Origin: Synechocystis sp. PCC 7509
GTDB taxonomy: Bacteria; Cyanobacteriota; Cyanobacteriia; Cyanobacteriales; Chroococcidiopsidaceae
DNA: 64,000 nt
Reading direction: 5' to 3'
Assembly (NCBI RefSeq): GCF_000332075.2
Contig: NZ_ALVU02000001.1
Coordinates: 3,546,324-3,610,323 of the forward strand
Part shown: one piece after another, positions 1-64,000 of the stretch
How the letters are laid out: each line of letters starts with the position of its first letter
Numbering within the stretch: the stretch's first letter is position 1
Translations under genes and position numbers: made by a program
The notes under the pieces: generated by a model
What the model saw: the letters and a program-made list of their open reading frames with translations, nothing else
Database searches by the model: none
Told to the model about the DNA's origin: nothing

Positions 1-869
1 ACGTTTACTTGCGCTTCGGCGGTGGATGCGCCCAAATGAGGCGTTAAAATTGCTTGTTTGCCCAAAGCTCGAAGGGGCGATTCTCCCAAAGGTTCGGTTT
101 CGTAGACATCTATGGCTGCGCCGCCAATAAGTCCCTTTTCTAAGGCTTCAGCTAGAGCAATTTCGTCAATAATTCCGCCTCTAGCACAGTTAATAATTCT
201 AGCGTTGGGCTTCATCTTGGCTAAAGCTTCGGCGTTAATTAGGTGGGTTGTTTCGGGAGTTTTGGGGATGTGTAGGGTAATGTAATCAGATTCTCGCAAC
301 AGTAAATCCATATCTACCAAACGACAACCTAATTGTTCGGCGCGTTCGTTAGAAATGAAGGGATCAAAAGCAATTAGTTTCATCCCCATTGCTTTAGCAA
401 CGTTGGCTACATGAGAACCAATTTTGCCTAAACCAACAACTCCTAGAGTTTTTTTGTAAACTTCTGCGCCGACGTAGCTTTTACGATCCCACTGTCCGCT
501 TTTTACTGATGTATTGGCATCGGGAATGTAGCGAGAGAGCGCCATCATCATTGCTAGGGCGTGTTCGGCGGCGGCAATGGTGTTACCTTCAGGGGAATTT
601 ACAACTACGATGCCTCGGCGGGTAGCGGCAGGTACATCGACGTTATCCACCCCCACGCCTGCCCGTCCGATAATTTTTAGCTGAGTTCCAGCATCAATAA
701 TTTCTTTGGTGATCCGGCTACCAGAGCGGATCATTAGTGCGTCGTACTCTGGAATGATTTGGATAAATTGTTCGGGCGATAAATTGGTTTTGATGTCAAC
801 CGTCGCTACTTGGGAGAGAATGTCAATTCCAACTTGGTCGATGGGGTCAGATACAAGAACTTTGGGCAT
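1..869 (-). CDS. serA: D-3-phosphoglycerate dehydrogenase, N-terminal part (cut by window edge)
   Basis: Catalyses the first step of serine synthesis, oxidising 3-phosphoglycerate with NAD in the cytoplasm. Read on the minus strand from ATG at 869, the protein begins [14 protein letters not shown] and carries the Rossmann motif [12 protein letters not shown], the [11 protein letters not shown] segment and the [11 protein letters not shown] active-site segment. About 289 residues are present. The remaining substrate-binding, ASB and ACT parts lie beyond position 1. The product is certain; the length is not known here. The stretch 870-1132 holds only the leader regions of this gene and the next one. 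Confidence 0.95.
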
Positions 870-1132
870 TTTTCTGGAGGAAGTCGCGCTATACTTTGCT
901 TTTACAGTGGTCAATAAGTTTTAACTTTAGCTAGGCTTGGGTTCGAGGGTGAAGACTTCACTTTATTATTGTTTGCAAGTCAAAAGTGCGATCGCACTTC
1001 CCCGTCACAGCGACACCAGCAATAATTGTTCTTGTCATCTTTAAAATAACTATAAGTTTAGGGCATACTCGCAGCAAGTTAAACTATAACCCAAAGCCGA
1101 AACAAGCACTAACAAAATAAGATCGCATTTTT

Positions 1133-1648
1133 ATGAACTATCTTATCGCCGTAATGAGCGATCGCATTTCTGCCGAAGCCGCCTATGTATCTTTGGAAAA
1201 AGAAGGTATCCCGCTTACAAATATTAGTATTTTAGGTAAAGGTTACAAAACGGCAGATGAGTTTGGTTTAATCGATCCCAACGCCGAAGCTAAAAAACAA
1301 TCGCGTTTACTCTCTTTTTGGCTAGTACCTTTTGGATTTATTGCGGGTGGGGCTTTTAATTGGCTCACTGGTTTAAATACTTTTCCTTGGGCGGGGACAA
1401 CGGGTAACATTGCTATTGGCGCGCTTTTAGGCGCGATGGGTGGCTTTATGGGCAGCTTTTTCGCTGGTGGTGGCGTAGGTTTAACTTTAGGTGGCGGCGA
1501 TGCGCTTCCTTATCGCAACCGTTTGAACGCAGGCAAATATTTAGTAGTTGTCAAGGGATCGGATCTGGTTACTCGTCAAGCTAATCGAGTTTTGAGAAAA
1601 TTTGAGCCAGAAAACTTACAAGGATATAACGATCCCGACGAGCAGTAA
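1133..1648 (+). CDS. Glycine-rich membrane protein related to general stress protein 17M-type domains
   Basis: A 171-residue protein of unknown function. The N-terminus (MNYLIAVMSDRISAEAAY) looks like the small alpha/beta 'general stress protein 17M-like' fold that senses nothing known. It is followed by two hydrophobic glycine-rich segments at about residues 60-82 and 90-120, which probably form a membrane hairpin, and a short basic soluble tail. It is 28 bp upstream of the S4-domain gene on the same strand, so the two may be cotranscribed. The start ATG directly follows a GATCGCATTTTT leader, a form also seen before the gene at 21198. Family assignment is tentative. Confidence 0.6.
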   Translation: MNYLIAVMSDRISAEAAYVSLEKEGIPLTNISILGKGYKTADEFGLIDPNAEAKKQSRLLSFWLVPFGFIAGGAFNWLTGLNTFPWAGTTGNIAIGALLGAMGGFMGSFFAGGGVGLTLGGGDALPYRNRLNAGKYLVVVKGSDLVTRQANRVLRKFEPENLQGYNDPDEQ

Positions 1649-1676
1649 TAAAATTCATCTAAGTTAAAAGTTTTAA

Positions 1677-2456
1677 ATGTTGCCAAGAGAAGAAATTTTA
1701 AAGGGTGTAGAAAATCGAGACAGTATAGCGCGGGTAATCGATCGCGCTGAACAAGCTATTAAAACGTGGGAAGTTGTGTTAACAGATTTCCTTTCCCCCC
1801 CCGAACTTGCAGAGCTACAAAAGGTGTTTAGTCGCTTGACAGAGGTGCAATTATTGGCTTGGGGTGGGTACGAACAAGCCGAACGTCAACGCTTGGCTGT
1901 CGCTCGCTCGGAAATGCCTTTAGAACGCCATCAAGTGGAGTTAGTGGCGCTAGAAATTGCCGGAAACTTTCTATTTGATACAGCAACTCACCGCGACTTT
2001 TTGGGGGCGATGTTGGGGACGGGAATTGTCCGCGAGAAGACGGGCGATGTGATTGTACTAGGCGAACGGGGAGCGCAGGCGATCGTTACTCCAGAAATTG
2101 CCGAATTTTTAGAAATGAGTTTGCAACAAGTGCGTTCTGTTCCCGTAAAAACTCAGCGTATCGATTTAAGTGAGTTAAAAATTAGAGAACCCAAAAAGAA
2201 GGAATCGACTACTGTTGAAGCTTCTTTGAGATTGGATGCGATCGCTTCTGCGGGTTTTGGAATGTCGCGCAGCAAAATGTCTGATTTAATTGATGGCGGC
2301 GATGTGCGCGTCAATTGGAAAGATATTACTCAAGCAAGTTATCAAGTCAAGTCTGGCGATTTAATTGCTGTTAGCGGTAAAGGAAGATTGGAAGTTGGCG
2401 AGATTATGATTACTAAAAAAGAACGTTATCGCATTCAATTAACTAGATATATGTAG
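1677..2456 (+). CDS. Photosystem II S4 domain protein (YlmH-like RNA-binding protein)
   Basis: 259 residues, the usual length for the cyanobacterial photosystem II S4-domain family related to Bacillus YlmH. The N-terminal 170 residues match the YlmH-type RNA-binding region (segments ELAELQKVFSRL and VELVALEIAGNF). The C-terminus at about 183-245 is an S4 domain (RLDAIASAGFGMSRSKMSDLI, then GGDVRVNWK). The family is linked to ribosome or RNA function and, by plant relatives, to photosystem II maintenance. Its exact target is unknown. It may be cotranscribed with the upstream membrane protein gene. Confidence 0.85.
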   Translation: MLPREEILKGVENRDSIARVIDRAEQAIKTWEVVLTDFLSPPELAELQKVFSRLTEVQLLAWGGYEQAERQRLAVARSEMPLERHQVELVALEIAGNFLFDTATHRDFLGAMLGTGIVREKTGDVIVLGERGAQAIVTPEIAEFLEMSLQQVRSVPVKTQRIDLSELKIREPKKKESTTVEASLRLDAIASAGFGMSRSKMSDLIDGGDVRVNWKDITQASYQVKSGDLIAVSGKGRLEVGEIMITKKERYRIQLTRYM

Positions 2457-2525
2457 GTAACAGAAACTCGGCGTTGCATACTTCAAGGGATGAAAATCAT
2501 CGACTGCAATTTTTGCTGATGAGTA

Positions 2526-2548
2526 GAGACGTTGCAGTGCAACGTCTC
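2526..2548. terminator. Perfect 11-bp inverted repeat between convergent genes; likely bidirectional terminator or dispersed palindrome
   Basis: GAGACGTTGCA is followed one base later by its exact complement TGCAACGTCTC. The palindrome lies between the convergent ends of the S4 gene (2456) and the SDR gene (2551). On the plus strand it is followed by CACTAATTTTT. From memory, very similar GAGACGTTGC palindromes are scattered in many cyanobacterial genomes, so it may be a mobile short repeat used as a terminator. Confidence 0.5.
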
Positions 2549-2550
2549 CA

Positions 2551-3345
2551 CTAATTTTTATCTACACCTGTACCTAAAATAGTTTTCCACAAATTTACTA
2601 AAGCTTCTCTAGGTAAAAATCGCGGTATATTTACCAACACTTGATTTCTAATATCTCCCGGTACAATACTAGAATGCTTGTTTTTTAGTGCTTCTAAGGC
2701 TTCTTTTACTATTACTTCGGGGGGCGTAGAATTAAGTTCCGACGCTTTGGCTAAAAAGCTGGGAAATTCTGCATCTGCAAAAAAGCTTGTAGGTGATGGG
2801 CCCGGACAAACCGCAAGAATATCAACATTGTAACGGCGATTTTCTGCCCACAAAGCTTCGCTAAAACTCAATACAAAGGCTTTACTAGCTGCGTAAACAC
2901 TAAAGTATGGCATCGGTTGAAAGGCGGCGCTTGATGCCATATTAATTATGCCTCCCAAGCGGCGATCGCGCATTCCTGGCAAAAATTGATGAGTTAAGTC
3001 TACTAAAGCCAATATATTCACTTGAACTATCTTTACTTGCTTTTCACCGTCTCGCTCGGCAAAATCTCCGTAGTCACCAAAACCCGCATTGTTGACCAAC
3101 AAATCAATAGTTATACCTTTTTGATTTACCTTGTCAAATACATCTTTTGCAGCGTTTGGTGCTGTCAAATCTTGAACAATAATATCTACTTCAATTTTGA
3201 ACTGCGATCGCAACAGTTGCGCTAATGATTCCAGCTTTTCCTCGGATCTTGCTACCAAAACTAAATTCATTTGCTTTTGTGCTAGTTCTTGGGCGAATGT
3301 CTCCCCAATTCCCGCCGAAGCTCCAGTAATTAAAGCAGTTTTCAT
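2551..3345 (-). CDS. Short-chain dehydrogenase/reductase (DltE-like)
   Basis: 264-residue classical SDR. The nucleotide-binding motif is TGASAGIGE (residues 7-15), with the NNAG motif in LLVNNAGFGDYG, the catalytic serine in INMASSAAF and YxxxK in YAASKAF. It should therefore be an active NAD(P)H-dependent oxidoreductase; its substrate cannot be told from sequence. The proline-rich PGPSPTSFF segment follows the active site as usual. It stands alone between a convergent S4 gene and coaBC on the same strand 73 bp upstream. Confidence 0.85.
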   Translation of the reverse strand: MKTALITGASAGIGETFAQELAQKQMNLVLVARSEEKLESLAQLLRSQFKIEVDIIVQDLTAPNAAKDVFDKVNQKGITIDLLVNNAGFGDYGDFAERDGEKQVKIVQVNILALVDLTHQFLPGMRDRRLGGIINMASSAAFQPMPYFSVYAASKAFVLSFSEALWAENRRYNVDILAVCPGPSPTSFFADAEFPSFLAKASELNSTPPEVIVKEALEALKNKHSSIVPGDIRNQVLVNIPRFLPREALVNLWKTILGTGVDKN

Positions 3346-3418
3346 TAACTAATCTTGTTGAAACTCTTTAAATCTTAACAATTTACCCTACAAAAATGCT
3401 CTATCAACTGGAATGAAT

Positions 3419-4615
3419 CTAAAATAACATTTGGATAAAATCGTATAAATGATGGGCTAGTTGGAGTTTGCTACAAGCAGGGATTTCTACTTGACGATTA
3501 GCGTCTATAAAAACTGCCGAGTTTGAATCGCTCCCAAAACCACTATTAGGTAAATCAACGGGGTTAGCTGCGATCGCATCTAACGCCTTTGACTGCAATT
3601 TCGCCAACGCTGGCTTGACAATATCTCCAGTCTGTGCAGCAAAACCAATCAAACGTTGATGCGGCTGTTTTAATTGTCCCAATTCTGCCACAATATCCCC
3701 AACTGGTGCTAAAGGTAAGCTTTGAGGGAGGGACTTTTTTGGTAACTTTTCGCTGCTGTAAGTTGCTGGTTTTACATCCGCTACCGCCGCCGCCATGATT
3801 GTAATATCCGCATCAGCAAAGTTATTTAACATTGCTTGACGCATTTCGTCAGCGCTTACAACCCCAATTGCTTGTACTCCTACAGGTATATCGCCGCTAA
3901 CTGGTGCGTGAACGAGGGTGACTATTGCGCCTCTATTTATTGCCGCTTGCGCTAAAGCTAAACCCATTTTGCCTGTAGAGGGATTGCCGATAAACCGCAC
4001 CGGATCTAAATATTCTCGCGTTCCTCCGGCGCTAATCAATACTTGCTTTCCGACTAAGTCTTGCTGCCATTTTGCATACAAAAGCGATCGCAAATTAGTA
4101 AAAATTTCCTTTGGTTCTGCCATACGCCCCGCACCTACGCGATCGCAAGCCAATAACCCATAACCTGTTTGCATACCATAATATCGCTTATCTGTCAATA
4201 ACTGCTGCCAATTGCGTTGTACTGATAATTGCTGCCACATTTCTGTATTCATGGCAGGAGCGAGTAAAATCGGACAATTAGAAGCTAAAACAGTATTAGT
4301 TAGCAGATTATCCGCCATCCCATGAGCTAGTTTAGCAAGAGTATTGGCTGTTAAAGGCGCAATAACTAAAACTTCTGCCCATTCGCCCAAATCTATATGT
4401 AGAGGGCGATTGTAGGGTTGCCAGAAATCTTTATCGGTGTAAGCTTGGTGACGAGCCAGAGTAGCTAAAGTTAAAGGTGTAATAAACTCTTGGGCGGAGT
4501 CCGTGAGAATTACTCGTACTTCCGCCCCAGCTTTGAATAGTGTTGATACAAGTTCGCAAACTTTGTAAGCGGCAATACCGCCGCCTACGCCAACTAAAAC
4601 TTTTCTGCCGAGCAT
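3419..4615 (-). CDS. coaBC: Bifunctional phosphopantothenoylcysteine decarboxylase / phosphopantothenate-cysteine ligase
   Basis: Makes 4'-phosphopantetheine for coenzyme A in two steps. The N-terminal flavodoxin-like CoaC half shows [10 protein letters not shown], the catalytic histidine region [16 protein letters not shown] and the catalytic cysteine region [16 protein letters not shown]. The C-terminal CoaB half shows [24 protein letters not shown] and AAAVADV. The 398-residue length is normal. Its ATG immediately follows the stop codon of the DUF2555 gene upstream (no intervening base), so the two are almost certainly translated from one mRNA. Confidence 0.96.
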
Positions 4616-4852
4616 TTATAACTCGTCGCAAGGATCTAAATCTAATAGATAAACGAAAGCCTCTACCAACTCTGGACGCTGAAAGGCGATCGCGCGGAGC
4701 AAATGCCAGTCGTTCAATCCGTCAAAAGCATTTGTGTAATTGTCTTGCTCAAGACGTATTGCTAAGTCTTCCACTTCTTCCGCAGACATGACGGCAATGT
4801 CTTTTTTAGAAAAGCTCAAAGTTTCTACCATTACTCGCGCCTCCAGCATCAT
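4616..4852 (-). CDS. DUF2555 family protein
   Basis: 78-residue acidic protein of a cyanobacteria-specific family of unknown function. Recognisable features are MSAEEVEDLAIRLEQDNY, the conserved FDGLNDWHLLRAIAFQRPEL and an acidic end LDLDPCDEL. It directly abuts coaBC downstream, an arrangement that suggests cotranscription. The first of two adjacent ATG codons is taken; a start at residue 8 (MVETLSF) is also possible. Function is not known and context does not settle it. Confidence 0.8.
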   Translation of the reverse strand: MMLEARVMVETLSFSKKDIAVMSAEEVEDLAIRLEQDNYTNAFDGLNDWHLLRAIAFQRPELVEAFVYLLDLDPCDEL

Positions 4853-4952
4853 TTAAGTGCAGTAGCCTATAGAGTTACATTATTGCAACTACCGTAACTA
4901 TTTTAATGGCATAAGTAGAATTGTGTAATTAAATTGTCATTAGTATTTTTGA

Positions 4953-5816
4953 CTATACCGAGGTCAAAACTGCATTGCTAGTGGTACTTGTTGCGGCAAT
5001 TTGAGGGCAATAGACTTCACAAGAATTATTGGGGCTTTCAATTAGCTTAATTTTATGTAAAGTTGCGCCCAATTGCTCAATAGGAAGTCGCAATAAGTCC
5101 TGAATACGGACGGCAATATTTTCCGCCGTTGGGACAATTTGGGCAAAATAAGCAATATCTTTATTTAAAAAGGTGTGATCGAATGATTCAATTACTTGCT
5201 CGTCAATAACGGTTTGCAAAGCGCCTAAGTCAACTAACATACCTGTCCTAGGATCTATTTCCCCTTTTACAGTCACTTCCAAATGATAATTATGCCCGTG
5301 ACCGTTGGGACGAGCGCATTTACCGTAAATTTCGACATTTTCCTCATAACTAAGATCGGGATGCGCCAGACGATGAGCGGCGCTAAAGTGAGTGCTGATA
5401 GATAAATAAGCTTCCATACCGTTTCCTTGATAATCTGCCCAAAGTTGAGGGTGTTCAAATAGTTGAATATTGACTAGAGGTAAATGAGATTCTAGCTTTT
5501 GCCAGATAATCCGGGCAATATTTTCGGTAGTAGGCAAAGTTTGTTGAAATTCTGACCAAGCATCATTAAGGTAGGAATAGTCTAACTGACTTGTAATTTC
5601 GCGTTTAATTACCTGCTTGACTTCCGACAAATTCATTACCATGCCATAGCGGTCTAATTCTCCGGCGATCGCCACATACAATACATAATTATGTCCATGT
5701 CCAGGATTGCGGGTACATAAACCAAAAAGTTGATTATTTTCAGCTTCGCTAAGTTCTGGCAACCAATAGCGATGACTGGCAGAAAATTGAGCGCGGCGAT
5801 TGACAATACATTGCAT
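4953..5816 (-). CDS. Tandem-domain 6-carboxytetrahydropterin / 6-pyruvoyltetrahydropterin synthase
   Basis: 287 residues containing two complete PTPS/QueD domains in one chain; single-domain enzymes are about 120-150 residues. Domain 1 (1-135) has the zinc-ligand histidine in FSASHRYW and CTRNPGHGHNY. Domain 2 (about 142-275) has FSAAHRLAHP and CARPNGHGHNY. In both, the catalytic cysteine is five residues before HGH, the spacing of eukaryote-type PTPS rather than the shorter spacing of E. coli QueD. Both copies keep the D-H-x-x-L/S-Y-S-Y-L-N type dimer and catalytic segment (LDYSYLN, FDHTFLN). Role is pterin synthesis, either queuosine/deazapurine or biopterin type; sequence does not decide. 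Confidence 0.85.
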   Translation of the reverse strand: MQCIVNRRAQFSASHRYWLPELSEAENNQLFGLCTRNPGHGHNYVLYVAIAGELDRYGMVMNLSEVKQVIKREITSQLDYSYLNDAWSEFQQTLPTTENIARIIWQKLESHLPLVNIQLFEHPQLWADYQGNGMEAYLSISTHFSAAHRLAHPDLSYEENVEIYGKCARPNGHGHNYHLEVTVKGEIDPRTGMLVDLGALQTVIDEQVIESFDHTFLNKDIAYFAQIVPTAENIAVRIQDLLRLPIEQLGATLHKIKLIESPNNSCEVYCPQIAATSTTSNAVLTSV

Positions 5817-5908
5817 GAGTATTTAGACGCAGTTTGTAAAAAATCTTAACCTACCTTCTTACAGGATAAAGCAAGTTTTATTTAACTCCCTGGCTCAAAA
5901 CGGTGATT

Positions 5909-6592
5909 TTAGGCAAAGTCAGCTAAAGCACTTTGTACATCGTCATGTAAACCCGCCGCAATGCGGAACAATTCTTGACCAACATGAAGATAGCGATCGT
6001 CGTAGTTGAGGGGAAAATAGTTTAACTCGTCCAGTCCGTCGGCTAAATGATTCAGGCAATAGTAAAGATGAGCCGCCGCACTAGCTACAATCGGCGGATT
6101 GGGCATAGAACGAAAAATACTTTGAGCTTCTTTAAGAAAATCGCGGCAGTTTTTTAGATAATCTTGGAATCCTTCTAATAACTCATCATCAAAAGGATCT
6201 GCCGCTAGTTCGTCGATTTGTTCGTCTAGAGAATTAAGAATGTTATCTAAAAGCCCATTGACTGGTTGATAAACTTGTTGTAGCCATTTTTGTACTTGTT
6301 CATCTGCCGCCCTACCTCGTTTGCGAGGAATGCTATTGCTCTTTACCGAACTTGTAGGCTTAGTTTGAACTTTACTAGCATTCAATTGGCGATCGTAGGA
6401 GCGCCGATTAGCCGTATCTTTCAAGATTTCGTAAGCTGCATTAATCCGAATAATCTGTTCGCTGTCGCCATCAGCCCGATTGCGATCGGGATGAAATTGC
6501 TTGACTAAGCGGCGGTAAGCCTGTTTAATCTCCCCACTTGTGGCATCAGGAAGCACCTGTAGGGTGTTGTAGTGGTTGTTAAAATCTGCCAT
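5909..6592 (-). CDS. DnaJ-domain protein (J-domain cochaperone)
   Basis: 227 residues. The N-terminal 70 residues are a canonical J domain: helix II QAYRRLVKQF, the HPD tripeptide in FHPDRNRA and helix IV RRSYDRQL. There is no G/F-rich, zinc-finger or DnaJ C-terminal domain, so it is a type III (class C) J-protein. The C-terminal part (about 95-227) is helical and of unknown function (PPIVASAAAHLYYCLNHLADGLDELNYF). It should stimulate an Hsp70 on a specific client. It is a single gene between PTPS and cysK. Confidence 0.85.
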   Translation of the reverse strand: MADFNNHYNTLQVLPDATSGEIKQAYRRLVKQFHPDRNRADGDSEQIIRINAAYEILKDTANRRSYDRQLNASKVQTKPTSSVKSNSIPRKRGRAADEQVQKWLQQVYQPVNGLLDNILNSLDEQIDELAADPFDDELLEGFQDYLKNCRDFLKEAQSIFRSMPNPPIVASAAAHLYYCLNHLADGLDELNYFPLNYDDRYLHVGQELFRIAAGLHDDVQSALADFA

Positions 6593-6652
6593 TTAACCAC
6601 TTTAGCGCAAGAAAGCAGAGGGCAAAAGTATAATATATTGCCCTCTTGGTTT

Positions 6653-7624
6653 CTATTCTCTAATCCCTGCAATTGCTGGCATTCGCGGCTCCAAATCTTG
6701 GAATAATGGCGTACTTAAGTAGCGTTCGCCAAAACTTGGCTGAATCATCACGATCAGTTTTCCGGCGTTTTCTGGGCGCTGGGCAACAACGATCGCCGCT
6801 TTTAATGCCGCACCAGAGGAAATGCCCGAAAGCAGCCCTTCTTCGCGCGCCAAACGCCGCCCGTAAGCAATCGCTTCATCATCGCTAACTTTAACTACTT
6901 CATCAATCATATTTACATTCAAAACTTGGGGAATAAAACCCGCCCCAATGCCTTGAATTTTGTGCGCTCCGGGGTTGCCTCCCGATAAAACTGGGCTATT
7001 GACGGGTTCAACGGCGATCGCTTGAAAACTAGGTTTTAGCGCCTTAATCACTTCCGCTACCCCCGTCAGTGTCCCCCCAGTGCCGACTCCGGCGACAATC
7101 ATATCTACTTGTCCGTCGGTATCTTCCCAAATTTCTAGAGCCGTGGTTTCGCGGTGAATTTGGACATTTGCGGGGTTGCGGAACTGCTGCAACATATAAG
7201 CATTGGGGGTTGTATCCGCGATCACTTGCGCCCGCCGAATTGCCCCACTCATACCTTCAATACCGGGAGTTAGTTCTAATTGCGCCCCATAAGCCCGTAA
7301 CATCGCCCGGCGTTCGCTGCTCATGGTATCGGGCATGGTCAAAATTAAGCGATACCCTCTAGCGGCGGCGGTCATTGCTAGAGCAATTCCGGTATTTCCT
7401 GAAGTTGGTTCTACTAATATTGTTTTGCCAGGAGTAATTAGTTTTTCCTGTTCGGCGGCATTAATCATACTCACGCCAATGCGATCTTTAACCGAGGCGG
7501 AGGGATTCATGCTTTCAAGCTTTACCACAATTTGCGCTACACATCCCTCCGCTTGGGGAATGTGGTTCAACTGCACTAAAGGAGTGCGACCGACTAATTC
7601 TGTAATATCGTGAGCAATACGCAT
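6653..7624 (-). CDS. cysK: Cysteine synthase A (O-acetylserine sulfhydrylase)
   Basis: PLP enzyme making cysteine from O-acetylserine and sulfide. [12 protein letters not shown] carries the PLP lysine, PTSGNTGIA the substrate-binding loop, and [10 protein letters not shown] the phosphate-binding glycines; the C-terminal half has [12 protein letters not shown]. The ATG at 7624 ([17 protein letters not shown]) matches family N-termini better than the TTG 13 codons upstream at 7663, so it is chosen here. It follows an Rrf2 regulator gene on the same strand, consistent with CymR-like control of cysteine synthesis. Confidence 0.95.
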
Positions 7625-7692
7625 AGTCTTAGTTAGTTGTGTAATCGATGGGTCTAACAGCAAACAAAAAACTCAGGGAAATTCTCATCTAC

Positions 7693-8130
7693 TTAGATGT
7701 AATACATTAAATTCAATTGCTTTCTAGCAGAGCGTTGATCGCAAAGATCCTGAAGCGTGTAATTGTGCAAAACTAAGTCCGCCGCTTGCCGTGCTTCCTG
7801 CCAGATTTCTTGAATTACCGCACTTTCTAATGTTTTGGGATTAGCTTCTTCTTCCGATGAATTAGAGTTTAACCCCTCCAAGCATCCCATCACCTCCAAT
7901 AAAGTAATTTTCCAAGGTTCTCTTGCGAGAATGTAACCACCTTTTGCCCCGCGTTGGCTTTTGACTATTCCGCCACGCCTCAAGGTTGCTAATAGCTGTT
8001 CCAAGTAGCGATCGGGGATATGTTGTTCTGCTGCAATTTGCCGAATTTGCAGAGGTTCGCCGCCAGCATAATGACTTGCTAGTTCTAGTAAGGCAAGCAA
8101 AGCATATTCAGATTTACAAGAGATGTCCAC
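7693..8130 (-). CDS. Rrf2-family transcriptional regulator (CymR-like)
   Basis: About 146 residues. The N-terminal winged helix-turn-helix is typical Rrf2: CKSEYALLALLELASHY, QIRQIAAEQHIPDRYLEQLLATLRRGGIVKS and the wing RGAKGGYILAR. The closely spaced cysteine triad that binds the Fe-S cluster in IscR is absent, which favours a CymR-like regulator acting without a cluster. It lies directly upstream of cysK on the same strand, so it probably controls cysteine synthesis and itself. No ATG is present; the GTG at 8130 (MDISCKSEY) is preferred, with a TTG at 8136 as the alternative. Confidence 0.85.
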   Translation of the reverse strand: MDISCKSEYALLALLELASHYAGGEPLQIRQIAAEQHIPDRYLEQLLATLRRGGIVKSQRGAKGGYILAREPWKITLLEVMGCLEGLNSNSSEEEANPKTLESAVIQEIWQEARQAADLVLHNYTLQDLCDQRSARKQLNLMYYI

Positions 8131-8235
8131 AGGCAAAAATGAGCGCGAAAGATAATTAAAATTGTTATCGGCTTTAGGTTCATTATACTACGGTTCTCCA
8201 CTGGGGTTTGCTAGTTTAGTTAAAAATAGCAAAGA

Positions 8236-8261
8236 AAAACCCCGCCTAGTTGCGGGGTTTT
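8236..8261 (-). terminator. Rho-independent terminator of the porin gene
   Basis: AAAACCCCGC and GCGGGGTTTT form a perfect 10-bp stem around a 6-base loop. On the minus strand, the direction of the porin gene ending at 8288, the stem runs into TTTTTCTTTG, a good U-tract. It may also limit read-through the other way, towards the Rrf2 promoter region. Confidence 0.85.
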
Positions 8262-8287
8262 GAGCATTCAAGTAGATATTACCAAGT

Positions 8288-10045
8288 TTAGAAAGTGAAT
8301 GTTGTTCTTAAAGTGCCAATTACGATGTCTTCTCTATTAGCACTTTGACCTGGAGCTGTTAACCAGATTACACCAGGAGTGAGGGAGATGTTATCGGTTA
8401 ACTGATACTTGTAAAAGCCTTCGATGTGATAACCATAGTTAGGATCGAAGCTGCGACGTGCTACGCCGGGAGTATCCAAGCTTCTTAATGTTGGTTCTAC
8501 GCCAGCAATAATTCCGAGTACGTTACCTTCTTTGCCTAAATCTGGGAAGGCAACACCAAGAGCGTAACTCCAAACATCCGCACTTCCGAGATCAGCAATT
8601 TCAATATCGGTTTTAGTTACCCAGCCGCTAATGGAAATGCGATCGCTTAAGCGCAAAGCTGCTGATAATCCATAGGAGTCGGTATTTAGTCTTGTTGCCC
8701 CGCTTAACAACGAACTAGGATCGTTTGCCTGAGCCGAACCTTCTATAGGCGCACCAATAGCTCTTGAGGCAGAACTGCCAAGATCAAAAATTCCATCTCC
8801 AGCATTGTGATAGCCTCTAACGTAGGTTGCCGCAATCCCAAAGCGATCACCTAAGTTAAAGTTAATTTGTCCCAAGGCACTAAAGTCACCTTCAATCAAG
8901 CCTAAACTATCATCAGGGCTGTTGGCATTGTCTGCAAAATAACCCAAACTAATCGATGTAGCACCTAGCACTCCTCTTTCACCAAAAGGAATGTTGATAC
9001 CGCCACCGCCGCCACCACCAATGTTGTAGATTGGGTTGCGTTCGGCAAAGGTTGAAAGCGCACCATTACCCCCGGTAAAGTTTTCAAAATAAGGATTCAA
9101 TGTCGGCACAAAGTCGGTATAAATACCCCCAACGGCGGCGAGATAAACGCGGGCTTTCTCAAATATTGTAAATTCGTAAGCTGCCCAGTCAAGGAAAACG
9201 CTATTGTCTGTTGATGGTGCGAGATTAAAGGTTTGCTGTCCTTCAAACGTTCCCCCTGTATTAAAGGTTTGGGCGTTCCCCGCAGCTAGGCGGGTATGTA
9301 AAATATCTGTGCCGTTAAAGCTACTTTGAAATTCTAGGCGAGCGCGAGCTTGCAAGACGGTATTGTTTTCAGCGTCTACATTATCGCCAAAAGTATCGGA
9401 GACGGCAGCAACTACTTCACCAAGTAGCTTAGTCGTAGTTGAAAATTGATTTGCTTCTAGTTCGGCGGTGACGACTTCTAGGCTGTCTACTCTACCGCGC
9501 AAGGTCGCAAGTTCTGTGGCAAATTCTTCTTGTAGTCTTTGCAAAGTTGCTAAGTCTTCTCGTCTTACTGCGTCGGCAGTAGCGGTGGCAATTAATTCAT
9601 TAACTCTGTCTAAACAAGCATTTAAGCCTGCTGCAAATTCATATCTTGTGGTCGCTCGATTTCCTCGGTACGTGCCGTCAGGATAACCTGCTATACAGCC
9701 ATAACGCTCTACTAACGATTGCAATGCCTGAAATGCCCAGTCAGTAGGCTGTACGTCCGACAACTGCGATACTGAAGTTACTTGCGCTATTGAATTGCTG
9801 TTGCCTTTGCCTTCGTTGCTGTAAGTATCGATCGCTCTTAGTGTATCAACGGGTGCGATCGCTTCTTGGGGTTGAGCTTCTACACTTGTTTGCGCGATCT
9901 TTAGCTCTTTTTCTGCTACAACAACTGGTAATTGCGCTTTAGTTGTTTTGATTTCTTCTGTAGCCATTGCCACGGGTGCGATCGCTACTATTGCGCCTAT
10001 TACTGCTGGGTATAACAGTAAAGCTTGCCAAAATATTTTAGACAT
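8288..10045 (-). CDS. Iron uptake porin, SLH plus OprB type
   Basis: 585-residue outer-membrane protein of the main cyanobacterial porin class. A signal peptide spans about residues 1-28 (LLYPAVIGAIVAIAPVAMA). An SLH domain follows (VQPTDWAFQALQSLVERYGCIAGYPDGTYRGNRATTRYEFAAGLN, about 100-145), which anchors to peptidoglycan-linked polymer. After a coiled-coil spacer (LATLRGRVDSLEVVTAELEANQF) comes an OprB-type beta-barrel from about 205 to the terminal phenylalanine (TLRTTFTF). Relatives are implicated in uptake of iron and small solutes. It has its own terminator at 8236-8261 and a long AT-rich upstream region. Confidence 0.9.
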   Translation of the reverse strand: MSKIFWQALLLYPAVIGAIVAIAPVAMATEEIKTTKAQLPVVVAEKELKIAQTSVEAQPQEAIAPVDTLRAIDTYSNEGKGNSNSIAQVTSVSQLSDVQPTDWAFQALQSLVERYGCIAGYPDGTYRGNRATTRYEFAAGLNACLDRVNELIATATADAVRREDLATLQRLQEEFATELATLRGRVDSLEVVTAELEANQFSTTTKLLGEVVAAVSDTFGDNVDAENNTVLQARARLEFQSSFNGTDILHTRLAAGNAQTFNTGGTFEGQQTFNLAPSTDNSVFLDWAAYEFTIFEKARVYLAAVGGIYTDFVPTLNPYFENFTGGNGALSTFAERNPIYNIGGGGGGGINIPFGERGVLGATSISLGYFADNANSPDDSLGLIEGDFSALGQINFNLGDRFGIAATYVRGYHNAGDGIFDLGSSASRAIGAPIEGSAQANDPSSLLSGATRLNTDSYGLSAALRLSDRISISGWVTKTDIEIADLGSADVWSYALGVAFPDLGKEGNVLGIIAGVEPTLRSLDTPGVARRSFDPNYGYHIEGFYKYQLTDNISLTPGVIWLTAPGQSANREDIVIGTLRTTFTF

Positions 10046-10368
10046 TGTTTATTCCTCACACCTTCAATTAAAAAATTATCGATTGCCGACGGCTAAACCG
10101 TCTGTCAATTTACGTACACTTCGATAAATAACCACACTAAGAAAATTCTATAGCTAAGTTATCTCAACGTAAAGCTTAATTAAGATTAATTTAATCTCTT
10201 AATGTTTCGTGCCTATTTATAGTATTTCGTATAGCAAGTAACAACTAATTTATAATAAATGTGCATTTATTATTTAGGCTGGCATCGCTACCTAGCGTTG
10301 CTATGGAGGTTACAGGCTACAAGCATTGAAGCTAATCAGCTTAGGGGTTGAATCTAGTAGATTTAAGT
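10046..10368. promoter_or_regulatory. 323-bp upstream region of the porin gene with a 10-2-10 palindrome
   Basis: No gene is seen. The stretch 10252-10273 is ATAATAAATG, two bases, then CATTTATTAT, a perfect 10-bp inverted repeat that could be an operator for an AT-rich-site regulator such as Fur; this is inference only. A small GACGG/CCGTC hairpin lies near 10087-10101. The region would contain the porin promoter. Confidence 0.4.
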
Positions 10369-10875
10369 CTAAATGGTGGGAACTACGACAGAATAAAACC
10401 TAGACTTGTCGGTGGTCACAGCTACTGCCTTGACAGTAGTTAAATTAAATATGTAGGAAGTAATGCCAAAAGATTGCAAGTTTTGAGCTAGGCTAATAGC
10501 ATTTAATTGGTTGCTAAAAACTCCAGCTTGAATTACAGTTTTTCCTTGAAGTTGTCGCCTAAAAGCCGTTGGAATAGTTTGTTTAATTTGTTCTAGTTGA
10601 GTGGGATCGTCAATATAAACTAAGTAACTATCAGCTTTTTGGGTAATAGACGGTTCTGGGGCGCGAAAATCAAGATCGCGGGGAACAAATACTTCTTCCA
10701 GTCCTGGGGAGTCCTTAGACTTATTTAATTGCGGTGCGGGTAAAGTGTCAACTACAGTTTGAGCGATCGCCAGGGGACTTGAAAATAGGGGAATAACTGT
10801 TGAAGTTGCTATACCTACACCCAGTAAAAATTGACAGCCAAAAAAAGCGGTAAAACGTTGATTTATCCGAAACAT
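10369..10875 (-). CDS. Secreted SPOR-like hypothetical protein
   Basis: 168 residues from ATG at 10875 (MFRINQRFTAFFG); a TTG start 17 codons earlier is less likely. A signal peptide or membrane anchor covers about residues 1-38 (FFGCQFLLGVGIATSTVIPLF...LAIAQ). The C-terminal 80 residues resemble a SPOR-type fold: SYLVYIDDPTQLEQIKQT, then VIQAGVFSNQLNAISLAQNLQSFGI and a final beta strand RFYSVVVP. SPOR domains bind denuded peptidoglycan, so a periplasmic role is plausible. No known full-length family recognised. Confidence 0.6.
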   Translation of the reverse strand: MFRINQRFTAFFGCQFLLGVGIATSTVIPLFSSPLAIAQTVVDTLPAPQLNKSKDSPGLEEVFVPRDLDFRAPEPSITQKADSYLVYIDDPTQLEQIKQTIPTAFRRQLQGKTVIQAGVFSNQLNAISLAQNLQSFGITSYIFNLTTVKAVAVTTDKSRFYSVVVPTI

Positions 10876-11120
10876 GGTTGAAGAAGTAATAGTGTGAAAA
10901 GGTGCGATCGCGCTAAACAAGCGCAAATAATTAGACGGTTACAGTAACATTAGGTTGCGGGAAAATTAAATTCAAGCGCAATTTCTCGGAAAAATTTAGC
11001 CAAAGAATAATTATTAGCGCTAAAACTCCGTAATTCTGCGGTGTTTTACCTTAGAAATCGCCTGTTCCACAAAGTAAAGTGTTAACTTAGAATATAATCC
11101 GGGCATTTGGGTAGACGAAT

Positions 11121-12176
11121 ATGGACAAAGTTGTGGTTGGTTTATCTGGTGGGGTAGATAGTTCCACCGCCGCCGCTATTTTGCGAAGTCGCGGTTATGA
11201 AGTTGTGGGCTTGACGCTGTGGTTAATGAAAGGCAAAGGTCAATGTTGCTCAGAGGGGATGGTTGATGCGGCGGAACTTTGCCAGCAATTAGGGATTCCC
11301 CATCATGTAGTTGATAGCCGGGAAGTATTTGAAGCAAATATTATCGATTACTTAGTAGCTGGTTACGGTGAAGGGATTACCCCTTTGCCTTGCTCGGCTT
11401 GCAATAAAACAGTAAAGTTTGGACCCATGGTAAAGTATGCCCGTGAAGAATTGGGTATTGACAAAATTGCCACAGGTCACTATGCCCAAATAACTTATGA
11501 TCAGACATCAAGGCGTTATCAATTGCGTAGAGCCGTAGATCGCAACAAAGATCAATCCTACTTTCTATACGATCTTAGTCAAGAAATGTTAGCCGCTTCC
11601 GTGTTTCCATTGGGAGAGTACGTTAAAAGCGAAACCCGTCTTATTGCTGCTTCTTACGGGCTAAAAACGGCGGATAAGCCAGAAAGTCAAGATTTGTGCT
11701 TAGTCGAAAGTCACGGCTCGATGCAAACGTTTTTGGATAAATATATTGCTCCCAAAAAAGGCGATATTGTTGACAAGGAAGGCAAAGTATTAGGTCAACA
11801 CGACGGCGTACATCACTATACAATTGGACAGCGTAAAGGGCTGGGAATTGCTGCCCCAGAGCCTTTGTACGTGGTGGGGTTGGATGCAGTGAGCAATAAA
11901 GTTATAGTAGGCGATCGCACAAGCGCCGATAAAAACGAATGTACCGCAAACCGAGTCAACTGGGTAAGTATTGACGAACCAGTAACGCCAATTCGCGCCG
12001 AAGTCCAGATACGTTATCGTTCCAGTGCTGTACCTGTGACGGTTATTCCTTTAGAAAATTCGCGCGTCAAGTTAGTATTTGACGAGCCGCAATTTAGCAT
12101 TACTCCCGGTCAAGCGGCAGTTTGGTACGATGGCGATGTTGTGTTAGGTGGCGGGATTATTGAAAAGCAGACTTAA
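11121..12176 (+). CDS. mnmA: tRNA-specific 2-thiouridylase
   Basis: Adds sulfur to U34 of tRNAs for Lys, Glu and Gln. The PP-loop ATP-pyrophosphatase motif is GLSGGVDSS (7-15). The catalytic cysteines are Cys91 or Cys94 in [14 protein letters not shown] and Cys193 in PESQDLCLV, with GHYAQ and the C-terminal domain IGQRKGLGI also present. At 351 residues it is a normal length. The ATG at 11121 aligns with family starts. It is a single-gene unit with flanking genes facing other ways. Confidence 0.96.
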
Positions 12177-12259
12177 AATTATTAAGTAAGTTTTTGAGAG
12201 GTGAACTTAAGGAATTGTCTCAACTACTAGAAATTCGGTACAAGAAGTATTCATGCTAT

Positions 12260-12802
12260 TCATTTAACTACTTCTAATATCCTCGGTATATCCTTACCCG
12301 GAGGTGAACTTACGTCTTGAGATATGATGTTTCCTGTTTCAGCATCATAAGCAGTAGTTAGCGTCGCTTCTCCAAAAAAACCGCCTTCGGTATCAATGCC
12401 CTCTGGAAAGAATAATTTTACAACCCACACCATTCTCTCGGTTGATACATCATGTAATATCGCACCACTAAAATTTTCCGTTTGATACTTTGACCAAGGT
12501 GCTAATTTAGCCGAAATCAGTTTAGCTTTTTTAGGAATTACCCCAATTGCTTTATCTTTAGTAATAAAACGATTAATTGACCGTCCTCTGTTTGTACCCA
12601 GTGTAGGGGCAGGATTTTCATTGTACAACAACTGGGAATCATTCAGATTTAGAGAATTTGTTGGTGGTGAGAGATGATTTGTTGGGGTTTGAGCGATCGC
12701 TTGTTTACCAAATATATTTCCTTTTGCCACGGTGATGCTAGTTGCAGCAGTTAATACTGCACAAGAGCTAACTACAATTAAAAACTTTGCTACTGATTTC
12801 AT
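12260..12802 (-). CDS. Exported hypothetical protein
   Basis: 180 residues, not recognised. A signal peptide is clear: MKSVAKFLIVVSSCAVLTAAT, with likely cleavage near residues 36-39 (AIAQ). The mature part has a low-complexity N/P/S-rich linker and a compact C-terminal portion with RFITKDKAIGVIPKKAKLISAKLAPW and MVWVVKLFFPEG, ending AYDAETGNIISQDVSSPPG. The last part resembles PepSY-like 'DAETGEI' strands, so a small periplasmic beta-rich domain is possible. No partner gene is evident. Confidence 0.6.
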   Translation of the reverse strand: MKSVAKFLIVVSSCAVLTAATSITVAKGNIFGKQAIAQTPTNHLSPPTNSLNLNDSQLLYNENPAPTLGTNRGRSINRFITKDKAIGVIPKKAKLISAKLAPWSKYQTENFSGAILHDVSTERMVWVVKLFFPEGIDTEGGFFGEATLTTAYDAETGNIISQDVSSPPGKDIPRILEVVK

Positions 12803-12950
12803 TAAACTATCTCCTCGTTAAAATTAAATTCTGTATCTATGGGTGAGTAAATGTAACTTTATTGTTCGCGTTAGCGTAGGAGAAAACTGACTTAAATCCT
12901 AAACCGTAAGTCCGATTCTTATCGTTATTAATAGCAGACTGTACCATTTT

Positions 12951-13586
12951 CTAGTTACCACTGGTATTGATAAATTGCCAATTTGAAATGTATGTACCGC
13001 TTCTGAAACTATTTGTGGTGTCTTTAGATTCAATTCCCACAACCACACCTTCAGCAGAGGGGTAATTAATCGTTCTGGGAATAGTTAATACTCTCGCAGA
13101 ATTAAGATAAACAGCCCAACTGGTGCTACTAATCTTGCTGTTTTGGTAATTATGAGTACCAGTAGGGTATGGAGAACCATAAGCTAAATTATAAAATCTT
13201 GCTACACCAGAACTGTCTTTAAGTTTAAACCCCAAAAAGTGTCCGGCCCAAAGCTTTTGATTTATCTGATCGGTAAGGCTTACACCTACTGCACCATTTT
13301 TAGCACCTGTTTCAATCCACTCAGATGCGCCATTGAAAAATACCCACATTTCTTTGTTAATGCTAGGTCCAACTCTAGTTGTTAACCATTGCGTACTAAG
13401 GTCTTGTTGCCCATAAGTTGACGAGAAAAAACCTCCAATATTTGCTTCTGTATATTGTTGTTGGGCATATATAGCAGGTTGAGCAAGAATAGCATAAGCC
13501 CGTGAAGATGCTAAATCAGCAACACCATTAACGAAGCTAAAGCAAGCTATAGAGATGGCAATATTACAAGCTTTTGTGTGTATGAT
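12951..13586 (-). CDS. Exported hypothetical protein lacking a standard start codon
   Basis: The first in-frame ATG on the minus strand is at 13349, but the frame stays open to a TAG at 13626-13628. The extra residues read as a signal peptide: a basic HTK, the hydrophobic core NIAISIACFSFVNGVADLA, then AYA and a Q-rich stretch. No ATG, GTG or TTG exists in that extension. An ATC at 13586 lies six bases after AAGG, so either a rare start codon is used or an upstream indel broke the gene. The mature part (WVFFNGASEWIETG, then TGTHNYQNSKIS and GTYISNWQF) suggests a secreted beta-sandwich protein. Function unknown. Confidence 0.5.
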   Translation of the reverse strand: MIHTKACNIAISIACFSFVNGVADLASSRAYAILAQPAIYAQQQYTEANIGGFFSSTYGQQDLSTQWLTTRVGPSINKEMWVFFNGASEWIETGAKNGAVGVSLTDQINQKLWAGHFLGFKLKDSSGVARFYNLAYGSPYPTGTHNYQNSKISSTSWAVYLNSARVLTIPRTINYPSAEGVVVGIESKDTTNSFRSGTYISNWQFINTSGN

Positions 13587-13863
13587 TTGTTGCCTTAATA
13601 GGCTAAATGTTAAAATGTAAGCTATCTAATTAGAAAAAATTAGATGTCAAACACAAAGTATTGATTTATCCCTTATTCCCCCCTTGACAAATTTGTCAAT
13701 TTAAAACTTAAATGAAAATTTTGGCTTGAATTTATTGTATATAATTAAATGACTGCAATTAATTTTAGTATTTTTAAAACTGAAATATATCTATTACAAA
13801 AATCAGCTTAAGATCAGAAAAACGGTAGTAACTTTATAGGGTAAATTTCACAAATTTGGATTT

Positions 13864-14427
13864 ATGAAAACTGTTTATGCAAGCGATCGCAACCAATGGC
13901 GAGAATGGTTAGAGAAAAATCACAGTACATCTGTTTGTGTATGGCTTATTTATTACAAAGTAAAAAGTGGTAAGCCTAGCATTCGATATAGCGAAGCCGT
14001 AAAAGAAGCTTTATGTTTTGGTTGGATAGATAGTAAAGTGAACTCTTTAGACGAAGAACGTTACCAGCAAGTATTTACACCACGAAAACCAAAAAGTGTT
14101 TGGTCAAGATTAAATAAGCAATATATTGAAGAACTTATAGCCGAAGGTTTGATGACAGAGGCAGGTTTTGAAAAAATTGCAGTAGCAAAGCAAAATGGCT
14201 CGTGGATTAAGTTAGATGAAATAGAACAGTTAATAATTCCAGCAGATTTAAAGCAAGTCTTAGTAGCAAATGAAACTGCCAACAAATATTTTGAAGCATT
14301 AAGTAATTCAGCAAAAAAAAATATACTCTATTGGATTGACAATGCTAAACGCCCAGAAACAAGGTTAAAAAGAATTGAACAAACGATAAGTTCAGCAATC
14401 CAAAACAAAAATCCCTTGGCTCGATGA
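13864..14427 (+). CDS. YdeI/OmpD-associated family protein
   Basis: 187-residue protein with the N-terminal YdeI signature: REWLEKNHSTSVCVWLIYYK, SIRYSEAVKEALCFGWIDSKVNSLDEERYQQVFTPRK and WSRLNKQYIEELIAEG, followed by a C-terminal helical domain FEALSNSAKKNILYWIDNAKRPETRLKRI. Distant members are induced by stress or antibiotics in other bacteria; the biochemical function is unknown. The gene is AT-rich compared with neighbours and follows a roughly 235-bp AT-rich stretch with no gene (13627-13863), so it may be acquired. Confidence 0.8.
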   Translation: MKTVYASDRNQWREWLEKNHSTSVCVWLIYYKVKSGKPSIRYSEAVKEALCFGWIDSKVNSLDEERYQQVFTPRKPKSVWSRLNKQYIEELIAEGLMTEAGFEKIAVAKQNGSWIKLDEIEQLIIPADLKQVLVANETANKYFEALSNSAKKNILYWIDNAKRPETRLKRIEQTISSAIQNKNPLAR

Positions 14428-14477
14428 TGCTGCGATAACTTGGTACGATAGGTGCTTGTAGACAAAACCTAAATATC

Positions 14478-15653
14478 ATGAGTTATAGAGACGGTATTGC
14501 TCCTCACGGAATGCAGTTAATTAATCGCATTGCTACACCAGAGCAAAAGCAAGAATTTTTAGAAAAAGCTGAGTTTTTGCCACGAGTGCAGCTTGATGAG
14601 CGTGCAGTTTCAGATTTAGTCATGCTGGCTATTGGCGCTTTTAGTCCATTAACAGGATTTATGGAGCAAGAGGATTACGATCGCGTAGTTATGGAAATGC
14701 GCCTCGCTAATGGCGTGCTGTGGTCGATTCCGATTACTTTGTCTGTAACTGAAGAAGTTGCTTCTCCCTTAAAAGAAGGTAGTTTAATTCGTTTAGACGA
14801 TCCTACAGGCAAATTTATCGGCGTTTTGGAATTAAGCCAAAAGTATCGCTATGACAAAACCAATGAAGCAATTAATGTTTATAAAACTGATGATGCTAAC
14901 CATCCTGGCGTACAAGTAGTTTACAACCAAGGTGAGATAAATCTAGCCGGATCAATTTGGCTATTGGCAAGAGAAGGACATCCCCAGTTTCCCGCTTACC
15001 AAATCGATCCAGTTGAGTCGCGGCGAATGTTTAAGGAAAAAGGCTGGAAAACAATTGTTGGTTTTCAAACTCGTAACCCCATTCACCGCGCTCATGAATA
15101 CATCCAAAAATGTGCAATGGAAACGGTAGATGGTTTATTTTTACATCCTTTAGTTGGTGCAACTAAAGAAGATGATATTCCCGCAGATGTAAGGATGCGC
15201 TGCTATGAAATTATTTTAGAAAACTATTACCCCCAAGATCGGGTAATTTTGGCGATTAATCCCGCCGCCATGCGTTACGCTGGCCCGCGTGAAGCAATTT
15301 TTCATGCGATTGTCAGGAAAAATTATGGTTGCACTCACTTTATTGTTGGGCGAGATCATGCAGGGGTAGGTGATTATTATGGTACTTACGACGCGCAATA
15401 CATTTTTGATGAGTTTGAATCAGCAGAATTGGGCATTGTCCCCATGAAGTTTGAACACGCTTTTTACTGTACTCGCACTGAGTCAATGGCGACAACAAAA
15501 ACTAGCCCTAGCACTCCCTCGGAGCGAATTCATTTATCAGGGACAAAAGTACGGGAAATGCTACGTCGGGGAGAACTTCCACCGCCTCAATTTTCTCGCC
15601 CAGAGGTCGCCGCCGAATTAATTAGTGCTATGAAGTCGCCTATGGAAGCATAA
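14478..15653 (+). CDS. sat: Sulfate adenylyltransferase (ATP sulfurylase)
   Basis: Converts sulfate and ATP to APS, the first step of sulfate assimilation. 391 residues of the Sat/Met3 monofunctional type: an N-terminal PUA-like domain ([15 protein letters not shown]), then the catalytic motifs [19 protein letters not shown], a [20 protein letters not shown] stretch and GRDHAGVG, and the C-terminal [16 protein letters not shown]. It is a single gene, 42 bp before the caspase-like gene on the same strand. It complements cysK in the same window. Confidence 0.96.
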
Positions 15654-15695
15654 CTTACTGTTAGGCTGATAGCTACGGGCTGATGGCTGAAGGGT

Positions 15696-17705
15696 ATGAA
15701 ACGGCGGGATTTTTTTAAAAGAGCAGGCTGGATACTAGCAACGCTAGGGATAAGTGAAGCAGAGTGGATAAGCTTAGGCGATCGCACAATAAATGCGATC
15801 GCTTCTCCACTTAATCGTAAACTAGCTTTATTAGTGGGTATTAATCAATATCCAGGTAATTCGCCGCTTTCGGGTTGTCTTACCGATGTTGAGTTGCAAA
15901 AAGAATTACTAATTCACCGCTTTGGTTTTGTAGAATCCGATATTCTGATTTTGACGAATAAGCAAGCTACTAGAACCGGGATTGAGAGCGCCTTTTTAAA
16001 CCATTTAACGGCTCAAGCTCAAAGCGGAGACACTGTTGTATTTCACTTTAGCGGTTACGGTCGTCGCTTGCAATGGAGCAACGAGACAAATATCAATAGT
16101 TTGGTGACTAGCGATGATGGGATAGATAATGATTTGACAGAGGAAGCGATCGCTCTATTATTGCAGAGTCTTTCTACTGCTTACATCACAACCATTTTTG
16201 ATACAGGTTTTCTGTTTCCTAATGTTGCGCCTAGTTACCTAAAGGTTCGTTCTCTACCTGCTTTAGCACAATGGCAATTGACAAAAGCAGAATTAGCTTT
16301 TCAGCAAGAACTTAAAGACAAGCAAAAATTAGTTCGCAAGCAACCCACTATTATCAGTGCGGTTGATAATGGTGCGTTGGCGGTAGAGGGACAATGGACG
16401 GGTTTTAGTGCGGGATTATTTACTTATGCTTTGACTCAATATTTGTGGGCAGCGACACCAACAAACATTGTTCAAGTTAGCTTTAGTAAAGTAGCAGCGA
16501 TTTCTAAAACGCAAGTAGAAAGCGCCGACGGGGTAATTACGGCGGTAGAAGCCAATAGCAAAACCGCTCAATTGTGGCTAGGAGGATTACCGCCTACAGT
16601 TTTGGAATATTACAAAGAAAATTCTCAGTTGCAGGTTTTAGGGAAAGATTTGACAGTAATGGTGCGATCGCGTAATGGTTTAATGGCTAAAGCCCAAGTT
16701 ATAGGCAATACTTCCTTACAAATTGGGCAACTTGTACGAGAAGCAATTAGAGTTTTACCCCGCAATATCAGCCTAAATGTTGCTTTAGATCCGAATTTAG
16801 AACGGATTGAAAAGGTTGATGCAACTAGCGCTTTTGCAGCGATTCCCCGCGTGTCTTTAGTTGCAACTACGGGGCTACCTGTAGATTATTTATTTGGAAG
16901 AGTACCCGAATCTCCCGCCAGTCGTTACGGTTTATTTTCCCCCAAACAAGAATTGATTCCTAACAGTGTTGGGGAAGCTGGAGAAGCGGCAAAATTAGCT
17001 GTAAATCGTCTTCTTGCAAAGTTAAAGACACTTTTAGCCGTGAAATTGTGGCGACTAACCAGTAATGCGGGATCTTCCCTTTTAGAAGTGGAAGCAATTT
17101 TAGAAGTGATTAACCCCGAAAAGAAAGTATTAATGCAAATAAATTCCGGGCGATCGCCTTTAGCTAAAAATAAGCTCAAAGACTTGCCCCTCAATGCTTC
17201 TATATTACTGCCAACTATTGCAATTGGCAGTCAGATTCAGTATCGAGTTAGTAATAAGAGCGATCGCCCGGTTTATTTGTTACTTATGGGTTTGGATAGT
17301 AATAAAAGTGCGATCGCACTTTATCCAATTTTACCTACCAGCGAACCCCATAGCTTAGAAAAACCCTTACTGCAAAATATAGTAATTAATCCTGGAGATA
17401 CTATAACCGTGCCGTCTAACTCCATTGATTTTCAATGGTTAACCCATACTCCGGCGGCGGTGACAGAAACTTATTTAATCTTTAGCAAAGCTAGTTTTAC
17501 GTCTACGTTAGCGGCTTTGCAAAATGGCATCCAAGCACCCACCGCCGCAAAAGAGTACATTGGGGCATTATCAAACCCTGTAGAAGTTGCTAATGCTGTT
17601 TTACAAGACTTGCACAACGCCGGTGGAAATAAGCCCGATATAGACACTTACAATTTAGATGTTAATAATTGGGCAAGTCTTAATTTTATTTATCAAGTTG
17701 TTTGA
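15696..17705 (+). CDS. Orthocaspase homologue with degenerate catalytic dyad (YG type), Tat-exported
   Basis: 669 residues. The N-terminus MKRRDFFKRAGW is a twin-arginine signal. A peptidase C14 (caspase p20) fold follows: LALLVGINQYPG, LSGCLTDVELQKELL, then VVFHFSGYGRR where active family members have the catalytic histidine (SGHG), and TTIFDTGFLF where they have the catalytic cysteine (DSCHSG). Both catalytic residues are thus replaced (His to Tyr, Cys to Gly), so it should not be a protease. The C-terminal half (about 440-600) looks like a DUF4384-type beta domain (IQYRVSNKSDRPVYLLLMGLD). Inactive orthocaspases of Y-x type are known in cyanobacteria; their role is unclear. Confidence 0.85.
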   Translation: MKRRDFFKRAGWILATLGISEAEWISLGDRTINAIASPLNRKLALLVGINQYPGNSPLSGCLTDVELQKELLIHRFGFVESDILILTNKQATRTGIESAFLNHLTAQAQSGDTVVFHFSGYGRRLQWSNETNINSLVTSDDGIDNDLTEEAIALLLQSLSTAYITTIFDTGFLFPNVAPSYLKVRSLPALAQWQLTKAELAFQQELKDKQKLVRKQPTIISAVDNGALAVEGQWTGFSAGLFTYALTQYLWAATPTNIVQVSFSKVAAISKTQVESADGVITAVEANSKTAQLWLGGLPPTVLEYYKENSQLQVLGKDLTVMVRSRNGLMAKAQVIGNTSLQIGQLVREAIRVLPRNISLNVALDPNLERIEKVDATSAFAAIPRVSLVATTGLPVDYLFGRVPESPASRYGLFSPKQELIPNSVGEAGEAAKLAVNRLLAKLKTLLAVKLWRLTSNAGSSLLEVEAILEVINPEKKVLMQINSGRSPLAKNKLKDLPLNASILLPTIAIGSQIQYRVSNKSDRPVYLLLMGLDSNKSAIALYPILPTSEPHSLEKPLLQNIVINPGDTITVPSNSIDFQWLTHTPAAVTETYLIFSKASFTSTLAALQNGIQAPTAAKEYIGALSNPVEVANAVLQDLHNAGGNKPDIDTYNLDVNNWASLNFIYQVV

Positions 17706-17847
17706 ATCCACGCCCCGTAAAATATAGATATCGCTACTAAGTTCATTGAAACTCTGCCAAGCTGTTAGTAGCTAAGTTAGCAGAATTGCAACAGCAATCT
17801 GTATGCAATAAAAGATTGATGAATTGCTCGTCCCACCAACTATTTTT

Positions 17848-19965
17848 ATGACTTCTGAAATTCAGTTTCTCATGTGCGCCCCCGATCATTACGATGTGGA
17901 TTATGTTATCAATCCCTGGATGGAAGGAAATATACATAAATCATCGCGCGATCGCGCTGTCGAACAGTGGCAAAAATTACACCACGTCCTCGCCGGAAAT
18001 GCCATTGTAGACCTAGTTAAACCGCAAAAAGGCGTACCAGATATGGTATTTACAGCAAATGCGGGGCTGGTTTTAGGAGAAAACGTAGTTCTTAGCCGTT
18101 TCTTTCACAAAGAGCGCCAAGGTGAAGAACCTTACTTTAAACAGTGGTTTGAAGAAAAAGGCTACAATGTCTACGAATTGCCCAAAGACTTACCTTTTGA
18201 AGGCGCTGGCGATGCTTTATTAGACAGGGAAGGGCGCTGGTTGTGGGCGGGTTACGGCTTTCGCTCCGAACTCGATTCCCACCCTTATTTAGCAAAATGG
18301 CTAGATATTGAAGTATTATCTCTGCGCTTAATGGACGAGCGGTTTTATCACTTAGATACTTGTTTTTGTCCCCTTAGTGGCGGCTATTTACTGTATTATC
18401 CCGCCGCCTTTGATGCGTATTCCAACCGCGTGATTGAGATGCGCGTACCCGAAGAAAAGCGGATAGCGATTGATGAAGCTGACGCGGTAAATTTTGCTTG
18501 TAATTCGGTCAATATTAATTCTATTGTCGTGATGAATAAAGCCAGTGCTGCCTTAAAAGAGCGCCTAACGGCGGTAGGATTTCAAGTATTAGAAACTCCC
18601 TTAACAGAATTTCTCAAGGCTGGAGGTGCGGCGAAGTGCTTAACGCTGCGAGTAACAGAACCTGTAAGAGCAGAAGTTAGCGCCAATGTATCGGTAGAAA
18701 GCCGTACAATTAGATTAGAAGGTCATTTGCTCGATTCGGGCTTAATCAATCAAGCTTTAGATTTAGTTGTAGAAAGTGGCGGTAGTTTTAAAGTTCTCAA
18801 TTTTAACTTGGGAGAGCAAAGACAAAGCACCTCCGCCGCCGAAGTCAAAGTATCTGCGCCTTCTCACGAAGTAATGGAAGGGATTTTATCGCAACTAATC
18901 GATTTAGGAGCGGTAGATTTACCCCAAGACGAGCGCGACGCAAAGTTAGAACCTGTAGTTCAAGCGGGGGTATCTCCTGATGAATTTTACGTCACAACTA
19001 TTTATCCTACAGAAGTACGAATCGATGGCGAATGGATAAAAGTTCAATCTCAACGCATGGATGGCGCGATCTCCGTAGTTCGTACTCCCCAAGGTATAAT
19101 CGCTCGGTGTAAACTGTTGCGGGATTTGGAAGTAGGCGAACAAGTAGTAGTCGATGTCTTAGGTATTCGCACCATCCGCAAACCAGAAGCGCGAGAACAA
19201 CGCAACACTCAAGAATTTAGCTTCATGTCGGCGGGAGTTTCTAGCGAACGCCGAGTAGAACTTGTAGTTGAACAAGTCGCTTGGGAATTGCGCCAAATCC
19301 GCGATCAAGGCGGTAAAGTAGTGGTGACGGCGGGACCTGTGGTAATTCATACGGGCGGCGGTGAACACCTGGCTAGATTGGTGCGTGAAGGCTATGTGCA
19401 AGCGCTCCTAGGGGGAAATGCGATCGCCGTTCACGACATGGAACAAAACCTGATGGGGACTTCTTTGGGTGTGGATATGAAGCGCGGGGTAAGCGTGCGC
19501 GGCGGACATCGCCACCATTTGAAGGTAATTAATAATGTCCGTCGTTATGGCAGTATTGCTAAAACTGTAGAAAGCGGCGCTTTGACCGGTGGTGTAATGT
19601 ACGAATGCGTGAAACACAACATTCCGTTTTCTTTGGCGGGTTCTATCCGCGACGATGGCCCTTTACCAGATACACAGATGGATTTGATTAAGGCTCAAGA
19701 AGATTACTCAAAGCTTTTAGTAGGCGCAGATATGGTGTTGATGTTGTCTTCTATGCTGCACTCGATTGGCGTAGGCAATATGACGGCGGCGGGGGTAAAA
19801 ATGGTGTGTGTAGATATTAATCCGGCGGTAGTGACAAAATTAAGCGATCGCGGTTCGGTGGAATCGGTGGGCGTAGTTACAGATGTTGGTTTATTTCTCA
19901 GTCTTTTAGTTCAGCAATTAGATAAGCTCACAAGCCCTTATCAATCTTCTCCTGTAGGCGTATAA
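17848..19965 (+). CDS. argZ: Arginine dihydrolase, bifunctional (AgrE/ArgZ; TIGR00300-type)
   Basis: Hydrolyses arginine to ornithine, CO2 and ammonia, feeding the cyanobacterial ornithine-ammonia cycle and nitrogen release. The N-terminal guanidine-group-modifying domain has NPWMEGN, MVFTANAGLV, FEGAGDAL, the histidine in YHLDTCFCPL (His168) and the nucleophile Cys264 in GGAAKCLTLRV. These positions fit the ATG at 17848, not the TTG at 17824. The C-terminal LOR/SDH-type domain from about 285 binds a nucleotide and in Anabaena AgrE converts ornithine to proline; here it is full length (VVTAGPVVIHTGGG, GNAIAVHDMEQN). Confidence 0.93.
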   Translation: MTSEIQFLMCAPDHYDVDYVINPWMEGNIHKSSRDRAVEQWQKLHHVLAGNAIVDLVKPQKGVPDMVFTANAGLVLGENVVLSRFFHKERQGEEPYFKQWFEEKGYNVYELPKDLPFEGAGDALLDREGRWLWAGYGFRSELDSHPYLAKWLDIEVLSLRLMDERFYHLDTCFCPLSGGYLLYYPAAFDAYSNRVIEMRVPEEKRIAIDEADAVNFACNSVNINSIVVMNKASAALKERLTAVGFQVLETPLTEFLKAGGAAKCLTLRVTEPVRAEVSANVSVESRTIRLEGHLLDSGLINQALDLVVESGGSFKVLNFNLGEQRQSTSAAEVKVSAPSHEVMEGILSQLIDLGAVDLPQDERDAKLEPVVQAGVSPDEFYVTTIYPTEVRIDGEWIKVQSQRMDGAISVVRTPQGIIARCKLLRDLEVGEQVVVDVLGIRTIRKPEAREQRNTQEFSFMSAGVSSERRVELVVEQVAWELRQIRDQGGKVVVTAGPVVIHTGGGEHLARLVREGYVQALLGGNAIAVHDMEQNLMGTSLGVDMKRGVSVRGGHRHHLKVINNVRRYGSIAKTVESGALTGGVMYECVKHNIPFSLAGSIRDDGPLPDTQMDLIKAQEDYSKLLVGADMVLMLSSMLHSIGVGNMTAAGVKMVCVDINPAVVTKLSDRGSVESVGVVTDVGLFLSLLVQQLDKLTSPYQSSPVGV

Positions 19966-19976
19966 AGTTAACTAAT

Positions 19977-20015
19977 GGAGCGACAAGGTAAGGTGGGTAT
20001 CTTTCTTGTCGCTCC
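19977..20015 (+). terminator. Strong hairpin after argZ
   Basis: GGAGCGACAAG and CTTGTCGCTCC form an 11-bp perfect stem with a 17-base loop, 12 bases after the argZ stop codon. No long T-run follows, so this may be a processing or stability hairpin rather than a classical intrinsic terminator. Confidence 0.5.
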
Positions 20016-20093
20016 TAGTCAACAAAAAGATGCGCGATCGAGGTCTAATCTATACTAGAAATAGGATGGCTATAGAGGAAAAAATAACCAATT

Positions 20094-20591
20094 ATGACAA
20101 GTTATGAAACTAAGATCGTCCGCTCTTATAGTCAAGAAGATATCCAACAAATCCTCTCGATTGCGATCGCTCGTCAATCAGACGATACGGAGTTTTCTTA
20201 CCAGCAACTTGTAGAAATTGCTGAAGAATTAGAAATTACCCCCGAAGCTTTGCAACAATCAGAAATAGACTGGCGATCGCAAAACACTATAGTCCGTCAA
20301 AAACAAACCTTTGACTTATTCCGCCGTAACAAGTTAAAAAAGAAACTTGGTAATTATGCGATCGCTAATTCTTTTTTAGTTTTACTCGACTTGCTCAACT
20401 CCGGCGATCTTTCTTGGTCGCTTTATATTCTATTAATTTGGGGCTTAAAAGTTGGTCTTGATAGCTGGAATACCTACTACTCCAATGGAGAGGAGTACGA
20501 AAGAGCTTTTCAAAGATGGTCAGGGCAAAATCAGTTAAAACAATCAGTAAATACCGTTGTCAGTAAGATTAATAAGTGGCTAAAGGCGTAA
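20094..20591 (+). CDS. 2TM-domain protein
   Basis: 165 residues. An N-terminal helical region (YSQEDIQQILSIAIARQ, then YQQLVEIAEELEITPEALQQSEIDW) is followed by two short membrane helices at about 87-105 and 107-125 (NSFLVLLDLL, LYILLIWGLKVGLDSW), the pattern of the 2TM domain family. The helical part resembles the SHOCT-like or DUF1707-like sensors seen with 2TM domains. Function is unknown; it probably sits in a membrane with a cytoplasmic sensor head. Confidence 0.7.
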   Translation: MTSYETKIVRSYSQEDIQQILSIAIARQSDDTEFSYQQLVEIAEELEITPEALQQSEIDWRSQNTIVRQKQTFDLFRRNKLKKKLGNYAIANSFLVLLDLLNSGDLSWSLYILLIWGLKVGLDSWNTYYSNGEEYERAFQRWSGQNQLKQSVNTVVSKINKWLKA

Positions 20592-20596
20592 CTTTT

Positions 20597-20953
20597 TTAG
20601 ATAGAATTTTGTTTTAAGTCATCTAAAGAAACGTGTTCTAGAGCCGAGGCATGAGTTGCAGCTAAATTTACAGGTGGAGCAACACCAGCGTCTATTGCTT
20701 CTTGCCAACGAGAAGCGCACAAACACCAGCAATCGCCAGGTTTTAAGCCCGGAAAGTTAGCTCTAGGCGTACTCAAATCGTTGCCTTGAGCCTTGGTATA
20801 TTCCAAAAACTGGGCCGTAACTTTGGCACAAACAACGTGTACACCAAAATCTCCCGCGCCTGTACTACATTTTCCATCTCGATAATATCCGGTCATGGGC
20901 GAAGTGCAGCAAGTTTCTAATTCTCCCCCCAAGACATTTTGAGCGTTTGTCAT
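20597..20953 (-). CDS. DUF2237 family protein
   Basis: 118-residue protein with the DUF2237 signature: NVLGGELETCCTSPMTGYYRDGKC, a histidine/cysteine segment FGVHVVCAKVTAQFLEYTKAQGNDLSTP and the strongly conserved FPGLKPGDCWCLCASRWQEA. Conserved cysteines suggest metal or redox chemistry, but no function is established. It ends 5 bp from the convergent 2TM gene. Confidence 0.9.
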   Translation of the reverse strand: MTNAQNVLGGELETCCTSPMTGYYRDGKCSTGAGDFGVHVVCAKVTAQFLEYTKAQGNDLSTPRANFPGLKPGDCWCLCASRWQEAIDAGVAPPVNLAATHASALEHVSLDDLKQNSI

Positions 20954-21197
20954 TTTATTTAGGCTAAATATACTGAGGCTATATTACTTGCTCTAACGCT
21001 AGAAACCAATCGACTTAAGGGATTAATTTTTTGTAAGTACAACACGCTACACATAAAGTTGCTGTATTCAATCTATCCAAATAGTTAACTTGCCCAGGAA
21101 GTTATTAAAATCAAACCTCTATCTAGGGAACGTTTTGGTTGATGAGCTTAATGAAGTAAAAATAGATCACTAAATCTATAATTGCGATCGCATTTTT

Positions 21198-21623
21198 ATG
21201 AAGCTAAATCATTTTAAGAACCTAGGACGCTGGGTAGCTACAACTCTATTTTGCCTGAGCGCGATTACCTTTGTATGGCAAGGGACATTTTTTGCCAACA
21301 ATTCAGCAATGGCTGCTCCTATTTCCATTGCTTCTAGGGATGCAGGCGATAAAGTTAAAGACAAAGCTGAGGATGTTGCTAAAAGCTCCAAGAACTTTAT
21401 CCGCGATACAAAAGATAAAGTAAAAGATGCTGCTAGTAGCAATGCCAGAAAAGTTGAAAATTCTACCGATACCAATAGTCCCGTTGAGGGCAAAGCCAAG
21501 AGCGACAGAGACACAATTTACAAAAGAGCAGATGAAGATGCGGCTCGGACGGAAAAAGCTGTAGACAAGTCAATGAATGCTGTAGAACGCACGGTTGAAA
21601 ATATCAAAGACGCATTTAACTAG
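21198..21623 (+). CDS. Exported, highly charged helical (LEA/CsbD-like) protein
   Basis: 141 residues. A signal peptide covers about 1-38 (VATTLFCLSAITFVWQGTFFA...AMA). The mature part is almost entirely K/D/E/A/S: DAGDKVKDKAEDVAKSSKNF, DTKDKVKDAASS and a final DEDAARTEKAVDKSMNAVER, with an 11-residue-like amphipathic pattern as in LEA or CsbD-type stress proteins. It is probably periplasmic and protective under desiccation or salt; this is inference from composition. The ATG follows the leader GCGATCGCATTTTT, the same as for the gene at 1133. Confidence 0.65.
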   Translation: MKLNHFKNLGRWVATTLFCLSAITFVWQGTFFANNSAMAAPISIASRDAGDKVKDKAEDVAKSSKNFIRDTKDKVKDAASSNARKVENSTDTNSPVEGKAKSDRDTIYKRADEDAARTEKAVDKSMNAVERTVENIKDAFN

Positions 21624-21646
21624 ATTAGGGCTGAAATAATTATTGG

Positions 21647-21683
21647 GCGATCGCATTGTATTAAATAAGTGCGATCGCTTTTT
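21647..21683 (+). terminator. HIP1-pair hairpin with T-run
   Basis: Two HIP1 copies (GCGATCGC at 21647-21654 and 21671-21678) extend to a 9-bp stem (GCGATCGCA / TGCGATCGC) followed by TTTTT, 24 bases after the stop codon of the LEA-like gene. It looks like a terminator built from HIP1 palindromes. Confidence 0.5.
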
Positions 21684-21776
21684 AATTAATTGCTATTGTG
21701 AGAAATGCGATCGCACTTACGAGCCGCCTCAAAATGCTACCTGGATTTTAAACCTCAATAGATAATAGATAAGCTT

Positions 21777-22211
21777 TCAAGTTTTCTCCCAATTCCGATG
21801 TAACAAATTGTTAGTTAGTAGGTAGCAACAATCGTACAAATCTTGCTCAAAGTGGCGATCGGTTGTCAATGCCTCATCAATACCGCGCTGGCGCATTAAA
21901 ACAAAACTAACCGCATCACACAACGAATAAGTCTTGTCTTGACGATCCACTAAAAGCTGCATTGCTTGTCGATGAAGTTGCTCATCTACCCAAACTGTTT
22001 CGATATCTGGACTATCCAGCAAGTTTGTTACAAAGATCAATACAGCAGGACGAGGAAAACGACGTACTAACGCTAGAACAATTAACTCAGCTAGAACATA
22101 GCTATGAGTCAGTAGATTATTGCTTGCACCATTGAGTAGCTGCACAACTTCCTGATGTTGTGGTTCATCTTGATGCAGATAGCAGAGTAAGCCGGACGTA
22201 TCTAAAAGCAC
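21777..22211 (-). CDS. PIN-domain ribonuclease toxin (VapC-like), separated from its antitoxin
   Basis: 144 residues. The acidic PIN residues are Asp4 in LLDTSGLLC, Glu in YVLAELIVL, Asp in SLCDAVSFVL and Asp in ALTTDRHFEQ, so the nuclease looks intact. The start is GTG, with a stop in frame 12 bases before it. Its natural partner is the antitoxin gene whose remains lie at 22602-22652 and 23565-23792: a 375-bp element inserted between the two, and an IS1-family element has truncated the antitoxin. Whether the toxin is still transcribed is unknown. Confidence 0.85.
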   Translation of the reverse strand: MLLDTSGLLCYLHQDEPQHQEVVQLLNGASNNLLTHSYVLAELIVLALVRRFPRPAVLIFVTNLLDSPDIETVWVDEQLHRQAMQLLVDRQDKTYSLCDAVSFVLMRQRGIDEALTTDRHFEQDLYDCCYLLTNNLLHRNWEKT

Positions 22212-22291
22212 GAAGTAATTTTACCGGAAAAATGGGTCTAAAGCCCCGTCCTACAAGGACGGCTTTATATTATATTTAGCCCTCCAAAGTC

Positions 22292-22300
22292 TGGTATAAT
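22292..22300 (+). promoter_or_regulatory. Extended -10 promoter inside the IS605-like element
   Basis: TGGTATAAT is a perfect extended -10 (TGn-TATAAT). A transcript would start near 22307 and run through the right-end hairpins, the direction expected for a right-end guide (omega) RNA. The -35 is weak. Confidence 0.4.
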
Positions 22301-22306
22301 TAAAAC

Positions 22307-22599
22307 AGCAAGTAGGAATAAACATCTATACGTTGAACCATCCTAGTGCGGTGAGACTCCGGCAACGGACATATCCAGCTTGATCTGGAACAGTTAAAGG
22401 GCAAACAAAGACGGGTTGGGGAGTATACCATTTTGGCATTAGTGATGAACTCGGAAAGCGGAAATAATTAAAAAGTAAGCACAATTGCAATACCTGTCGT
22501 ACTGGTAGTTGGTTGAAAGTGTCTAGGGGGACTTTTGATTGTTCCTTTTAAGAGACGACTCTTAAAGAATCCTCGTACCTTCAGGTCGAGGAGTATCAA
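22307..22599 (+). ncRNA. Possible stand-alone omega-like RNA from an IS605-like element
   Basis: The non-coding stretch between the extended -10 and the right end contains several stems and ends in the hairpin CCTCG-ACCT/AGGT-CGAGG plus TCAA, the form of TnpB-associated RNA scaffolds at right ends of cyanobacterial IS605/IS607 elements. A guide would begin at 22600. No tnpB lies nearby. This is an inference from layout; no covariance search was possible. Confidence 0.3.
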
Positions 22600-22601
22600 T
22601 C

Positions 22602-22652
22602 TTAATAATCGTTTGCATAGGCTCTTGCCAGGTCATCATCAATACTTGTATT
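22602..22652 (-). pseudogene. Severed C-terminal end of the antitoxin gene
   Basis: Read on the minus strand, joined to the part at 23565-23792 with one copy of the 8-bp duplication, this gives 16 further codons (NTSIDDDLARAYANDY) and a TAA stop at 22602-22604. It is the original antitoxin end cut off by the IS1-family insertion. Confidence 0.85.
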
Positions 22653-22725
22653 GTCTATTCGGTAGTGCGTCAATTCAATGTGGGATGATATAGTGACAGG
22701 GTGGTTTTAAACTCGAAGCATCTCT

Positions 22726-23103
22726 ATGGATTGTCCTCTGTGTGGTCACATTAAAGCCCATAAACATGGCAAGATGCCGAACGGACATCAACGTTACCTG
22801 TGTCCCGCTTGCCATCAAACGTTCTCGGAATCCTTCGACAGTTTGTACTATCGTCGACATATTAGTCCTGAACAAATTCGCCAAGTGTTGCAAGCACATA
22901 GTGAGGGCAGTAGTTTACGAGGGATTAGTAGAACAACTGGGCTTGCCTACAACACAGTTGTGAGTATTGTTCGCGCTGCCAGTCAAAAAGCCCAATTGGT
23001 TCACAATGCCGAAGTCCAAGCTGTACAAACAGAGGAGGTAAGTGCCGATGAGATGTGGTCATTTGTCTCAAAAAACAGAAACAGTGTTGCGCTCAAGAAC
23101 TAG
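22726..23103 (+). CDS. IS1-family transposase, InsA-like frame
   Basis: 125 residues. It starts with a zinc-ribbon (CPLCGHIKAHKHGKM, CPACHQTF) followed by a helix-turn-helix (SEGSSLRGISRTTGLAYNTVV), the DNA-binding part of IS1 transposase, and ends shortly after the first catalytic aspartate in VSADEMWSFVSKN. The slippery heptamer A-AAA-AAC (23070-23076) lies in this reading frame (codons TCA AAA AAC) so that -1 shifting fuses it to the downstream frame. Alone, the product would be a repressor-like InsA. Confidence 0.9.
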   Translation: MDCPLCGHIKAHKHGKMPNGHQRYLCPACHQTFSESFDSLYYRRHISPEQIRQVLQAHSEGSSLRGISRTTGLAYNTVVSIVRAASQKAQLVHNAEVQAVQTEEVSADEMWSFVSKNRNSVALKN

Positions 23104-23555
23104 AAGTCGGGGATTGTTGGATCGGTCTGAGTCTTGCCGATTCAAGTGGCTTAATTCTGGCGGCGCGAGTTGGCAAACACACTGATGAACTGATTGGTCA
23201 GTTAGTCCTCAACACCGAGGGAAAAACAAATTGCAAGCAATTTAACAGTGATGCTTGGGGCGGGTATGAGCGAGTTCTACCTCCTGAAATTCACCACTAC
23301 ATTGGCAAAGACAAAACGCAGCGATTAGAACGTACTAATGGTACTGTGCGACAACAAACCGGAAGATGGCATCGACGACAGAACAAGTTTGGTAAGGTGT
23401 GGGAACAGACAAAAGTGACAACTCGATTAGTGGTGAGTTACTTCAACTGGATTTGGCAGCATAGCCGATTCAAAACAACTGCTGCACAACGAGCCGGATT
23501 AGCAACGAGAGCGTGGAGTTGGCATGATATTGCTACCTATCCCACATTAATTTGA
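23055..23555 (+). CDS. IS1-family transposase, InsB-like frame (expressed by -1 frameshift)
   Basis: 166 residues open from 23055. The biologically relevant product begins at the A6C site at 23070 as a fusion. It holds the catalytic core: the second acidic residue in NSDAWGGYE and the glutamate region RLERTNGTVRQQTGRWHRRQNKF, plus the family signature VGDCWIGLSLADSSGLILAARVG. The frame is -1 relative to the upstream one, as in IS1 of E. coli. It ends inside the right inverted repeat. The element looks competent. Confidence 0.9.
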   Translation: MVICLKKQKQCCAQELEVGDCWIGLSLADSSGLILAARVGKHTDELIGQLVLNTEGKTNCKQFNSDAWGGYERVLPPEIHHYIGKDKTQRLERTNGTVRQQTGRWHRRQNKFGKVWEQTKVTTRLVVSYFNWIWQHSRFKTTAAQRAGLATRAWSWHDIATYPTLI

Positions 23556-23564
23556 TGCATCACC

Positions 23565-23792
23565 GTCTATTCCTGTCGCGTAGCCAAGACTAATCGCCCC
23601 AGCATTGTTTCTAAACCTCTGCCGAGCTTTCTCCTGTTGCTCCTCTGAAGCGGAAATTTTATTGACAACACTACTCTGTTTGCTTAATACCGCAACCATC
23701 CATTCTGTGATTGGCAGTCCCATAGCATTCGCTTTTTGCTGTAAGTCTGCATACACTTCATCGCTAAGTTCTAGAGTTAGGTGTTGGCTCAT
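23565..23792 (-). pseudogene. VapB-like antitoxin, C-terminus removed by IS1-family insertion
   Basis: The antitoxin starts MSQHLTLELSDEVYADLQQKA (a CopG/RHH-like or helical DNA-binding start), then ITEWMVAVLSKQ and a charged tail EEQQEKARQRFRNNAG. At the target duplication the frame runs into the IS end (GDASN, stop at 23547), replacing the native last 16 residues. C-terminal tails of such antitoxins usually bind the toxin, so neutralisation is probably lost. An ATG 10 codons upstream (23822) is an alternative start. Confidence 0.8.
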
Positions 23793-23944
23793 AAGTAAGT
23801 TATTAAGAACTTCAACGGGCATAGGAGTAATTATAGCTTTGGTTTTGTAAGGGAGTTGTTAAGGAATAATTGTTGTAATCTGATTTGTGCGATCGCACTT
23901 ACTAGCCGCCTCAAAATACTCCTGGAGACTTCGCACTTTTATTT

Positions 23945-24535
23945 TTATCGCACAAATCTCTTTAGCTGTTCAACCAGTAAATGTACTGTAGTTGATGGAT
24001 TGTCTTGTTCTGGCTTTGAAGGCTCGTATTCTTCCAAGAGTTTTTTAGCACGCTTGATAGCAATATCTTGTTTGTCTAGCAAATCATCATAGATAGTTGT
24101 ACTATTTTTCTGATATTTTTTACCCAATAAGGATGTCAGTTTTTTAATATAATCATTCCTAGGAATGCCAGTATTAAGAAACTCAAAGTGCAATACATAC
24201 CATAATTCAAAAGCTTCATTAGAATATGCAACTTTAAACCCATACTTTTTAGCACTAGAAATAGCATTATTAAAATCTTCTTTAGTCCAATCATCCCGAT
24301 CGAATACACACCAGACTTGATCGTATTCATCCTGGCTTTTTAGCTCGTTAGCACTTTGAACTAACTTACTGGGATTCTCACCTAAACCTTGAATTTCTAT
24401 TACAACTTTAGGTACGCGAAAGCTTTTAAAATAATTAGGTTCAGTTTTTGCACCTTCGCACACAATCAAGAACCTTTGCTTAATTTCTCTAGTATTGACT
24501 TTTCTCGCTGAATAGCCTTGAGAATTTTTAGACAT
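23945..24535 (-). CDS. RloB-like TOPRIM nuclease (AbiL system, second gene)
   Basis: 196 residues of the RloB family. The TOPRIM-like core is visible: a glutamate in RFLIVCEGAKTEPNYF (about 22-37), then DQVWCVFDRDDW with the D-x-D pair (about 76-87), and the conserved YSNEAFELWYVLHFE. This resembles the acidic catalytic arrangement of OLD-type nucleases. It overlaps the upstream ATPase gene by 8 bases, so translation is coupled. RloA/RloB pairs form abortive-infection systems (AbiL in Lactococcus), so an anti-phage role is likely but untested here. Confidence 0.8.
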   Translation of the reverse strand: MSKNSQGYSARKVNTREIKQRFLIVCEGAKTEPNYFKSFRVPKVVIEIQGLGENPSKLVQSANELKSQDEYDQVWCVFDRDDWTKEDFNNAISSAKKYGFKVAYSNEAFELWYVLHFEFLNTGIPRNDYIKKLTSLLGKKYQKNSTTIYDDLLDKQDIAIKRAKKLLEEYEPSKPEQDNPSTTVHLLVEQLKRFVR

Positions 24536-25811
24536 GAGAATCAGCTAAGTAACTTAACTTGCCAATATACGGAATTGCACCATATCTGCCTTTGATATAG
24601 TCACTCTCGAAGGAAGCATCATTACGGACTTTGTACTCTGCTAATGAATATAAATCTGTTGCACCATATCTATCTTTTTCCATAAACCATATTTGATCTC
24701 TACGAAATAGTTTATTACTGAGTAAATTAGTATCATGAGTCATAAATACTAATTGAGCATTATTAGGATTAGTTTCTTTTGAGTTAAACAAATCGATAAT
24801 TGCCTTAGTGATTAATGGGTGTAGACTTGAATCGAACTCATCAATTAAAATAATTTTGCCTTTTTTAAGAATTTTGAATATTAATCCAGCTAAAGCAAAA
24901 AGTTTCTGCGTGCCTTCAGATTCATGTTTTTTTAAATCAAAGTTTTCAAAAGATTTGTATTTATTATTCTCATCAAAAATCTTGTGGGATGTAGTAATTG
25001 AAGCAGCTTGTCTCCCTTCAATACCAGCAATGATTTCCTTGTGTTCATCTTGTAGATTATTTCTAAGATTAACTAGCAAATCTTCCTGATCTACCTTTAT
25101 ATCATCGATTCCTAAGTCTAAATCTCTAATTAATTGAATAATCTCATTTTTGTTTTCATCTTTGATGATGCAATCGACCGTATATTGCAGACTTTGAATA
25201 TTATTAAGACCGAATTTTATGTTTAAATTTTCCGTTGTCCAAGTGAGAATTTTCTCAGCAATTTCTACATTAAACTGAGCAGATACAGATAAAAAAAGTG
25301 CATTTGCCCTCGTTCTTTGTTGAATGCCATCAGCTTTATAAGTTTTGGTTACCTCAATATTATTAAGTTGGCGTTCAAATAATTTGGTTTCTCTCTGTTT
25401 TGGAACATAAAACAGCCACTCTGAAACAACTTTTTTCTTATCTACTTCAAACCCATATCTATATTTTCGCCCATCCATCAAAAATACTAACTCAAAAAAA
25501 GATGGCTTTTCTTTAGTTTCGGTACTCAGTTTAAAAGGTTCTGCATCTATTTCATCTGTACTTTGAGTTTCTTTAGATGAATTAACCATAAACCATCTCA
25601 TAAAACCTAATGCTTTGACGAGGTTGCTTTTACCACTAGCATTCGCGCCATATATTGCGGCGCTTTTGAGTAACTTCAGTTTGTTATCTACAGCAAAAAC
25701 GTTATTCTCATCAAGCTTTTTATCTTTTGCTGTGATGTCTGCTGCTACCATGCTGAAAGTAACTGTATCTTTAAAAGACCTGTAATTACCAATACTAAAC
25801 TCGATAAGCAT
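24528..25811 (-). CDS. RloA-like AAA/ABC-type ATPase (AbiL system, first gene)
   Basis: 427-residue ATPase of the AAA_15/OLD-like class. An N-terminal beta hairpin IEFSIGNYRSFKD is followed by Walker A YGANASGKS (about 55-63), an ABC-type signature SEGTQKLFALAG, Walker B KIILIDEFDSSLHP and the H-loop LVFMTHDTNLL. The insert between them carries a coiled-coil-like region. Paired with the RloB-like gene by an 8-base overlap. The likely function is phage sensing with nuclease activation. The gene is AT-rich compared with its surroundings, as for acquired defence genes. Confidence 0.85.
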   Translation of the reverse strand: MLIEFSIGNYRSFKDTVTFSMVAADITAKDKKLDENNVFAVDNKLKLLKSAAIYGANASGKSNLVKALGFMRWFMVNSSKETQSTDEIDAEPFKLSTETKEKPSFFELVFLMDGRKYRYGFEVDKKKVVSEWLFYVPKQRETKLFERQLNNIEVTKTYKADGIQQRTRANALFLSVSAQFNVEIAEKILTWTTENLNIKFGLNNIQSLQYTVDCIIKDENKNEIIQLIRDLDLGIDDIKVDQEDLLVNLRNNLQDEHKEIIAGIEGRQAASITTSHKIFDENNKYKSFENFDLKKHESEGTQKLFALAGLIFKILKKGKIILIDEFDSSLHPLITKAIIDLFNSKETNPNNAQLVFMTHDTNLLSNKLFRRDQIWFMEKDRYGATDLYSLAEYKVRNDASFESDYIKGRYGAIPYIGKLSYLADSHV

Positions 25812-25924
25812 AGGTTTTGCTCCATTTTAGCCGCCTAATTTGTGAAAAAATCACATATATATAAGTTAAGATTAGCAAATATTGAGTTGAAGTTGGCTAC
25901 CTCGGCACTTTTGATTGCTAAATA

Positions 25925-26539
25925 CTAGCTTTCAACAGGGGGCGTAGAATAATAAATAATCGCTAGAAAAACTATCGGTAATTCAATCAACTTTTCTGGC
26001 CCGTGCGGGATATCTCCCCGAAATGTTAGCGAATCGCCAGGTTCTAATAGATAGGTAGATTGTCCGTGACGATATTCAATTTTGCCTTGCAGCATATAAA
26101 TAAACTCTACTCCTGGATGCTCAAAAGTTGGGAAAGCCTCCGAAGCATCGTCCATTGCAATCAAAAATGGTTCAAATAATTTAGTAGATCCGCGATCGTA
26201 GGCTAAAAGATGGTAAGTATGACCGCGTTTAGTCCCTCTGCGTACTACTTCCATTCCTTCGCCACTTTTAACCAGTTGCGCGTCGCCTTCGGGCATATTG
26301 TAGTTGCGAAATAATGTTGAAAGCGATACGCCTAAAGCACTAGCAAGTTTTGCCAAGGTTTCTAAACTGGTTGCAGTTTGAGCATTTTCTATTTTTGATA
26401 GCATACCGCGCGAAATATTGGCGCGATCGCACACTTCGGCGATCGTTAACCTGTGTTTTTGTCGCAATTGCCGGATTGTATTACCTATATAACGCTCTAA
26501 GGAACTATTGAGGGCAGTTTGTTCAACATTATCTGCCAT
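25925..26539 (-). CDS. XRE-cupin transcriptional regulator
   Basis: 204 residues. The N-terminal helix-turn-helix is XRE-type (IRQLRQKHRLTIAEVCDRANISRGMLSKIENAQTATSLETLAKLASALGVSL, about 17-68). A C-terminal cupin barrel follows (EHPGVEFIYMLQGKIEYRHG, YLLEPGDSLTFRGDIPHGPEKL, about 130-180). Such regulators (PuuR, SutR types) often control amine, amino-acid or sulfur genes. The divergently placed mgd/gmaS/mgs operon begins about 0.9 kb away, past the HNH pair, so control of amine use is a reasonable guess only. Confidence 0.85.
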   Translation of the reverse strand: MADNVEQTALNSSLERYIGNTIRQLRQKHRLTIAEVCDRANISRGMLSKIENAQTATSLETLAKLASALGVSLSTLFRNYNMPEGDAQLVKSGEGMEVVRRGTKRGHTYHLLAYDRGSTKLFEPFLIAMDDASEAFPTFEHPGVEFIYMLQGKIEYRHGQSTYLLEPGDSLTFRGDIPHGPEKLIELPIVFLAIIYYSTPPVES

Positions 26540-26598
26540 GTATTTATCTTCTACTGCAATTTATTTTGCATAATAACAATATTTGTTGACATCTATTT

Positions 26599-27051
26599 TT
26601 AGTTTGGCAAACGGGGATCTTCTGAAGGTGGATGCCAGCCTCCTTGTGTCCACAACTGTCTAGATTCTTGAATAAACTTTTGGTTGTGAAAATCATCATT
26701 CAAATCGAGCCGATAGCAGGTTGCTCGACCTGTAGCCGTTGTAGAAATAATTTTTAATTCATCGGCTGTCCAAGTAAAATGTTCTCTCCACTGTTGTTTG
26801 CGGGGATTGAATAGAAGGATCTCTTGCTTGGTTTTGGGATCGATACTCGTACAAGAATTGTAACGACGTTCGTTGCAGCGACGGCAAGCAAGAGCTAAGT
26901 TATCAAGCTCGTCTGACCCTCCTAGAGATTGTGGAATAAGATGGTCAAGGGTAAAGCGACTTGAACTAGAACGTTCTGGAGAGTGACAATATTCGCATAA
27001 ATATTTGGCTCTTTGGCGGACAAATTGCCGAGTGCGATCGCTAACTGACAC
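26599..27051 (-). CDS. HNH endonuclease
   Basis: About 150 residues. The HNH core shows a CxxC pair (YLCEYCHSPE), the LDHLIPQSLGG segment with catalytic His, and a second CxxC in LACRRCNERRYN. The C-terminal part contains a conserved segment LLFNPRKQQWREHFTW seen in cyanobacterial members. A GTG at 27051 (MSVSDRTRQFVRQR) is preferred; a TTG at 27060 is the alternative. Either way it overlaps the end of the small gene upstream by 11-20 bases. Could be a free-standing nuclease or the effector of a two-gene system. Confidence 0.85.
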   Translation of the reverse strand: MSVSDRTRQFVRQRAKYLCEYCHSPERSSSSRFTLDHLIPQSLGGSDELDNLALACRRCNERRYNSCTSIDPKTKQEILLFNPRKQQWREHFTWTADELKIISTTATGRATCYRLDLNDDFHNQKFIQESRQLWTQGGWHPPSEDPRLPN

Positions 27052-27301
27052 GGCTAGCAATCAATTTCGCATTGATAAAAGTTAAAATACGCTCTAGTTC
27101 TGCAATTCCAGCATATTCCGCTTCTTCTTCCATCGTCAGCAACCCAGCTTTTCGTTGCTCTAACAATTCTTCAGCGCGATCGTGTAACTCATCCGTGAAC
27201 TTAACAAGATCGATGTTATCAACCTTAGCAACGGTGATGCCAGAACGCAACCATGATGAGGGTTCAATCATTAAAACTGGGGTAATGACTTGAGGAGCCA
27301 T
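27041..27301 (-). CDS. Small partner protein of the HNH nuclease
   Basis: 86 residues, unknown family. It begins MAPQVITPVLMIEPSSWLRSG, followed by two acidic amphipathic helices (VKFTDELHDRAEELLEQRKAG, TMEEEAEYAGIAELERILTFI). Its 3' end overlaps the HNH gene start, so the two are translationally coupled. The acidic helical make-up and position before a nuclease resemble an antitoxin or immunity protein; this is inference. Confidence 0.65.
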   Translation of the reverse strand: MAPQVITPVLMIEPSSWLRSGITVAKVDNIDLVKFTDELHDRAEELLEQRKAGLLTMEEEAEYAGIAELERILTFINAKLIASRVS

Positions 27302-27467
27302 AGTGCTTCAATCTAGTTATGAGATACCTATATCTAGTTATTGTAGTAGCGCTTATAGTTTCTGTCGCATCTGCCATTTATTTTGCCTGTCTGTTTTATT
27401 GACAGTCATAACTAAAAAGTGCATATTAGTAAATAAAGTTTCCTACAAAGAATCTTATAATTAACTT

Positions 27468-28709
27468 ATGCCGTTACGCTTGCTAAAATTTGCGCTGAGT
27501 AAGAAGTATCCAGAACCGAGGATGTTTCGGCAATGCGATCGCCTAAAATCTAGCTACGATGCGGTAATTATTGGCGGTGGCGCTCATGGACTGGCGGCGG
27601 CTTATTATTTAGCAAGAGATTACGGGATAACTAATGTTGCGGTACTAGAAAAAGGTTACATTGGCGGTGGAAATACGGGGCGCAATACAACAATTATTCG
27701 TTCTAACTACCTTACGCCGGAAGGGGTGAAGTTTTACGACGAATCGGTAAAACTATGGCAAGATTTGGCGCAAGATTTTGACTTAAATTTGTTTTACTCA
27801 ACGCGCGGACACTTTACGCTGGCGCATACGGACGCATCGGTAAGGACAATGCGTTGGCGGGCGGAAGTAAACAAGCATTTTGGGATTGATAGCGAGTTGG
27901 TTAGTCCCCAAGAGGTTAAAAAAGCTTGTCCGTATATGGATATAAGTTGTGGTGGAAATGTCCCGGTTTTGGGCGCTTTGTACCACGCACCCGGAAGTAT
28001 TGCGCGTCATGATGCAGTGGCTTGGGGTTATGGACGCGGTGCAGACTTGCGCGGGGTTGAGATTCATCAACAGACGGAAGTATTGGGAATTGAGGTTAAA
28101 GGCGGCAAAATTACGGGTGTTAAGACTTCAAAAGGTGATATTTCTACGCCTAAAGTGTTGTGTGCGGTGGCTGGATCTACGCCTCGGATGTTGAAAATGG
28201 TGGAAATGCGATCGCCTATAGTTATTCATCCTTTGCAAGCAATGGTTAGCGAACCGATGAAAGCTTGGTTAGATCCGATTATAGTTTCTGGTAGTTTGCA
28301 CGTTTATGTTAGTCAAACCGCTAGAGGGGAGTTAGTTATGGGTGCATCTTTAGATCCTTACGAGTTGCATTCTACCCGTTCTACCTTTGATTTTACTGAA
28401 GGATTGGCGGCGCATATGTTGGAATTATTCCCGATGCTTTCCCACGTTAAGGTAGTACGACAATGGGCGGGAATGGCAGATATGACACCGGATTTTGCGC
28501 CAATTATGGGTAAGACAGATATTGAGGGGTTTTATTTAGATGCAGGTTGGGGAACTTGGGGCTTTAAAGCAACTCCCGTATGCGGTAAGACTATGGCTTA
28601 TACAATGGCGGGCGATCGCAATCATGACTTAATTACAGATTTTTCCCCTTCTCGGTTTGTTAATCACGCCTTGGTAGGTGAAAAAGGCGCGGCTTCGGTA
28701 GGTCATTAA
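27468..28709 (+). CDS. mgdA: N-methylglutamate dehydrogenase subunit A (SoxB-like FAD oxidoreductase)
   Basis: 413-residue DAO-type flavoprotein of the sarcosine oxidase beta (SoxB) family. The FAD-binding motif is VIIGGGAHGLAAAYYLARD (about 32-50), followed by the covalent-flavin region GGGNTGRNTTIIRSNY. In a SoxBDAG-type heterotetramer it oxidises an N-methyl amino acid, releasing the methyl group as formaldehyde or methylene-folate. Because it heads a run that continues with gmaS and mgsABC-type genes, N-methylglutamate dehydrogenase is the best call. Plain sarcosine oxidase is the alternative. The next gene starts at the base after its stop. Confidence 0.8.
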   Translation: MPLRLLKFALSKKYPEPRMFRQCDRLKSSYDAVIIGGGAHGLAAAYYLARDYGITNVAVLEKGYIGGGNTGRNTTIIRSNYLTPEGVKFYDESVKLWQDLAQDFDLNLFYSTRGHFTLAHTDASVRTMRWRAEVNKHFGIDSELVSPQEVKKACPYMDISCGGNVPVLGALYHAPGSIARHDAVAWGYGRGADLRGVEIHQQTEVLGIEVKGGKITGVKTSKGDISTPKVLCAVAGSTPRMLKMVEMRSPIVIHPLQAMVSEPMKAWLDPIIVSGSLHVYVSQTARGELVMGASLDPYELHSTRSTFDFTEGLAAHMLELFPMLSHVKVVRQWAGMADMTPDFAPIMGKTDIEGFYLDAGWGTWGFKATPVCGKTMAYTMAGDRNHDLITDFSPSRFVNHALVGEKGAASVGH

Positions 28710-28967
28710 ATGAAAATTATAACTTGTCCGATTAATGGTGCTAGACCTGTATCTGAGTTTGTTTGTAGTGGAGAAGTGCGGATAATGCCCAATCCGCAAA
28801 CAACAGATGATGCAACTTGGGCGGATTATGTGTTTAATCGCAATGGTAAAGCGGGGATAAAAAAAGAATGGTGGTGTCATACTCCTAGCAATACTTGGTT
28901 TATTGCAGAAAGAAACACGCAAACAGATGAAATTATCAATACTTATTTATATCAGGGGGTTGTATGA
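28710..28967 (+). CDS. mgdB: N-methylglutamate dehydrogenase subunit B (SoxD-like)
   Basis: 85-residue small subunit of the sarcosine oxidase delta family. In SoxD a zinc is bound by cysteines and a histidine; here the N-terminus is MKIITCPINGARPVSEFVCSG and the conserved RNGKAGIKKEWWCHTPSNTWF segment follows. Its ATG directly follows the stop of subunit A, and its stop overlaps the ATG of subunit C by four bases. It has no catalytic role of its own; it helps assemble the complex. Confidence 0.9.
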   Translation: MKIITCPINGARPVSEFVCSGEVRIMPNPQTTDDATWADYVFNRNGKAGIKKEWWCHTPSNTWFIAERNTQTDEIINTYLYQGVV

Positions 28968-31819
28968 GTAATCGGCTATCTCCGGTAAATGGGGAATGGA
29001 TAAATCGCAGACATCGTATAGATTTTACTTTTGAAGGTAGGCGTTATTGGGGTTATGAAGGCGACACTATAGCAAGTGCGTTGTGGGCATCAGGACAACG
29101 TATACTTGGACGCAGCTTTAAATACCATCGTCCGCGCGGAATTTTGAGCATGGCAAACCATGATATTAATGCTTTGATGCAAGATGGACAAAAGCTGAAT
29201 GTGCGAGGAGATGTCACATTATTACAGCCGGGAATGATTTTAGAAGCTGTAAATACTTTTGGTGGAGTAGAAAGCGATCGCGCCAGCATTATCAACTTTT
29301 TCTCAGCTTTTCTTCCTGTAGGATTTTACTACAAAGCTTTTCACAATAAAAAGCTATTTCCTTTCTGGGAACGCACTATTCGCAACATTAGCGGTTTAGG
29401 CAAGTTAGATCCAAATACGCCTCACATTCGCACCTCAAAACGTTATGATTTTTGCGATGTATTGGTAATAGGTGCGGGAGTTTCGGGAATATCAGCAGCA
29501 TTAGCCGCCGCAGAATCCGGTGCAGATGTCGTAATTGTTGATGAAAATGCCCAAATTGTAGAGACTTTGCGGTGCAACGTCTTCAATCATCCCAAAATTA
29601 GAATATATACAGCAACCCAAGCGGCGGGATATTACGCAGACAACTGGATACCTTTAGTTAATGACAATTATTTATCTAAAATGCGGGCAAAAGTTGTAAT
29701 TGCGGCTACAGGCGCTTACGAACAGCCAGCAGTATTTCGCAACAACGATTTACCAGGAGTAATGTTAGCATCAGCCGCGCAGAGATTGATTTATCGCTAT
29801 GGTGTTAAGCCGATGAATCGGGCGATCGCTTTAGTCGCAAATAAGGATGGATATCAGGCAGTTTTAGATTTAGTCGCCCATGATGTAAAAGTAATGGCAG
29901 TGGTGGATTTAAGAAAAGATCCGTCAGTAAATGAGATGGTTGAGAAAGTGCGATCGCTTTCTATCCCCATTTACCCCGGTTATTGCATCTATGAGGCAAA
30001 GCCAAACACTGTAGGAGATGGCGTTGCAAGTGCTGTGATTACTCCTATTGATAATCAAAAAATCACTGAAAAAATTGCTTGTGATGGCATTGTTATGAGT
30101 GTAGGTTGGGCATCTGCTGCCAACTTACTTTATCAAGCGGGTACTAAAATGCGCTTTGATGACTTTTTGCAGCAATTTGTCCCCGAAACCTTGCCACCGG
30201 GAGTGTTCGCTTGCGGGCGGGTAAATGGGGTGTTTGATTTTGAACAAAAACTACTTGATGGTAAAAGAGCAGGGTTAGAAGCCGCTAATTACTTAGGATT
30301 AGGGGATAAATTAGAGATTAATGTTGCTCCAGAAATAGAGTCACCTTCTTACAATTGGGCGATCGCACCGCATCCAAAAGGTAAGGATTTTGTAGACTTT
30401 GACGAAGACTTGCAATACAAAGATTTTATCAACGCTATTCAAGAAGGATTTGACAACATTGAATTATTAAAACGCTATACAACGGTGGGAATGGGCCCAA
30501 GTCAAGGTAAACATTCTAATATGAATGCTTTGCGAATTTTGGCAAAAATTACTGGGAAATCACCGAGAGAAGTAGGAACAACTACCGCTAGACCATTTTT
30601 TCATCCTGTACCGATGTCGCACTTAGCCGGAAAAGGTTTCACACCTTTTAGACAAACACCTTTACACAGCCGTCATGCAGAGATGGGCGCGTGTTTTATG
30701 TCGGCGGGAATGTGGAGTAGACCAGAGTATTATGTTCAAAAGGGGAAAAGTAGAAAAGAGTGTATTGAGTTAGAAGTTGCAACAGTGCGCGATCGTGTTG
30801 GCATAATTGATGTTGGTACTTTAGGTAAACTTGAAATTAGAGGTGCGGATGCGGCGGAGTTTCTAGAAAGAGTCTACACCGGACGTTACAGTAATATGAA
30901 AGTTGGTACTACTCGTTACGCCCTAATGTTAGATGAAACGGGGGTAATTGTTGATGATGGAGTAGTTGCAAGATTAGGAACAGAGCATTTTTACTTTACA
31001 ACTACAACCTCTGGCGCAACGCAGATATACCGGGAATTGTCGCGGTTGCTGACAATGTGGCAATTAGATTGTGGGATTGTTAATCTAACAGGAGCGCGAT
31101 CGGCAATTAATCTAGCAGGATGTTATGCGCCGGAAGTCTTAGCTAAATTAACTAATATCGATCTTTCGAGTACAGCTTTTCCTTATTTAGCAGTCCGCGA
31201 AACGGAAATTGCAGACATTCGAGCGTTATTAATGCGCGTTGGTTTTGTTGGTGAATGGAGTTATGAGATTCACATCGCCGCAGAATTTGCGCCGAGACTT
31301 TGGGATACGTTATTAGAAGCGGGAAAAGACTATCAAATCAATGCTTTTGGCGTAGAAGCGCAAAGAATATTAAGGCTAGAAAAAGGTCATTTAATTATCG
31401 GTCAAGATACAGATGGTTTGACAACGCCCATTGAAGCAAATCTAAATTGGGCGGTAAAAATGGATAAACCCTTTTTTATCGGTCAACGTAGCTTACAGAT
31501 AGTAGCCAAACGTCCGGTAGAACATCAACTTATCGGCTTTATGTTAGAAGCTGACATCGTTACACCGCCGCAAGAATGCCATTTAATTATTGAGACTGGT
31601 GATATAGCTGGACGAGTTACAAGTATTACTTTTAGTCCAACTTTGCAACGATACATTGGTTTAGCTTACGTCACACCCGAACTTGTAGATAAAGGAGAGT
31701 TTTCAATTAGGTTAAGCGATCGCACATTTATATCTGCAACTATATGTCCTACTCCATTTTACGATCCCGATAATCTGCGTCAAAAAGAAACAATCCAACG
31801 TCAGGAGGTAGGTGTATGA
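28964..31819 (+). CDS. mgdC: N-methylglutamate dehydrogenase subunit C (SoxA-like)
   Basis: 951 residues, the size of the SoxA alpha chain. A Fer2_4-like N-terminal domain (about 10-90) has the RSFKYHRPRGI segment. An NAD-binding Rossmann domain follows (DVLVIGAGVSGISAALAAAESGADVV, about 165-190). The C-terminal third is a GcvT-type tetrahydrofolate-binding domain (GVIDVGTLGKLEIRGADAAEFLERVY, then VGFVGEWSYEIH). This takes the one-carbon unit to folate. Junctions with both neighbours are 4-base ATGA overlaps. Could equally be sarcosine oxidase alpha by domain content alone. Confidence 0.85.
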   Translation: MSNRLSPVNGEWINRRHRIDFTFEGRRYWGYEGDTIASALWASGQRILGRSFKYHRPRGILSMANHDINALMQDGQKLNVRGDVTLLQPGMILEAVNTFGGVESDRASIINFFSAFLPVGFYYKAFHNKKLFPFWERTIRNISGLGKLDPNTPHIRTSKRYDFCDVLVIGAGVSGISAALAAAESGADVVIVDENAQIVETLRCNVFNHPKIRIYTATQAAGYYADNWIPLVNDNYLSKMRAKVVIAATGAYEQPAVFRNNDLPGVMLASAAQRLIYRYGVKPMNRAIALVANKDGYQAVLDLVAHDVKVMAVVDLRKDPSVNEMVEKVRSLSIPIYPGYCIYEAKPNTVGDGVASAVITPIDNQKITEKIACDGIVMSVGWASAANLLYQAGTKMRFDDFLQQFVPETLPPGVFACGRVNGVFDFEQKLLDGKRAGLEAANYLGLGDKLEINVAPEIESPSYNWAIAPHPKGKDFVDFDEDLQYKDFINAIQEGFDNIELLKRYTTVGMGPSQGKHSNMNALRILAKITGKSPREVGTTTARPFFHPVPMSHLAGKGFTPFRQTPLHSRHAEMGACFMSAGMWSRPEYYVQKGKSRKECIELEVATVRDRVGIIDVGTLGKLEIRGADAAEFLERVYTGRYSNMKVGTTRYALMLDETGVIVDDGVVARLGTEHFYFTTTTSGATQIYRELSRLLTMWQLDCGIVNLTGARSAINLAGCYAPEVLAKLTNIDLSSTAFPYLAVRETEIADIRALLMRVGFVGEWSYEIHIAAEFAPRLWDTLLEAGKDYQINAFGVEAQRILRLEKGHLIIGQDTDGLTTPIEANLNWAVKMDKPFFIGQRSLQIVAKRPVEHQLIGFMLEADIVTPPQECHLIIETGDIAGRVTSITFSPTLQRYIGLAYVTPELVDKGEFSIRLSDRTFISATICPTPFYDPDNLRQKETIQRQEVGV

Positions 31820-32409
31820 ATACTTCTATGAGCGATCTTATAGTTGATTCTCACAAATCAAACTTAACAGGCTTAGAAATTGCCGATTTAACTTCTATTC
31901 CTCGATTTGGAGTTAAAGGTACGGGTGCAGAAACTTGGTTGGCTACGCAATCAATAGCTGTACCCGATCGCCCGAATAGTTGGTCTTTTCTCTCAAAAGG
32001 CGGAATTATCGCTCGTTTGGGTGTTAATGAATTTGTGATTGAAGATCGAACGATTTCACCCCAGTTAATAAAAGCTTGTAAATCTCCTCCTGCTAGGGTT
32101 TACCCAGTTTTACGTTACGACTTAGCGCTCGCTCTTATGGGGACAAAGGTAAACGAATTACTGTTACAAACAAGTAGTTTTAACTTTCAATCGCTATCAA
32201 TAACTGAAAATCCAGTAATTTTAACTTCAATGGCGGGGGTAAATGTAACGGTAATTCCTGGAGTTTTGCAGGAACAACCATTTTACAAAATTTGGTGTGA
32301 TTGTTCATTTGGGGTGTATTTATGGGAAACCTTAAATGCGATCGCATTTGAATTAGATGGAAGTGCGATCGCGCTTGAAACATTCACAAAAAAGGATAAT
32401 AATTCATGA
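31816..32409 (+). CDS. mgdD: N-methylglutamate dehydrogenase subunit D (SoxG-like)
   Basis: 197 residues of the sarcosine oxidase gamma family, a GcvT-like small subunit. Features include [21 protein letters not shown] near the N-terminus, [22 protein letters not shown], and a C-terminal [22 protein letters not shown]. It overlaps mgdC upstream and the gmaS-like gene downstream by four bases each, so all are clearly one operon. Confidence 0.8.
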
Positions 32410-33734
32410 CACCAGAACAAGCCAAACAATTTTTAGCCGAAAACAAAGTAAAGTTTGTCCTGGCGCAATTTGTCGATATTCACGGCGCAGCCAAAACAAA
32501 AGCCGTACCAGCATCGCATTTTGACGATATCCTTCATCCCGGTGCAGGTTTTGCAGGTTTTGCGGTTTGGGGACTGGGAATGCAGCCAAATAGCCCGGAT
32601 TTTATGGCGGTAGGGGATTCAACAACCCTATCATTAGTCCCCTGGATGCCTGGTTTTGCCCGTGTAGTCTGCGTTGGTAATGTTAAAGGACAACCTTACC
32701 CTTACGATTCTCGCTTTATATTGATGCAGCAGTTGGAAAGGTTAAAACAAAAAGGTTGGACTTTGTACACGGGATTAGAACCAGAATTTTCCTTACTTTA
32801 TCAAGATAGACATGGGAAGATTTACCCATGCGATCGCACAGATAATTTAGAAAAACCTTGTTACGACTACAAAGGACTTTCGCGCAGTCGGGCGTTTATT
32901 GAAAAACTGGTAGACTCCTTACAAGCGGCGGAGTTTGACGTTTATCAAATCGACCATGAAGACGCTAACGGACAGTTTGAAATTAACTATACCTATACTG
33001 ATGGTTTGACATCGTGCGATCGCTACATTTTCTTTAAAATGGCAGCTTCAGAAATAGCGAAAGAAATGGGTTTAGTTTGCTCTTTTATGCCTAAACCTTT
33101 TGCTAATCGTTCCGGTAACGGAATGCACATACATATGTCAATCTCTGATGGCAAAAGTAATATATTTGCCGATGATTCCGACACAAGAAACCTAGGATTA
33201 TCAAAACTAGCCTATCATTTCATGGGCGGATTACTAGCTCATGCCCCAGCTTTGACAGCAATTTGCGCTCCTACAATCAATTCCTACAAACGTTTGGTAG
33301 TAGGGAGAAGTTTAAGCGGTGCAACTTGGGCCCCTGCTTACATAACTTATGGAGATAACAATCGCTCCAGCATGGTGAGAATCCCCGGAGGACGCTTAGA
33401 GTTACGTTTAGCTGATGGATCGTGCAATCCTTATTTAGCGACGGCGGCGGCGATCGCAGCAGGCTTAGATGGCATCAAAAAAGAGTTAGAACCAGGCGAA
33501 CCTTACAACACTAATTTGTACGACTTTTCCGCGCAAGAAATCAAAGATAAAGGCATCCAAACTTTACCTCAAAGTCTCTCTGAAGCGCTGGATGCTTTAG
33601 AAGCAGACGAAGTAATAACAGGCGCTTTGGGGGTACTCGCCGAGGAATTTATTAGCCTTAAGCGCATGGAATGGGTGGAATATATGCGCCATGTTTCCGA
33701 GTGGGAAATCAAAAAGTATTTGGAGTTTTTCTAA
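32406..33734 (+). CDS. gmaS: Gamma-glutamylmethylamide synthetase (glutamine-synthetase-like)
   Basis: 442 residues of the glutamine synthetase superfamily, GlnT/GMAS branch. It joins methylamine to glutamate with ATP, giving gamma-glutamylmethylamide. Visible motifs: the N-terminal [26 protein letters not shown] metal-binding glutamate, [27 protein letters not shown], and the ATP-site [17 protein letters not shown]. The C-terminus [22 protein letters not shown] is a GMAS/GlnT hallmark. It overlaps mgdD by four bases and has the mgs genes directly after it, which supports the methylamine function over ordinary glutamine synthesis. Confidence 0.82.
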
Positions 33735-33736
33735 AA

Positions 33737-34633
33737 ATGTGTGGAATTGTTGGATTATTGGTTAAAAAACCCCATTTACGGGAAGATTTAGGCAAATTAA
33801 TGTTGCCGATGTTGATCGGAATGAGCGATCGCGGATCGGATTCGGCGGGACTTGCAGTATTTACAGAACCCTTAGCAGACAAGGATCGTAAGTATAGTTT
33901 GTATTCTGGAAGTGCTTTTAATTGGGATGGATTAGCGCCAGCTTATCAAACACATTTTGGTATTGAGGCTAATTTAACTTTACCAGTGGGCGATCGCGCT
34001 GTACTAACTTCTGAACTTTCCCCAGAGATTGTAAAGTCATGGATAAAACAAAATTACCCGCAGTTACATATACTTTCAACGGGACGCGCCATCGACCTAT
34101 ACAAAGATATTGGCACACCTACAGAAGTTGCTCATCGCTACAACTTTCAATCTCTCAAAGGTTCTCATTTAGTCGGACATACGCGAATGGCGACAGAATC
34201 AGCCGTTACACCCGATCGCGCACATCCTTTCACGGCGGGAGAAGACTTTTGTTTAGTACACAACGGATCTCTATCTAATCCTAACGAAATTCGCCGCAAA
34301 CTCGAACCACGCGGAATTAAGTTTGAAACCGATAACGATACCGAAGCCGCTTGTCGGTTTTTGGAATGGCGAATGCAAGAAGGAGACAACTTAGAAGCAG
34401 CTATAAATAAAGGTTTTGAAGAATTAGACGGATTTTATACATTTTTAATGGGTACGGAAGATAAACTAGCATTAGTAAGAGATGCTTTTGGTTGCAAACC
34501 TGCGGTAGTAGCGGAAACCGATGATTATGTTGCGATCGCATCTGAGTTTCGCTCTCTTGCTCATTTACCCGATGTAAAACACGCCCATATTTACGAACCC
34601 GTACCAGAGGAGATGTATGTATGGACAGCATAA
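33737..34633 (+). CDS. mgsA: N-methylglutamate synthase subunit A (class II glutamine amidotransferase)
   Basis: 298 residues. The protein starts MCGIVGLL, so Cys2 is the N-terminal nucleophile after Met removal, and this fixes the start at ATG 33737, two bases after the gmaS stop. Other PurF/GltB-type signatures: GMSDRGSDSAGLAVF, LVGHTRMATESAV, CLVHNGSLSNPNEIRR, FETDNDTEAACRFLEWRM and DGFYTFLMGTEDKLALVRDAFGCKPA. It is the GATase subunit of the three-part N-methylglutamate synthase, homologous to the glutamate synthase GAT domain (GlxB). It overlaps mgsB by 13 bases. Confidence 0.85.
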   Translation: MCGIVGLLVKKPHLREDLGKLMLPMLIGMSDRGSDSAGLAVFTEPLADKDRKYSLYSGSAFNWDGLAPAYQTHFGIEANLTLPVGDRAVLTSELSPEIVKSWIKQNYPQLHILSTGRAIDLYKDIGTPTEVAHRYNFQSLKGSHLVGHTRMATESAVTPDRAHPFTAGEDFCLVHNGSLSNPNEIRRKLEPRGIKFETDNDTEAACRFLEWRMQEGDNLEAAINKGFEELDGFYTFLMGTEDKLALVRDAFGCKPAVVAETDDYVAIASEFRSLAHLPDVKHAHIYEPVPEEMYVWTA

Positions 34634-35307
34634 TTTTCGATCTTGCTAAAACTTCTTTGCGAGAAGTCAATCAACATCTGCATCACGATTTATTAGATAA
34701 TCCAACTCCCATAAAAATCATTAATTCCGATGGCGCACACAACATCGCTATTGGTTTAAATGCACCTGTTGACATAGAAATTATCGGACATACAGGTTAT
34801 TACGCCGCCAGCATGAACAAACTAGCCAACGTAACTATTACAGGTAACGCCGGAACAGGAGTAGCCGAAAACATGATGTCTGGACGAGTCCATGTCAAAG
34901 GCTTTGCGTCAGTTTCTGCGGGTTCTTCAGCGCATGGCGGATTACTAATTATTGATGGTAATGCAGGTTTGCGCTGCGGTATTTCTCTTAAAGGTGGAAA
35001 TATTGTTGTCGGTGGAAATGTCGGCAGTTTCTCTGCATTTATGGCGCAAGCGGGAAGGATTGTAGTTTGTGGAGATGCGGGAGATGCGTTAGGCGATTCC
35101 CTTTACGAAGCAATAATTTATGTCCGAGGAAACATCAAATCTTTAGGCGCAGATGCTCAAATTGAACCAATGTTAGAAGCCGATTATCTCACAGTAGGGG
35201 AATTACTCGGTAAAGCAAATTTACCCCATCATCCCAAAGAGTTCAAAAAAGTAGCATCCGCAAAGCAGCTTTATCACTGGAATGCAGACGCAAACCAAGA
35301 ATATTAA
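34621..35307 (+). CDS. mgsB: N-methylglutamate synthase subunit B (GXGXG-motif protein)
   Basis: 228 residues made largely of the GltB GXGXG beta-helix: repeated turns such as ITGNAGTGVAENMMSGRVHVKG, GSSAHGGLLIIDGNAGLRCGI, GGNIVVGGNVGSF and RIVVCGDAGDALGDSLYEAIIYVRG. In full-length glutamate synthase this domain positions the ammonia tunnel and FMN domain. Its ATG sits 13 bases before the mgsA stop, so the two are coupled. The mgsC gene, which should follow, is separated by a GNAT gene. Confidence 0.87.
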   Translation: MDSIIFDLAKTSLREVNQHLHHDLLDNPTPIKIINSDGAHNIAIGLNAPVDIEIIGHTGYYAASMNKLANVTITGNAGTGVAENMMSGRVHVKGFASVSAGSSAHGGLLIIDGNAGLRCGISLKGGNIVVGGNVGSFSAFMAQAGRIVVCGDAGDALGDSLYEAIIYVRGNIKSLGADAQIEPMLEADYLTVGELLGKANLPHHPKEFKKVASAKQLYHWNADANQEY

Positions 35308-35340
35308 CTTATAGCAAAAATTAGTGCTGAATTCAGGCTT

Positions 35341-35847
35341 ATGTTGTTAGAAACACAACGACTGATTTTGAGAGAGTTTAAACAAGAAGATACTCAAAAA
35401 CTTGTATCTATACTTGCTAATTCAAAAGTAATGAAATTTTCACCAACAGGTATTCTCTCAAGGTCACAAACTCAAGAGAAAGTAGAAAGCTTTATTACTT
35501 CTTATAAAAAGTATGGTTTTGGAAAATGGGCTGTTATTTTAAAAGAAAATAGCGAGTTAATAGGTTATTGCGGGATAGCAGTGGAAACAATTGATTATCA
35601 GGATGAACGAGAGATTGGCTATAGATTCGACTCTAAATTTTGGGGTAAAGGCTTTGGAACTGAAGCAGCATCAGCAGCTTTAGAATGTGGATTTAAAAAA
35701 TTCCAACTTCCCTACATTCTTGGAATAGTTGAGCCTTCCAATGTAGCATCAGTCAGAGTTCTAGAAAAATTACATATGAAGTATGAAAGAAAAACAGTAT
35801 TCCACAATGTCAAAATGGATGTATATCAGAAAAGTTTTGTCACTTAA
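35341..35847 (+). CDS. GNAT acetyltransferase (RimJ/RimL type) inserted in the mgs cluster
   Basis: 168 residues. The GNAT motifs are MLLETQRLILREFKQED, ELIGYCGIAVE, the acetyl-CoA loop EIGYRFDSKFWGKGFGTEAASAALE and NVASVRVLEKLHMKYE. It is the ribosomal-protein/amino-acid acetyltransferase type; the substrate is not known. It is AT-rich and sits between mgsB and mgsC with gaps of 33 and 88 bp, unlike the overlapping genes around it, which suggests later insertion. Confidence 0.9.
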   Translation: MLLETQRLILREFKQEDTQKLVSILANSKVMKFSPTGILSRSQTQEKVESFITSYKKYGFGKWAVILKENSELIGYCGIAVETIDYQDEREIGYRFDSKFWGKGFGTEAASAALECGFKKFQLPYILGIVEPSNVASVRVLEKLHMKYERKTVFHNVKMDVYQKSFVT

Positions 35848-35935
35848 AAGATTTTGGTTTATCAAAATCTTAAATATCTAAGTTGTCATTAATTCAATTT
35901 GTATCCGAGCCAAAAATTAAATCTAACAATTAATC

Positions 35936-37279
35936 ATGAACCCTAATCAACCTATTTCTAACGAACAATCCTGGGGATACGATCGCACTATCCTTAACTA
36001 TATTCAAAATGCCGCCGCACACGGACTCTATGAAATACGCGGATTAGGTGCAAAACGTAAATTACCCCACTTTGACGACTTAGTATTTTTGGGTGCATCT
36101 TTATCTCGCTACCCCTTAGAAGGTTATCGAGAAAAATGTTCTACCAAAACCGTTTTAGGGACGCGCTACGCCACCAAACCCATAGAATTAGAAATTCCCA
36201 TCACCATCGCCGGAATGAGTTTTGGCTCTCTTTCTGCCAACGTTAAAGAAGCTTTAGGACAAGCCGCAACCCAAATGGGGACATCGACAACCACAGGGGA
36301 CGGCGGGATGACTCAAGAAGAAAGAAAGTCATCAAAAACATTGATTTACCAGTGCTTGCCGTCGCGCTACGGCTTCAATCCTGACGATTTGCGATCGGCT
36401 GATGCGATCGAAATAGTCATCGGACAAGGGGCAAAACCCGGCGGTGGTGGAATGTTATTAGGACAAAAAATCAATCCACGAGTTGCCCAAATGCGGACAT
36501 TACCCGAAGGAGTGGATCAGCGTTCCGCCTGTCGCCATCCCGATTGGACGGGTTCAGACGATCTCACAATCAAAATTCAGCAATTGCGAGAACTAACCGA
36601 CTGGGAAAAACCAATTTTTGTTAAAGTTGGAGCTTCGCGGACATTTAACGATGTCAAATTAGCCGTCCACGCAGGCGCAGATGTAATTGTAGTTGATGGA
36701 ATGCAAGGAGGAACAGCCGCCACGCAAACCGTATTTATCGAACACGTAGGCATCCCCACCTTAGCCGCCGTGCGTCAAGCCGTAGAAGCTTTAGAAGACT
36801 TAGATATGAAGGGGAAAGTGCAATTAATCGTTTCTGGTGGGGTTCGTACTGGTGCAGATGTGGCAAAAGCGATCGCATTAGGCGCAGATGCGGTATCTAT
36901 AGGTCAAGGTATTTTAATAGCGTTAGGTTGCAACAGCCAAACCTACGTTCAAAATGACACCCATTATTCCGCCCTTGAAGACTACGCCGCCCTCGGTACT
37001 GCACCAGGAACTTGTCACCACTGCCATACAGGGAAGTGTCCCGTAGGCGTAACCACTCAAGATCCGATATTAGAAAAACGGCTAGAAGTTGAAGTAGGAA
37101 CAAAAAGAGTCAAAAACTACCTGCAAACCCTAAACATGGAATTAACTACAATTGCTCGTGCTTGTGGTAAGCAAAACGTCCATCATTTGGAAAGAGAGGA
37201 CTTAGTAGCTTTAACTATTGAAGCGGCAGCAATGGCGAAGCTGCCGCTAGCCGGGACATCCTGGATTCCTGGAACTTAA
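35936..37279 (+). CDS. mgsC: N-methylglutamate synthase subunit C (FMN-binding glutamate synthase-like)
   Basis: 447 residues of the GltB FMN domain family (GlxD). Visible: PITIAGMSFGSLSANVKEALGQAA, STTTGDGGMTQEE, GQGAKPGGGGMLLGQKI, the FMN phosphate-binding region VDGMQGGTAATQTV, IVSGGVRTGADVAKAIALGADAV, and a cysteine cluster CHHCHTGKCPVGVTTQDP that would ligate a 3Fe-4S cluster. It would combine ammonia or methylamine chemistry with 2-oxoglutarate/glutamate. The C-terminus has the usual LPLAGTSW. Together with mgsA and mgsB it makes a complete enzyme. Confidence 0.85.
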   Translation: MNPNQPISNEQSWGYDRTILNYIQNAAAHGLYEIRGLGAKRKLPHFDDLVFLGASLSRYPLEGYREKCSTKTVLGTRYATKPIELEIPITIAGMSFGSLSANVKEALGQAATQMGTSTTTGDGGMTQEERKSSKTLIYQCLPSRYGFNPDDLRSADAIEIVIGQGAKPGGGGMLLGQKINPRVAQMRTLPEGVDQRSACRHPDWTGSDDLTIKIQQLRELTDWEKPIFVKVGASRTFNDVKLAVHAGADVIVVDGMQGGTAATQTVFIEHVGIPTLAAVRQAVEALEDLDMKGKVQLIVSGGVRTGADVAKAIALGADAVSIGQGILIALGCNSQTYVQNDTHYSALEDYAALGTAPGTCHHCHTGKCPVGVTTQDPILEKRLEVEVGTKRVKNYLQTLNMELTTIARACGKQNVHHLEREDLVALTIEAAAMAKLPLAGTSWIPGT

Positions 37280-37373
37280 CACCTCACTTTAAAATGACTC
37301 TGTAAACAAATATACTTGTACTATACATTAAACTCTAGAGTGCATTAGCTTGACTGTTATTGGAGGTTTGATC

Positions 37374-37670
37374 GTGGGCAAAAGCAAACTCAATAAAGTT
37401 GATCGATTGGCGAATAACATACAAATTATGGTGAAATCCCAGACTCCAGGCTTACTTTGTATCAATCCATCAAATGAAAAAGCATTTCAATTAGCCGTCC
37501 AACAATTGGGGATGAAGCTAGATGAATTTAATATTGAAAATGATGGTTTTTATTTAGAAATAAGGTTGAAACGGGATATTGGGAAGGATAGTAAGATAGT
37601 ACCATCCCTACTTAAACGTCCTGAATTGCCTAAAAATAGTACAATAAAACTTCAAAACAACAGTGAGTGA
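37374..37670 (+). CDS. Small hypothetical protein
   Basis: 98 residues from GTG at 37374, chosen because TGGAGG lies seven bases before it; a TTG at 37350 is weaker. Sequence begins MGKSKLNKVDRLANNIQIMVKSQ, mid part LLCINPSNEKAFQLAVQQLGMKLDEFNIEN, basic C-terminus. No family recognised. It is AT-rich and separates the methylamine operon from the repeat-rich stretch. Confidence 0.5.
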   Translation: MGKSKLNKVDRLANNIQIMVKSQTPGLLCINPSNEKAFQLAVQQLGMKLDEFNIENDGFYLEIRLKRDIGKDSKIVPSLLKRPELPKNSTIKLQNNSE

Positions 37671-37819
37671 GGAAAAGAGATGTGACGAGGTACTGTAATT
37701 GGGATGTAATCCACTACCTTAAACTTCCTTGCATACAACTAACTAAGGCTTTGGCTGTATATTTTAGGTTATCTGTTGGACTTGCTTTTATACGGCGCAA
37801 GAATCAAAGCAAAATTTGC

Positions 37820-38035
37820 CCTTGGCGCGATCGCTTTGTCTAAACCATAAACTATTAGTAAAAAAGTTGCCCCAAGGTGCGATCGCTCTCCCCAACACAT
37901 AAACTGTTAGTAAGAAAAATTGCCCATAGTGCGATCACTTTGTCTAAACCATAAACTGTTAGTAGAAAAAATTGCCCCTGGTGCGATCGCTTTCTCTAAA
38001 CCATAAACCGTTGGCGCGATCGTTTTCTGTAAAGG
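37820..38035. repeat. Four tandem 52-bp HIP1-containing units plus a partial unit
   Basis: HIP1-type octamers recur at 37827, 37879, 37931 and 37983, exactly 52 bp apart, with conserved intervening text (TAAACCATAAACTGTTAGTA, then AAAATTGCCC). A fifth, shortened copy starts at 38016. The same unit occurs again at 38893-38953 and 39793-39851. The rest of 37671-38109 holds no gene. Confidence 0.85.
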
Positions 38036-38109
38036 CAGTATTTATGAGTGTCCAAAGCAAAATTGTGTAAGATAGATATCAGAAAAACTCTAACTTTAGG
38101 TCAAAACTG

Positions 38110-38370
38110 ATGTCTCAGACAATTCTGAGCCAAATGCTCGACAAACTCCAATTTCTTGAACCAGTAGAGTTACAACAGCTTAATTACGCTGTTCAAGAAC
38201 GCCTTACCAACAAAGAACACACAGCCAAACAAGTTGATTTCCATCAAGCATTAGTAAATTCTGGATTAGTACAGCAAATTAAGAAAAGCTCTAATCATCC
38301 AATAGTACGGCAACCTATTGAAGTTCAAGGTAAACCAATTTCTGAAACAATTATTGAAGAACGCTGCTAA
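38110..38370 (+). CDS. VapB-like antitoxin partner
   Basis: 86 residues: a helical N-terminus (SQMLDKLQFLEPVELQQLNYAVQERL) and a basic/hydrophobic C-terminal tail (IVRQPIEVQGKPISETIIEE). No strong DNA-binding motif is visible, but the gene ends on the base before the PIN toxin gene starts, the usual layout of vapBC-type operons. Assigned as antitoxin by position and size. Confidence 0.7.
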   Translation: MSQTILSQMLDKLQFLEPVELQQLNYAVQERLTNKEHTAKQVDFHQALVNSGLVQQIKKSSNHPIVRQPIEVQGKPISETIIEERC

Positions 38371-38835
38371 ATGACAGTTTACTTTATAGATAGTAGTGCT
38401 TTAGTCAAGCGATACATCAGTGAAATTGGCTCAGTTTGGGTTTTAGAATTATTCGATCCTGCCTTTGGGAATGAAGTTTTTATCGCCGCCGTTTCAGGAG
38501 TAGAAATTATTGCTGCGATCGCACGGCGATCGCGGGGTGGAAGTATTAGTGCTACTGATGCAACAAAAGTGTTTAATCAACTAAAAAGTGATTTACAGAC
38601 AGAGTATCAAATTATTGAAATTACAGAGAGTATTATTAATGATGGAATGACCTTAGCCCAAAAGCACGGTTTACGAGGCTATGATGCAATTCAGTTAGCC
38701 GCAGGTTGTGCCTTAAATATGCTTTGTATCACCTATAACGCCGCTCCCATAATTTTTGTATCCGCAGATAAGGAGTTGAACATTGCAGCTTCAATTGAGG
38801 GTTTGGTTGTCGAAAATCCAAACAATCATCCCTAG
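38371..38835 (+). CDS. PIN-domain toxin (VapC-like)
   Basis: 154 residues. PIN acidic residues: Asp7 in YFIDSSALVKRY, Glu in AVSGVEIIAAIARR, Asp in RGYDAIQLA and Asp in FVSADKELN. All are present, so an active RNA-cleaving toxin is likely. It abuts its antitoxin-like partner. This system is intact, unlike the one at 21777. Confidence 0.88.
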   Translation: MTVYFIDSSALVKRYISEIGSVWVLELFDPAFGNEVFIAAVSGVEIIAAIARRSRGGSISATDATKVFNQLKSDLQTEYQIIEITESIINDGMTLAQKHGLRGYDAIQLAAGCALNMLCITYNAAPIIFVSADKELNIAASIEGLVVENPNNHP

Positions 38836-38892
38836 CACAACTCAAAAAGACTTCGCAAAGAAACAAAAGCCAATTTGGGATTGTGATAATGC

Positions 38893-38953
38893 GCGATCGC
38901 CTTCTCTAAACCATAAAATGTTAGTGAGAAAAATTGCCCCAAGGTGCGATCGC
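38893..38953. repeat. Second site of the 52-bp HIP1 repeat
   Basis: GCGATCGC octamers at 38893 and 38946 bracket the same unit text CTAAACCATAAAATGTTAGT and AAAATTGCCCC. The 287-bp stretch 38836-39122 has no gene other than this. Confidence 0.8.
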
Positions 38954-39122
38954 CAACTTTATCTCTTAGCTCTTAGGGTAAAAATTGCCGATACAGGAAT
39001 TAGAAAGTTCCTGTATCAACCCTTCAGGCAATTGGTAGAATAAATTGTTAGCGATCGCACTCTTAGGCGACAAGCCAGCATTTCCAATCTTTTCATTGAA
39101 CCTCAGACAAGGAGATTTTTAA

Positions 39123-39344
39123 ATGCCATTGGCTGAACTCATGTCACAAATCCAGGAGCTTTCAAAAATTGATAAGCTTCGGCTAATGCGGTTTCTGGCA
39201 ATAGAACTTGTCAAAGAAAAAGATGCAACTACCTTATTGGTTGCCAATCAAGAATATCCTGTCTGGTCGCCCTATAATTGCTCTGATGCCGCCAATGTTT
39301 TAATGGATCTTCTGGCGACAAAACGACAAGAACAGAATAATTGA
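39123..39344 (+). CDS. Small protein paired with aspartyl protease
   Basis: 73 residues: MPLAELMSQIQELSKIDKLRLMRFLAIELVKEKD, then a loop and LMDLLATKRQEQNN. The first half looks like the 'leucine-rich helix' of addiction antitoxins. It precedes a retropepsin-like gene by 54 bp; this pair is common in cyanobacteria. Role unknown. Confidence 0.65.
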   Translation: MPLAELMSQIQELSKIDKLRLMRFLAIELVKEKDATTLLVANQEYPVWSPYNCSDAANVLMDLLATKRQEQNN

Positions 39345-39398
39345 TGCTCAAAAATTCCCCTACAAAATTATTATAGCAGCCTTGGACTGGCGGATCAA

Positions 39399-39758
39399 AT
39401 GCCCTACCTGCCTTTGACGCTCAGTTTTAATAATCAATCCCTCAACGCCGAAGGCTTATTAGATACAGGCTCAAGCGTTAATGTTTTGCCATACCAGTTG
39501 GGTCTACAACTTGGTTTAATCTGGGAGAATGAGACAATCTCGGTTCTATTGACAGGAAACTTGGCTCGCTTTGAAGCTCGCGCAGTCATTGTTGATGCTC
39601 AAGTTGGTTTGTTCCCAATAGTTAGCCTAGGATTTGCCTGGACGCAAGCAACCGATGTGCCTTTGATTCTGGGACAGGCTAATTTCTTCTTTGAGTTTAA
39701 TGTCTGTTTCGTTCGTGCGCTTTCTGAATTTGAAGTCTGCCCTAAACAAGTTGAATAA
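39399..39758 (+). CDS. Retropepsin-like aspartic protease
   Basis: 119 residues. The clan AA catalytic motif is LLDTGSSVNVLPYQLGLQLG (D-T-G, about residues 21-40), followed by ILGQANFFFEFNVCF, which matches the C-terminal flap/hydrophobic motif of this family. Members are single-domain and dimerise to form the active site. The frame is open upstream to 39345, so an N-terminal extension is possible but lacks a start codon. Its pairing with a small upstream gene suggests a regulatory or toxin role; unproved. Confidence 0.8.
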   Translation: MPYLPLTLSFNNQSLNAEGLLDTGSSVNVLPYQLGLQLGLIWENETISVLLTGNLARFEARAVIVDAQVGLFPIVSLGFAWTQATDVPLILGQANFFFEFNVCFVRALSEFEVCPKQVE

Positions 39759-39792
39759 AAATGAATACAGGTAATAGGAAAATTGGACAAGT

Positions 39793-39851
39793 GCGATCGC
39801 TTTCTCTAAACCATAAACTGTTAGTAGGAAAATATGACCAAGTGCGATCGC
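39793..39851. repeat. Third site of the 52-bp HIP1 repeat
   Basis: GCGATCGC at 39793 and 39844 (51 bp apart) with CTAAACCATAAACTGTTAGT between. The surrounding 39759-40022 has no other recognisable gene. Confidence 0.8.
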
Positions 39852-40022
39852 CTTCTGTAGAAGGCTTCTAAGATTCAGAAATAACCAAAGTTTTCAGAGT
39901 CTGACAGAAGAGGGATAGCACCAGAACCAATGGAACAAAATACTTCCAAGTCTCGACCCACAAAAAAGATGATCCGCCGGGTCTACCCGTTTAGATAGAG
40001 CATGACATATTTCTGTGACTGG

Positions 40023-40742
40023 TCATGCCGAAAAAGAACTATTCCTGGACGATGCAAGAATGCGATTCAACCATTCGTGAAGAAGATTCTGCTCATTTGG
40101 GGAGAGGACTTTGAGCTGATCTAGGTTACCTCCTAATGTTGTTGCCGCATTAGCAATTAGCCCACCATCGTGGCAATTTACTTTAATTGCGATCGACGAG
40201 ATCATCGACTCCCTGATGTTCTCCAAATAGGAAGGGTCGTGAAGAACCCCAGGCAAGAAGTATGTCGACAGAACGACTCCTGATGCAGAAGAAAAGGCGA
40301 CAAACGTCGCCTCTTCCTGGCTGACCTTGAGAGATCCCGAAGCCGCTAGTCGCCCAATCAAAGCAGTCAAACCATCCAACGCGATCTGAGCGGCGGGCGT
40401 AACCTTGCGGGAATAAGGGTTGGCATACATCAGGTCATAAAGTTCAGGATTTTCCAGCCCAAATCGTACGTGGATGTCCCAGCCATGGCGCAACTGCTCT
40501 ATAGGCTCCAGTGTCTCCCTGTGTTCGGGATCGATCGCCATATACCGAGTGAACCCCCGTTCCGCCACAGCATCGAGCAACCCCACCTTGTCACCAAATA
40601 GTCTGTAGATGGTTGGTAGTTGTACCTTGGCTTCATCGGCCACTGCTCGAATCGTAATTGCATCGCGGCCAATGCTTCTCAAAAGAGACTCGGTCACATC
40701 CAAAATACAACTGCGGTTCTGGTGCTGTTTTTCTGTGGGCAT
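40023..40742 (-). CDS. TetR/AcrR-family regulator
   Basis: 239 residues. The N-terminal HTH is TetR-type: ILDVTESLLRSIGRDAITIRAVADEAKVQLPTIYRLFGDKVGLLDAVAERG (about 15-65). A ligand domain follows. Start ATG 40742 (MPTEKQHQ), preceded by GGAAG. The divergent gene is a DUF1761 membrane protein; two TTGTTAACAT copies in the space between are likely its operators. Confidence 0.88.
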   Translation of the reverse strand: MPTEKQHQNRSCILDVTESLLRSIGRDAITIRAVADEAKVQLPTIYRLFGDKVGLLDAVAERGFTRYMAIDPEHRETLEPIEQLRHGWDIHVRFGLENPELYDLMYANPYSRKVTPAAQIALDGLTALIGRLAASGSLKVSQEEATFVAFSSASGVVLSTYFLPGVLHDPSYLENIRESMISSIAIKVNCHDGGLIANAATTLGGNLDQLKVLSPNEQNLLHEWLNRILASSRNSSFSA

Positions 40743-40805
40743 CTCTACTTCCTTCAAAATCTACCAATAATTCTCCGACTGTATCCTTTACTTCTAGTGT
40801 TATCA

Positions 40806-40838
40806 TTGTTAACATATTTAATATAACTTTGTTAACAT
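40806..40838. promoter_or_regulatory. Probable TetR-family operator: two TTGTTAACAT copies
   Basis: TTGTTAACAT occurs at 40806-40815 and 40829-40838, 23 bp apart, each with the palindromic core TGTTAACA. They lie in the 140-bp gap between the divergent TetR gene and the DUF1761 gene. Confidence 0.5.
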
Positions 40839-40882
40839 TCTTGGTCAAAGAAACTTACCAAAAAACAAGGAGGATAACATAT

Positions 40883-41299
40883 ATGTTCAATGTACTTTCG
40901 GAGCTAAACTGGATTGCTATAGCGGCTGGCACGGTGGCACTCTCTGTCTTGGGTATTTTGTGGTTTGGTGTGCTTTTCCCAAAAGTCTATGCGATCGCTT
41001 TGGGAAAGCAAGATGAGCAGCCCACTCCGCCTGCTCCCATCTTCATCGTAGGTCCTTTCGTTTGTGGTCTAGTCACAACAATTGCCAGTGCGATTCTGAT
41101 CTGTGCATTTAAAATTGAGTCCGTTGCCGACGGACTGATCTTTGGTGCCATCGTTGGGATTGGGTACTTGACTTCCACAACGGTTAACACTGGGATCAAT
41201 CCTAACATTCCCCGCCCTCTGGTTTATGGTTTAGTTAGCGGCAGCTACTTTTTCTTAGCAGGACTGTTTGTTAGCGTCATTCTCGTTGCCTTGAAGTAG
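40883..41299 (+). CDS. DUF1761 membrane protein
   Basis: 138 residues with four membrane helices (about 8-30, 53-76, 84-104, 114-136): IAAGTVALSVLGILWFGVLF, FIVGPFVCGLVTTIASAILI, FGAIVGIGYLTSTTVNTG and YFFLAGLFVSVILVAL. The conserved LWFGVLFPK near the first helix is typical of DUF1761. ATG 40883 has AAGGAGG 9 bases before it. Function unknown; divergent TetR gene probably regulates it. Confidence 0.85.
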   Translation: MFNVLSELNWIAIAAGTVALSVLGILWFGVLFPKVYAIALGKQDEQPTPPAPIFIVGPFVCGLVTTIASAILICAFKIESVADGLIFGAIVGIGYLTSTTVNTGINPNIPRPLVYGLVSGSYFFLAGLFVSVILVALK

Positions 41300-41432
41300 A
41301 TCGACCGGGCTGTGGCAAGCCTCTATCGGGGCTACCTGGTAGAGTCACAATCTCATGACAAGGCGCGGCGTTCCGTTGTATTAAGAAGGTAGAAGCTCTG
41401 CTTGCCAATACCAAATTGCGGGAAACAAGAAC

Positions 41433-41897
41433 GTGCCTTTTTACCATAAAAACAAAACGCCCGCGTCAAACGCTTTAACCGACCTGATTCGCGCCGTAAT
41501 CCGGATGAACGCAACGGTGCAAAAATCAGGAACACGCCTGATGCGGGGTACGGGAATAACTAATACTCGATGGCAACTGCTCAGTGAGTTATTCGCCCTT
41601 GAAAAGCGCGTCACGGTAAGCGAATTGGCGCGGCATATGGGCTTAACACGGCAAGCCGTACAACGGCTCGCTGACGACATGGCAAGAGATGGTCTGGTTG
41701 AGTTCGCCGAAAATCTCGGAGACGCGCGAGCGATGCACTTGCTGCTCACGGAAGCAGGCAAGGCAAAGTATCACGATGCGTTAGAACGCGAATGGCAGTG
41801 GACAAATGTGATCGCCGCAGACTTTGACGCAGAACAAATCGCTCATGCTGTAGCACTTTTGGAAGCCATTACGCAGAAGATGCAAATCGAGCATTGA
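41433..41897 (+). CDS. MarR-family regulator
   Basis: 154 residues starting at GTG 41433. Winged HTH is visible: RWQLLSELFALEKRVTVSELARHMGLTRQAVQRLADDMARDGLVEFAENLGDARAMHLLLTEAG (about 50-110), with the DxR wing. MarR proteins bind palindromes and respond to phenolics or oxidants. Two such palindromes directly follow this gene, ahead of the P450 gene, and the first overlaps its stop codon. Confidence 0.9.
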   Translation: MPFYHKNKTPASNALTDLIRAVIRMNATVQKSGTRLMRGTGITNTRWQLLSELFALEKRVTVSELARHMGLTRQAVQRLADDMARDGLVEFAENLGDARAMHLLLTEAGKAKYHDALEREWQWTNVIAADFDAEQIAHAVALLEAITQKMQIEH

Positions 41898-41946
41898 CAA
41901 CATACTGTCAATGCGTTAGATTTTATATCGACAACATACTGTCAAT
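41893..41946. promoter_or_regulatory. Two near-identical palindromic operators (MarR-type) before the P450 gene
   Basis: ATTGACA-ACATAC-TGTCAAT (41893-41912) and ATCGACA-ACATAC-TGTCAAT (41927-41946), identical in 19 of 20 bases, with centres 34 bp apart. The first overlaps the MarR stop codon. Their palindrome size fits a MarR dimer, and TTGACA could also act as a -35 element. Confidence 0.6.
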
Positions 41947-41973
41947 ATATTTTGTAAAAAGGTTACTAACCTG

Positions 41974-43209
41974 ATGCCAAACCCCACCGCCGCCGAACAG
42001 TTTGACCCAAGTAACCCGCGATTTACCGCCGACCGATTCACGCTCCTGGCGCAGATGCGCGCTGAGGCTCCCGTGACCTTCCTACCTGCACTTAATGTTT
42101 ACGCCGTGACGCGGTGGCAGGAAGTGCATGACGTTTTGGGTGATGCTGTGACCTTCGCGTCGTCCGAGGCATTTAGCGCGGGAGTTCATCTCGCGCCCGA
42201 AGCCCTCGCCATCTATTCACTCACGTCACCACTGTTTGCCTACAACCTGATCAATGTGGACAAGCCACTCCACACCCGCTTACGTGAACCACTCATGGCG
42301 GCGTTCTCTCCCAAGCGCATTGGGTCCCTCGCCCCAACGGTGATAGCAGATGTCGAAGACTTGCTTGATGCGATCGCGGCATCAGGCGATCGAACTGACC
42401 TACTCCTAACCTTGTGCAAGCCGCTTCCAGTCCGAACAATTTGCCGACTACTGGGTGTTCCACTTGCGGATGCCGAGAAGTTGAGTAGTTGGTCAGACGC
42501 GCTAATTGCATTCCAGACACCCGGCTTACCTGTTGAGGTGCAAGTCGGTGCAGCACAAGGTTTGCGGGCGTTAGACAACTACGTTCGCGAAACAATCGCT
42601 CTTAAAGCTGCAATGCCAGACGAAGGTTTGATTTCTGCCTTGGTCGCCAGTCGCGCTGCTGGGGAAAACGATTTGTCAGAGGATGAGTTAGTCGCGGATA
42701 TTGCCATCGTTTTCTTTGCTGGACACGAAACCACCATCAATACGATCGCCAATGCGTTCCACTCGCTTTTGCATCGGCGTGACTACTGGGAAGCCGTCGG
42801 AGCGGGAACTTTAGATGCCGAAAATCTCACTGATGAACTCTTGCGCCACGACACATCAGTGATGGGCTTATACCGACGTGCCACCGTAGATACCATTATC
42901 GGCGGTGTTCCCATTCCCCAGGGCGGGACAGTTTGGGTGTCTTATGCGGCGGCGAACCGCGATCCTGCCCTATTCGACGCGCCGGAAACGCTCCAGTGTC
43001 CACGCGCGAATGCCCGCCAGCATTTGACGTTCGGCTACGGCGCTCACTATTGCGTTGGACCGTTGCTTGCCCGTCTGCAATTGCGTGAGGCGATTTCTCG
43101 TACTGCAATTCGTTTCCCCTCTATGCGTCTTGAGCCAGGTGTGATCGTGCCAGAAATCCCGCATCATGGTCTTCGCGCCCCGCTTGCGCTTCCGGTACTA
43201 CTGAAATAA
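41974..43209 (+). CDS. Cytochrome P450
   Basis: 411 residues, bacterial class I size. The I-helix oxygen-binding motif is FFAGHETTIN, the ExxR region lies in ELLRHDTSVMGLYRRA, and the haem-binding loop is FGYGAHYCVGPLLARL with the cysteine ligand. It therefore is an active monooxygenase; no substrate can be told. No ferredoxin or reductase gene is next to it. It is controlled, probably, by the MarR protein upstream. Codon use is more GC-rich than the core genes, consistent with transfer. Confidence 0.93.
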   Translation: MPNPTAAEQFDPSNPRFTADRFTLLAQMRAEAPVTFLPALNVYAVTRWQEVHDVLGDAVTFASSEAFSAGVHLAPEALAIYSLTSPLFAYNLINVDKPLHTRLREPLMAAFSPKRIGSLAPTVIADVEDLLDAIAASGDRTDLLLTLCKPLPVRTICRLLGVPLADAEKLSSWSDALIAFQTPGLPVEVQVGAAQGLRALDNYVRETIALKAAMPDEGLISALVASRAAGENDLSEDELVADIAIVFFAGHETTINTIANAFHSLLHRRDYWEAVGAGTLDAENLTDELLRHDTSVMGLYRRATVDTIIGGVPIPQGGTVWVSYAAANRDPALFDAPETLQCPRANARQHLTFGYGAHYCVGPLLARLQLREAISRTAIRFPSMRLEPGVIVPEIPHHGLRAPLALPVLLK

Positions 43210-43346
43210 TTTTGTCATACCGATTGAATAAAATATAGGAGAAAAATGAAAGCAATTGTCATTCACACCTACGGCAATGAGGACGTTTTACAGCAGTTCT
43301 TGATTGAGCAAGATACAGTTAAAGATGAAACTGGAATGGAAGACAA

Positions 43347-43760
43347 ATGAAAGCATACTCTACAGACCTGCGTCAGAAAATAGTTGATGCGTATAACCAA
43401 AAAGAGAGTTCCCAGAGGCAGTTGGCAAGAAGGTTTCGGGTCAGTTTGACATTTATTGAGAATTTATTAAAGCGTTATCGCACCGATGGAACCGTTGAAC
43501 CCAGAGCGCATGGAGGAGGTCAAGTAGCTAAACTTAGCCCCGAACAAGAGGCGGTAGTAGCTGATTTAGTAGACGAAAATAATGATGCCATTTTGGTAGA
43601 GTTATGCGACCAACTGGAGCAACGTGTTGGAGTAAGGATCAGTCGAGCTACGATGGGACGATACGTCCAAAAGCTCAAACTTACCAGAAAAAAAAACTCT
43701 GCGCGCAACGGAGCGAGACAGCGAACGAGTACAACAGTTGCGGGTAGAATATTGGCATGA
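43347..43760 (+). CDS. IS630-family transposase, first frame (DNA-binding)
   Basis: 137 residues: helix-turn-helix RQKIVDAYNQKESSQRQLARRFRVSLTFIENLLKRYRTDG and a second HTH GVRISRATMGRYVQKLKLTRK. The frame leaves the family sequence after the poly-A run at 43688-43696, so its last ~23 residues are read-through and not native. The catalytic part lies in the +1 frame. Confidence 0.9.
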   Translation: MKAYSTDLRQKIVDAYNQKESSQRQLARRFRVSLTFIENLLKRYRTDGTVEPRAHGGGQVAKLSPEQEAVVADLVDENNDAILVELCDQLEQRVGVRISRATMGRYVQKLKLTRKKNSARNGARQRTSTTVAGRILA

Positions 43761-44301
43761 AATTGAAGCAGTCAACTTGGAGGATTTGGTGTTTGTAGAT
43801 GAGACAGGCTCCAACTTAGCAATGACACGGCGTTATGCCCGTTCTGTCCGAGGCAGCCGCGCCTATAACCACGCTCCTTACGGGCGCGGACAAAATGTAA
43901 CATTGATTGGTGCAATGGCGCTACGGGGGCTGGTAGGTGAAATTACTTTTCCCGGTGCAACTGATGCTCTAGCATTCAAGACCTATGTGACTCAGGTATT
44001 AGTGCCTAATCTCTGGACAGGCGCGTGTGTAGTTATGGATAATTTGCCCGCCCACAAAGTTAATGGTATCCGTGAGGCAATTGAATCGGTAGGCGCAACA
44101 GTCATTTATTTATCCCCCTATTCGCCAGATTTTTCACCAATTGAAAACTGTTGGTCAAAAGTCAAAGAGTTTCTGCGTGCCAGAGCGGCACGAACCTATG
44201 CTCAGTTAGACCAAGCAATTACCGATGCTCTCGCTGCGGTGACACTCCAAGACATTATTGGCTGGTTCACCCATTGCTGTTGCTATGTTTCACCCAACTG
44301 A
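43738..44301 (+). CDS. IS630-family transposase, second frame (DDE catalytic)
   Basis: 187 residues from the first ATG, but the frame is open from the poly-A run (codons [19 protein letters not shown]). It contains the DDE residues: [25 protein letters not shown] and [22 protein letters not shown]. It is +1 relative to the first frame. Fusion would need slippage on the nine A bases. Its stop falls in the right inverted repeat. Confidence 0.9.
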
Positions 44302-45323
44302 GAACTGCTGTAAATTACACCGATGTCGAACGTCCAGAGCCAAAAGCAGACGAAGTTCTGGTGAAAGTTCACGTCGCGGCGGTCAACCCCTCGGATTGGA
44401 AAATCCGCGATGGGATGGGCGAAAACTTCGGACTCAAACTTCCGCTCATTCTTGGCGGCGACATCGCCGGAACTATTGAAGAGGTTGGCGTTGAGGTTAC
44501 AAATTTCCAGCAGGGCGATGCGGTTTATGGGATGACCGTGTCCGGGGGCTTCTCTGGTGGTTATGCCGAATACGCGATCGCCAAAGCAGATGCGATCGCG
44601 CTCAAACCGGAAAGCCTAAATTTTGAAGAAGCGGCGGCGATTTCCATCGGCGCGTTGACTGCGTGGCAAGCGATGTTCGATTTAGCAAATCTGAGTAGCG
44701 GACAAAGAATCTTGATCACCGGAGCGTCGGGCGGAGTAGGCTCGATGGCGGTTCAATTGGCTAAAGCAAAAGGCGCGATCGTTATCGGCACGGCTTCGAG
44801 CAAAAACGAACAGTACGTCCGCGATTTGGGCGCAGATGAATTCATCGATTACACGCAGCAACCCTTTGAAGAAGTCGTCAAGGACGTTGATGTTGTTTTC
44901 GATACGGTCGGCGGCGATACCCAGGAACGAGCCTTCCAAACTCTGAAAAAGGACGGCTTTCTGGTAACGTCGGCGCAGACTCCGTCTGAAGAAAAAGCAC
45001 GCGAATCGGGCGTAGAAGCCGCGTTTGTCTTTTGTAAGCCGAACGCGGGGCAACTAGCCGAAATTAACCGTTTGATTGAAGAAGGCAAATTGAAAATACA
45101 CATCGAAACGGTTCTGCCGCTTGCGGAAGTAAAAAAGGCGCATCAACTTTCTCAAAGCGGGCGAGCGCGCGGCAAAATTGTTTTGCAAATTGGGACATAG
45201 TTTTGAAATGGGCGCGGCAATGGCAATTTACCAACCATAGCCCAACAAGGCGCTGCAACCGACAGCCTACGCTCGTTCCTCGCTACTGCACAAATCAAAA
45301 TTCAACCAAAAAAGGATAAAACC

Positions 45324-46184
45324 ATGATCTTGGTAACAGGAGCCACCGGACAGTTGGGTACAGCAGTAGTCCAAAATCTACTGGAAAACACATCCGCCAA
45401 CCAAATTGCTGCATTTGTGCGTGATGAAAGTAAAGCCTCTGTCTGGAAAGAAAAAGGGGTAGATATCCGTGTAGGCAACTACGATGATACGAATTCACTC
45501 GACAAAGCCATGCAGGGCATTGAAAAGGTCTTACTGATCGCCGGAACAGATGAGGAAAAATGCCTTCAGCAACACAAAAATGTCGTAGATGCCGCAAAAA
45601 AGGCGAGAGTTAAATATATTACTTACACCAGCCGGAATTTGAAAGATCCAAACACTTTGGCAAACAAGTTGATGGTGAGACATTTTCAGACAGAAGATTG
45701 TATCAAAGCGAGTGGGTTGAACTATGTTCTCTTTCGCAATGCCTTGTATATGGACACCATTCCTCTGTTTGTAGGGGAAGGAGTTTTTGATACGGGAATT
45801 AACTTACCAACTGGTGACGGACGAGTACCCTTTGCCCTGAGAAGCGAAATGGGAGAAGCGATCGCCAATGCACTGTTAGAGAGCAGTGGCGATAACCGCA
45901 TCTACAAACTCACCGGAAGTGAGTCCTATTCCTTTGACGATGTTGCGGCTACTCTTGCTGATTTATCAGGTAAGGCGGTAGGTTATACACCTGCTGAGAA
46001 ATCGGTATTTAAGACGCAAATGGAAGAACGTGGCACAACGGAAACTGTGGTTCAGAAGATCGTGGGTTTTCTAACGGATATCAAGAACGGACAGGAAGAA
46101 GAAGTCAGCCCCGACATGGAAAACCTACTTGGGCGAAAACCTGCATCACTTAAAGAGGGGTTAAAAGTTCTTTTCAATTTCTGA
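45324..46184 (+). CDS. NmrA-like NAD(P)H-binding reductase (QOR2-like)
   Basis: 286 residues of the atypical SDR (NmrA/YtfG) type. NADP-binding motif ILVTGATGQLGTAVVQNLL (2-20), FVRDESKASVW after strand 2 and a substrate domain. Related E. coli YtfG (QorB) reduces quinones with NADPH. It lies between the disrupted quinone oxidoreductase and a classical SDR, all on the plus strand, suggesting a shared unit. Ribosome site AAAGGA precedes ATG. Confidence 0.85.
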   Translation: MILVTGATGQLGTAVVQNLLENTSANQIAAFVRDESKASVWKEKGVDIRVGNYDDTNSLDKAMQGIEKVLLIAGTDEEKCLQQHKNVVDAAKKARVKYITYTSRNLKDPNTLANKLMVRHFQTEDCIKASGLNYVLFRNALYMDTIPLFVGEGVFDTGINLPTGDGRVPFALRSEMGEAIANALLESSGDNRIYKLTGSESYSFDDVAATLADLSGKAVGYTPAEKSVFKTQMEERGTTETVVQKIVGFLTDIKNGQEEEVSPDMENLLGRKPASLKEGLKVLFNF

Positions 46185-46208
46185 TTAAATATAGGGAGAA
46201 CAATAAAA

Positions 46209-46943
46209 ATGAACACAGCACTAATAACAGGAGCCAATAAAAGTATTGGTTTTGAAACCGCCCGTCAACTGTTGCAAAAGGGATATTACATTTATTTAGG
46301 CAGCCGCAATTTAGAGAATGGACTAGAAGCTGTCGAAAAGCTTAAAGCCGAAGGATTAACCGATGTGGAAGCCATCCAAATAGATGTCAGCGATGATGAA
46401 TCGGTAAAGGCAGCCCGTGTCGAAATAGGCAAAAAAACCGAAGTGTTGGATGTGCTGATCAATAATGCTGGTATCCTCGGTGGTATGACTCAAACAACAA
46501 GTACAGATATAGCTGTTTTTAAGCAGGTGTTTGATACTAATATGTTTGGCGTAGTTAGCGTTACCCAGGCTTTCATGGATTTGCTGCAAAAGTCGCTTGA
46601 GCCTCGCATCGTGAACGTAACTTCAGGCTTGGCTTCGCTTACTCTGCACAACGATCCTACTTGGAAGTATTACAACGTTAAAGCGGCTGTTTATAACTCA
46701 TCAAAAGCGGCACTTAATATGTACACTATTGTCTTGGCTTACGAATTGCGAGATACACCGTTTAAAGTTAATGTTGTCGATCCCGGATTTACTGCCACAG
46801 ATTTCAACCAGCATAGCGGAACGGGAACCTTGAAGGAGGCTGGCGCGCGTTTAGTGAAATACGCTCTAATTGACAGCAACGGACCGACAGGAAAGTTTTT
46901 TAGTGATGACAATAGCCCGGAAACGGGAGAAAGCCCCTGGTAG
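46209..46943 (+). CDS. Short-chain dehydrogenase (carbonyl-reductase-like)
   Basis: 244 residues: TGANKSIGFETARQL (cofactor motif, about 7-21), INNAGILGGM, catalytic VTSGLASL and YNSSKAALNMYT. The C-terminal region includes VDPGFTATDF. The long insertion near the catalytic Tyr is as in plant and bacterial carbonyl reductases. RBS GGGAG. It follows the NmrA-like gene by 24 bp. NADPH-dependent reduction of carbonyls is likely; substrate unknown. Confidence 0.87.
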   Translation: MNTALITGANKSIGFETARQLLQKGYYIYLGSRNLENGLEAVEKLKAEGLTDVEAIQIDVSDDESVKAARVEIGKKTEVLDVLINNAGILGGMTQTTSTDIAVFKQVFDTNMFGVVSVTQAFMDLLQKSLEPRIVNVTSGLASLTLHNDPTWKYYNVKAAVYNSSKAALNMYTIVLAYELRDTPFKVNVVDPGFTATDFNQHSGTGTLKEAGARLVKYALIDSNGPTGKFFSDDNSPETGESPW

Positions 46944-47047
46944 TTTCAGTTAGTTAACAACCTGATGGCGATCGCGTAGCGTCTCGTAGAGAAGAACGAA
47001 CCATTGGCATCCCCTCACCATAAGGAATTAATAAAAGGAGAAGATAC

Positions 47048-47668
47048 ATGAGTAGTTTTCTAACCAAAATTAAGCCGCCCGTTCTGTTTTACCCCAATTT
47101 TCTCAACTCCGTAGATAACCTCGATTGGTTTCAAAAGTCACAGAAACTAGAATGGACGCGGGGTGAAATAAGTATGTATGGAAAATTAATTCCTGTACCG
47201 CGTGAGGAGTCCTTATTTGGCGACGACCTGCACTACGAATATCGTGGTAGCCAAATAAAAGCCGCTCCCTGGCCGGACTTCTTATTAGAGGCGCGCGATT
47301 CCTTCGGAAAGCTTCGCTAACGCATTTACGCATTAAGCGGATATAAGTTTAATTTTGCCGTTGGTAATCGTTATCTCACAGGCAAAGACTCAATTGGCTG
47401 GCACTCTGATGATTTTCCTCAAATCGGTAAAAGACCTGCGATCGCATCAATAAGCTTAGGTAGCACTCGCAAATTTAAGCTGCGGCACAAGGAAAGCGGT
47501 CAAACCGTTGACTACCAACTAGAGAGCGGGTCTTTGTTAATCATGCTCCCTGGCTGTCAAGAAGACTGGGTTCACTCAGTGCCAAAAACCGCTCGTCGGG
47601 TTGGCGATCGCATTAACTGGACGTTTAGACCTCCTGTGGATGCGATTGATTGTGGCGAGCAAAATTGA
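47048..47668 (+). pseudogene. AlkB-like 2OG-Fe(II) dioxygenase broken by an in-frame stop within a 21-base insertion
   Basis: The frame from ATG 47048 (MSSFLTKIKPPVLFYPNF) reads to DFLLEARD, then TCCTTCGGAAAGCTTCGCTAA, whose last codon is a stop at 47318-47320, and continues uninterrupted as RIYALSGYKFNFAVGNRYLTG, GWHSDD (iron ligands H and D), WVHSVPKT (second His) and DRINWTFR (2OG Arg), ending at TGA 47666. Without the 21 bases the family alignment EARD-RIYALSGYKFN is seamless, so the insert is foreign. It would have repaired alkylated DNA. Confidence 0.85.
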
Positions 47669-48029
47669 CGAGCTTCCCACTCTCTGTAGGGCAAAAGCCA
47701 TGTGTGGCAGGTCATCGGCGTTGTACCGATTGAAACTTACCTTCTCACTTCCACTCAATTAAACTGGTCAGTCTTTGGTTGTGGATGGTGGGTTGTTACC
47801 GACAACCCAGACATGAACAAAATGATTGCTTCCCAAACTGCTTTAGATCGTGTTGATGTGCCTAATTATTTACAGTGCGATCGCTCATTGTTTTCTAAAG
47901 ACAATAGGTGAATAAATGCTCAAATAATTGAAGTTTCCGGCAGGATGTTTCTTGAATCTTTGGCTAACCTCAATCAAAAAGAAAAATAAATTTTTACGAT
48001 GTAGCTCCAGATTTTGGTGCTAGGAAAGA
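47669..48029. other. 361-bp stretch with no convincing gene
   Basis: A possible 69-residue frame at 47702-47911 has no start context, no family resemblance and much repeated Trp/Val text, so it is not called. The region holds one HIP1-type site and the convergent ends of the AlkB pseudogene and the alcohol dehydrogenase. Confidence 0.5.
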
Positions 48030-49121
48030 TTAAGCAGCATCTTCGGCTGGCGCATTGAGCGTCGCCATGTCAATTACCAAACGATAACGAACATCTCCTC
48101 GCTCCAGCCGTTCAAACCCGTCGTTAATATCCTCCGCCTTGATGACCTCAACATCGGCTGAGATATTATGCTGGCTACAGAAGTCAAGCATTTCCTGGGT
48201 TTCTTGAATACCCCCCACACCAGAAGAAGCCAGCCGCCGCCGTCCCATTGTTAGCAAAACGGGGCTAAAATCCATGTCTGCGGGAATGCCAAGACAGCAA
48301 AGCGTACCGTCGAGCTTGAGAATCCGCAGATAGGGATTGAGTGGATGACCCGATGAAACGGTATCAAGGATGAAATCAAAGCGATTTTTCTGGACTGCCA
48401 TTTGCGCCTCGTCCGTTGACAAAATTGCTTCGTCTGCCCCCAGCGCCTTCGCGTCAGCAAGCTTTGCTGCCGACGTACTAAACAGCACAACATAAGCGCC
48501 TAGAGCGTGAGCGAATTTTACTGCCATGTGTCCAAGCCCACCTAGCCCCACAATCCCCACTGTTTTACCTGTCCTTATATCCCAGTGGCGAAGCGGCGAC
48601 CAGGTTGTTACTCCCGCGCAGAGCAGTGGTGCGACGCTTGCCGGAGCGAGATTAGAGGGGATGTGATAGGCAAAATGAGTGTCAACAACATACTCGTTCG
48701 AGTAGCCCCCGCGCGTAATGCTGCCGTCTTGTCTATCTGTGCCGTCATAGGTAGTGGTCACACCTTCACTGCAATATTGCTCTATGTGGCTTTTGCACGG
48801 AGGACATTGACCGCAAGAATCAACGATTGTGCCTACTACCACCGCATCGCCGACTTGGAATTTTGTCACATCTGCGCCGACCGCTGTCACTTCGCCGACT
48901 ATCTCGTGACCGGGGACTAAAGGAAATTGGCTATTTCCCCGAATTGCGTGCAAATCGCTGTGACATACGCCGCAGAACTGAATTTTTACGGCAATGTCGT
49001 TACTTCGCAATGCCCGCCGCTCGAAAGCCCAAGGAAGGAGGCGATCGCTTTTGTTTAAAGCGGCAAGTCCATAACAAGGTCGCATCAATTGTTTTGGCTC
49101 AATAGAGGTATCTTTTGGCAT
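48030..49121 (-). CDS. Zinc-dependent alcohol dehydrogenase (cinnamyl-alcohol-dehydrogenase-like)
   Basis: 363 residues of the MDR family, CAD/YahK type. Catalytic zinc ligands are in FCGVCHSDLH and GHEIVGEV; structural zinc cysteines in CGQCPPCKSHIEQYC; the NADP site is GIVGLGGLGHMAVKFAHALGA. It reduces aldehydes or oxidises alcohols. It is divergent from a LysR gene with 99 bp between them, so that regulator may control it. Confidence 0.92.
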   Translation of the reverse strand: MPKDTSIEPKQLMRPCYGLAALNKSDRLLPWAFERRALRSNDIAVKIQFCGVCHSDLHAIRGNSQFPLVPGHEIVGEVTAVGADVTKFQVGDAVVVGTIVDSCGQCPPCKSHIEQYCSEGVTTTYDGTDRQDGSITRGGYSNEYVVDTHFAYHIPSNLAPASVAPLLCAGVTTWSPLRHWDIRTGKTVGIVGLGGLGHMAVKFAHALGAYVVLFSTSAAKLADAKALGADEAILSTDEAQMAVQKNRFDFILDTVSSGHPLNPYLRILKLDGTLCCLGIPADMDFSPVLLTMGRRRLASSGVGGIQETQEMLDFCSQHNISADVEVIKAEDINDGFERLERGDVRYRLVIDMATLNAPAEDAA

Positions 49122-49220
49122 TTGCGGTTCTTATTTGTAGATTATGAACCAAGGATAGATCGGCTGCGATTAATTTACTAGATAGTATAATCAGCATAGA
49201 TTTATGAAAAATATGCAGTA

Positions 49221-50111
49221 ATGAAACGTGACGAACTAAATGACTTAGCCGCCTTCGTGGTGGTTGCTGACGAGATGAGCTTTACCCGCGCCGCGTCAAA
49301 ACTGGGAATGTCCCCCTCTGCCTTGAGCCACGCTATGAAAGCCCTCGAAGACCGTCTTGGTTTACAATTGCTGGCGCGAACGACCCGGAGGGTTTCAACA
49401 ACTGAAGCTGGCGAACGACTATTAAAGACCTTGCGACCTGCCTTTGAAGATATCAATGCCGAACTGATAGCTTTGGGTGAAATGCGTGACAAGCCTGCGG
49501 GAACGGTACGCATTACCACCTTTAAGCACGCAGCGACCTCTGTGCTGTGTCCCGTACTACCTGGTTTCCTGGCTGCCTATCCAGATATCCGCGTCGAGAT
49601 TACGGTAGATGACGCTTTAACGGATATTATCGAGAGCCGTTATGATGCGGGCATCCGATTTAGTGAAAAGGTTGCCAAAGATATGGTTGCACTAAAGGTC
49701 GGCTCGGATATCCAAACAGCCGTTGTGGGGTCGCCAGCCTATTTTGCTAACCGTCCTATTCCCAATACACCCCAAGACCTTGCCGGACATAACTGCATCA
49801 ACTATCGATTCGCAACTTCTGGCGGTCTTTATTCTTGGGAGTTTGAGGAAGACGGGCGACCGTTTCAAGTCAGGGTCGATGGTTCTCTCGTTTTTAATGA
49901 CGGCGATTTACTCCTTGCTGCTGCCTTAGCAGGACAAGGCATTGCCTATCTTTTTGAAGATCGAATTGCTGACCTTGTTGCTGAGGGTAGGCTGATTAAA
50001 GTGTTAGCAAAGTGGTGTCCAATCTTTCCCGGTTACTACCTTTATCATCCAAACCGCCGCCAGACACCGCCAGCATTGGCGGCGTTGATTGATGTTCTGC
50101 AAGTTAGTTAA
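49221..50111 (+). CDS. LysR-family regulator
   Basis: 296 residues. N-terminal HTH: DLAAFVVVADEMSFTRAASKLGMSPSALSHAMKALEDRLGLQLLARTTRRVSTTEAG, then a substrate domain (about 90-290, VEITVDDALTDIIESRYDAGIRF). It belongs to the aldehyde/drug-response type LysR group often beside oxidoreductase genes. It probably regulates the divergent alcohol dehydrogenase. Confidence 0.92.
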   Translation: MKRDELNDLAAFVVVADEMSFTRAASKLGMSPSALSHAMKALEDRLGLQLLARTTRRVSTTEAGERLLKTLRPAFEDINAELIALGEMRDKPAGTVRITTFKHAATSVLCPVLPGFLAAYPDIRVEITVDDALTDIIESRYDAGIRFSEKVAKDMVALKVGSDIQTAVVGSPAYFANRPIPNTPQDLAGHNCINYRFATSGGLYSWEFEEDGRPFQVRVDGSLVFNDGDLLLAAALAGQGIAYLFEDRIADLVAEGRLIKVLAKWCPIFPGYYLYHPNRRQTPPALAALIDVLQVS

Positions 50112-50188
50112 ATCTGCTGGTATTGTCGAACCACAAAGTGCCTGGCGATCGCCTTAAATTCAACATAAATCAATAATTGTCGCACTGC

Positions 50189-51127
50189 TTAAGCAATGCG
50201 CGATCGTCTAATATCCCCCATTGGCGGCGCGCCAAACAAACGAGAATACTCACGGCTAAATTGTGAGGAGCTTTCATAGCCTACTCGATACGCAGCACTT
50301 GTAGCATCGCAATCTTCCACCAGCATCAGGCGACGAGCTTCTAATAGTTTTAACTGCTTTTGATATTGCAACGGACTCATTGAGGTCACGGCTTTGAAAT
50401 GGTAATGGAAAGAAGAAGCAGACATACTGGCGTTTCTAGCTAGATCCTCAACTCGCATTAGGTTTGTAAAATTAGCCTTAATCAGTTTGATCGCTTCAGC
50501 GATGCGTTGCATTGTGCTACCGGATGTGGCAATCTGGCGGACAGCTTCGCCTTGTTCGCCCATCAGCAAACGATAGTAGATTTCGCGGACAATCATCGGT
50601 GCTAGGATCGGGATATCTTGTGGCGTATCCAAAAGTCGGGTCAGTCGGAGCGCGCAATCAATCAATGGTGCATCAGCATTGCTGACGAACAAGCCTTTGA
50701 CAGAGTTTTCTTTGTTACTGGCAATGATCCCAGTCTCCTCCATCACTTGAGTTTCTGCGAGAATATCACACAGTTGGCGTAAGTCTAATTGCAGCTTGAA
50801 AGCCAAATAGGGCTGTTCTGGAGTAGCTTGTACTACAAATGCTCTTAGTGGCAGATCGACGGAGAGCGTCAGATATTGAGCAACACTATAATGATAGGTT
50901 TCTTCCCCTAGCAATACTGTTTTTTTCCCTTGAACGACAATGACTAGGAGCGGTTCGCAGACATTGTGCAGTGATGTAGAAACATCAGATACTCGTCTAA
51001 ATTCCAGCTTGGCGATCGCTGTAGGATGAGAACCATTCCCCCGACTATCGGTGTGTCTGGTGAGTAATGCCGCCAATTTTTTACACTCATTGTCAATCTC
51101 GCAGTGGTTGATACTCTCAATCGCCAT
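50189..51127 (-). CDS. AraC-family regulator
   Basis: 312 residues. An N-terminal AraC_N cupin-like domain (VVQGKKTVLLGEETYHYSVAQYL, about 60-110) and a C-terminal AraC-type double HTH (FTNLMRVEDLARNASMSASSFHYHFKAVTSMSPLQYQKQLKLLEARRLM, then AAYRVGYESSSQFSREYSRLFG). Subgroup members sense small hydrophobic or aldehyde molecules. It is convergent with the LysR gene. The neighbouring 51128-51393 stretch (266 bp) holds no clear feature beyond its promoter. Confidence 0.92.
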   Translation of the reverse strand: MAIESINHCEIDNECKKLAALLTRHTDSRGNGSHPTAIAKLEFRRVSDVSTSLHNVCEPLLVIVVQGKKTVLLGEETYHYSVAQYLTLSVDLPLRAFVVQATPEQPYLAFKLQLDLRQLCDILAETQVMEETGIIASNKENSVKGLFVSNADAPLIDCALRLTRLLDTPQDIPILAPMIVREIYYRLLMGEQGEAVRQIATSGSTMQRIAEAIKLIKANFTNLMRVEDLARNASMSASSFHYHFKAVTSMSPLQYQKQLKLLEARRLMLVEDCDATSAAYRVGYESSSQFSREYSRLFGAPPMGDIRRSRIA

Positions 51128-51393
51128 GCTAGTTCTTCAACTTATTTCAGCATTATCTTAATGAGCAATATAGTGTAACTCCATTAATTTTTTAAACCTT
51201 GGTTTGGAGGATTAGGCAATTAAACGCGAGGTTTAGGCATTGAACATCCTATCGGTGGCGCTTAACATAAGCATATCTAACTTACAAATTTAGCTATGAC
51301 ATTGCCCACGAGTGCTTTTCTCATAGTGCCTGTGATGCGATCGCAAATCCTCGGAAACTAATGACATCTAGCCCCTAGGATAATTACCAAAAC

Positions 51394-51750
51394 ATGAAGA
51401 TTTCACAATCAGCCCAATCTGAGGTAATTGAAATGTTACACCAAACCTTAGCGACTGTTATAGAGTTGAAAACTTACATCAAGCAGGCGCAATGGAATCA
51501 ACAAATAAATTTTTACCAACCCCACGCAATCTATGACGAAATTTTGGCGATTGTGGAAGAATACATTAATTTTTTTGCCGCCTCAAAGGTGTCTTTGAGC
51601 AGGGTAGACACGAAAACAAATTGCCCAAAATCGTCGCTAAATGACTCCTCAAATACCATTATTTGCATCAAAAATAGAATAACTGCTTTAGCAACTCGTT
51701 TAGAACCTTACGCTCAGTTGCTGCGTGATACAAAAAAATTACCGATTTAG
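51394..51750 (+). CDS. Degenerate Dps-like (ferritin-fold) protein
   Basis: 118 residues. The first 60 residues match Dps helices A and B: LHQTLATVIELKTYIKQAQWN, INFYQPHAIYDEILAIVEEYINF. The segment ITALATRLEPYAQLLRDT matches helix C-D text of Dps. The usual first iron-site histidine (QAHWN) is here glutamine (QAQWN), the middle is shortened to a K/S/N-rich run, and the C-terminus ends before the last helix. It is therefore a worn-down or diverged member, probably not a working ferritin-like nanocage. Full-length Dps has about 160-190 residues. Confidence 0.55.
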   Translation: MKISQSAQSEVIEMLHQTLATVIELKTYIKQAQWNQQINFYQPHAIYDEILAIVEEYINFFAASKVSLSRVDTKTNCPKSSLNDSSNTIICIKNRITALATRLEPYAQLLRDTKKLPI

Positions 51751-51778
51751 AACTTAATACTAAATAGAGTCAAAAATT

Positions 51779-52387
51779 ATGCAACTTCAACGCACAATTT
51801 GTTTACTGGTAGCAAGTGTAAGTATTGGGATTACTGGATGCGTCCCATTAAGCCAGAGTAATGCTCAAATTAGTCAAACTCCGACCACTACTCAAACTCC
51901 TTTGCGCGAACCGGATGTAGTCTATGTGCCTACGCCCCAGGAAGTTGTAGACGAAATGCTGGCATTAGCCAAAGTGACAAAAAATGATGTAATTTACGAT
52001 CTTGGTAGTGGTGATGGGCGGATTCCTGTCACCGCAGCGCAGAAATTTGGGACTAGGGGAATTGGCATAGATATTAACCCCGAACGCATCCAAGAAGCTA
52101 ATGCTAATGCTCAAAAAGCCGGAGTAAGCGATCGCGTTAAGTTTCTTAATCAGGACTTATTTACAACGGATATTAGCCAAGCAACGGTTGTAACGCTTTA
52201 CCTTTTACCCGAACTAAATGTGAGGTTGCGACCTCAATTATTTAAGCAACTCAAGCCAGGTACTCGCATTGTCTCCCATGATTTTGACATGGGCGAGTGG
52301 AAACCAGAGCGAACGGTGCAAACAAAAGAAGGTTCTACTATCTACTTATGGACTATCCCCAAAGAAGTTCCTCCCAATTTGCGATGA
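51779..52387 (+). CDS. Lipoprotein-like SAM-dependent methyltransferase
   Basis: 202 residues. An N-terminal signal with lipobox (SIGITGC, Cys21) or Sec signal precedes a class I methyltransferase: motif I VIYDLGSGDGRIPVTAAQKFG, GIGIDINPERIQEA, FLNQDLFTTD and the post-motif VSHDFDMGEW. A methyltransferase outside the cytoplasm would be unusual since SAM is cytosolic, so either it is a membrane-anchored inner-face protein or the signal is not cleaved. It sits just before the periplasmic aldehyde oxidoreductase operon. Confidence 0.75.
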   Translation: MQLQRTICLLVASVSIGITGCVPLSQSNAQISQTPTTTQTPLREPDVVYVPTPQEVVDEMLALAKVTKNDVIYDLGSGDGRIPVTAAQKFGTRGIGIDINPERIQEANANAQKAGVSDRVKFLNQDLFTTDISQATVVTLYLLPELNVRLRPQLFKQLKPGTRIVSHDFDMGEWKPERTVQTKEGSTIYLWTIPKEVPPNLR

Positions 52388-52500
52388 GCATATTTAACTG
52401 ATTGAGTTAAAATGCTCGCTAAATCCTAGGTACAAGTAAAAAGTCAAGGGTGACTTCTTTGCCGTTTGCGCTTAAATTCAGTAATTTTAAGAGTATAAAT

Positions 52501-53157
52501 ATGCGAATCAGGTTAAAACGCCGACGGTTTGGTCAAATAATGATTTCCGGTACAGTAGTAGCGGTGTTGGGGAATTTGACAAGCAAAACTTGGGCGCAAA
52601 CAAGCCCTCGTAGCCAAAGCGCACCAAATCAAGCACCAGAAGTAGTCGATGTAACGCTGCGAGTCAATGGCACAGAACGCAATCTAAAAATAGACGCGCG
52701 TGTCACATTATTGGATGCGTTGCGCGATCGCATTGGTTTAACAGGAACAAAAAAAGGATGCGATCGCGGTCAATGCGGTGCTTGCACTGTATTGGTTAAC
52801 GGACAGCGCATCAATTCCTGTTTGTCGCTGGCAATTATGTACGACGATACCGAAATCACCACCGTTGAAGGGTTAGCGCGCGGCAATGAATTACACCCCG
52901 TACAAGCAGCCTTCATCAAGCATGACGGCTTTCAGTGCGGCTATTGTACCCCCGGTCAAGTTTGTTCGGCAGTGGGTGCTATAGCTGAAGCAAAAGCAGG
53001 TACAGCAAGCTCCGTAACAGCAGATGTCAGGAAGCAAGGACAAGTTGAATTGACCGCTATGGAAATCTCGGAACGCATGAGTGGCAACATTTGTCGGTGC
53101 GGTGCTTATCCTGGCATTGTGGCGGCAGTGCAGGAAGTAAGTCAAGCCAATTCATAA
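52501..53157 (+). CDS. paoA: Periplasmic aldehyde oxidoreductase, 2Fe-2S subunit
   Basis: 218 residues from ATG 52501; a GTG at 52450 is an alternative. A Tat signal is visible (KRRRFGQIM, then a hydrophobic core to ...WAQ). The plant-type 2Fe-2S cluster is GCDRGQCGACTVLVNG and a second [2Fe-2S] cluster FQCGYCTPGQVCSAV plus GNICRCGAYPGI, as in the xanthine oxidase family. Size and leader match PaoA (YagT) of E. coli. It is exported together with subunits B and C, which lack leaders. The downstream gap to paoB is 33 bp. Confidence 0.92.
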   Translation: MRIRLKRRRFGQIMISGTVVAVLGNLTSKTWAQTSPRSQSAPNQAPEVVDVTLRVNGTERNLKIDARVTLLDALRDRIGLTGTKKGCDRGQCGACTVLVNGQRINSCLSLAIMYDDTEITTVEGLARGNELHPVQAAFIKHDGFQCGYCTPGQVCSAVGAIAEAKAGTASSVTADVRKQGQVELTAMEISERMSGNICRCGAYPGIVAAVQEVSQANS

Positions 53158-53190
53158 AAAGATTATTTGTTTTTATAACTCCCTTTCCCT

Positions 53191-54174
53191 ATGAAACCAT
53201 TTACTTATTTACGTGCGACCGAAACCAGCACAGCCATTGAGTCCGCCACCAGCCAAACAAAATTTATTGCTGGCGGTACGAATCTTCTTGACTTGATGAA
53301 AGAAGGCGTAGAACAACCAAACCGTCTAATTGATATTACTAGAATACAGTTGGCGCAAATTCAACCCACCGCTAACGGTGTACGCATCGGGGCGCTGGCA
53401 AAAAACAGCGATACTGCTAACCATCCTCTAATCCGCACGCGCTATCCGCTACTTTCGCAAGCTTTACTTGCTGGGGCATCGCCACAACTGCGAAATATGG
53501 CATCTCTTGGTGGAAATTTGCTGCAAAGAACTCGCTGTTATTACTTTTACGATACCTCCGCACCTTGCAATAAGCGTCAACCTGGGTCTGGCTGTGCCGC
53601 CATTGAAGGCTATAACCGCATCCATGCAATTTTAGGTACGAGTGATAGTTGTATCGCAACTCATCCGTCTGATATGTGCGTGGCACTAGCCGCACTGGAT
53701 GCGGTGGTACAAGTTTCAGGAGCAAAAGGCGATCGCGCAATTCCCTTTGCGGAGTTTCATCGCTTACCTGGAGATACGCCCCAAATTGAGACAGTATTGC
53801 AACCAGGGGAATTAATTACAGCCGTTGATTTGCCTAATTCATCCTTTGCCGAAAATTCTCATTACTTCAAAGTTCGAGACAGAACATCCTATGCCTTTGC
53901 TGTAGTTTCCGTTGCTTCTGCCCTAGAAATTAACAACGGTACGATTGGCAATGCGCGAATGGCATTAGGAGGAGTGGCGCATAAACCTTGGCGGTCAGTA
54001 GAAGCCGAGAAGATACTGATAAGCGCAAAACCAAACGAACAAACCTTTCAGGCGGCGGCGGCGGCGACTTTACAGGGGGCAAAAGGTTACAAACACAACG
54101 CTTTTAAAGTGGAACTAGCAAAAAGGGCAATTGTGCGATCGCTAACTATAGCAACAGAGGGGACAGCAGTATGA
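53191..54174 (+). CDS. paoB: Periplasmic aldehyde oxidoreductase, FAD and 4Fe-4S subunit
   Basis: 327 residues. FAD-binding signatures: FIAGGTNLLDLMKEGVE, IGALAKNSDTANHPLI and LRNMASLGGNLLQRTRC. PaoB-type enzymes have an additional 4Fe-4S cluster, and the cysteine-rich loop is here: CYYFYDTSAPCNKRQPGSGCAAIEG, then DSCIATHPSD. This marks the protein as PaoB rather than ordinary xanthine dehydrogenase. Overlaps paoC by four bases. Confidence 0.92.
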   Translation: MKPFTYLRATETSTAIESATSQTKFIAGGTNLLDLMKEGVEQPNRLIDITRIQLAQIQPTANGVRIGALAKNSDTANHPLIRTRYPLLSQALLAGASPQLRNMASLGGNLLQRTRCYYFYDTSAPCNKRQPGSGCAAIEGYNRIHAILGTSDSCIATHPSDMCVALAALDAVVQVSGAKGDRAIPFAEFHRLPGDTPQIETVLQPGELITAVDLPNSSFAENSHYFKVRDRTSYAFAVVSVASALEINNGTIGNARMALGGVAHKPWRSVEAEKILISAKPNEQTFQAAAAATLQGAKGYKHNAFKVELAKRAIVRSLTIATEGTAV

Positions 54175-56411
54175 ATCAAGCAGATAGAGCAACTAATGCC
54201 GTAACAGGCAAGCCGATGGATCGGGTCGATGGTCGCCTCAAAGTCACAGGGACGGCACAATACGCGGCGGAATTTCCCCAAAAGAATCTTGCTTACGCCG
54301 TTCTAATTGACAGTAAAATTGCTCGTGGCGAAATTAAGAGCATGGATCTCAGCGCCGCAGAAAAAGCACCAGGAGTTCTCGCTATTCTTACTCACGCTAA
54401 CGCGCCTAAACTCAAGGTCATGCCAGCTTTTACAGCCGGAGGAGGTGCAGCAGAAAGCCGCCTACCTTTAAGCGATAATAACATCTATCATGTTGGTCAA
54501 TATATTGGTGTGGTAGTTGCCGACACCTTTGAACGCGCCACCCACGCCGCCGAATTAGTCCGGGTTACGTACGCCGAACAACCACCTTTAGTTGAGATAC
54601 AGCGTTTGCGAGATCGGGCAGTTGTACCCAAAGGCAAAGTATCACGAAGACCAGCAGATATGCTGCGCGGGAATTTCAAGCAAGGTTTAGCTGAAGGGAA
54701 GGTGCAGGTTGAAGAAACTTATACAACACCCATCGAACACCATAACCCAATGGAGCCGCACGCGACAACCGCCGTTTGGGAAAGAAATCGCCTCACTGTT
54801 TACGATTCTACACAGAACATTTTTGGTACGAGCAAAACTCTAGCAGCAGCTTTTGGAATTCCTGAAAAAAATGTCCGCGTTGTCTGCAAATTTATCGGTG
54901 GAGCGTTTGGTTGTAAAGGTACAATGTGGTCGCACGTCCCCCTAGCTGCTCTTGCCGCTCGTTACGTGCGTCGTCCGGTTAAGTTAGTTTTGACACGCCC
55001 GGAGATGTTTACAGGCGTTGGATATAGAGCGCAAACCGAGCAACAAGTTATTCTAGCTGCTACTTCAGAGGGCAAGTTGACTGCTCTAGCTCATCAAGGT
55101 ATTTCTGATACTTGCCTTGAAACCATTGGTGAATTTGTCGAACCGTTTACAAAGGCTACTCATATGATGTATGCCTGCCCAAACGTGCAAATTTCGCAAC
55201 GAGTTGTACGGTTAAACAAAGGTCAGCCCACGTTTATGCGCGCCCCAGGTGAAGCTTCAGGAACCTTCGCCCTTGAATCTGCCCTTGACGAACTTGCTTA
55301 TAAGTTAAAGCTAGACCCGATTGAGTTGCGCTTGCGTAACCATGCAGACACCGACCCCGATACCAATTTGCCTTGGTCGAGTAAATCGCTCAAAGAATCT
55401 TATCAGCTTGGCGCTGAGAAATTTGGCTGGTCGCGGCGCAACCCCGAACCGCGTTCGATGCGCGACGGTCGGTATCTTGTGGGGATGGGGATGGCTAGTG
55501 CTACCTACCCTGTGCTTCACTTTCCTGCTAGTGCTGTAACCAAAATTATGCTCGATGGTAGCGTCGTTGTCCAAAGCGGTACGCACGAGATGGGTACGGG
55601 TACGGCGACAGCATTACCACCAGTGGTTGCTGATGTGTTGGGAATTGCTGTCGAAAAGGTGCGATTTGAGCTTGGCGATACTGATTTGCCGCGTGCGCCA
55701 GTTTCCGGCGGTTCGGCAACAATATCTTCCGTCGGAACCGCAGTTGAAGGAGCAACGCAAGCAGTCCGGGCAAAAGTATTAGCTATAGCTCGCGCAGATA
55801 GAAAATCGCCGCTTTACAAAATTCCCGCCACAGAAATTGCTACTGAAAATGGACAGTTGTTTGTGAAGAGCGATCGCACTAAAAGCGAAACCTACGCATC
55901 GATTCTCCAACGCAATAATTTGAAAATGGTAGAAGCCAGCTTTGATGCTAAATTCGACCAAGCAGATAAAAAATACTCAATGCACTCCTTTGGCGCGCAA
56001 TTTGCCGAGGTACGTATCGATCCCGATATTGGTCAAGTTCGCGTAACCCGCTTTGTGGGAGCTTTTGGCACAGGACGAATCATGAATAGAAAAACCGCAA
56101 ATTCGCAATTAATCGGTGGGATTACGATGGGTATCGGCATGGCGCTGTTAGAAGAAACCATAACCGACAACCGTTATGGGCGTATTGTCAATCCCAATTT
56201 GGGCGAGTACCACGTACCTGTTAATGCTGATATTCCAGCAATTGAGGCTTATTTTGTTGAAGAAAATGATCCCCACATCAACGCAATCGGAGCTAAAGGG
56301 ATTGGCGAAATTGGGATTACAGGCGTAGCGGCGGCGATCGCCAATGCGGTCTATCACGCTACGGGCAAGCGCGTTCGTTCTCTGCCCATTACCCTAGACA
56401 AATTAATTTAA
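54171..56411 (+). CDS. paoC: Periplasmic aldehyde oxidoreductase, molybdopterin subunit
   Basis: 746 residues, close to PaoC of E. coli (732). The xanthine oxidase fold motifs are present: KPMDRVDGRLKVTGTAQYAAE, CKFIGGAFGCKG, PTFMRAPGEASGTFALESALDELA, VQSGTHEMGTGTATALPPVVADVLG and the C-terminal catalytic glutamate in GIGEIGITGVAAAIANAVY. It oxidises aromatic and other aldehydes to acids, holding a molybdenum MCD cofactor. It is followed after one base by the XdhC-like gene. Confidence 0.93.
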   Translation: MNQADRATNAVTGKPMDRVDGRLKVTGTAQYAAEFPQKNLAYAVLIDSKIARGEIKSMDLSAAEKAPGVLAILTHANAPKLKVMPAFTAGGGAAESRLPLSDNNIYHVGQYIGVVVADTFERATHAAELVRVTYAEQPPLVEIQRLRDRAVVPKGKVSRRPADMLRGNFKQGLAEGKVQVEETYTTPIEHHNPMEPHATTAVWERNRLTVYDSTQNIFGTSKTLAAAFGIPEKNVRVVCKFIGGAFGCKGTMWSHVPLAALAARYVRRPVKLVLTRPEMFTGVGYRAQTEQQVILAATSEGKLTALAHQGISDTCLETIGEFVEPFTKATHMMYACPNVQISQRVVRLNKGQPTFMRAPGEASGTFALESALDELAYKLKLDPIELRLRNHADTDPDTNLPWSSKSLKESYQLGAEKFGWSRRNPEPRSMRDGRYLVGMGMASATYPVLHFPASAVTKIMLDGSVVVQSGTHEMGTGTATALPPVVADVLGIAVEKVRFELGDTDLPRAPVSGGSATISSVGTAVEGATQAVRAKVLAIARADRKSPLYKIPATEIATENGQLFVKSDRTKSETYASILQRNNLKMVEASFDAKFDQADKKYSMHSFGAQFAEVRIDPDIGQVRVTRFVGAFGTGRIMNRKTANSQLIGGITMGIGMALLEETITDNRYGRIVNPNLGEYHVPVNADIPAIEAYFVEENDPHINAIGAKGIGEIGITGVAAAIANAVYHATGKRVRSLPITLDKLI

Positions 56412-56412
56412 C

Positions 56413-57585
56413 ATGAAAGAATTTATCGCCATCTTAGCGGAACTTGAAAAAAGCAACCGTCAAGGCAAAACAACTATCATGGCTACGGTGATTGAAGCTA
56501 GTGGTTCTACCTATCGCCGCCCAGGAGCGCGGATGCTGCTAACTTCTGATGGTCGTAGTATAGGGACAATTAGTGGAGGTTGTTTAGAAGCCGATGTTTG
56601 TTTGCGATCGCAAAAAGTAATGGCAACGAATCAACCAACAGTAGTAACCTATGACACCACCTCTGATGAAGATATTGTCTGGGGACTGGGACTAGGCTGT
56701 AATGGCTTGGTGCGCGTGCTAATTGAGCCGATTACACCTTCTCAAGCAGATTATGTAGAGTTTCTATTTAGGTGCTACAGCGATCGCCAATTAGGTGTTG
56801 TAGCCACCTTGGTTAGCGCCACCGGTTCGGTTCAAGAGCAAGTTGGAACTCGTTTAATGTTGCAACAAAATGGCAATTTTATTAACCAGTTCTCAAATTT
56901 TATAGCCGCAAGCATAGTTGAAGACGCACGTACAGCATTACAAGACAAAGTTTCAACCTTGAAGTCCTATCTATTACCTAATGGTGAAGTAGAGGTTTTT
57001 ATTGAAGTTATCCAGCCACCATTACCACTTGTAATTTTTGGTGCGGGTCATGATGCAATACCTGTAGCGCGTTTTGCTAAAGAATTAGGTTGGAATGTCA
57101 CCGTTGTTGATACAAGACAATCAGAAGCAACACAAAATCGATTTACTGATGCAGATGCCATTGTACTATCTCGTCCAGAAAATATTAGTGACTATGTTGC
57201 TGTGAGCGATCGCACTGTAGCTGTAGTTATGACTCACAACTACTTGCACGACCGCGAAGTTCTCAAAACCCTCCTACCATCGCAAGTTTGCTACTTAGGT
57301 ATTCTCGGACCTAAAAGCAGAACCGAGCGTTTGCTAGAAGAATTGCGCCAAATAGAAATTAATCCCACTAGAGAACAAATGCACCGATTATATGCTCCTA
57401 TTGGGCTTGATATTGGTGCTGATACTCCCGAAGAAATTGCTCTGTCAATTATTGCCGGAATTCAAGCTGTGATTACTAACCGTTTAGGAAACCAGCTAAG
57501 AGAGCGAAAGGGATCGATTCACGAACCAATTACCAAGCAGGGCAATCAATTAAACCCGTCAGTTAAAAAGTATGTCAGCGTATGA
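56413..57585 (+). CDS. paoD: XdhC/PaoD-like molybdenum cofactor insertion chaperone
   Basis: 390 residues. It has the XdhC signature: VIEASGSTYRRPGARMLLTSDGRSIGTISGGCLEADV at the N-terminus (about 22-60) and a C-terminal Rossmann domain (VIFGAGHDAIPVARFAKELGWNVTVVDTR) with MTHNYLHDREVLKTLLPSQVCYLGILGPKSR. This family binds the cofactor and loads it into the aldehyde oxidoreductase. One base separates it from paoC; it overlaps the mocA-like gene by four bases. The symbol follows the E. coli naming and is by position as well as family. Confidence 0.88.
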   Translation: MKEFIAILAELEKSNRQGKTTIMATVIEASGSTYRRPGARMLLTSDGRSIGTISGGCLEADVCLRSQKVMATNQPTVVTYDTTSDEDIVWGLGLGCNGLVRVLIEPITPSQADYVEFLFRCYSDRQLGVVATLVSATGSVQEQVGTRLMLQQNGNFINQFSNFIAASIVEDARTALQDKVSTLKSYLLPNGEVEVFIEVIQPPLPLVIFGAGHDAIPVARFAKELGWNVTVVDTRQSEATQNRFTDADAIVLSRPENISDYVAVSDRTVAVVMTHNYLHDREVLKTLLPSQVCYLGILGPKSRTERLLEELRQIEINPTREQMHRLYAPIGLDIGADTPEEIALSIIAGIQAVITNRLGNQLRERKGSIHEPITKQGNQLNPSVKKYVSV

Positions 57586-58196
57586 AGGTCGTTGAAGAAT
57601 ATAACCAAAACATTGGAATTGTTATTCTAGCTGCTGGAGCATCAACGCGCATGGGTACGCCTAAGCAATTGTTGCCCTATCAAGAATGCACTTTACTTCG
57701 TCACACCATAGAAGTTGCGAAGTCTTCTGTCTGCCGACCAATTGTTGTTATTTTGGGCGCTTATGCCCAACTTATTAAGCCTGATATCAGCCATCTTTCT
57801 ATTCAAATAGTAGAAAACTTGCAGTGGGCTAAAGGGATGAGTTCTTCAATTAAAGTAGGGATTCAAGAGCTAACAACATCTTACCCAGAAGTAAAGGCAG
57901 CAATAGTCACGCTTTGCGATCAACCTTTCATTTCTACCGAGATTATTAATCAGCTTGCCTTAACACACTATTCGACAAATCAGCCGATTATTGCTTGCGA
58001 GTATGGAGAAGCTTTAGGTGTACCAGCTTTATTTAGCGATCGCTTGTTCTCGGAACTTATCACACTTAAAAATGGTGAAGGAGCAAAACAAGTTATTAAA
58101 AAGCATTCTCAGGAAGTTTTTAGTATATCTTTTCCAGAAGGCGCTATGGACATTGACACACCAAAAGAATACGCAGAGCTTCTTGTTATGACATGA
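57582..58196 (+). CDS. mocA: Molybdenum cofactor cytidylyltransferase
   Basis: 204 residues of the MobA/MocA nucleotidyltransferase family. The nucleotide-binding motif is VILAAGASTRMGTPKQLLPY (about 11-30), with CDQPF and the C-terminal D-I-D-T-P (MDIDTPKEY). It transfers CMP to Mo-molybdopterin for PaoC. It overlaps paoD by four bases. Together with paoABC and the chaperone, this is a complete enzyme plus maturation set. Confidence 0.92.
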   Translation: MKVVEEYNQNIGIVILAAGASTRMGTPKQLLPYQECTLLRHTIEVAKSSVCRPIVVILGAYAQLIKPDISHLSIQIVENLQWAKGMSSSIKVGIQELTTSYPEVKAAIVTLCDQPFISTEIINQLALTHYSTNQPIIACEYGEALGVPALFSDRLFSELITLKNGEGAKQVIKKHSQEVFSISFPEGAMDIDTPKEYAELLVMT

Positions 58197-58262
58197 ACAT
58201 TGCATTGCGAACAAAACTTTTTTTAGCTTGCGTAGAGAGAAAATACTACGGAATACATAACT

Positions 58263-59312
58263 ATGCCATCTAAATCTCTGGTTTCTTTCTCACTCTCGAT
58301 TTGTTCAGTAATGTTACTAGGTTCGCCCGTACTCAGTCAAGCGCAAAGTCAGTTGCCCTATTGGACTAAAGCGACATCACCAACGGTAGCTCGGCAAGAG
58401 CTTTATCCAGAAGTTTTGAACAACAAAATTTACGTAGTCGGCGGTTTACTCAGCCCAAACACTGGCTTTTCCGCCCACTTCGAGTCTTACGACCCGGTCA
58501 AGGATACTTGGACAGTATTAAGACCGCTACCGGAAGCACGCCATCATATTACACTGTCGGCAGTCAATGGTTTACTCTATGGTATTGGCGGTTTTACTGG
58601 CGGGTTTCCAGACTGGCGCGCACAGCCGACTATGTTTATCTACAATCCCAGTTCTAATACTTGGACTCAAGGTACTGACCTGCCAGTGGCTCGCGCCGAG
58701 GGGATATCCGCAGTAGTTGATAATAAAGTCTACCTAATTGGCGGGCGCGTTCGAGCTACTGAAAACGCTCGACTTTTCAACGACCACATCGACAGCGTAC
58801 GAAACGAAGTATTCGATCCAATAACTAAACGATGGTCGTCCCTTGCCAATGCATCGACACCGCGAAACAGTGCAGCCTCAGCCGTAATTGATGGCAAAAT
58901 CTATGTTGTTGGTGGGCGCAAATTTTCCAAAAATGCTGATGGCACTGCACGCCAAGTCAATGTAGCAAATCTTGAAGTTTACGATCCTAATCTCAATCGC
59001 TGGCAGACGCGATCGCCTATGCCTCAAGCTAGAGGAGGTCTGGCGGCAACTTCCCATTTGGGCAAGCTTTACGTTTTTGGCGGCGAACAATGGGTTCCAG
59101 AGCAGAAAGTTTTTGCCGAAAGTTGGGTATACGACCCGAAAACTGACAAATGGGAAACATTACCACCCTTACCAACCCCCCGACACGGATTAGGGGCATC
59201 CGCCGTTGGCAACCGAATTTTTGTTTTTGGTGGCGGAACTAAAACGGGCGGAAATGCCGCTACAACGAGCCACGAAGTGCTAGTATTGCCCACCAACGGA
59301 GCAATACCTTAA
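58263..59312 (+). CDS. Secreted Kelch-repeat protein
   Basis: 349 residues. A signal peptide (SFSLSICSVMLLGSPVLSQAQ) is followed by six Kelch blades whose GG motifs recur: KIYVVGGLL, LLYGIGGFT, KVYLIGGRV, KIYVVGGRK, KLYVFGGEQ and RIFVFGGGT, each about 50 residues apart. It folds as a six-bladed beta-propeller in the periplasm or outside. Ligand or catalytic role unknown. It lies 66 bp downstream of mocA, so it may be part of the aldehyde operon. Confidence 0.85.
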   Translation: MPSKSLVSFSLSICSVMLLGSPVLSQAQSQLPYWTKATSPTVARQELYPEVLNNKIYVVGGLLSPNTGFSAHFESYDPVKDTWTVLRPLPEARHHITLSAVNGLLYGIGGFTGGFPDWRAQPTMFIYNPSSNTWTQGTDLPVARAEGISAVVDNKVYLIGGRVRATENARLFNDHIDSVRNEVFDPITKRWSSLANASTPRNSAASAVIDGKIYVVGGRKFSKNADGTARQVNVANLEVYDPNLNRWQTRSPMPQARGGLAATSHLGKLYVFGGEQWVPEQKVFAESWVYDPKTDKWETLPPLPTPRHGLGASAVGNRIFVFGGGTKTGGNAATTSHEVLVLPTNGAIP

Positions 59313-59352
59313 TCTTTTACTATTTAAACACTACGCCAACTTGTTCAGGCTT

Positions 59353-60270
59353 TCAATCTACAACATCAGCTTGTTTTAATGCCACCGCTAATTTTGTCAT
59401 AAATTCAACAAAGACGCGAACTTTAGCCGAGAGATAGCGTTTTTGGGGATACAATACTGCGATCGGTAATCCAACTTGAGTCGCGTAAGATTGAAGAATG
59501 GGTTGGAGGTTTCCACGCGCGATCGCTTTGGCGGCAATAAATTTAGGCAGTTGGACTACACCCGCTCCTTGAATCACTGCTGCTAAAATCACCTCTGAGT
59601 CATCAAATCGCAGATAACTATCAACAGCAAGGTCAATTATTTTGCCCTCTTGTTCAAATTTCCAGATAGGTTCTTGTCGAGTTTGTGGATAGATAAAATT
59701 GACAGTGCGATGCTGCAATAGTTCGATGGGCGTTGTGGGCATACCATATTGAGCCAGATACGACGGCGAGGCACAGGTGATGTAGCGTGCCGTTGCTAAG
59801 TAGTGCATGATTAAACTGCTATCGCTGCTGATGCCAATCCGCACCGTTGCATCAATACCTTCCTCAATCAGATCGCTCAAGCGATCGCTAAAAGAAACAT
59901 TTAGCTTTAAGTCAGGGTATTGTGTGGCAAATTGCAGCAAAGTCGGGGCAATGTGCATTTTGCCAAAGGTATTACTAAGATCGATCCGTAAAGTTCCGCT
60001 CGGTATAGATTGCGATCGCTTGACTTCAAGTTCGGCTTCTGACAAATCGTTGATAATTTGCTGACAGCGTTGATAAAATCGGTTGCCATCTTCAGTCAGT
60101 GTCAAACTGCGAGTCGTTCGCCCAAGCAAGCGCACCCCCAATTGGTCTTCTAAACGTAATACCGCTCGACTCACAGCCGAAGGAGCCATGCCCAACTGTC
60201 TTGCTGCTTCAGAAAAGCTGCCACATTGAGCGGAGCGCATAAAAATCATCAGGCTTTTCAGCTTATCCAT
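59353..60270 (-). CDS. LysR-family regulator
   Basis: 305 residues from ATG 60270 (MDKLKSLMIFMRSAQCGSFSEAARQLGMAPSAVSRAVLRLEDQLGVRLLGRTTRSLTLTEDG). Alternative upstream starts are non-ATG. HTH and effector domain (about 95-290) are typical. It is divergent from an NmrA-like gene at 60402, 131 bp apart, and probably regulates it. Confidence 0.92.
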   Translation of the reverse strand: MDKLKSLMIFMRSAQCGSFSEAARQLGMAPSAVSRAVLRLEDQLGVRLLGRTTRSLTLTEDGNRFYQRCQQIINDLSEAELEVKRSQSIPSGTLRIDLSNTFGKMHIAPTLLQFATQYPDLKLNVSFSDRLSDLIEEGIDATVRIGISSDSSLIMHYLATARYITCASPSYLAQYGMPTTPIELLQHRTVNFIYPQTRQEPIWKFEQEGKIIDLAVDSYLRFDDSEVILAAVIQGAGVVQLPKFIAAKAIARGNLQPILQSYATQVGLPIAVLYPQKRYLSAKVRVFVEFMTKLAVALKQADVVD

Positions 60271-60401
60271 TCCCTCCACCACAGCTTTGAATTTTTTGCA
60301 CAAGTGTTTTGAAGTTTAACTACTTTTTCTCTTTTCTTGTACAAGCTACTGTTTAGATAAGTTGAAATTGCCAAGTCCCAAATAAGATTAAGGAAACAAA
60401 T

Positions 60402-61268
60402 ATGACACAGCAAACAAACGCACAACAAATCATCTTAGTTATCGGAGCAACGGGCAATCAGGGCGGCGCGGTGGCGCGTCATCTTTTGCAACGAGGAAAA
60501 TTTAAAGTTCGCGCTCTAGTTCGAGATCAAAATAAGCCCGCATCTATTGCCCTTCAACAAGCGGGTGCAGAACTTGTAAAAGGTGATCTGGGCGATCGCG
60601 CTTCCTTGGATCGTGCTTTTGCAGACGTTTATGGCGTTTTTTCAGTACAGGACTTTAAAAATGGATTGGACACCGAGATCCGTCAGGGCAAGGCTGTTGC
60701 AGACGCAGCCAAAGGCACAAATATTCAGCATTTCGTCTACAGTTCGGTGGGTAGCGCCCAACGCAACACTGGGATTCCGCATTTTGATAGCAAGTTTCAA
60801 GTTGAAGAATACATTCGAGAAACCGCATTACCTTACACAATCATGCGTCCGGTGTTCTTCTTTTATAACTACAACGGAATGCAATCAATGGTTGAAACCG
60901 GAACGCTTTTTCAGCCTCTCAGTCCCGAAACAAAATTACAGCAACTATCCGAAGAAGATTATGGGGCAATGGTTGCTGAGGTATTTGAGCGCCCCGCAGA
61001 CTTTATGCACCGCGAGATCGAAGTTGCTAGTGTGGAAATGACAATGCCAGAAATCGCTGCTGCCTTTAGCCAAGTTTTGGGACAACCCGTCAACTACCAA
61101 CAAATTCCGTTTGCAGCATTTGAGCAGCAAGCTGGAGAGGAAGTAACCATCATGTATCGTTGGTTTGAGAACGTCGGCTATATTGCAGACTTTACACAGT
61201 TGAAACACGATTTTCCTACACTGACTGACTTTGAATCCTATTTGCGCTCCGGTAATTGGGCAAAATAA
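60402..61268 (+). CDS. NmrA-like NAD(P)-binding protein
   Basis: 288 residues; cofactor motif VIGATGNQGGAVARHLLQRG (about 14-33), VYSSVGSAQR and a C-terminal region FQVEEYIRETALPYTIMRPVFFFYN. NmrA/HSCARG types sense NADP redox state or reduce substrates. It is divergent from a LysR gene and followed closely by a second family member. Confidence 0.88.
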   Translation: MTQQTNAQQIILVIGATGNQGGAVARHLLQRGKFKVRALVRDQNKPASIALQQAGAELVKGDLGDRASLDRAFADVYGVFSVQDFKNGLDTEIRQGKAVADAAKGTNIQHFVYSSVGSAQRNTGIPHFDSKFQVEEYIRETALPYTIMRPVFFFYNYNGMQSMVETGTLFQPLSPETKLQQLSEEDYGAMVAEVFERPADFMHREIEVASVEMTMPEIAAAFSQVLGQPVNYQQIPFAAFEQQAGEEVTIMYRWFENVGYIADFTQLKHDFPTLTDFESYLRSGNWAK

Positions 61269-61360
61269 ACCAATATGGAAGCGAAAGTATAGAAAGTTTT
61301 TGCTGCCGCTTGAGTACAAGGTTGATTATGCCAGCAGATTTGCTAACCAAGGAGATAACG

Positions 61361-62215
61361 ATGAAAGTATTGATAGCTGGAGCAACGGGCAAGTATGCCA
61401 GCCTTGTAGTGCCAGAGCTAAAGCAGCGTGGTGTTACGGTGCGATCGCTGATACGCAATGAAAGTAAATCAGAGGCGGTACGGCAGCAAGGAGCAGACGA
61501 GATTGCGATCGCAGATTTTCGTGACCCCGCTAGTCTTCGTGCTGCTGCTAGTGGTGTAGACGGAGTATTTCATATCAATCCCGCCTTTGCACCCGATGAG
61601 GCAGAGCTAGGCGTAGCAATGGTTGAGGCGGCAGTATCTGCTAATGTACAGAAATTTGTTTTCTCCAGTGTCATCCACCCGTCAATTTCTAAGCTAAGTA
61701 ATCATGCAGCTAAACGTCCAGTGGAGGAAGCTTTGTACGAATCAGGGATGGAATTTACTGTCTTGCAGCCCACTATGTTTATGCAGAATCTCAATAGTAG
61801 CTGGAGCGCCGTGTTGGAACATGGTCGTTTCTCTCTGCCTTACTCCAAACACGTAAAAGCATCTTACGTCGATTACCGCGATGTCGCAGAAGTCGCCGCC
61901 CTAGCGCTGACTGGGGACAAGCTGAGTTACGGCACTTTTGAGTTGTGCGCCCCTGGCATGGTCAACCGTGTAGAGTTGGTGACGCTGATGAGCGAGGCGC
62001 TGGGGCGCACTATTGAAGCAGGGGAGCCAGCCTTTGAGGAGTGGGTGCAAGCAGCGCACATAAACGATCCAACTATTAAAGAGGGTTTGGCGCGGATGTA
62101 TGCCAACTACAATCGCTATGGTTTTCCTGGCGGCAACTCTTTAGTATTGCAAGCTATTCTCGGTCGAAATCCGCGATCGCTAAAACATTACATTTACGAG
62201 CTAAAGAGCCGTTGA
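61361..62215 (+). CDS. NmrA-like NAD(P)-binding protein (second copy)
   Basis: 284 residues from ATG 61361 with AAGGAG before it; the frame is open further upstream but lacks good start signals. Cofactor motif MKVLIAGATGKYASLVVPELKQRG, FSSVIHPSISKLSNH, and FTVLQPTMFMQNL. Related to but clearly distinct from the neighbour at 60402. Likely quinone or redox-linked. It lies 92 bp downstream on the same strand. Confidence 0.85.
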   Translation: MKVLIAGATGKYASLVVPELKQRGVTVRSLIRNESKSEAVRQQGADEIAIADFRDPASLRAAASGVDGVFHINPAFAPDEAELGVAMVEAAVSANVQKFVFSSVIHPSISKLSNHAAKRPVEEALYESGMEFTVLQPTMFMQNLNSSWSAVLEHGRFSLPYSKHVKASYVDYRDVAEVAALALTGDKLSYGTFELCAPGMVNRVELVTLMSEALGRTIEAGEPAFEEWVQAAHINDPTIKEGLARMYANYNRYGFPGGNSLVLQAILGRNPRSLKHYIYELKSR

Positions 62216-62287
62216 GAATCAATTGTCCCAGAATTTACAGGTGGTAATATTTGGCGTTTTAAAGTAGCAAGTAACCGTTGATGACTT

Positions 62288-62995
62288 TTAATCAGGTGAT
62301 GTTCGCCTTGAATACCAAGCATGAATAAGTAGATTCTGAAAAAATAGCACAGGTGGATCAAAGCCAGCCGATGCAATAATTGATGCAACTTCCTGGGGTG
62401 GCAGCACAGCAACATCATGACCATAAGCAGCGCGCATTTTTTCAATGTCGTCCTCCGGCAATTCGGCAGACTTCATCATTCGTAGCCAAATCTCAAGAAG
62501 GCTTTGATAGTCTGAAGTAGACATATCAGAAGCTATATCAGAACTGATCAAATATCCTTGGGGGCGAAGTCGTAAAGCAATTTGGTTAAAAAAGTTGCGC
62601 CTCTCCTCTTTCTCCATAATAAAGTGAGAAACCACAAGGCAAGTCGCCGCATCAAAGGAGTCTGATTCGGGCAGTGAATCGAGATAACCTTCGTGAAAAG
62701 TGCAACGGGATGTGATGCCACCTTCTTCAACGCGCTGACGACAAACATTAATCATCGCGATCGCAGGTTCTACCGCCGTAAATTGCCATAGTGGAAATGC
62801 TTGAGCTAGATTAATCAATTCCGATCCAGTTCCTACACCGACGCAAAGTATCCGGGCATCGGCAGGAAGCTCAGATAGTATGGCGCGGATCAATAAATCA
62901 AGGGAGTCGCGGATTGGAGCCAACTTAGCCCACCTTTGATCGTAGGCAGAAGCAGTTTTTTGGTCAAAAACAATAGCTGGTTGTTGATTTTTCAT
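62288..62995 (-). CDS. Class I SAM-dependent methyltransferase
   Basis: 235 residues. SAM-binding motif ARILCVGVGTGSELINLAQAFP (about 42-63), FTAVEPAIAMINVC, and the post-motif SFDAATCLVVSHFIM. It is a small-molecule methyltransferase; the substrate is not evident. It ends 73 bp from the convergent NmrA-like gene end. Confidence 0.87.
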   Translation of the reverse strand: MKNQQPAIVFDQKTASAYDQRWAKLAPIRDSLDLLIRAILSELPADARILCVGVGTGSELINLAQAFPLWQFTAVEPAIAMINVCRQRVEEGGITSRCTFHEGYLDSLPESDSFDAATCLVVSHFIMEKEERRNFFNQIALRLRPQGYLISSDIASDMSTSDYQSLLEIWLRMMKSAELPEDDIEKMRAAYGHDVAVLPPQEVASIIASAGFDPPVLFFQNLLIHAWYSRRTSPD

Positions 62996-63011
62996 GTGGG
63001 GAAGTCAATAA

Positions 63012-63281
63012 GAGAGCAAGCAATTAGTTTTTGTTGAGGAAGTAGATAACAGCAAATCTAACTTAATATGCCCCTACTGTGGCAGAGCGCCGAACGCTAA
63101 AAAAGGCAAAATAAAAGAACACCATTTTGCTCATGATGGGGAAACCTGCAATTTAGTTGTCAAGAGAAAACCGCGTGATATTCCGCATCTACCGTTGTAC
63201 GATGCTTTCAATATCTATTTGACAGGCAAGCAATTAGAGCGGCTTAAAAAACTATGGCACAGGTACAAATTTCATAAATAG
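63012..63281 (+). pseudogene. Startless fragment resembling a CoiA-like zinc/nuclease N-terminus
   Basis: An open frame without any ATG, GTG or TTG start: KQLVFVEEVDNSK, then a CxxC (LICPYCGRAPNAKKGKIKEHHFAHDGETC) and a helix-rich end NIYLTGKQLERLKKLWHRYKFHK before TAG at 63279. The CPYC plus HFAH pattern recalls CoiA-type competence proteins. It is likely a gene remnant; confidence in the family is low. Confidence 0.35.
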
Positions 63282-63309
63282 CGGTATTAATCGCCTCGCA
63301 GTGCTGCCA

Positions 63310-64000
63310 TTATGAGTTGTTTGCATCAGAACCCTGTAGACGTTTATTCAAAACAGGAGCTTGAGTGGATATTACTTGTTCGATGACATCAGCAGCATAG
63401 CACACTCCTCCTGCCTCCTGAATAGCGGAGCATAACTTCGCTGCATTATCTCGATAAGTACGCTCTTCCAACACTTTCTTAATAGCCATCTTTAATTTAG
63501 GAACATTCAGTTTGGTAAGGGGTACGACTTCACCTGCACCAACTCGTGCGACCCTTGCTGCCATGCCTGGTTGATCGGTGGTAATTGGAATAGCAACCAT
63601 TGGAACTCCACTACTTAAACAACTTAATGCTGTGCTGCCTGCATGAGTAATCACTAGGTGAGAACGGTTAATGAGTTGTTGATGAGGAGGGAAAGCAACT
63701 ACAATTGGATTCCCAGGAAAATCAGCCTTCGATACATCTGCTTTAGCATTTCCTAGGGAAATTACTAACTGAGCATCAATATCCAAGCAGGCTTCGGCAA
63801 TGCAATGAAAAATTTTCCAATTTTGGTTCTGCAACGTTCCTAGAGTTGCATATATTAAGGGCTTACCGTTTAATACGTCAAAAGAGAAATGCTGTCTATT
63901 TAAGGATACAGGTTCTATATCTGAGGGATTCTTGAGAGGTCCTGCATAATGAAACCACGGTGCGATTTTTTGCCGGGGAAAATCGAGTTCTTGAGGTAAT
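63310..64000 (-). CDS. CrtX/MGT-like glycosyltransferase, C-terminal part (cut by window edge)
   Basis: Read on the minus strand into the window, the frame is open through position 64000: DFPRQKIAPWFHYAGPLKN, KPLIYATLGTLQNQNW, ISLGNAKADVSKADFPGN, ITHAGSTALSCLSSGVPMVAIPITTDQPGMAARVARVGAGEVVPL. This is the UDP-sugar-binding half of GT1 family members such as zeaxanthin glucosyltransferase (CrtX) or macrolide glycosyltransferases. The last 25 residues are divergent. The N-terminus is off the window; acceptor unknown. Confidence 0.88.
   Translation of the reverse strand, partial: LPQELDFPRQKIAPWFHYAGPLKNPSDIEPVSLNRQHFSFDVLNGKPLIYATLGTLQNQNWKIFHCIAEACLDIDAQLVISLGNAKADVSKADFPGNPIVVAFPPHQQLINRSHLVITHAGSTALSCLSSGVPMVAIPITTDQPGMAARVARVGAGEVVPLTKLNVPKLKMAIKKVLEERTYRDNAAKLCSAIQEAGGVCYAADVIEQVISTQAPVLNKRLQGSDANNS

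Follow-up and report, generated by a model that had tools for sequence, protein, structure and literature searches.

A mobile 375-bp element with IS200/IS605-type ends and a predicted stand-alone omega RNA in cyanobacteria

TnpB RNAs are usually cut from the tnpB mRNA or overlap with it. Altae-Tran in 2021 and Meers in 2023 are said to have reported lone IscB omega RNAs, as well as TnpB omega RNAs borne by PATEs in Geobacillus; like the element considered below, these are guide-RNA loci lying apart from the nuclease gene.

As described in the accessible text of PMC7290912, PATEs possess both ends of IS200/IS605 elements without tnpA and tnpB, and one PATE-like sequence retained the last 58 nt of tnpB together with the right end, where an omega RNA would lie; for PATEs that text mentions neither a promoter nor an RNA structure nor an RNA family recurring in several genomes. 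In Spizellomyces punctatus the “ghost” elements of the Spu-1 Fanzor consist, according to the available part of PMC10432273, of transposon ends and an omega RNA with a conserved interior of ~550 nt and no nuclease gene, and ghost omega RNAs functioned in human cells with SpuFz1 given in trans.

Here we describe a 375-bp element found in a window of 64,000 nucleotides (the whole stretch of DNA analysed) from the chromosome of Synechocystis sp. PCC 7509. Like PATEs it has both IS200/IS605 ends and neither tnpA nor tnpB, but, unlike PATEs as they are presented in PMC7290912, its interior is a conserved predicted RNA with its own −10 box. With the Fanzor ghosts it shares transposon ends, a predicted omega RNA and the lack of a nuclease gene, whereas the ghosts, as far as they are described, are eukaryotic, have a Fanzor partner and end in inverted repeats, and the window element is bacterial, ends in IS200/IS605 hairpins, likely has a TnpB partner and contains a covarying 5′ domain. 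TnpB omega RNA (reRNA) resembles it in that the 3′ domain has its homologues at tnpB 3′ ends, the right flank supplies the predicted guide and the left flank the TAM. It differs from the window RNA, which has its own −10 box, no tnpB in cis and an additional 5′ domain of ~150 nt, the part with the least similarity to known TnpB RNAs. Our literature search, the coverage of which was incomplete and left absence unproven, found neither a stand-alone TnpB RNA family in cyanobacteria nor a description of such a 5′ domain. Protein-less IS605 derivatives and gene-less omega RNAs have precedents; the cyanobacterial family and its 5′ domain appear new within the literature searched. The explanation we prefer, with a probability of roughly 0.7, is that the element is a mobile stand-alone omega RNA, predicted to be used in trans by an unusual Fanzor-like TnpB.

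The element, its ends and its insertion site

The element occupies positions 22225–22599 of the window (plus strand). In another genome of the same genus (G002, locus L168, flank 85% identical) the same toxin-antitoxin locus is free of it and reads AATCTTAC directly followed by TCTTAATAATCGTTTG, while in the window 375 bp split TTAC from TCTTAATAATCG; region 22225–22599 is, therefore, an exact insertion 3′ of TTAC without target duplication. A second copy in the genome (G000:C1:2654399-2654773) has a single mismatch in 375 bp, different flanks and identical ends, and comparison of the two copies sets the left boundary between TTTTAC and CGGAAAAATGGG and the right one immediately after GAGTATCAA. 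The preliminary description had proposed a palindrome-ended element of just this extent, without tnpB or tnpA and with a CCTCG/CGAGG hairpin and TCAA at its right end, and had regarded copies with other ends as an argument against it. The empty site bears out the extent to the base, the other genomic copy has the same ends, and the hairpin, TCAA and the absence of both genes were found as proposed. A related element in G131, compared with the empty site of G194 (GATCAC followed by GGCATTCAAACTG, 30 identical bases), has the left motif TCAC, and insertion 3′ of a short fixed motif without duplication, as is characteristic for IS200/IS605, was thus seen in both pairs of genomes.

For IS608 the accessible part of PMC5934647 gives the signals TTAC (C_L), AAAG (G_L), GAAT (G_R) and TCAA (C_R), as well as a preference of its TnpA for C directly after TTAC. 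All four signals were found with our element, beside subterminal hairpins, and its first base is C, as preferred by IS608 TnpA. The left cleavage site TTAC (22221–22224, plus strand as all signals here) stays in the flank, is present also in the empty site of G002 and is the predicted TAM of the guide. According to the IS608 code the left guide sequence AAAG (22240–22243) lies at the foot of the left hairpin, formed by an imperfect palindrome at 22239–22267 (arms 22239–22245/22261–22267 and 22246–22252/22256–22262), and the right guide sequence GAAT (22567–22570) at the foot of the right hairpin TCCTCG/CGAGGA (22570–22592, arms 22570–22575/22587–22592), which corresponds to the covarying helix 5 of the RNA model R2 described below. 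The right cleavage site TCAA (22596–22599) forms the final bases of the element. Neither the list of open reading frames nor the TnpB and TnpA matches of the genome placed a tnpA or tnpB frame inside 22225–22599. Since the Y1 TnpA is not encoded by the element, it can be at most a non-autonomous IS200/IS605 derivative. PATEs are ends without either gene that move in trans; in the window element both genes are missing and recent movement is seen from the second copy and the empty site.

If the RNA is read through the right end, its guide would start at 22600, in what the preliminary description called an antitoxin remnant, and this start agrees with both the element end and the empty site of G002, where the first 16 nt of the predicted guide (22600–22615, plus strand) are identical. 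From 22600 onward the predicted guide overlaps the last part of an antitoxin-like frame (its 3′ end, 22600–22660, minus strand), whose antitoxin role is putative and which is parted from its start by an IS1-like element. Guide together with TAM equals the empty donor site in the comparison with G002 and in that of G131 with G194. Besides its own junction, the guide has three sites with two mismatches in its own genome, against 14 for the reversed control pattern; the lack of a good second target is what one would expect if the site is occupied.

The interrupted locus contains a PIN-domain toxin-like gene (21777–22211, minus strand, PF01850) and is broken twice, with the mini-element lying between the last codons of the antitoxin-like frame and the start of the toxin, and an IS1-like element within the antitoxin-like frame, the pieces of which are at 22600–22660 and 23547–23822 (minus strand). 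The IS1-like element (22661–23564) codes for an InsA zinc ribbon and DDE_Tnp_IS1 in overlapping frames, has imperfect inverted ends and is flanked on both sides by GTCTATTC, apparently an 8-bp duplication.

The conserved RNA, its promoter signal and its distribution

An extended −10 box, TGGTATAAT, is present at 22292–22300 (plus strand), as had been claimed earlier, and is kept among relatives. A TATAAT-like hexamer (at least 5 of 6 positions) stands just before the conserved RNA start in 35 of the 39 elements counted, the window included, compared to 3 of 39 in a stretch farther upstream and 12% in shuffled sequences. The count started from 74 rows, of which 30 were too divergent to be placed by the start motif and 5 were left out as duplicates or for insufficient length; the 39 that remain therefore represent better conserved elements. 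A consensus scan requiring a −35 hexamer did not list TGGTATAAT and found promoter-like sites no more often than in shuffles. The inner part of the left palindrome (22246–22262), followed by T-rich DNA, was listed as terminator-like, and it might shield the RNA of the element from transcription entering from the left.

Folding of the window RNA as a single sequence gave no signal (no more stable than shuffles, z −1.16), so the structure was judged by covariation between genomes. From 26 extracted RNAs (L056 was omitted before alignment) alignment A1 was made of 21 rows, without L041, L053, L057 and L065, and A2 of 20 rows, with L052 omitted too. Two domains emerged. The predicted 5′ domain, described by covariation model R1, extends from 22308 to 22459 (plus strand) and was not found in the tnpB elements examined. 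Its helices are formed by 22322–22326/22444–22448, 22327–22331/22423–22427, 22339–22344/22413–22418, 22349–22351/22359–22361 and 22374–22378/22385–22389, and 22 of the 24 pairs are standard in the window. Changes on both sides were registered for 15 of these 24 pairs, in 66 cells versus 21.7 in shuffles, none of 500 shuffles scoring as high, and 90.1% of cells are paired versus 33.7–42.6% with the partner slid. Two features of R1 count against the preferred explanation: one of its five helices is paired in only 61.5%, and further pair types are not above shuffles (30 versus 28.6, with 135 of 500 shuffles as high). The predicted 3′ domain (model R2, 22471–22599, plus strand) includes the right end and represents a covarying scaffold common to the 3′ ends of tnpB elements of the type of loci L026 and L027. 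Here both partners changed in 19 of 31 pairs, a number reached by none of 500 shuffles, and 88.8% of cells are paired, versus 33.6–50.6% when slid. Both structures were derived from the same sequences, which inflates the percentage paired and affects the both-side changes less.

A hammerhead-like reading of UGAUG...GAAA, noticed by eye, was dropped because the conserved outer helix pairs through this motif. Search in Rfam 15 gave no family at gathering scores in the window, and matches at relaxed thresholds were far below these scores.

When 291 genomes of the order were searched, pieces of the interior, ~67–82% identical, turned up in other families, along with numerous hits that covered just the left or the right end. 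With strict filters and up to seven candidates scored per genome, so that copy numbers are lower bounds, the R1 family was detected in 29 of the 388 genomes sampled from the class. R2 lies downstream of R1 in 28 of 30 fetched loci (L074 is cut by the contig end) and is absent in L093 and L094. A strict DNA pattern searched in 84,980 species genomes gave 16 stretches, all from Cyanobacteria: Planktothrix, Richelia, Calothrix, Desmonostoc, Tolypothrix, Plectonema, Nodularia, Trichormus, Sphaerospermopsis, Dolichospermum, Spirirestis and one Oscillatoriales bin. G131 carries three identical or near-identical copies at different places, which means that movement was recent. In the plasmid collection the only match was to the left end, on a Nostoc plasmid, and the phage collection gave no match to the element. 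Separately, at least 32 to at least 52 R2 matches each (E ≤0.001, with up to 88 candidates scored) were noted in G008, G419, G159, G133 and G237; in G008 many of them have equal scores, suggesting a recent burst.

The L026/L027 group of tnpB genes and its protein

The 4.9-Mb genome gave 16 TnpB matches and two Y1 TnpA matches. Both TnpA genes lie in other element groups, which counts against the preferred explanation. R2 scored 61.5 bits at the 3′ end of L026 and 59.9 at that of L027, versus at most 27.9 at the other tnpB loci of the genome searched. The window scaffold thus has its homologue in the 3′ end of tnpB elements and stops at the right end, as an omega RNA should. It had been claimed earlier that the 3′ region looks like the right ends of TnpB-coding elements, and that absence of a related tnpB from the genome, along with absence of RNA from the element, would speak against a guide RNA; the R2 matches uphold the first statement, and L026 and L027 are the related genes. 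By plain alignment the likeness of the window scaffold to L026 and L027 is weak (z 2.6 and 2.5), which is again contrary to the preferred explanation, and the link to them rests on R2 and on relatives; one of these, L036, has a scaffold close to that of L026 (z 13.6) and was among the 20 rows used to build R2. R1 had no match in the tnpB loci of the genome that were given to the search.

The two domains and the gene were then counted together over 63 places, obtained from 69 R2 loci by removing six repeats (L127, L131, L134, L145, L146 and L160). These places come from a search of 38 genomes with R2 and comprise the top-scoring match in each of 30 genomes together with further places picked from its results, so they are not a random sample. 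R1 is present at 46 (weak in L141 and cut by the stretch end in L116), a tnpB frame of the L026/L027 type runs into R2 at 11, and no place has both. The six exceptions are L151, with a tnpB piece of 24 residues only, L156, with another tnpB, and L108, L115, L138 and L143, with neither. Outside this genome, every tnpB gene next to an examined R2 place belongs to the L026/L027 type, L156 excepted. Among 54 loci found via the element or R1 (some of them duplicates, with ~1.5 kb on each side) none has tnpB inside the element; L057/L081, which are one place, have an unrelated tnpB ~0.7 kb past the right end, and L042 a tnpB piece of 40 residues just past it.

The exceptions deserve description. In L156 (G183:C40:27200-29600) a different TnpB frame bearing a zinc finger precedes a 3′ RNA domain like that of L027, which looks like an exchange of nuclease and scaffold. 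L108, L115, L138 and L143 kept the 3′ domain and the right end and have no recognisable 5′ domain and no tnpB in the stretch.

A match to the L026-type TnpB (E ≤1e-60, partial copies counted) was found in 22 of 29 genomes with R1 and in 45 of 359 others (388 genomes, kinship ignored), giving an odds ratio of 22 (p 4e-13). A control TnpB of the L013 type, matched at the same threshold, occurred in 21 of the 29 and in 100 of the 359 genomes (odds ratio 6.8, p 2e-6). When genomes were split by presence or absence of this control, the L026 odds ratio was 16 and 13, respectively, kinship again ignored, while the control odds ratio fell to 3.0 (p 0.10) and 2.5 (p 0.36) within genomes with and without the L026 type. 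With kinship ignored, the RNA and the L026/L027 group co-occur beyond what the control TnpB explains. Seven of the 29 R1 genomes are without an L026-type TnpB at E 1e-60, and this counts against the preferred explanation.

The left end of the window element also starts the tnpB-coding elements L005/L026, L003/L023, L004/L024 and L011/L022, and the protein-less elements L006, L007, L008, L010 and, in part, L009. The L026 element (1377 bp, G000:C1:1076602-1077978) almost matches it at the left end and shares its TTAC. In plain alignments the 3′ scaffold of the elements L006–L008 matched those of tnpB loci L022–L024 (z 19.0, 12.7 and 13.3, computed for L006) and the L009 scaffold those of L012/L013 (z 12.5 and 13.7), so that stand-alone RNA elements apparently accompany at least two more of the genome's tnpB groups. 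The L010 scaffold is weakly like L021 (z 3.1), and that of L030 was linked by plain alignment to none of the 11 tnpB loci compared. L006, L007 and L008 (G000:C1:2414243, 2190940 and 25788) are three near-identical protein-less elements of 337 bp with their own TATAAT box and a 5′ part different from that of the window element; L009 and L010 are further single protein-less elements.

The proteins of L026 and L027 match OrfB_IS605; for Cas12f1-like_TNB, L026 is above the cut-off and L027 about at it (just below, and above in the genome search). Inspection by eye of an alignment of ten relatives showed D194, E326, E329 and D376 to be invariant and E328 nearly so, with no glutamate in the canonical RuvC-II position. 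It also showed other residues instead of the zinc-finger cysteines, with AS for the first cysteine motif in all ten sequences, whereas the search pattern for pro-Fanzor TnpB includes CxxC zinc-finger motifs. In E-alt proteins, reported for Fanzors and a subset of TnpBs, RuvC-I and RuvC-III keep their Asp and the RuvC-II glutamate is moved to six residues before the zinc finger (these points according to the accessible part of PMC10711439). The glutamates of L026/L027, as judged from the alignment, recall the E-alt arrangement, with the cysteine landmark for the six-residue distance absent. The predicted model of L026 (10 sequences, mean pLDDT 79.5, pTM 0.56, low confidence at 290–302, 330–344 and 348–362) is most like the structures of Cas12f, TnpB and Fanzor2. 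As the canonical RuvC-II glutamate and the cysteines are missing and the model is of low confidence there, the predicted cleavage activity cannot be taken for granted.

Possible role of the RNA

On the preferred explanation, a promoter just inside the left end would make an RNA of ~300 nt, the 3′ domain of which would serve as the TnpB scaffold, and its last bases, read from the right flank, as the guide. This RNA would be taken up by an L026/L027-type TnpB encoded at another locus, which would cut the empty site composed of TTAC and the guide sequence, for example in a sister chromosome that has lost the element by excision or in DNA that never received it. Repair from the filled copy would then restore or spread the element, and a Y1 TnpA acting in trans would move it. 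The 5′ domain may be an addition that the RNA requires if it is produced alone and not cut from tnpB mRNA; most likely its job would be stability or loading in trans.

Instead of this, the element might be, in line with the decayed relic that the preliminary description named as the alternative to an RNA serving a TnpB from elsewhere, a passive relic of the PATE or MITE kind, a deletion derivative of a tnpB element whose ends are merely a transposase substrate and whose leftover omega-RNA sequence has no RNA function. The PATE-like sequence with its 58 nt of tnpB (PMC7290912, as far as described) shows that such remnants are known, and the four loci with a 3′ domain and no recognisable 5′ domain would fit them. 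Compensatory pairs in two domains across families, a −10 box kept in place and a common 5′ domain absent from the examined tnpB elements are, however, not expected of a relic, and we consider this origin improbable; it is the compensatory changes and the conserved −10 box that make us favour a trans-acting RNA.

Similarly unlikely, in our opinion, is a functional RNA that does not guide, namely a decoy or regulator occupying TnpB (or acting on TnpA) and, for example, limiting cutting by tnpB elements or protecting the host. Such a role would agree with the restriction of the 5′ domain to elements other than the tnpB elements examined and with a guide having no close target in its own genome. 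Yet TTAC and the start of the guide agree to the base with the empty site, as they must if the guide serves retention, and the right end and the 3′ domain belong to a tnpB group. That palindromes, a TATAAT box and an omega-like end came together by chance, without common origin or function, could be suspected from single-sequence folding and from the promoter scan, neither of which exceeded shuffles, but this has practically no probability in view of the second copy, the empty site and the family matches in 29 of 388 genomes, the last two of which already refute it.

A tentative extension, to which we would give less than even odds, is that these are RNA-only transposons: a lineage of elements across Cyanobacteria that make nothing but an omega RNA acting in trans, equipped with its own 5′ domain and selected for recruiting from other loci a Fanzor-like TnpB whose glutamate has moved, and possibly also TnpA. 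If so, a parasite of two enzymes would gain guide-directed retention or drive while coding for no protein, and the 5′ domain would be a new part of OMEGA RNA replacing what tnpB mRNA contributes in cis. The stand-alone omega RNA proposed here raises the questions of whether TnpB acts in trans for non-autonomous elements and what the 5′ domain contributes, and its naturally extended scaffold could serve TnpB tools. If it is confirmed that structurally conserved TnpB RNAs on mobile elements are transcribed on their own, this would show that guide RNAs can spread independently of the nuclease, and the family would supply TnpB with many guides per genome.
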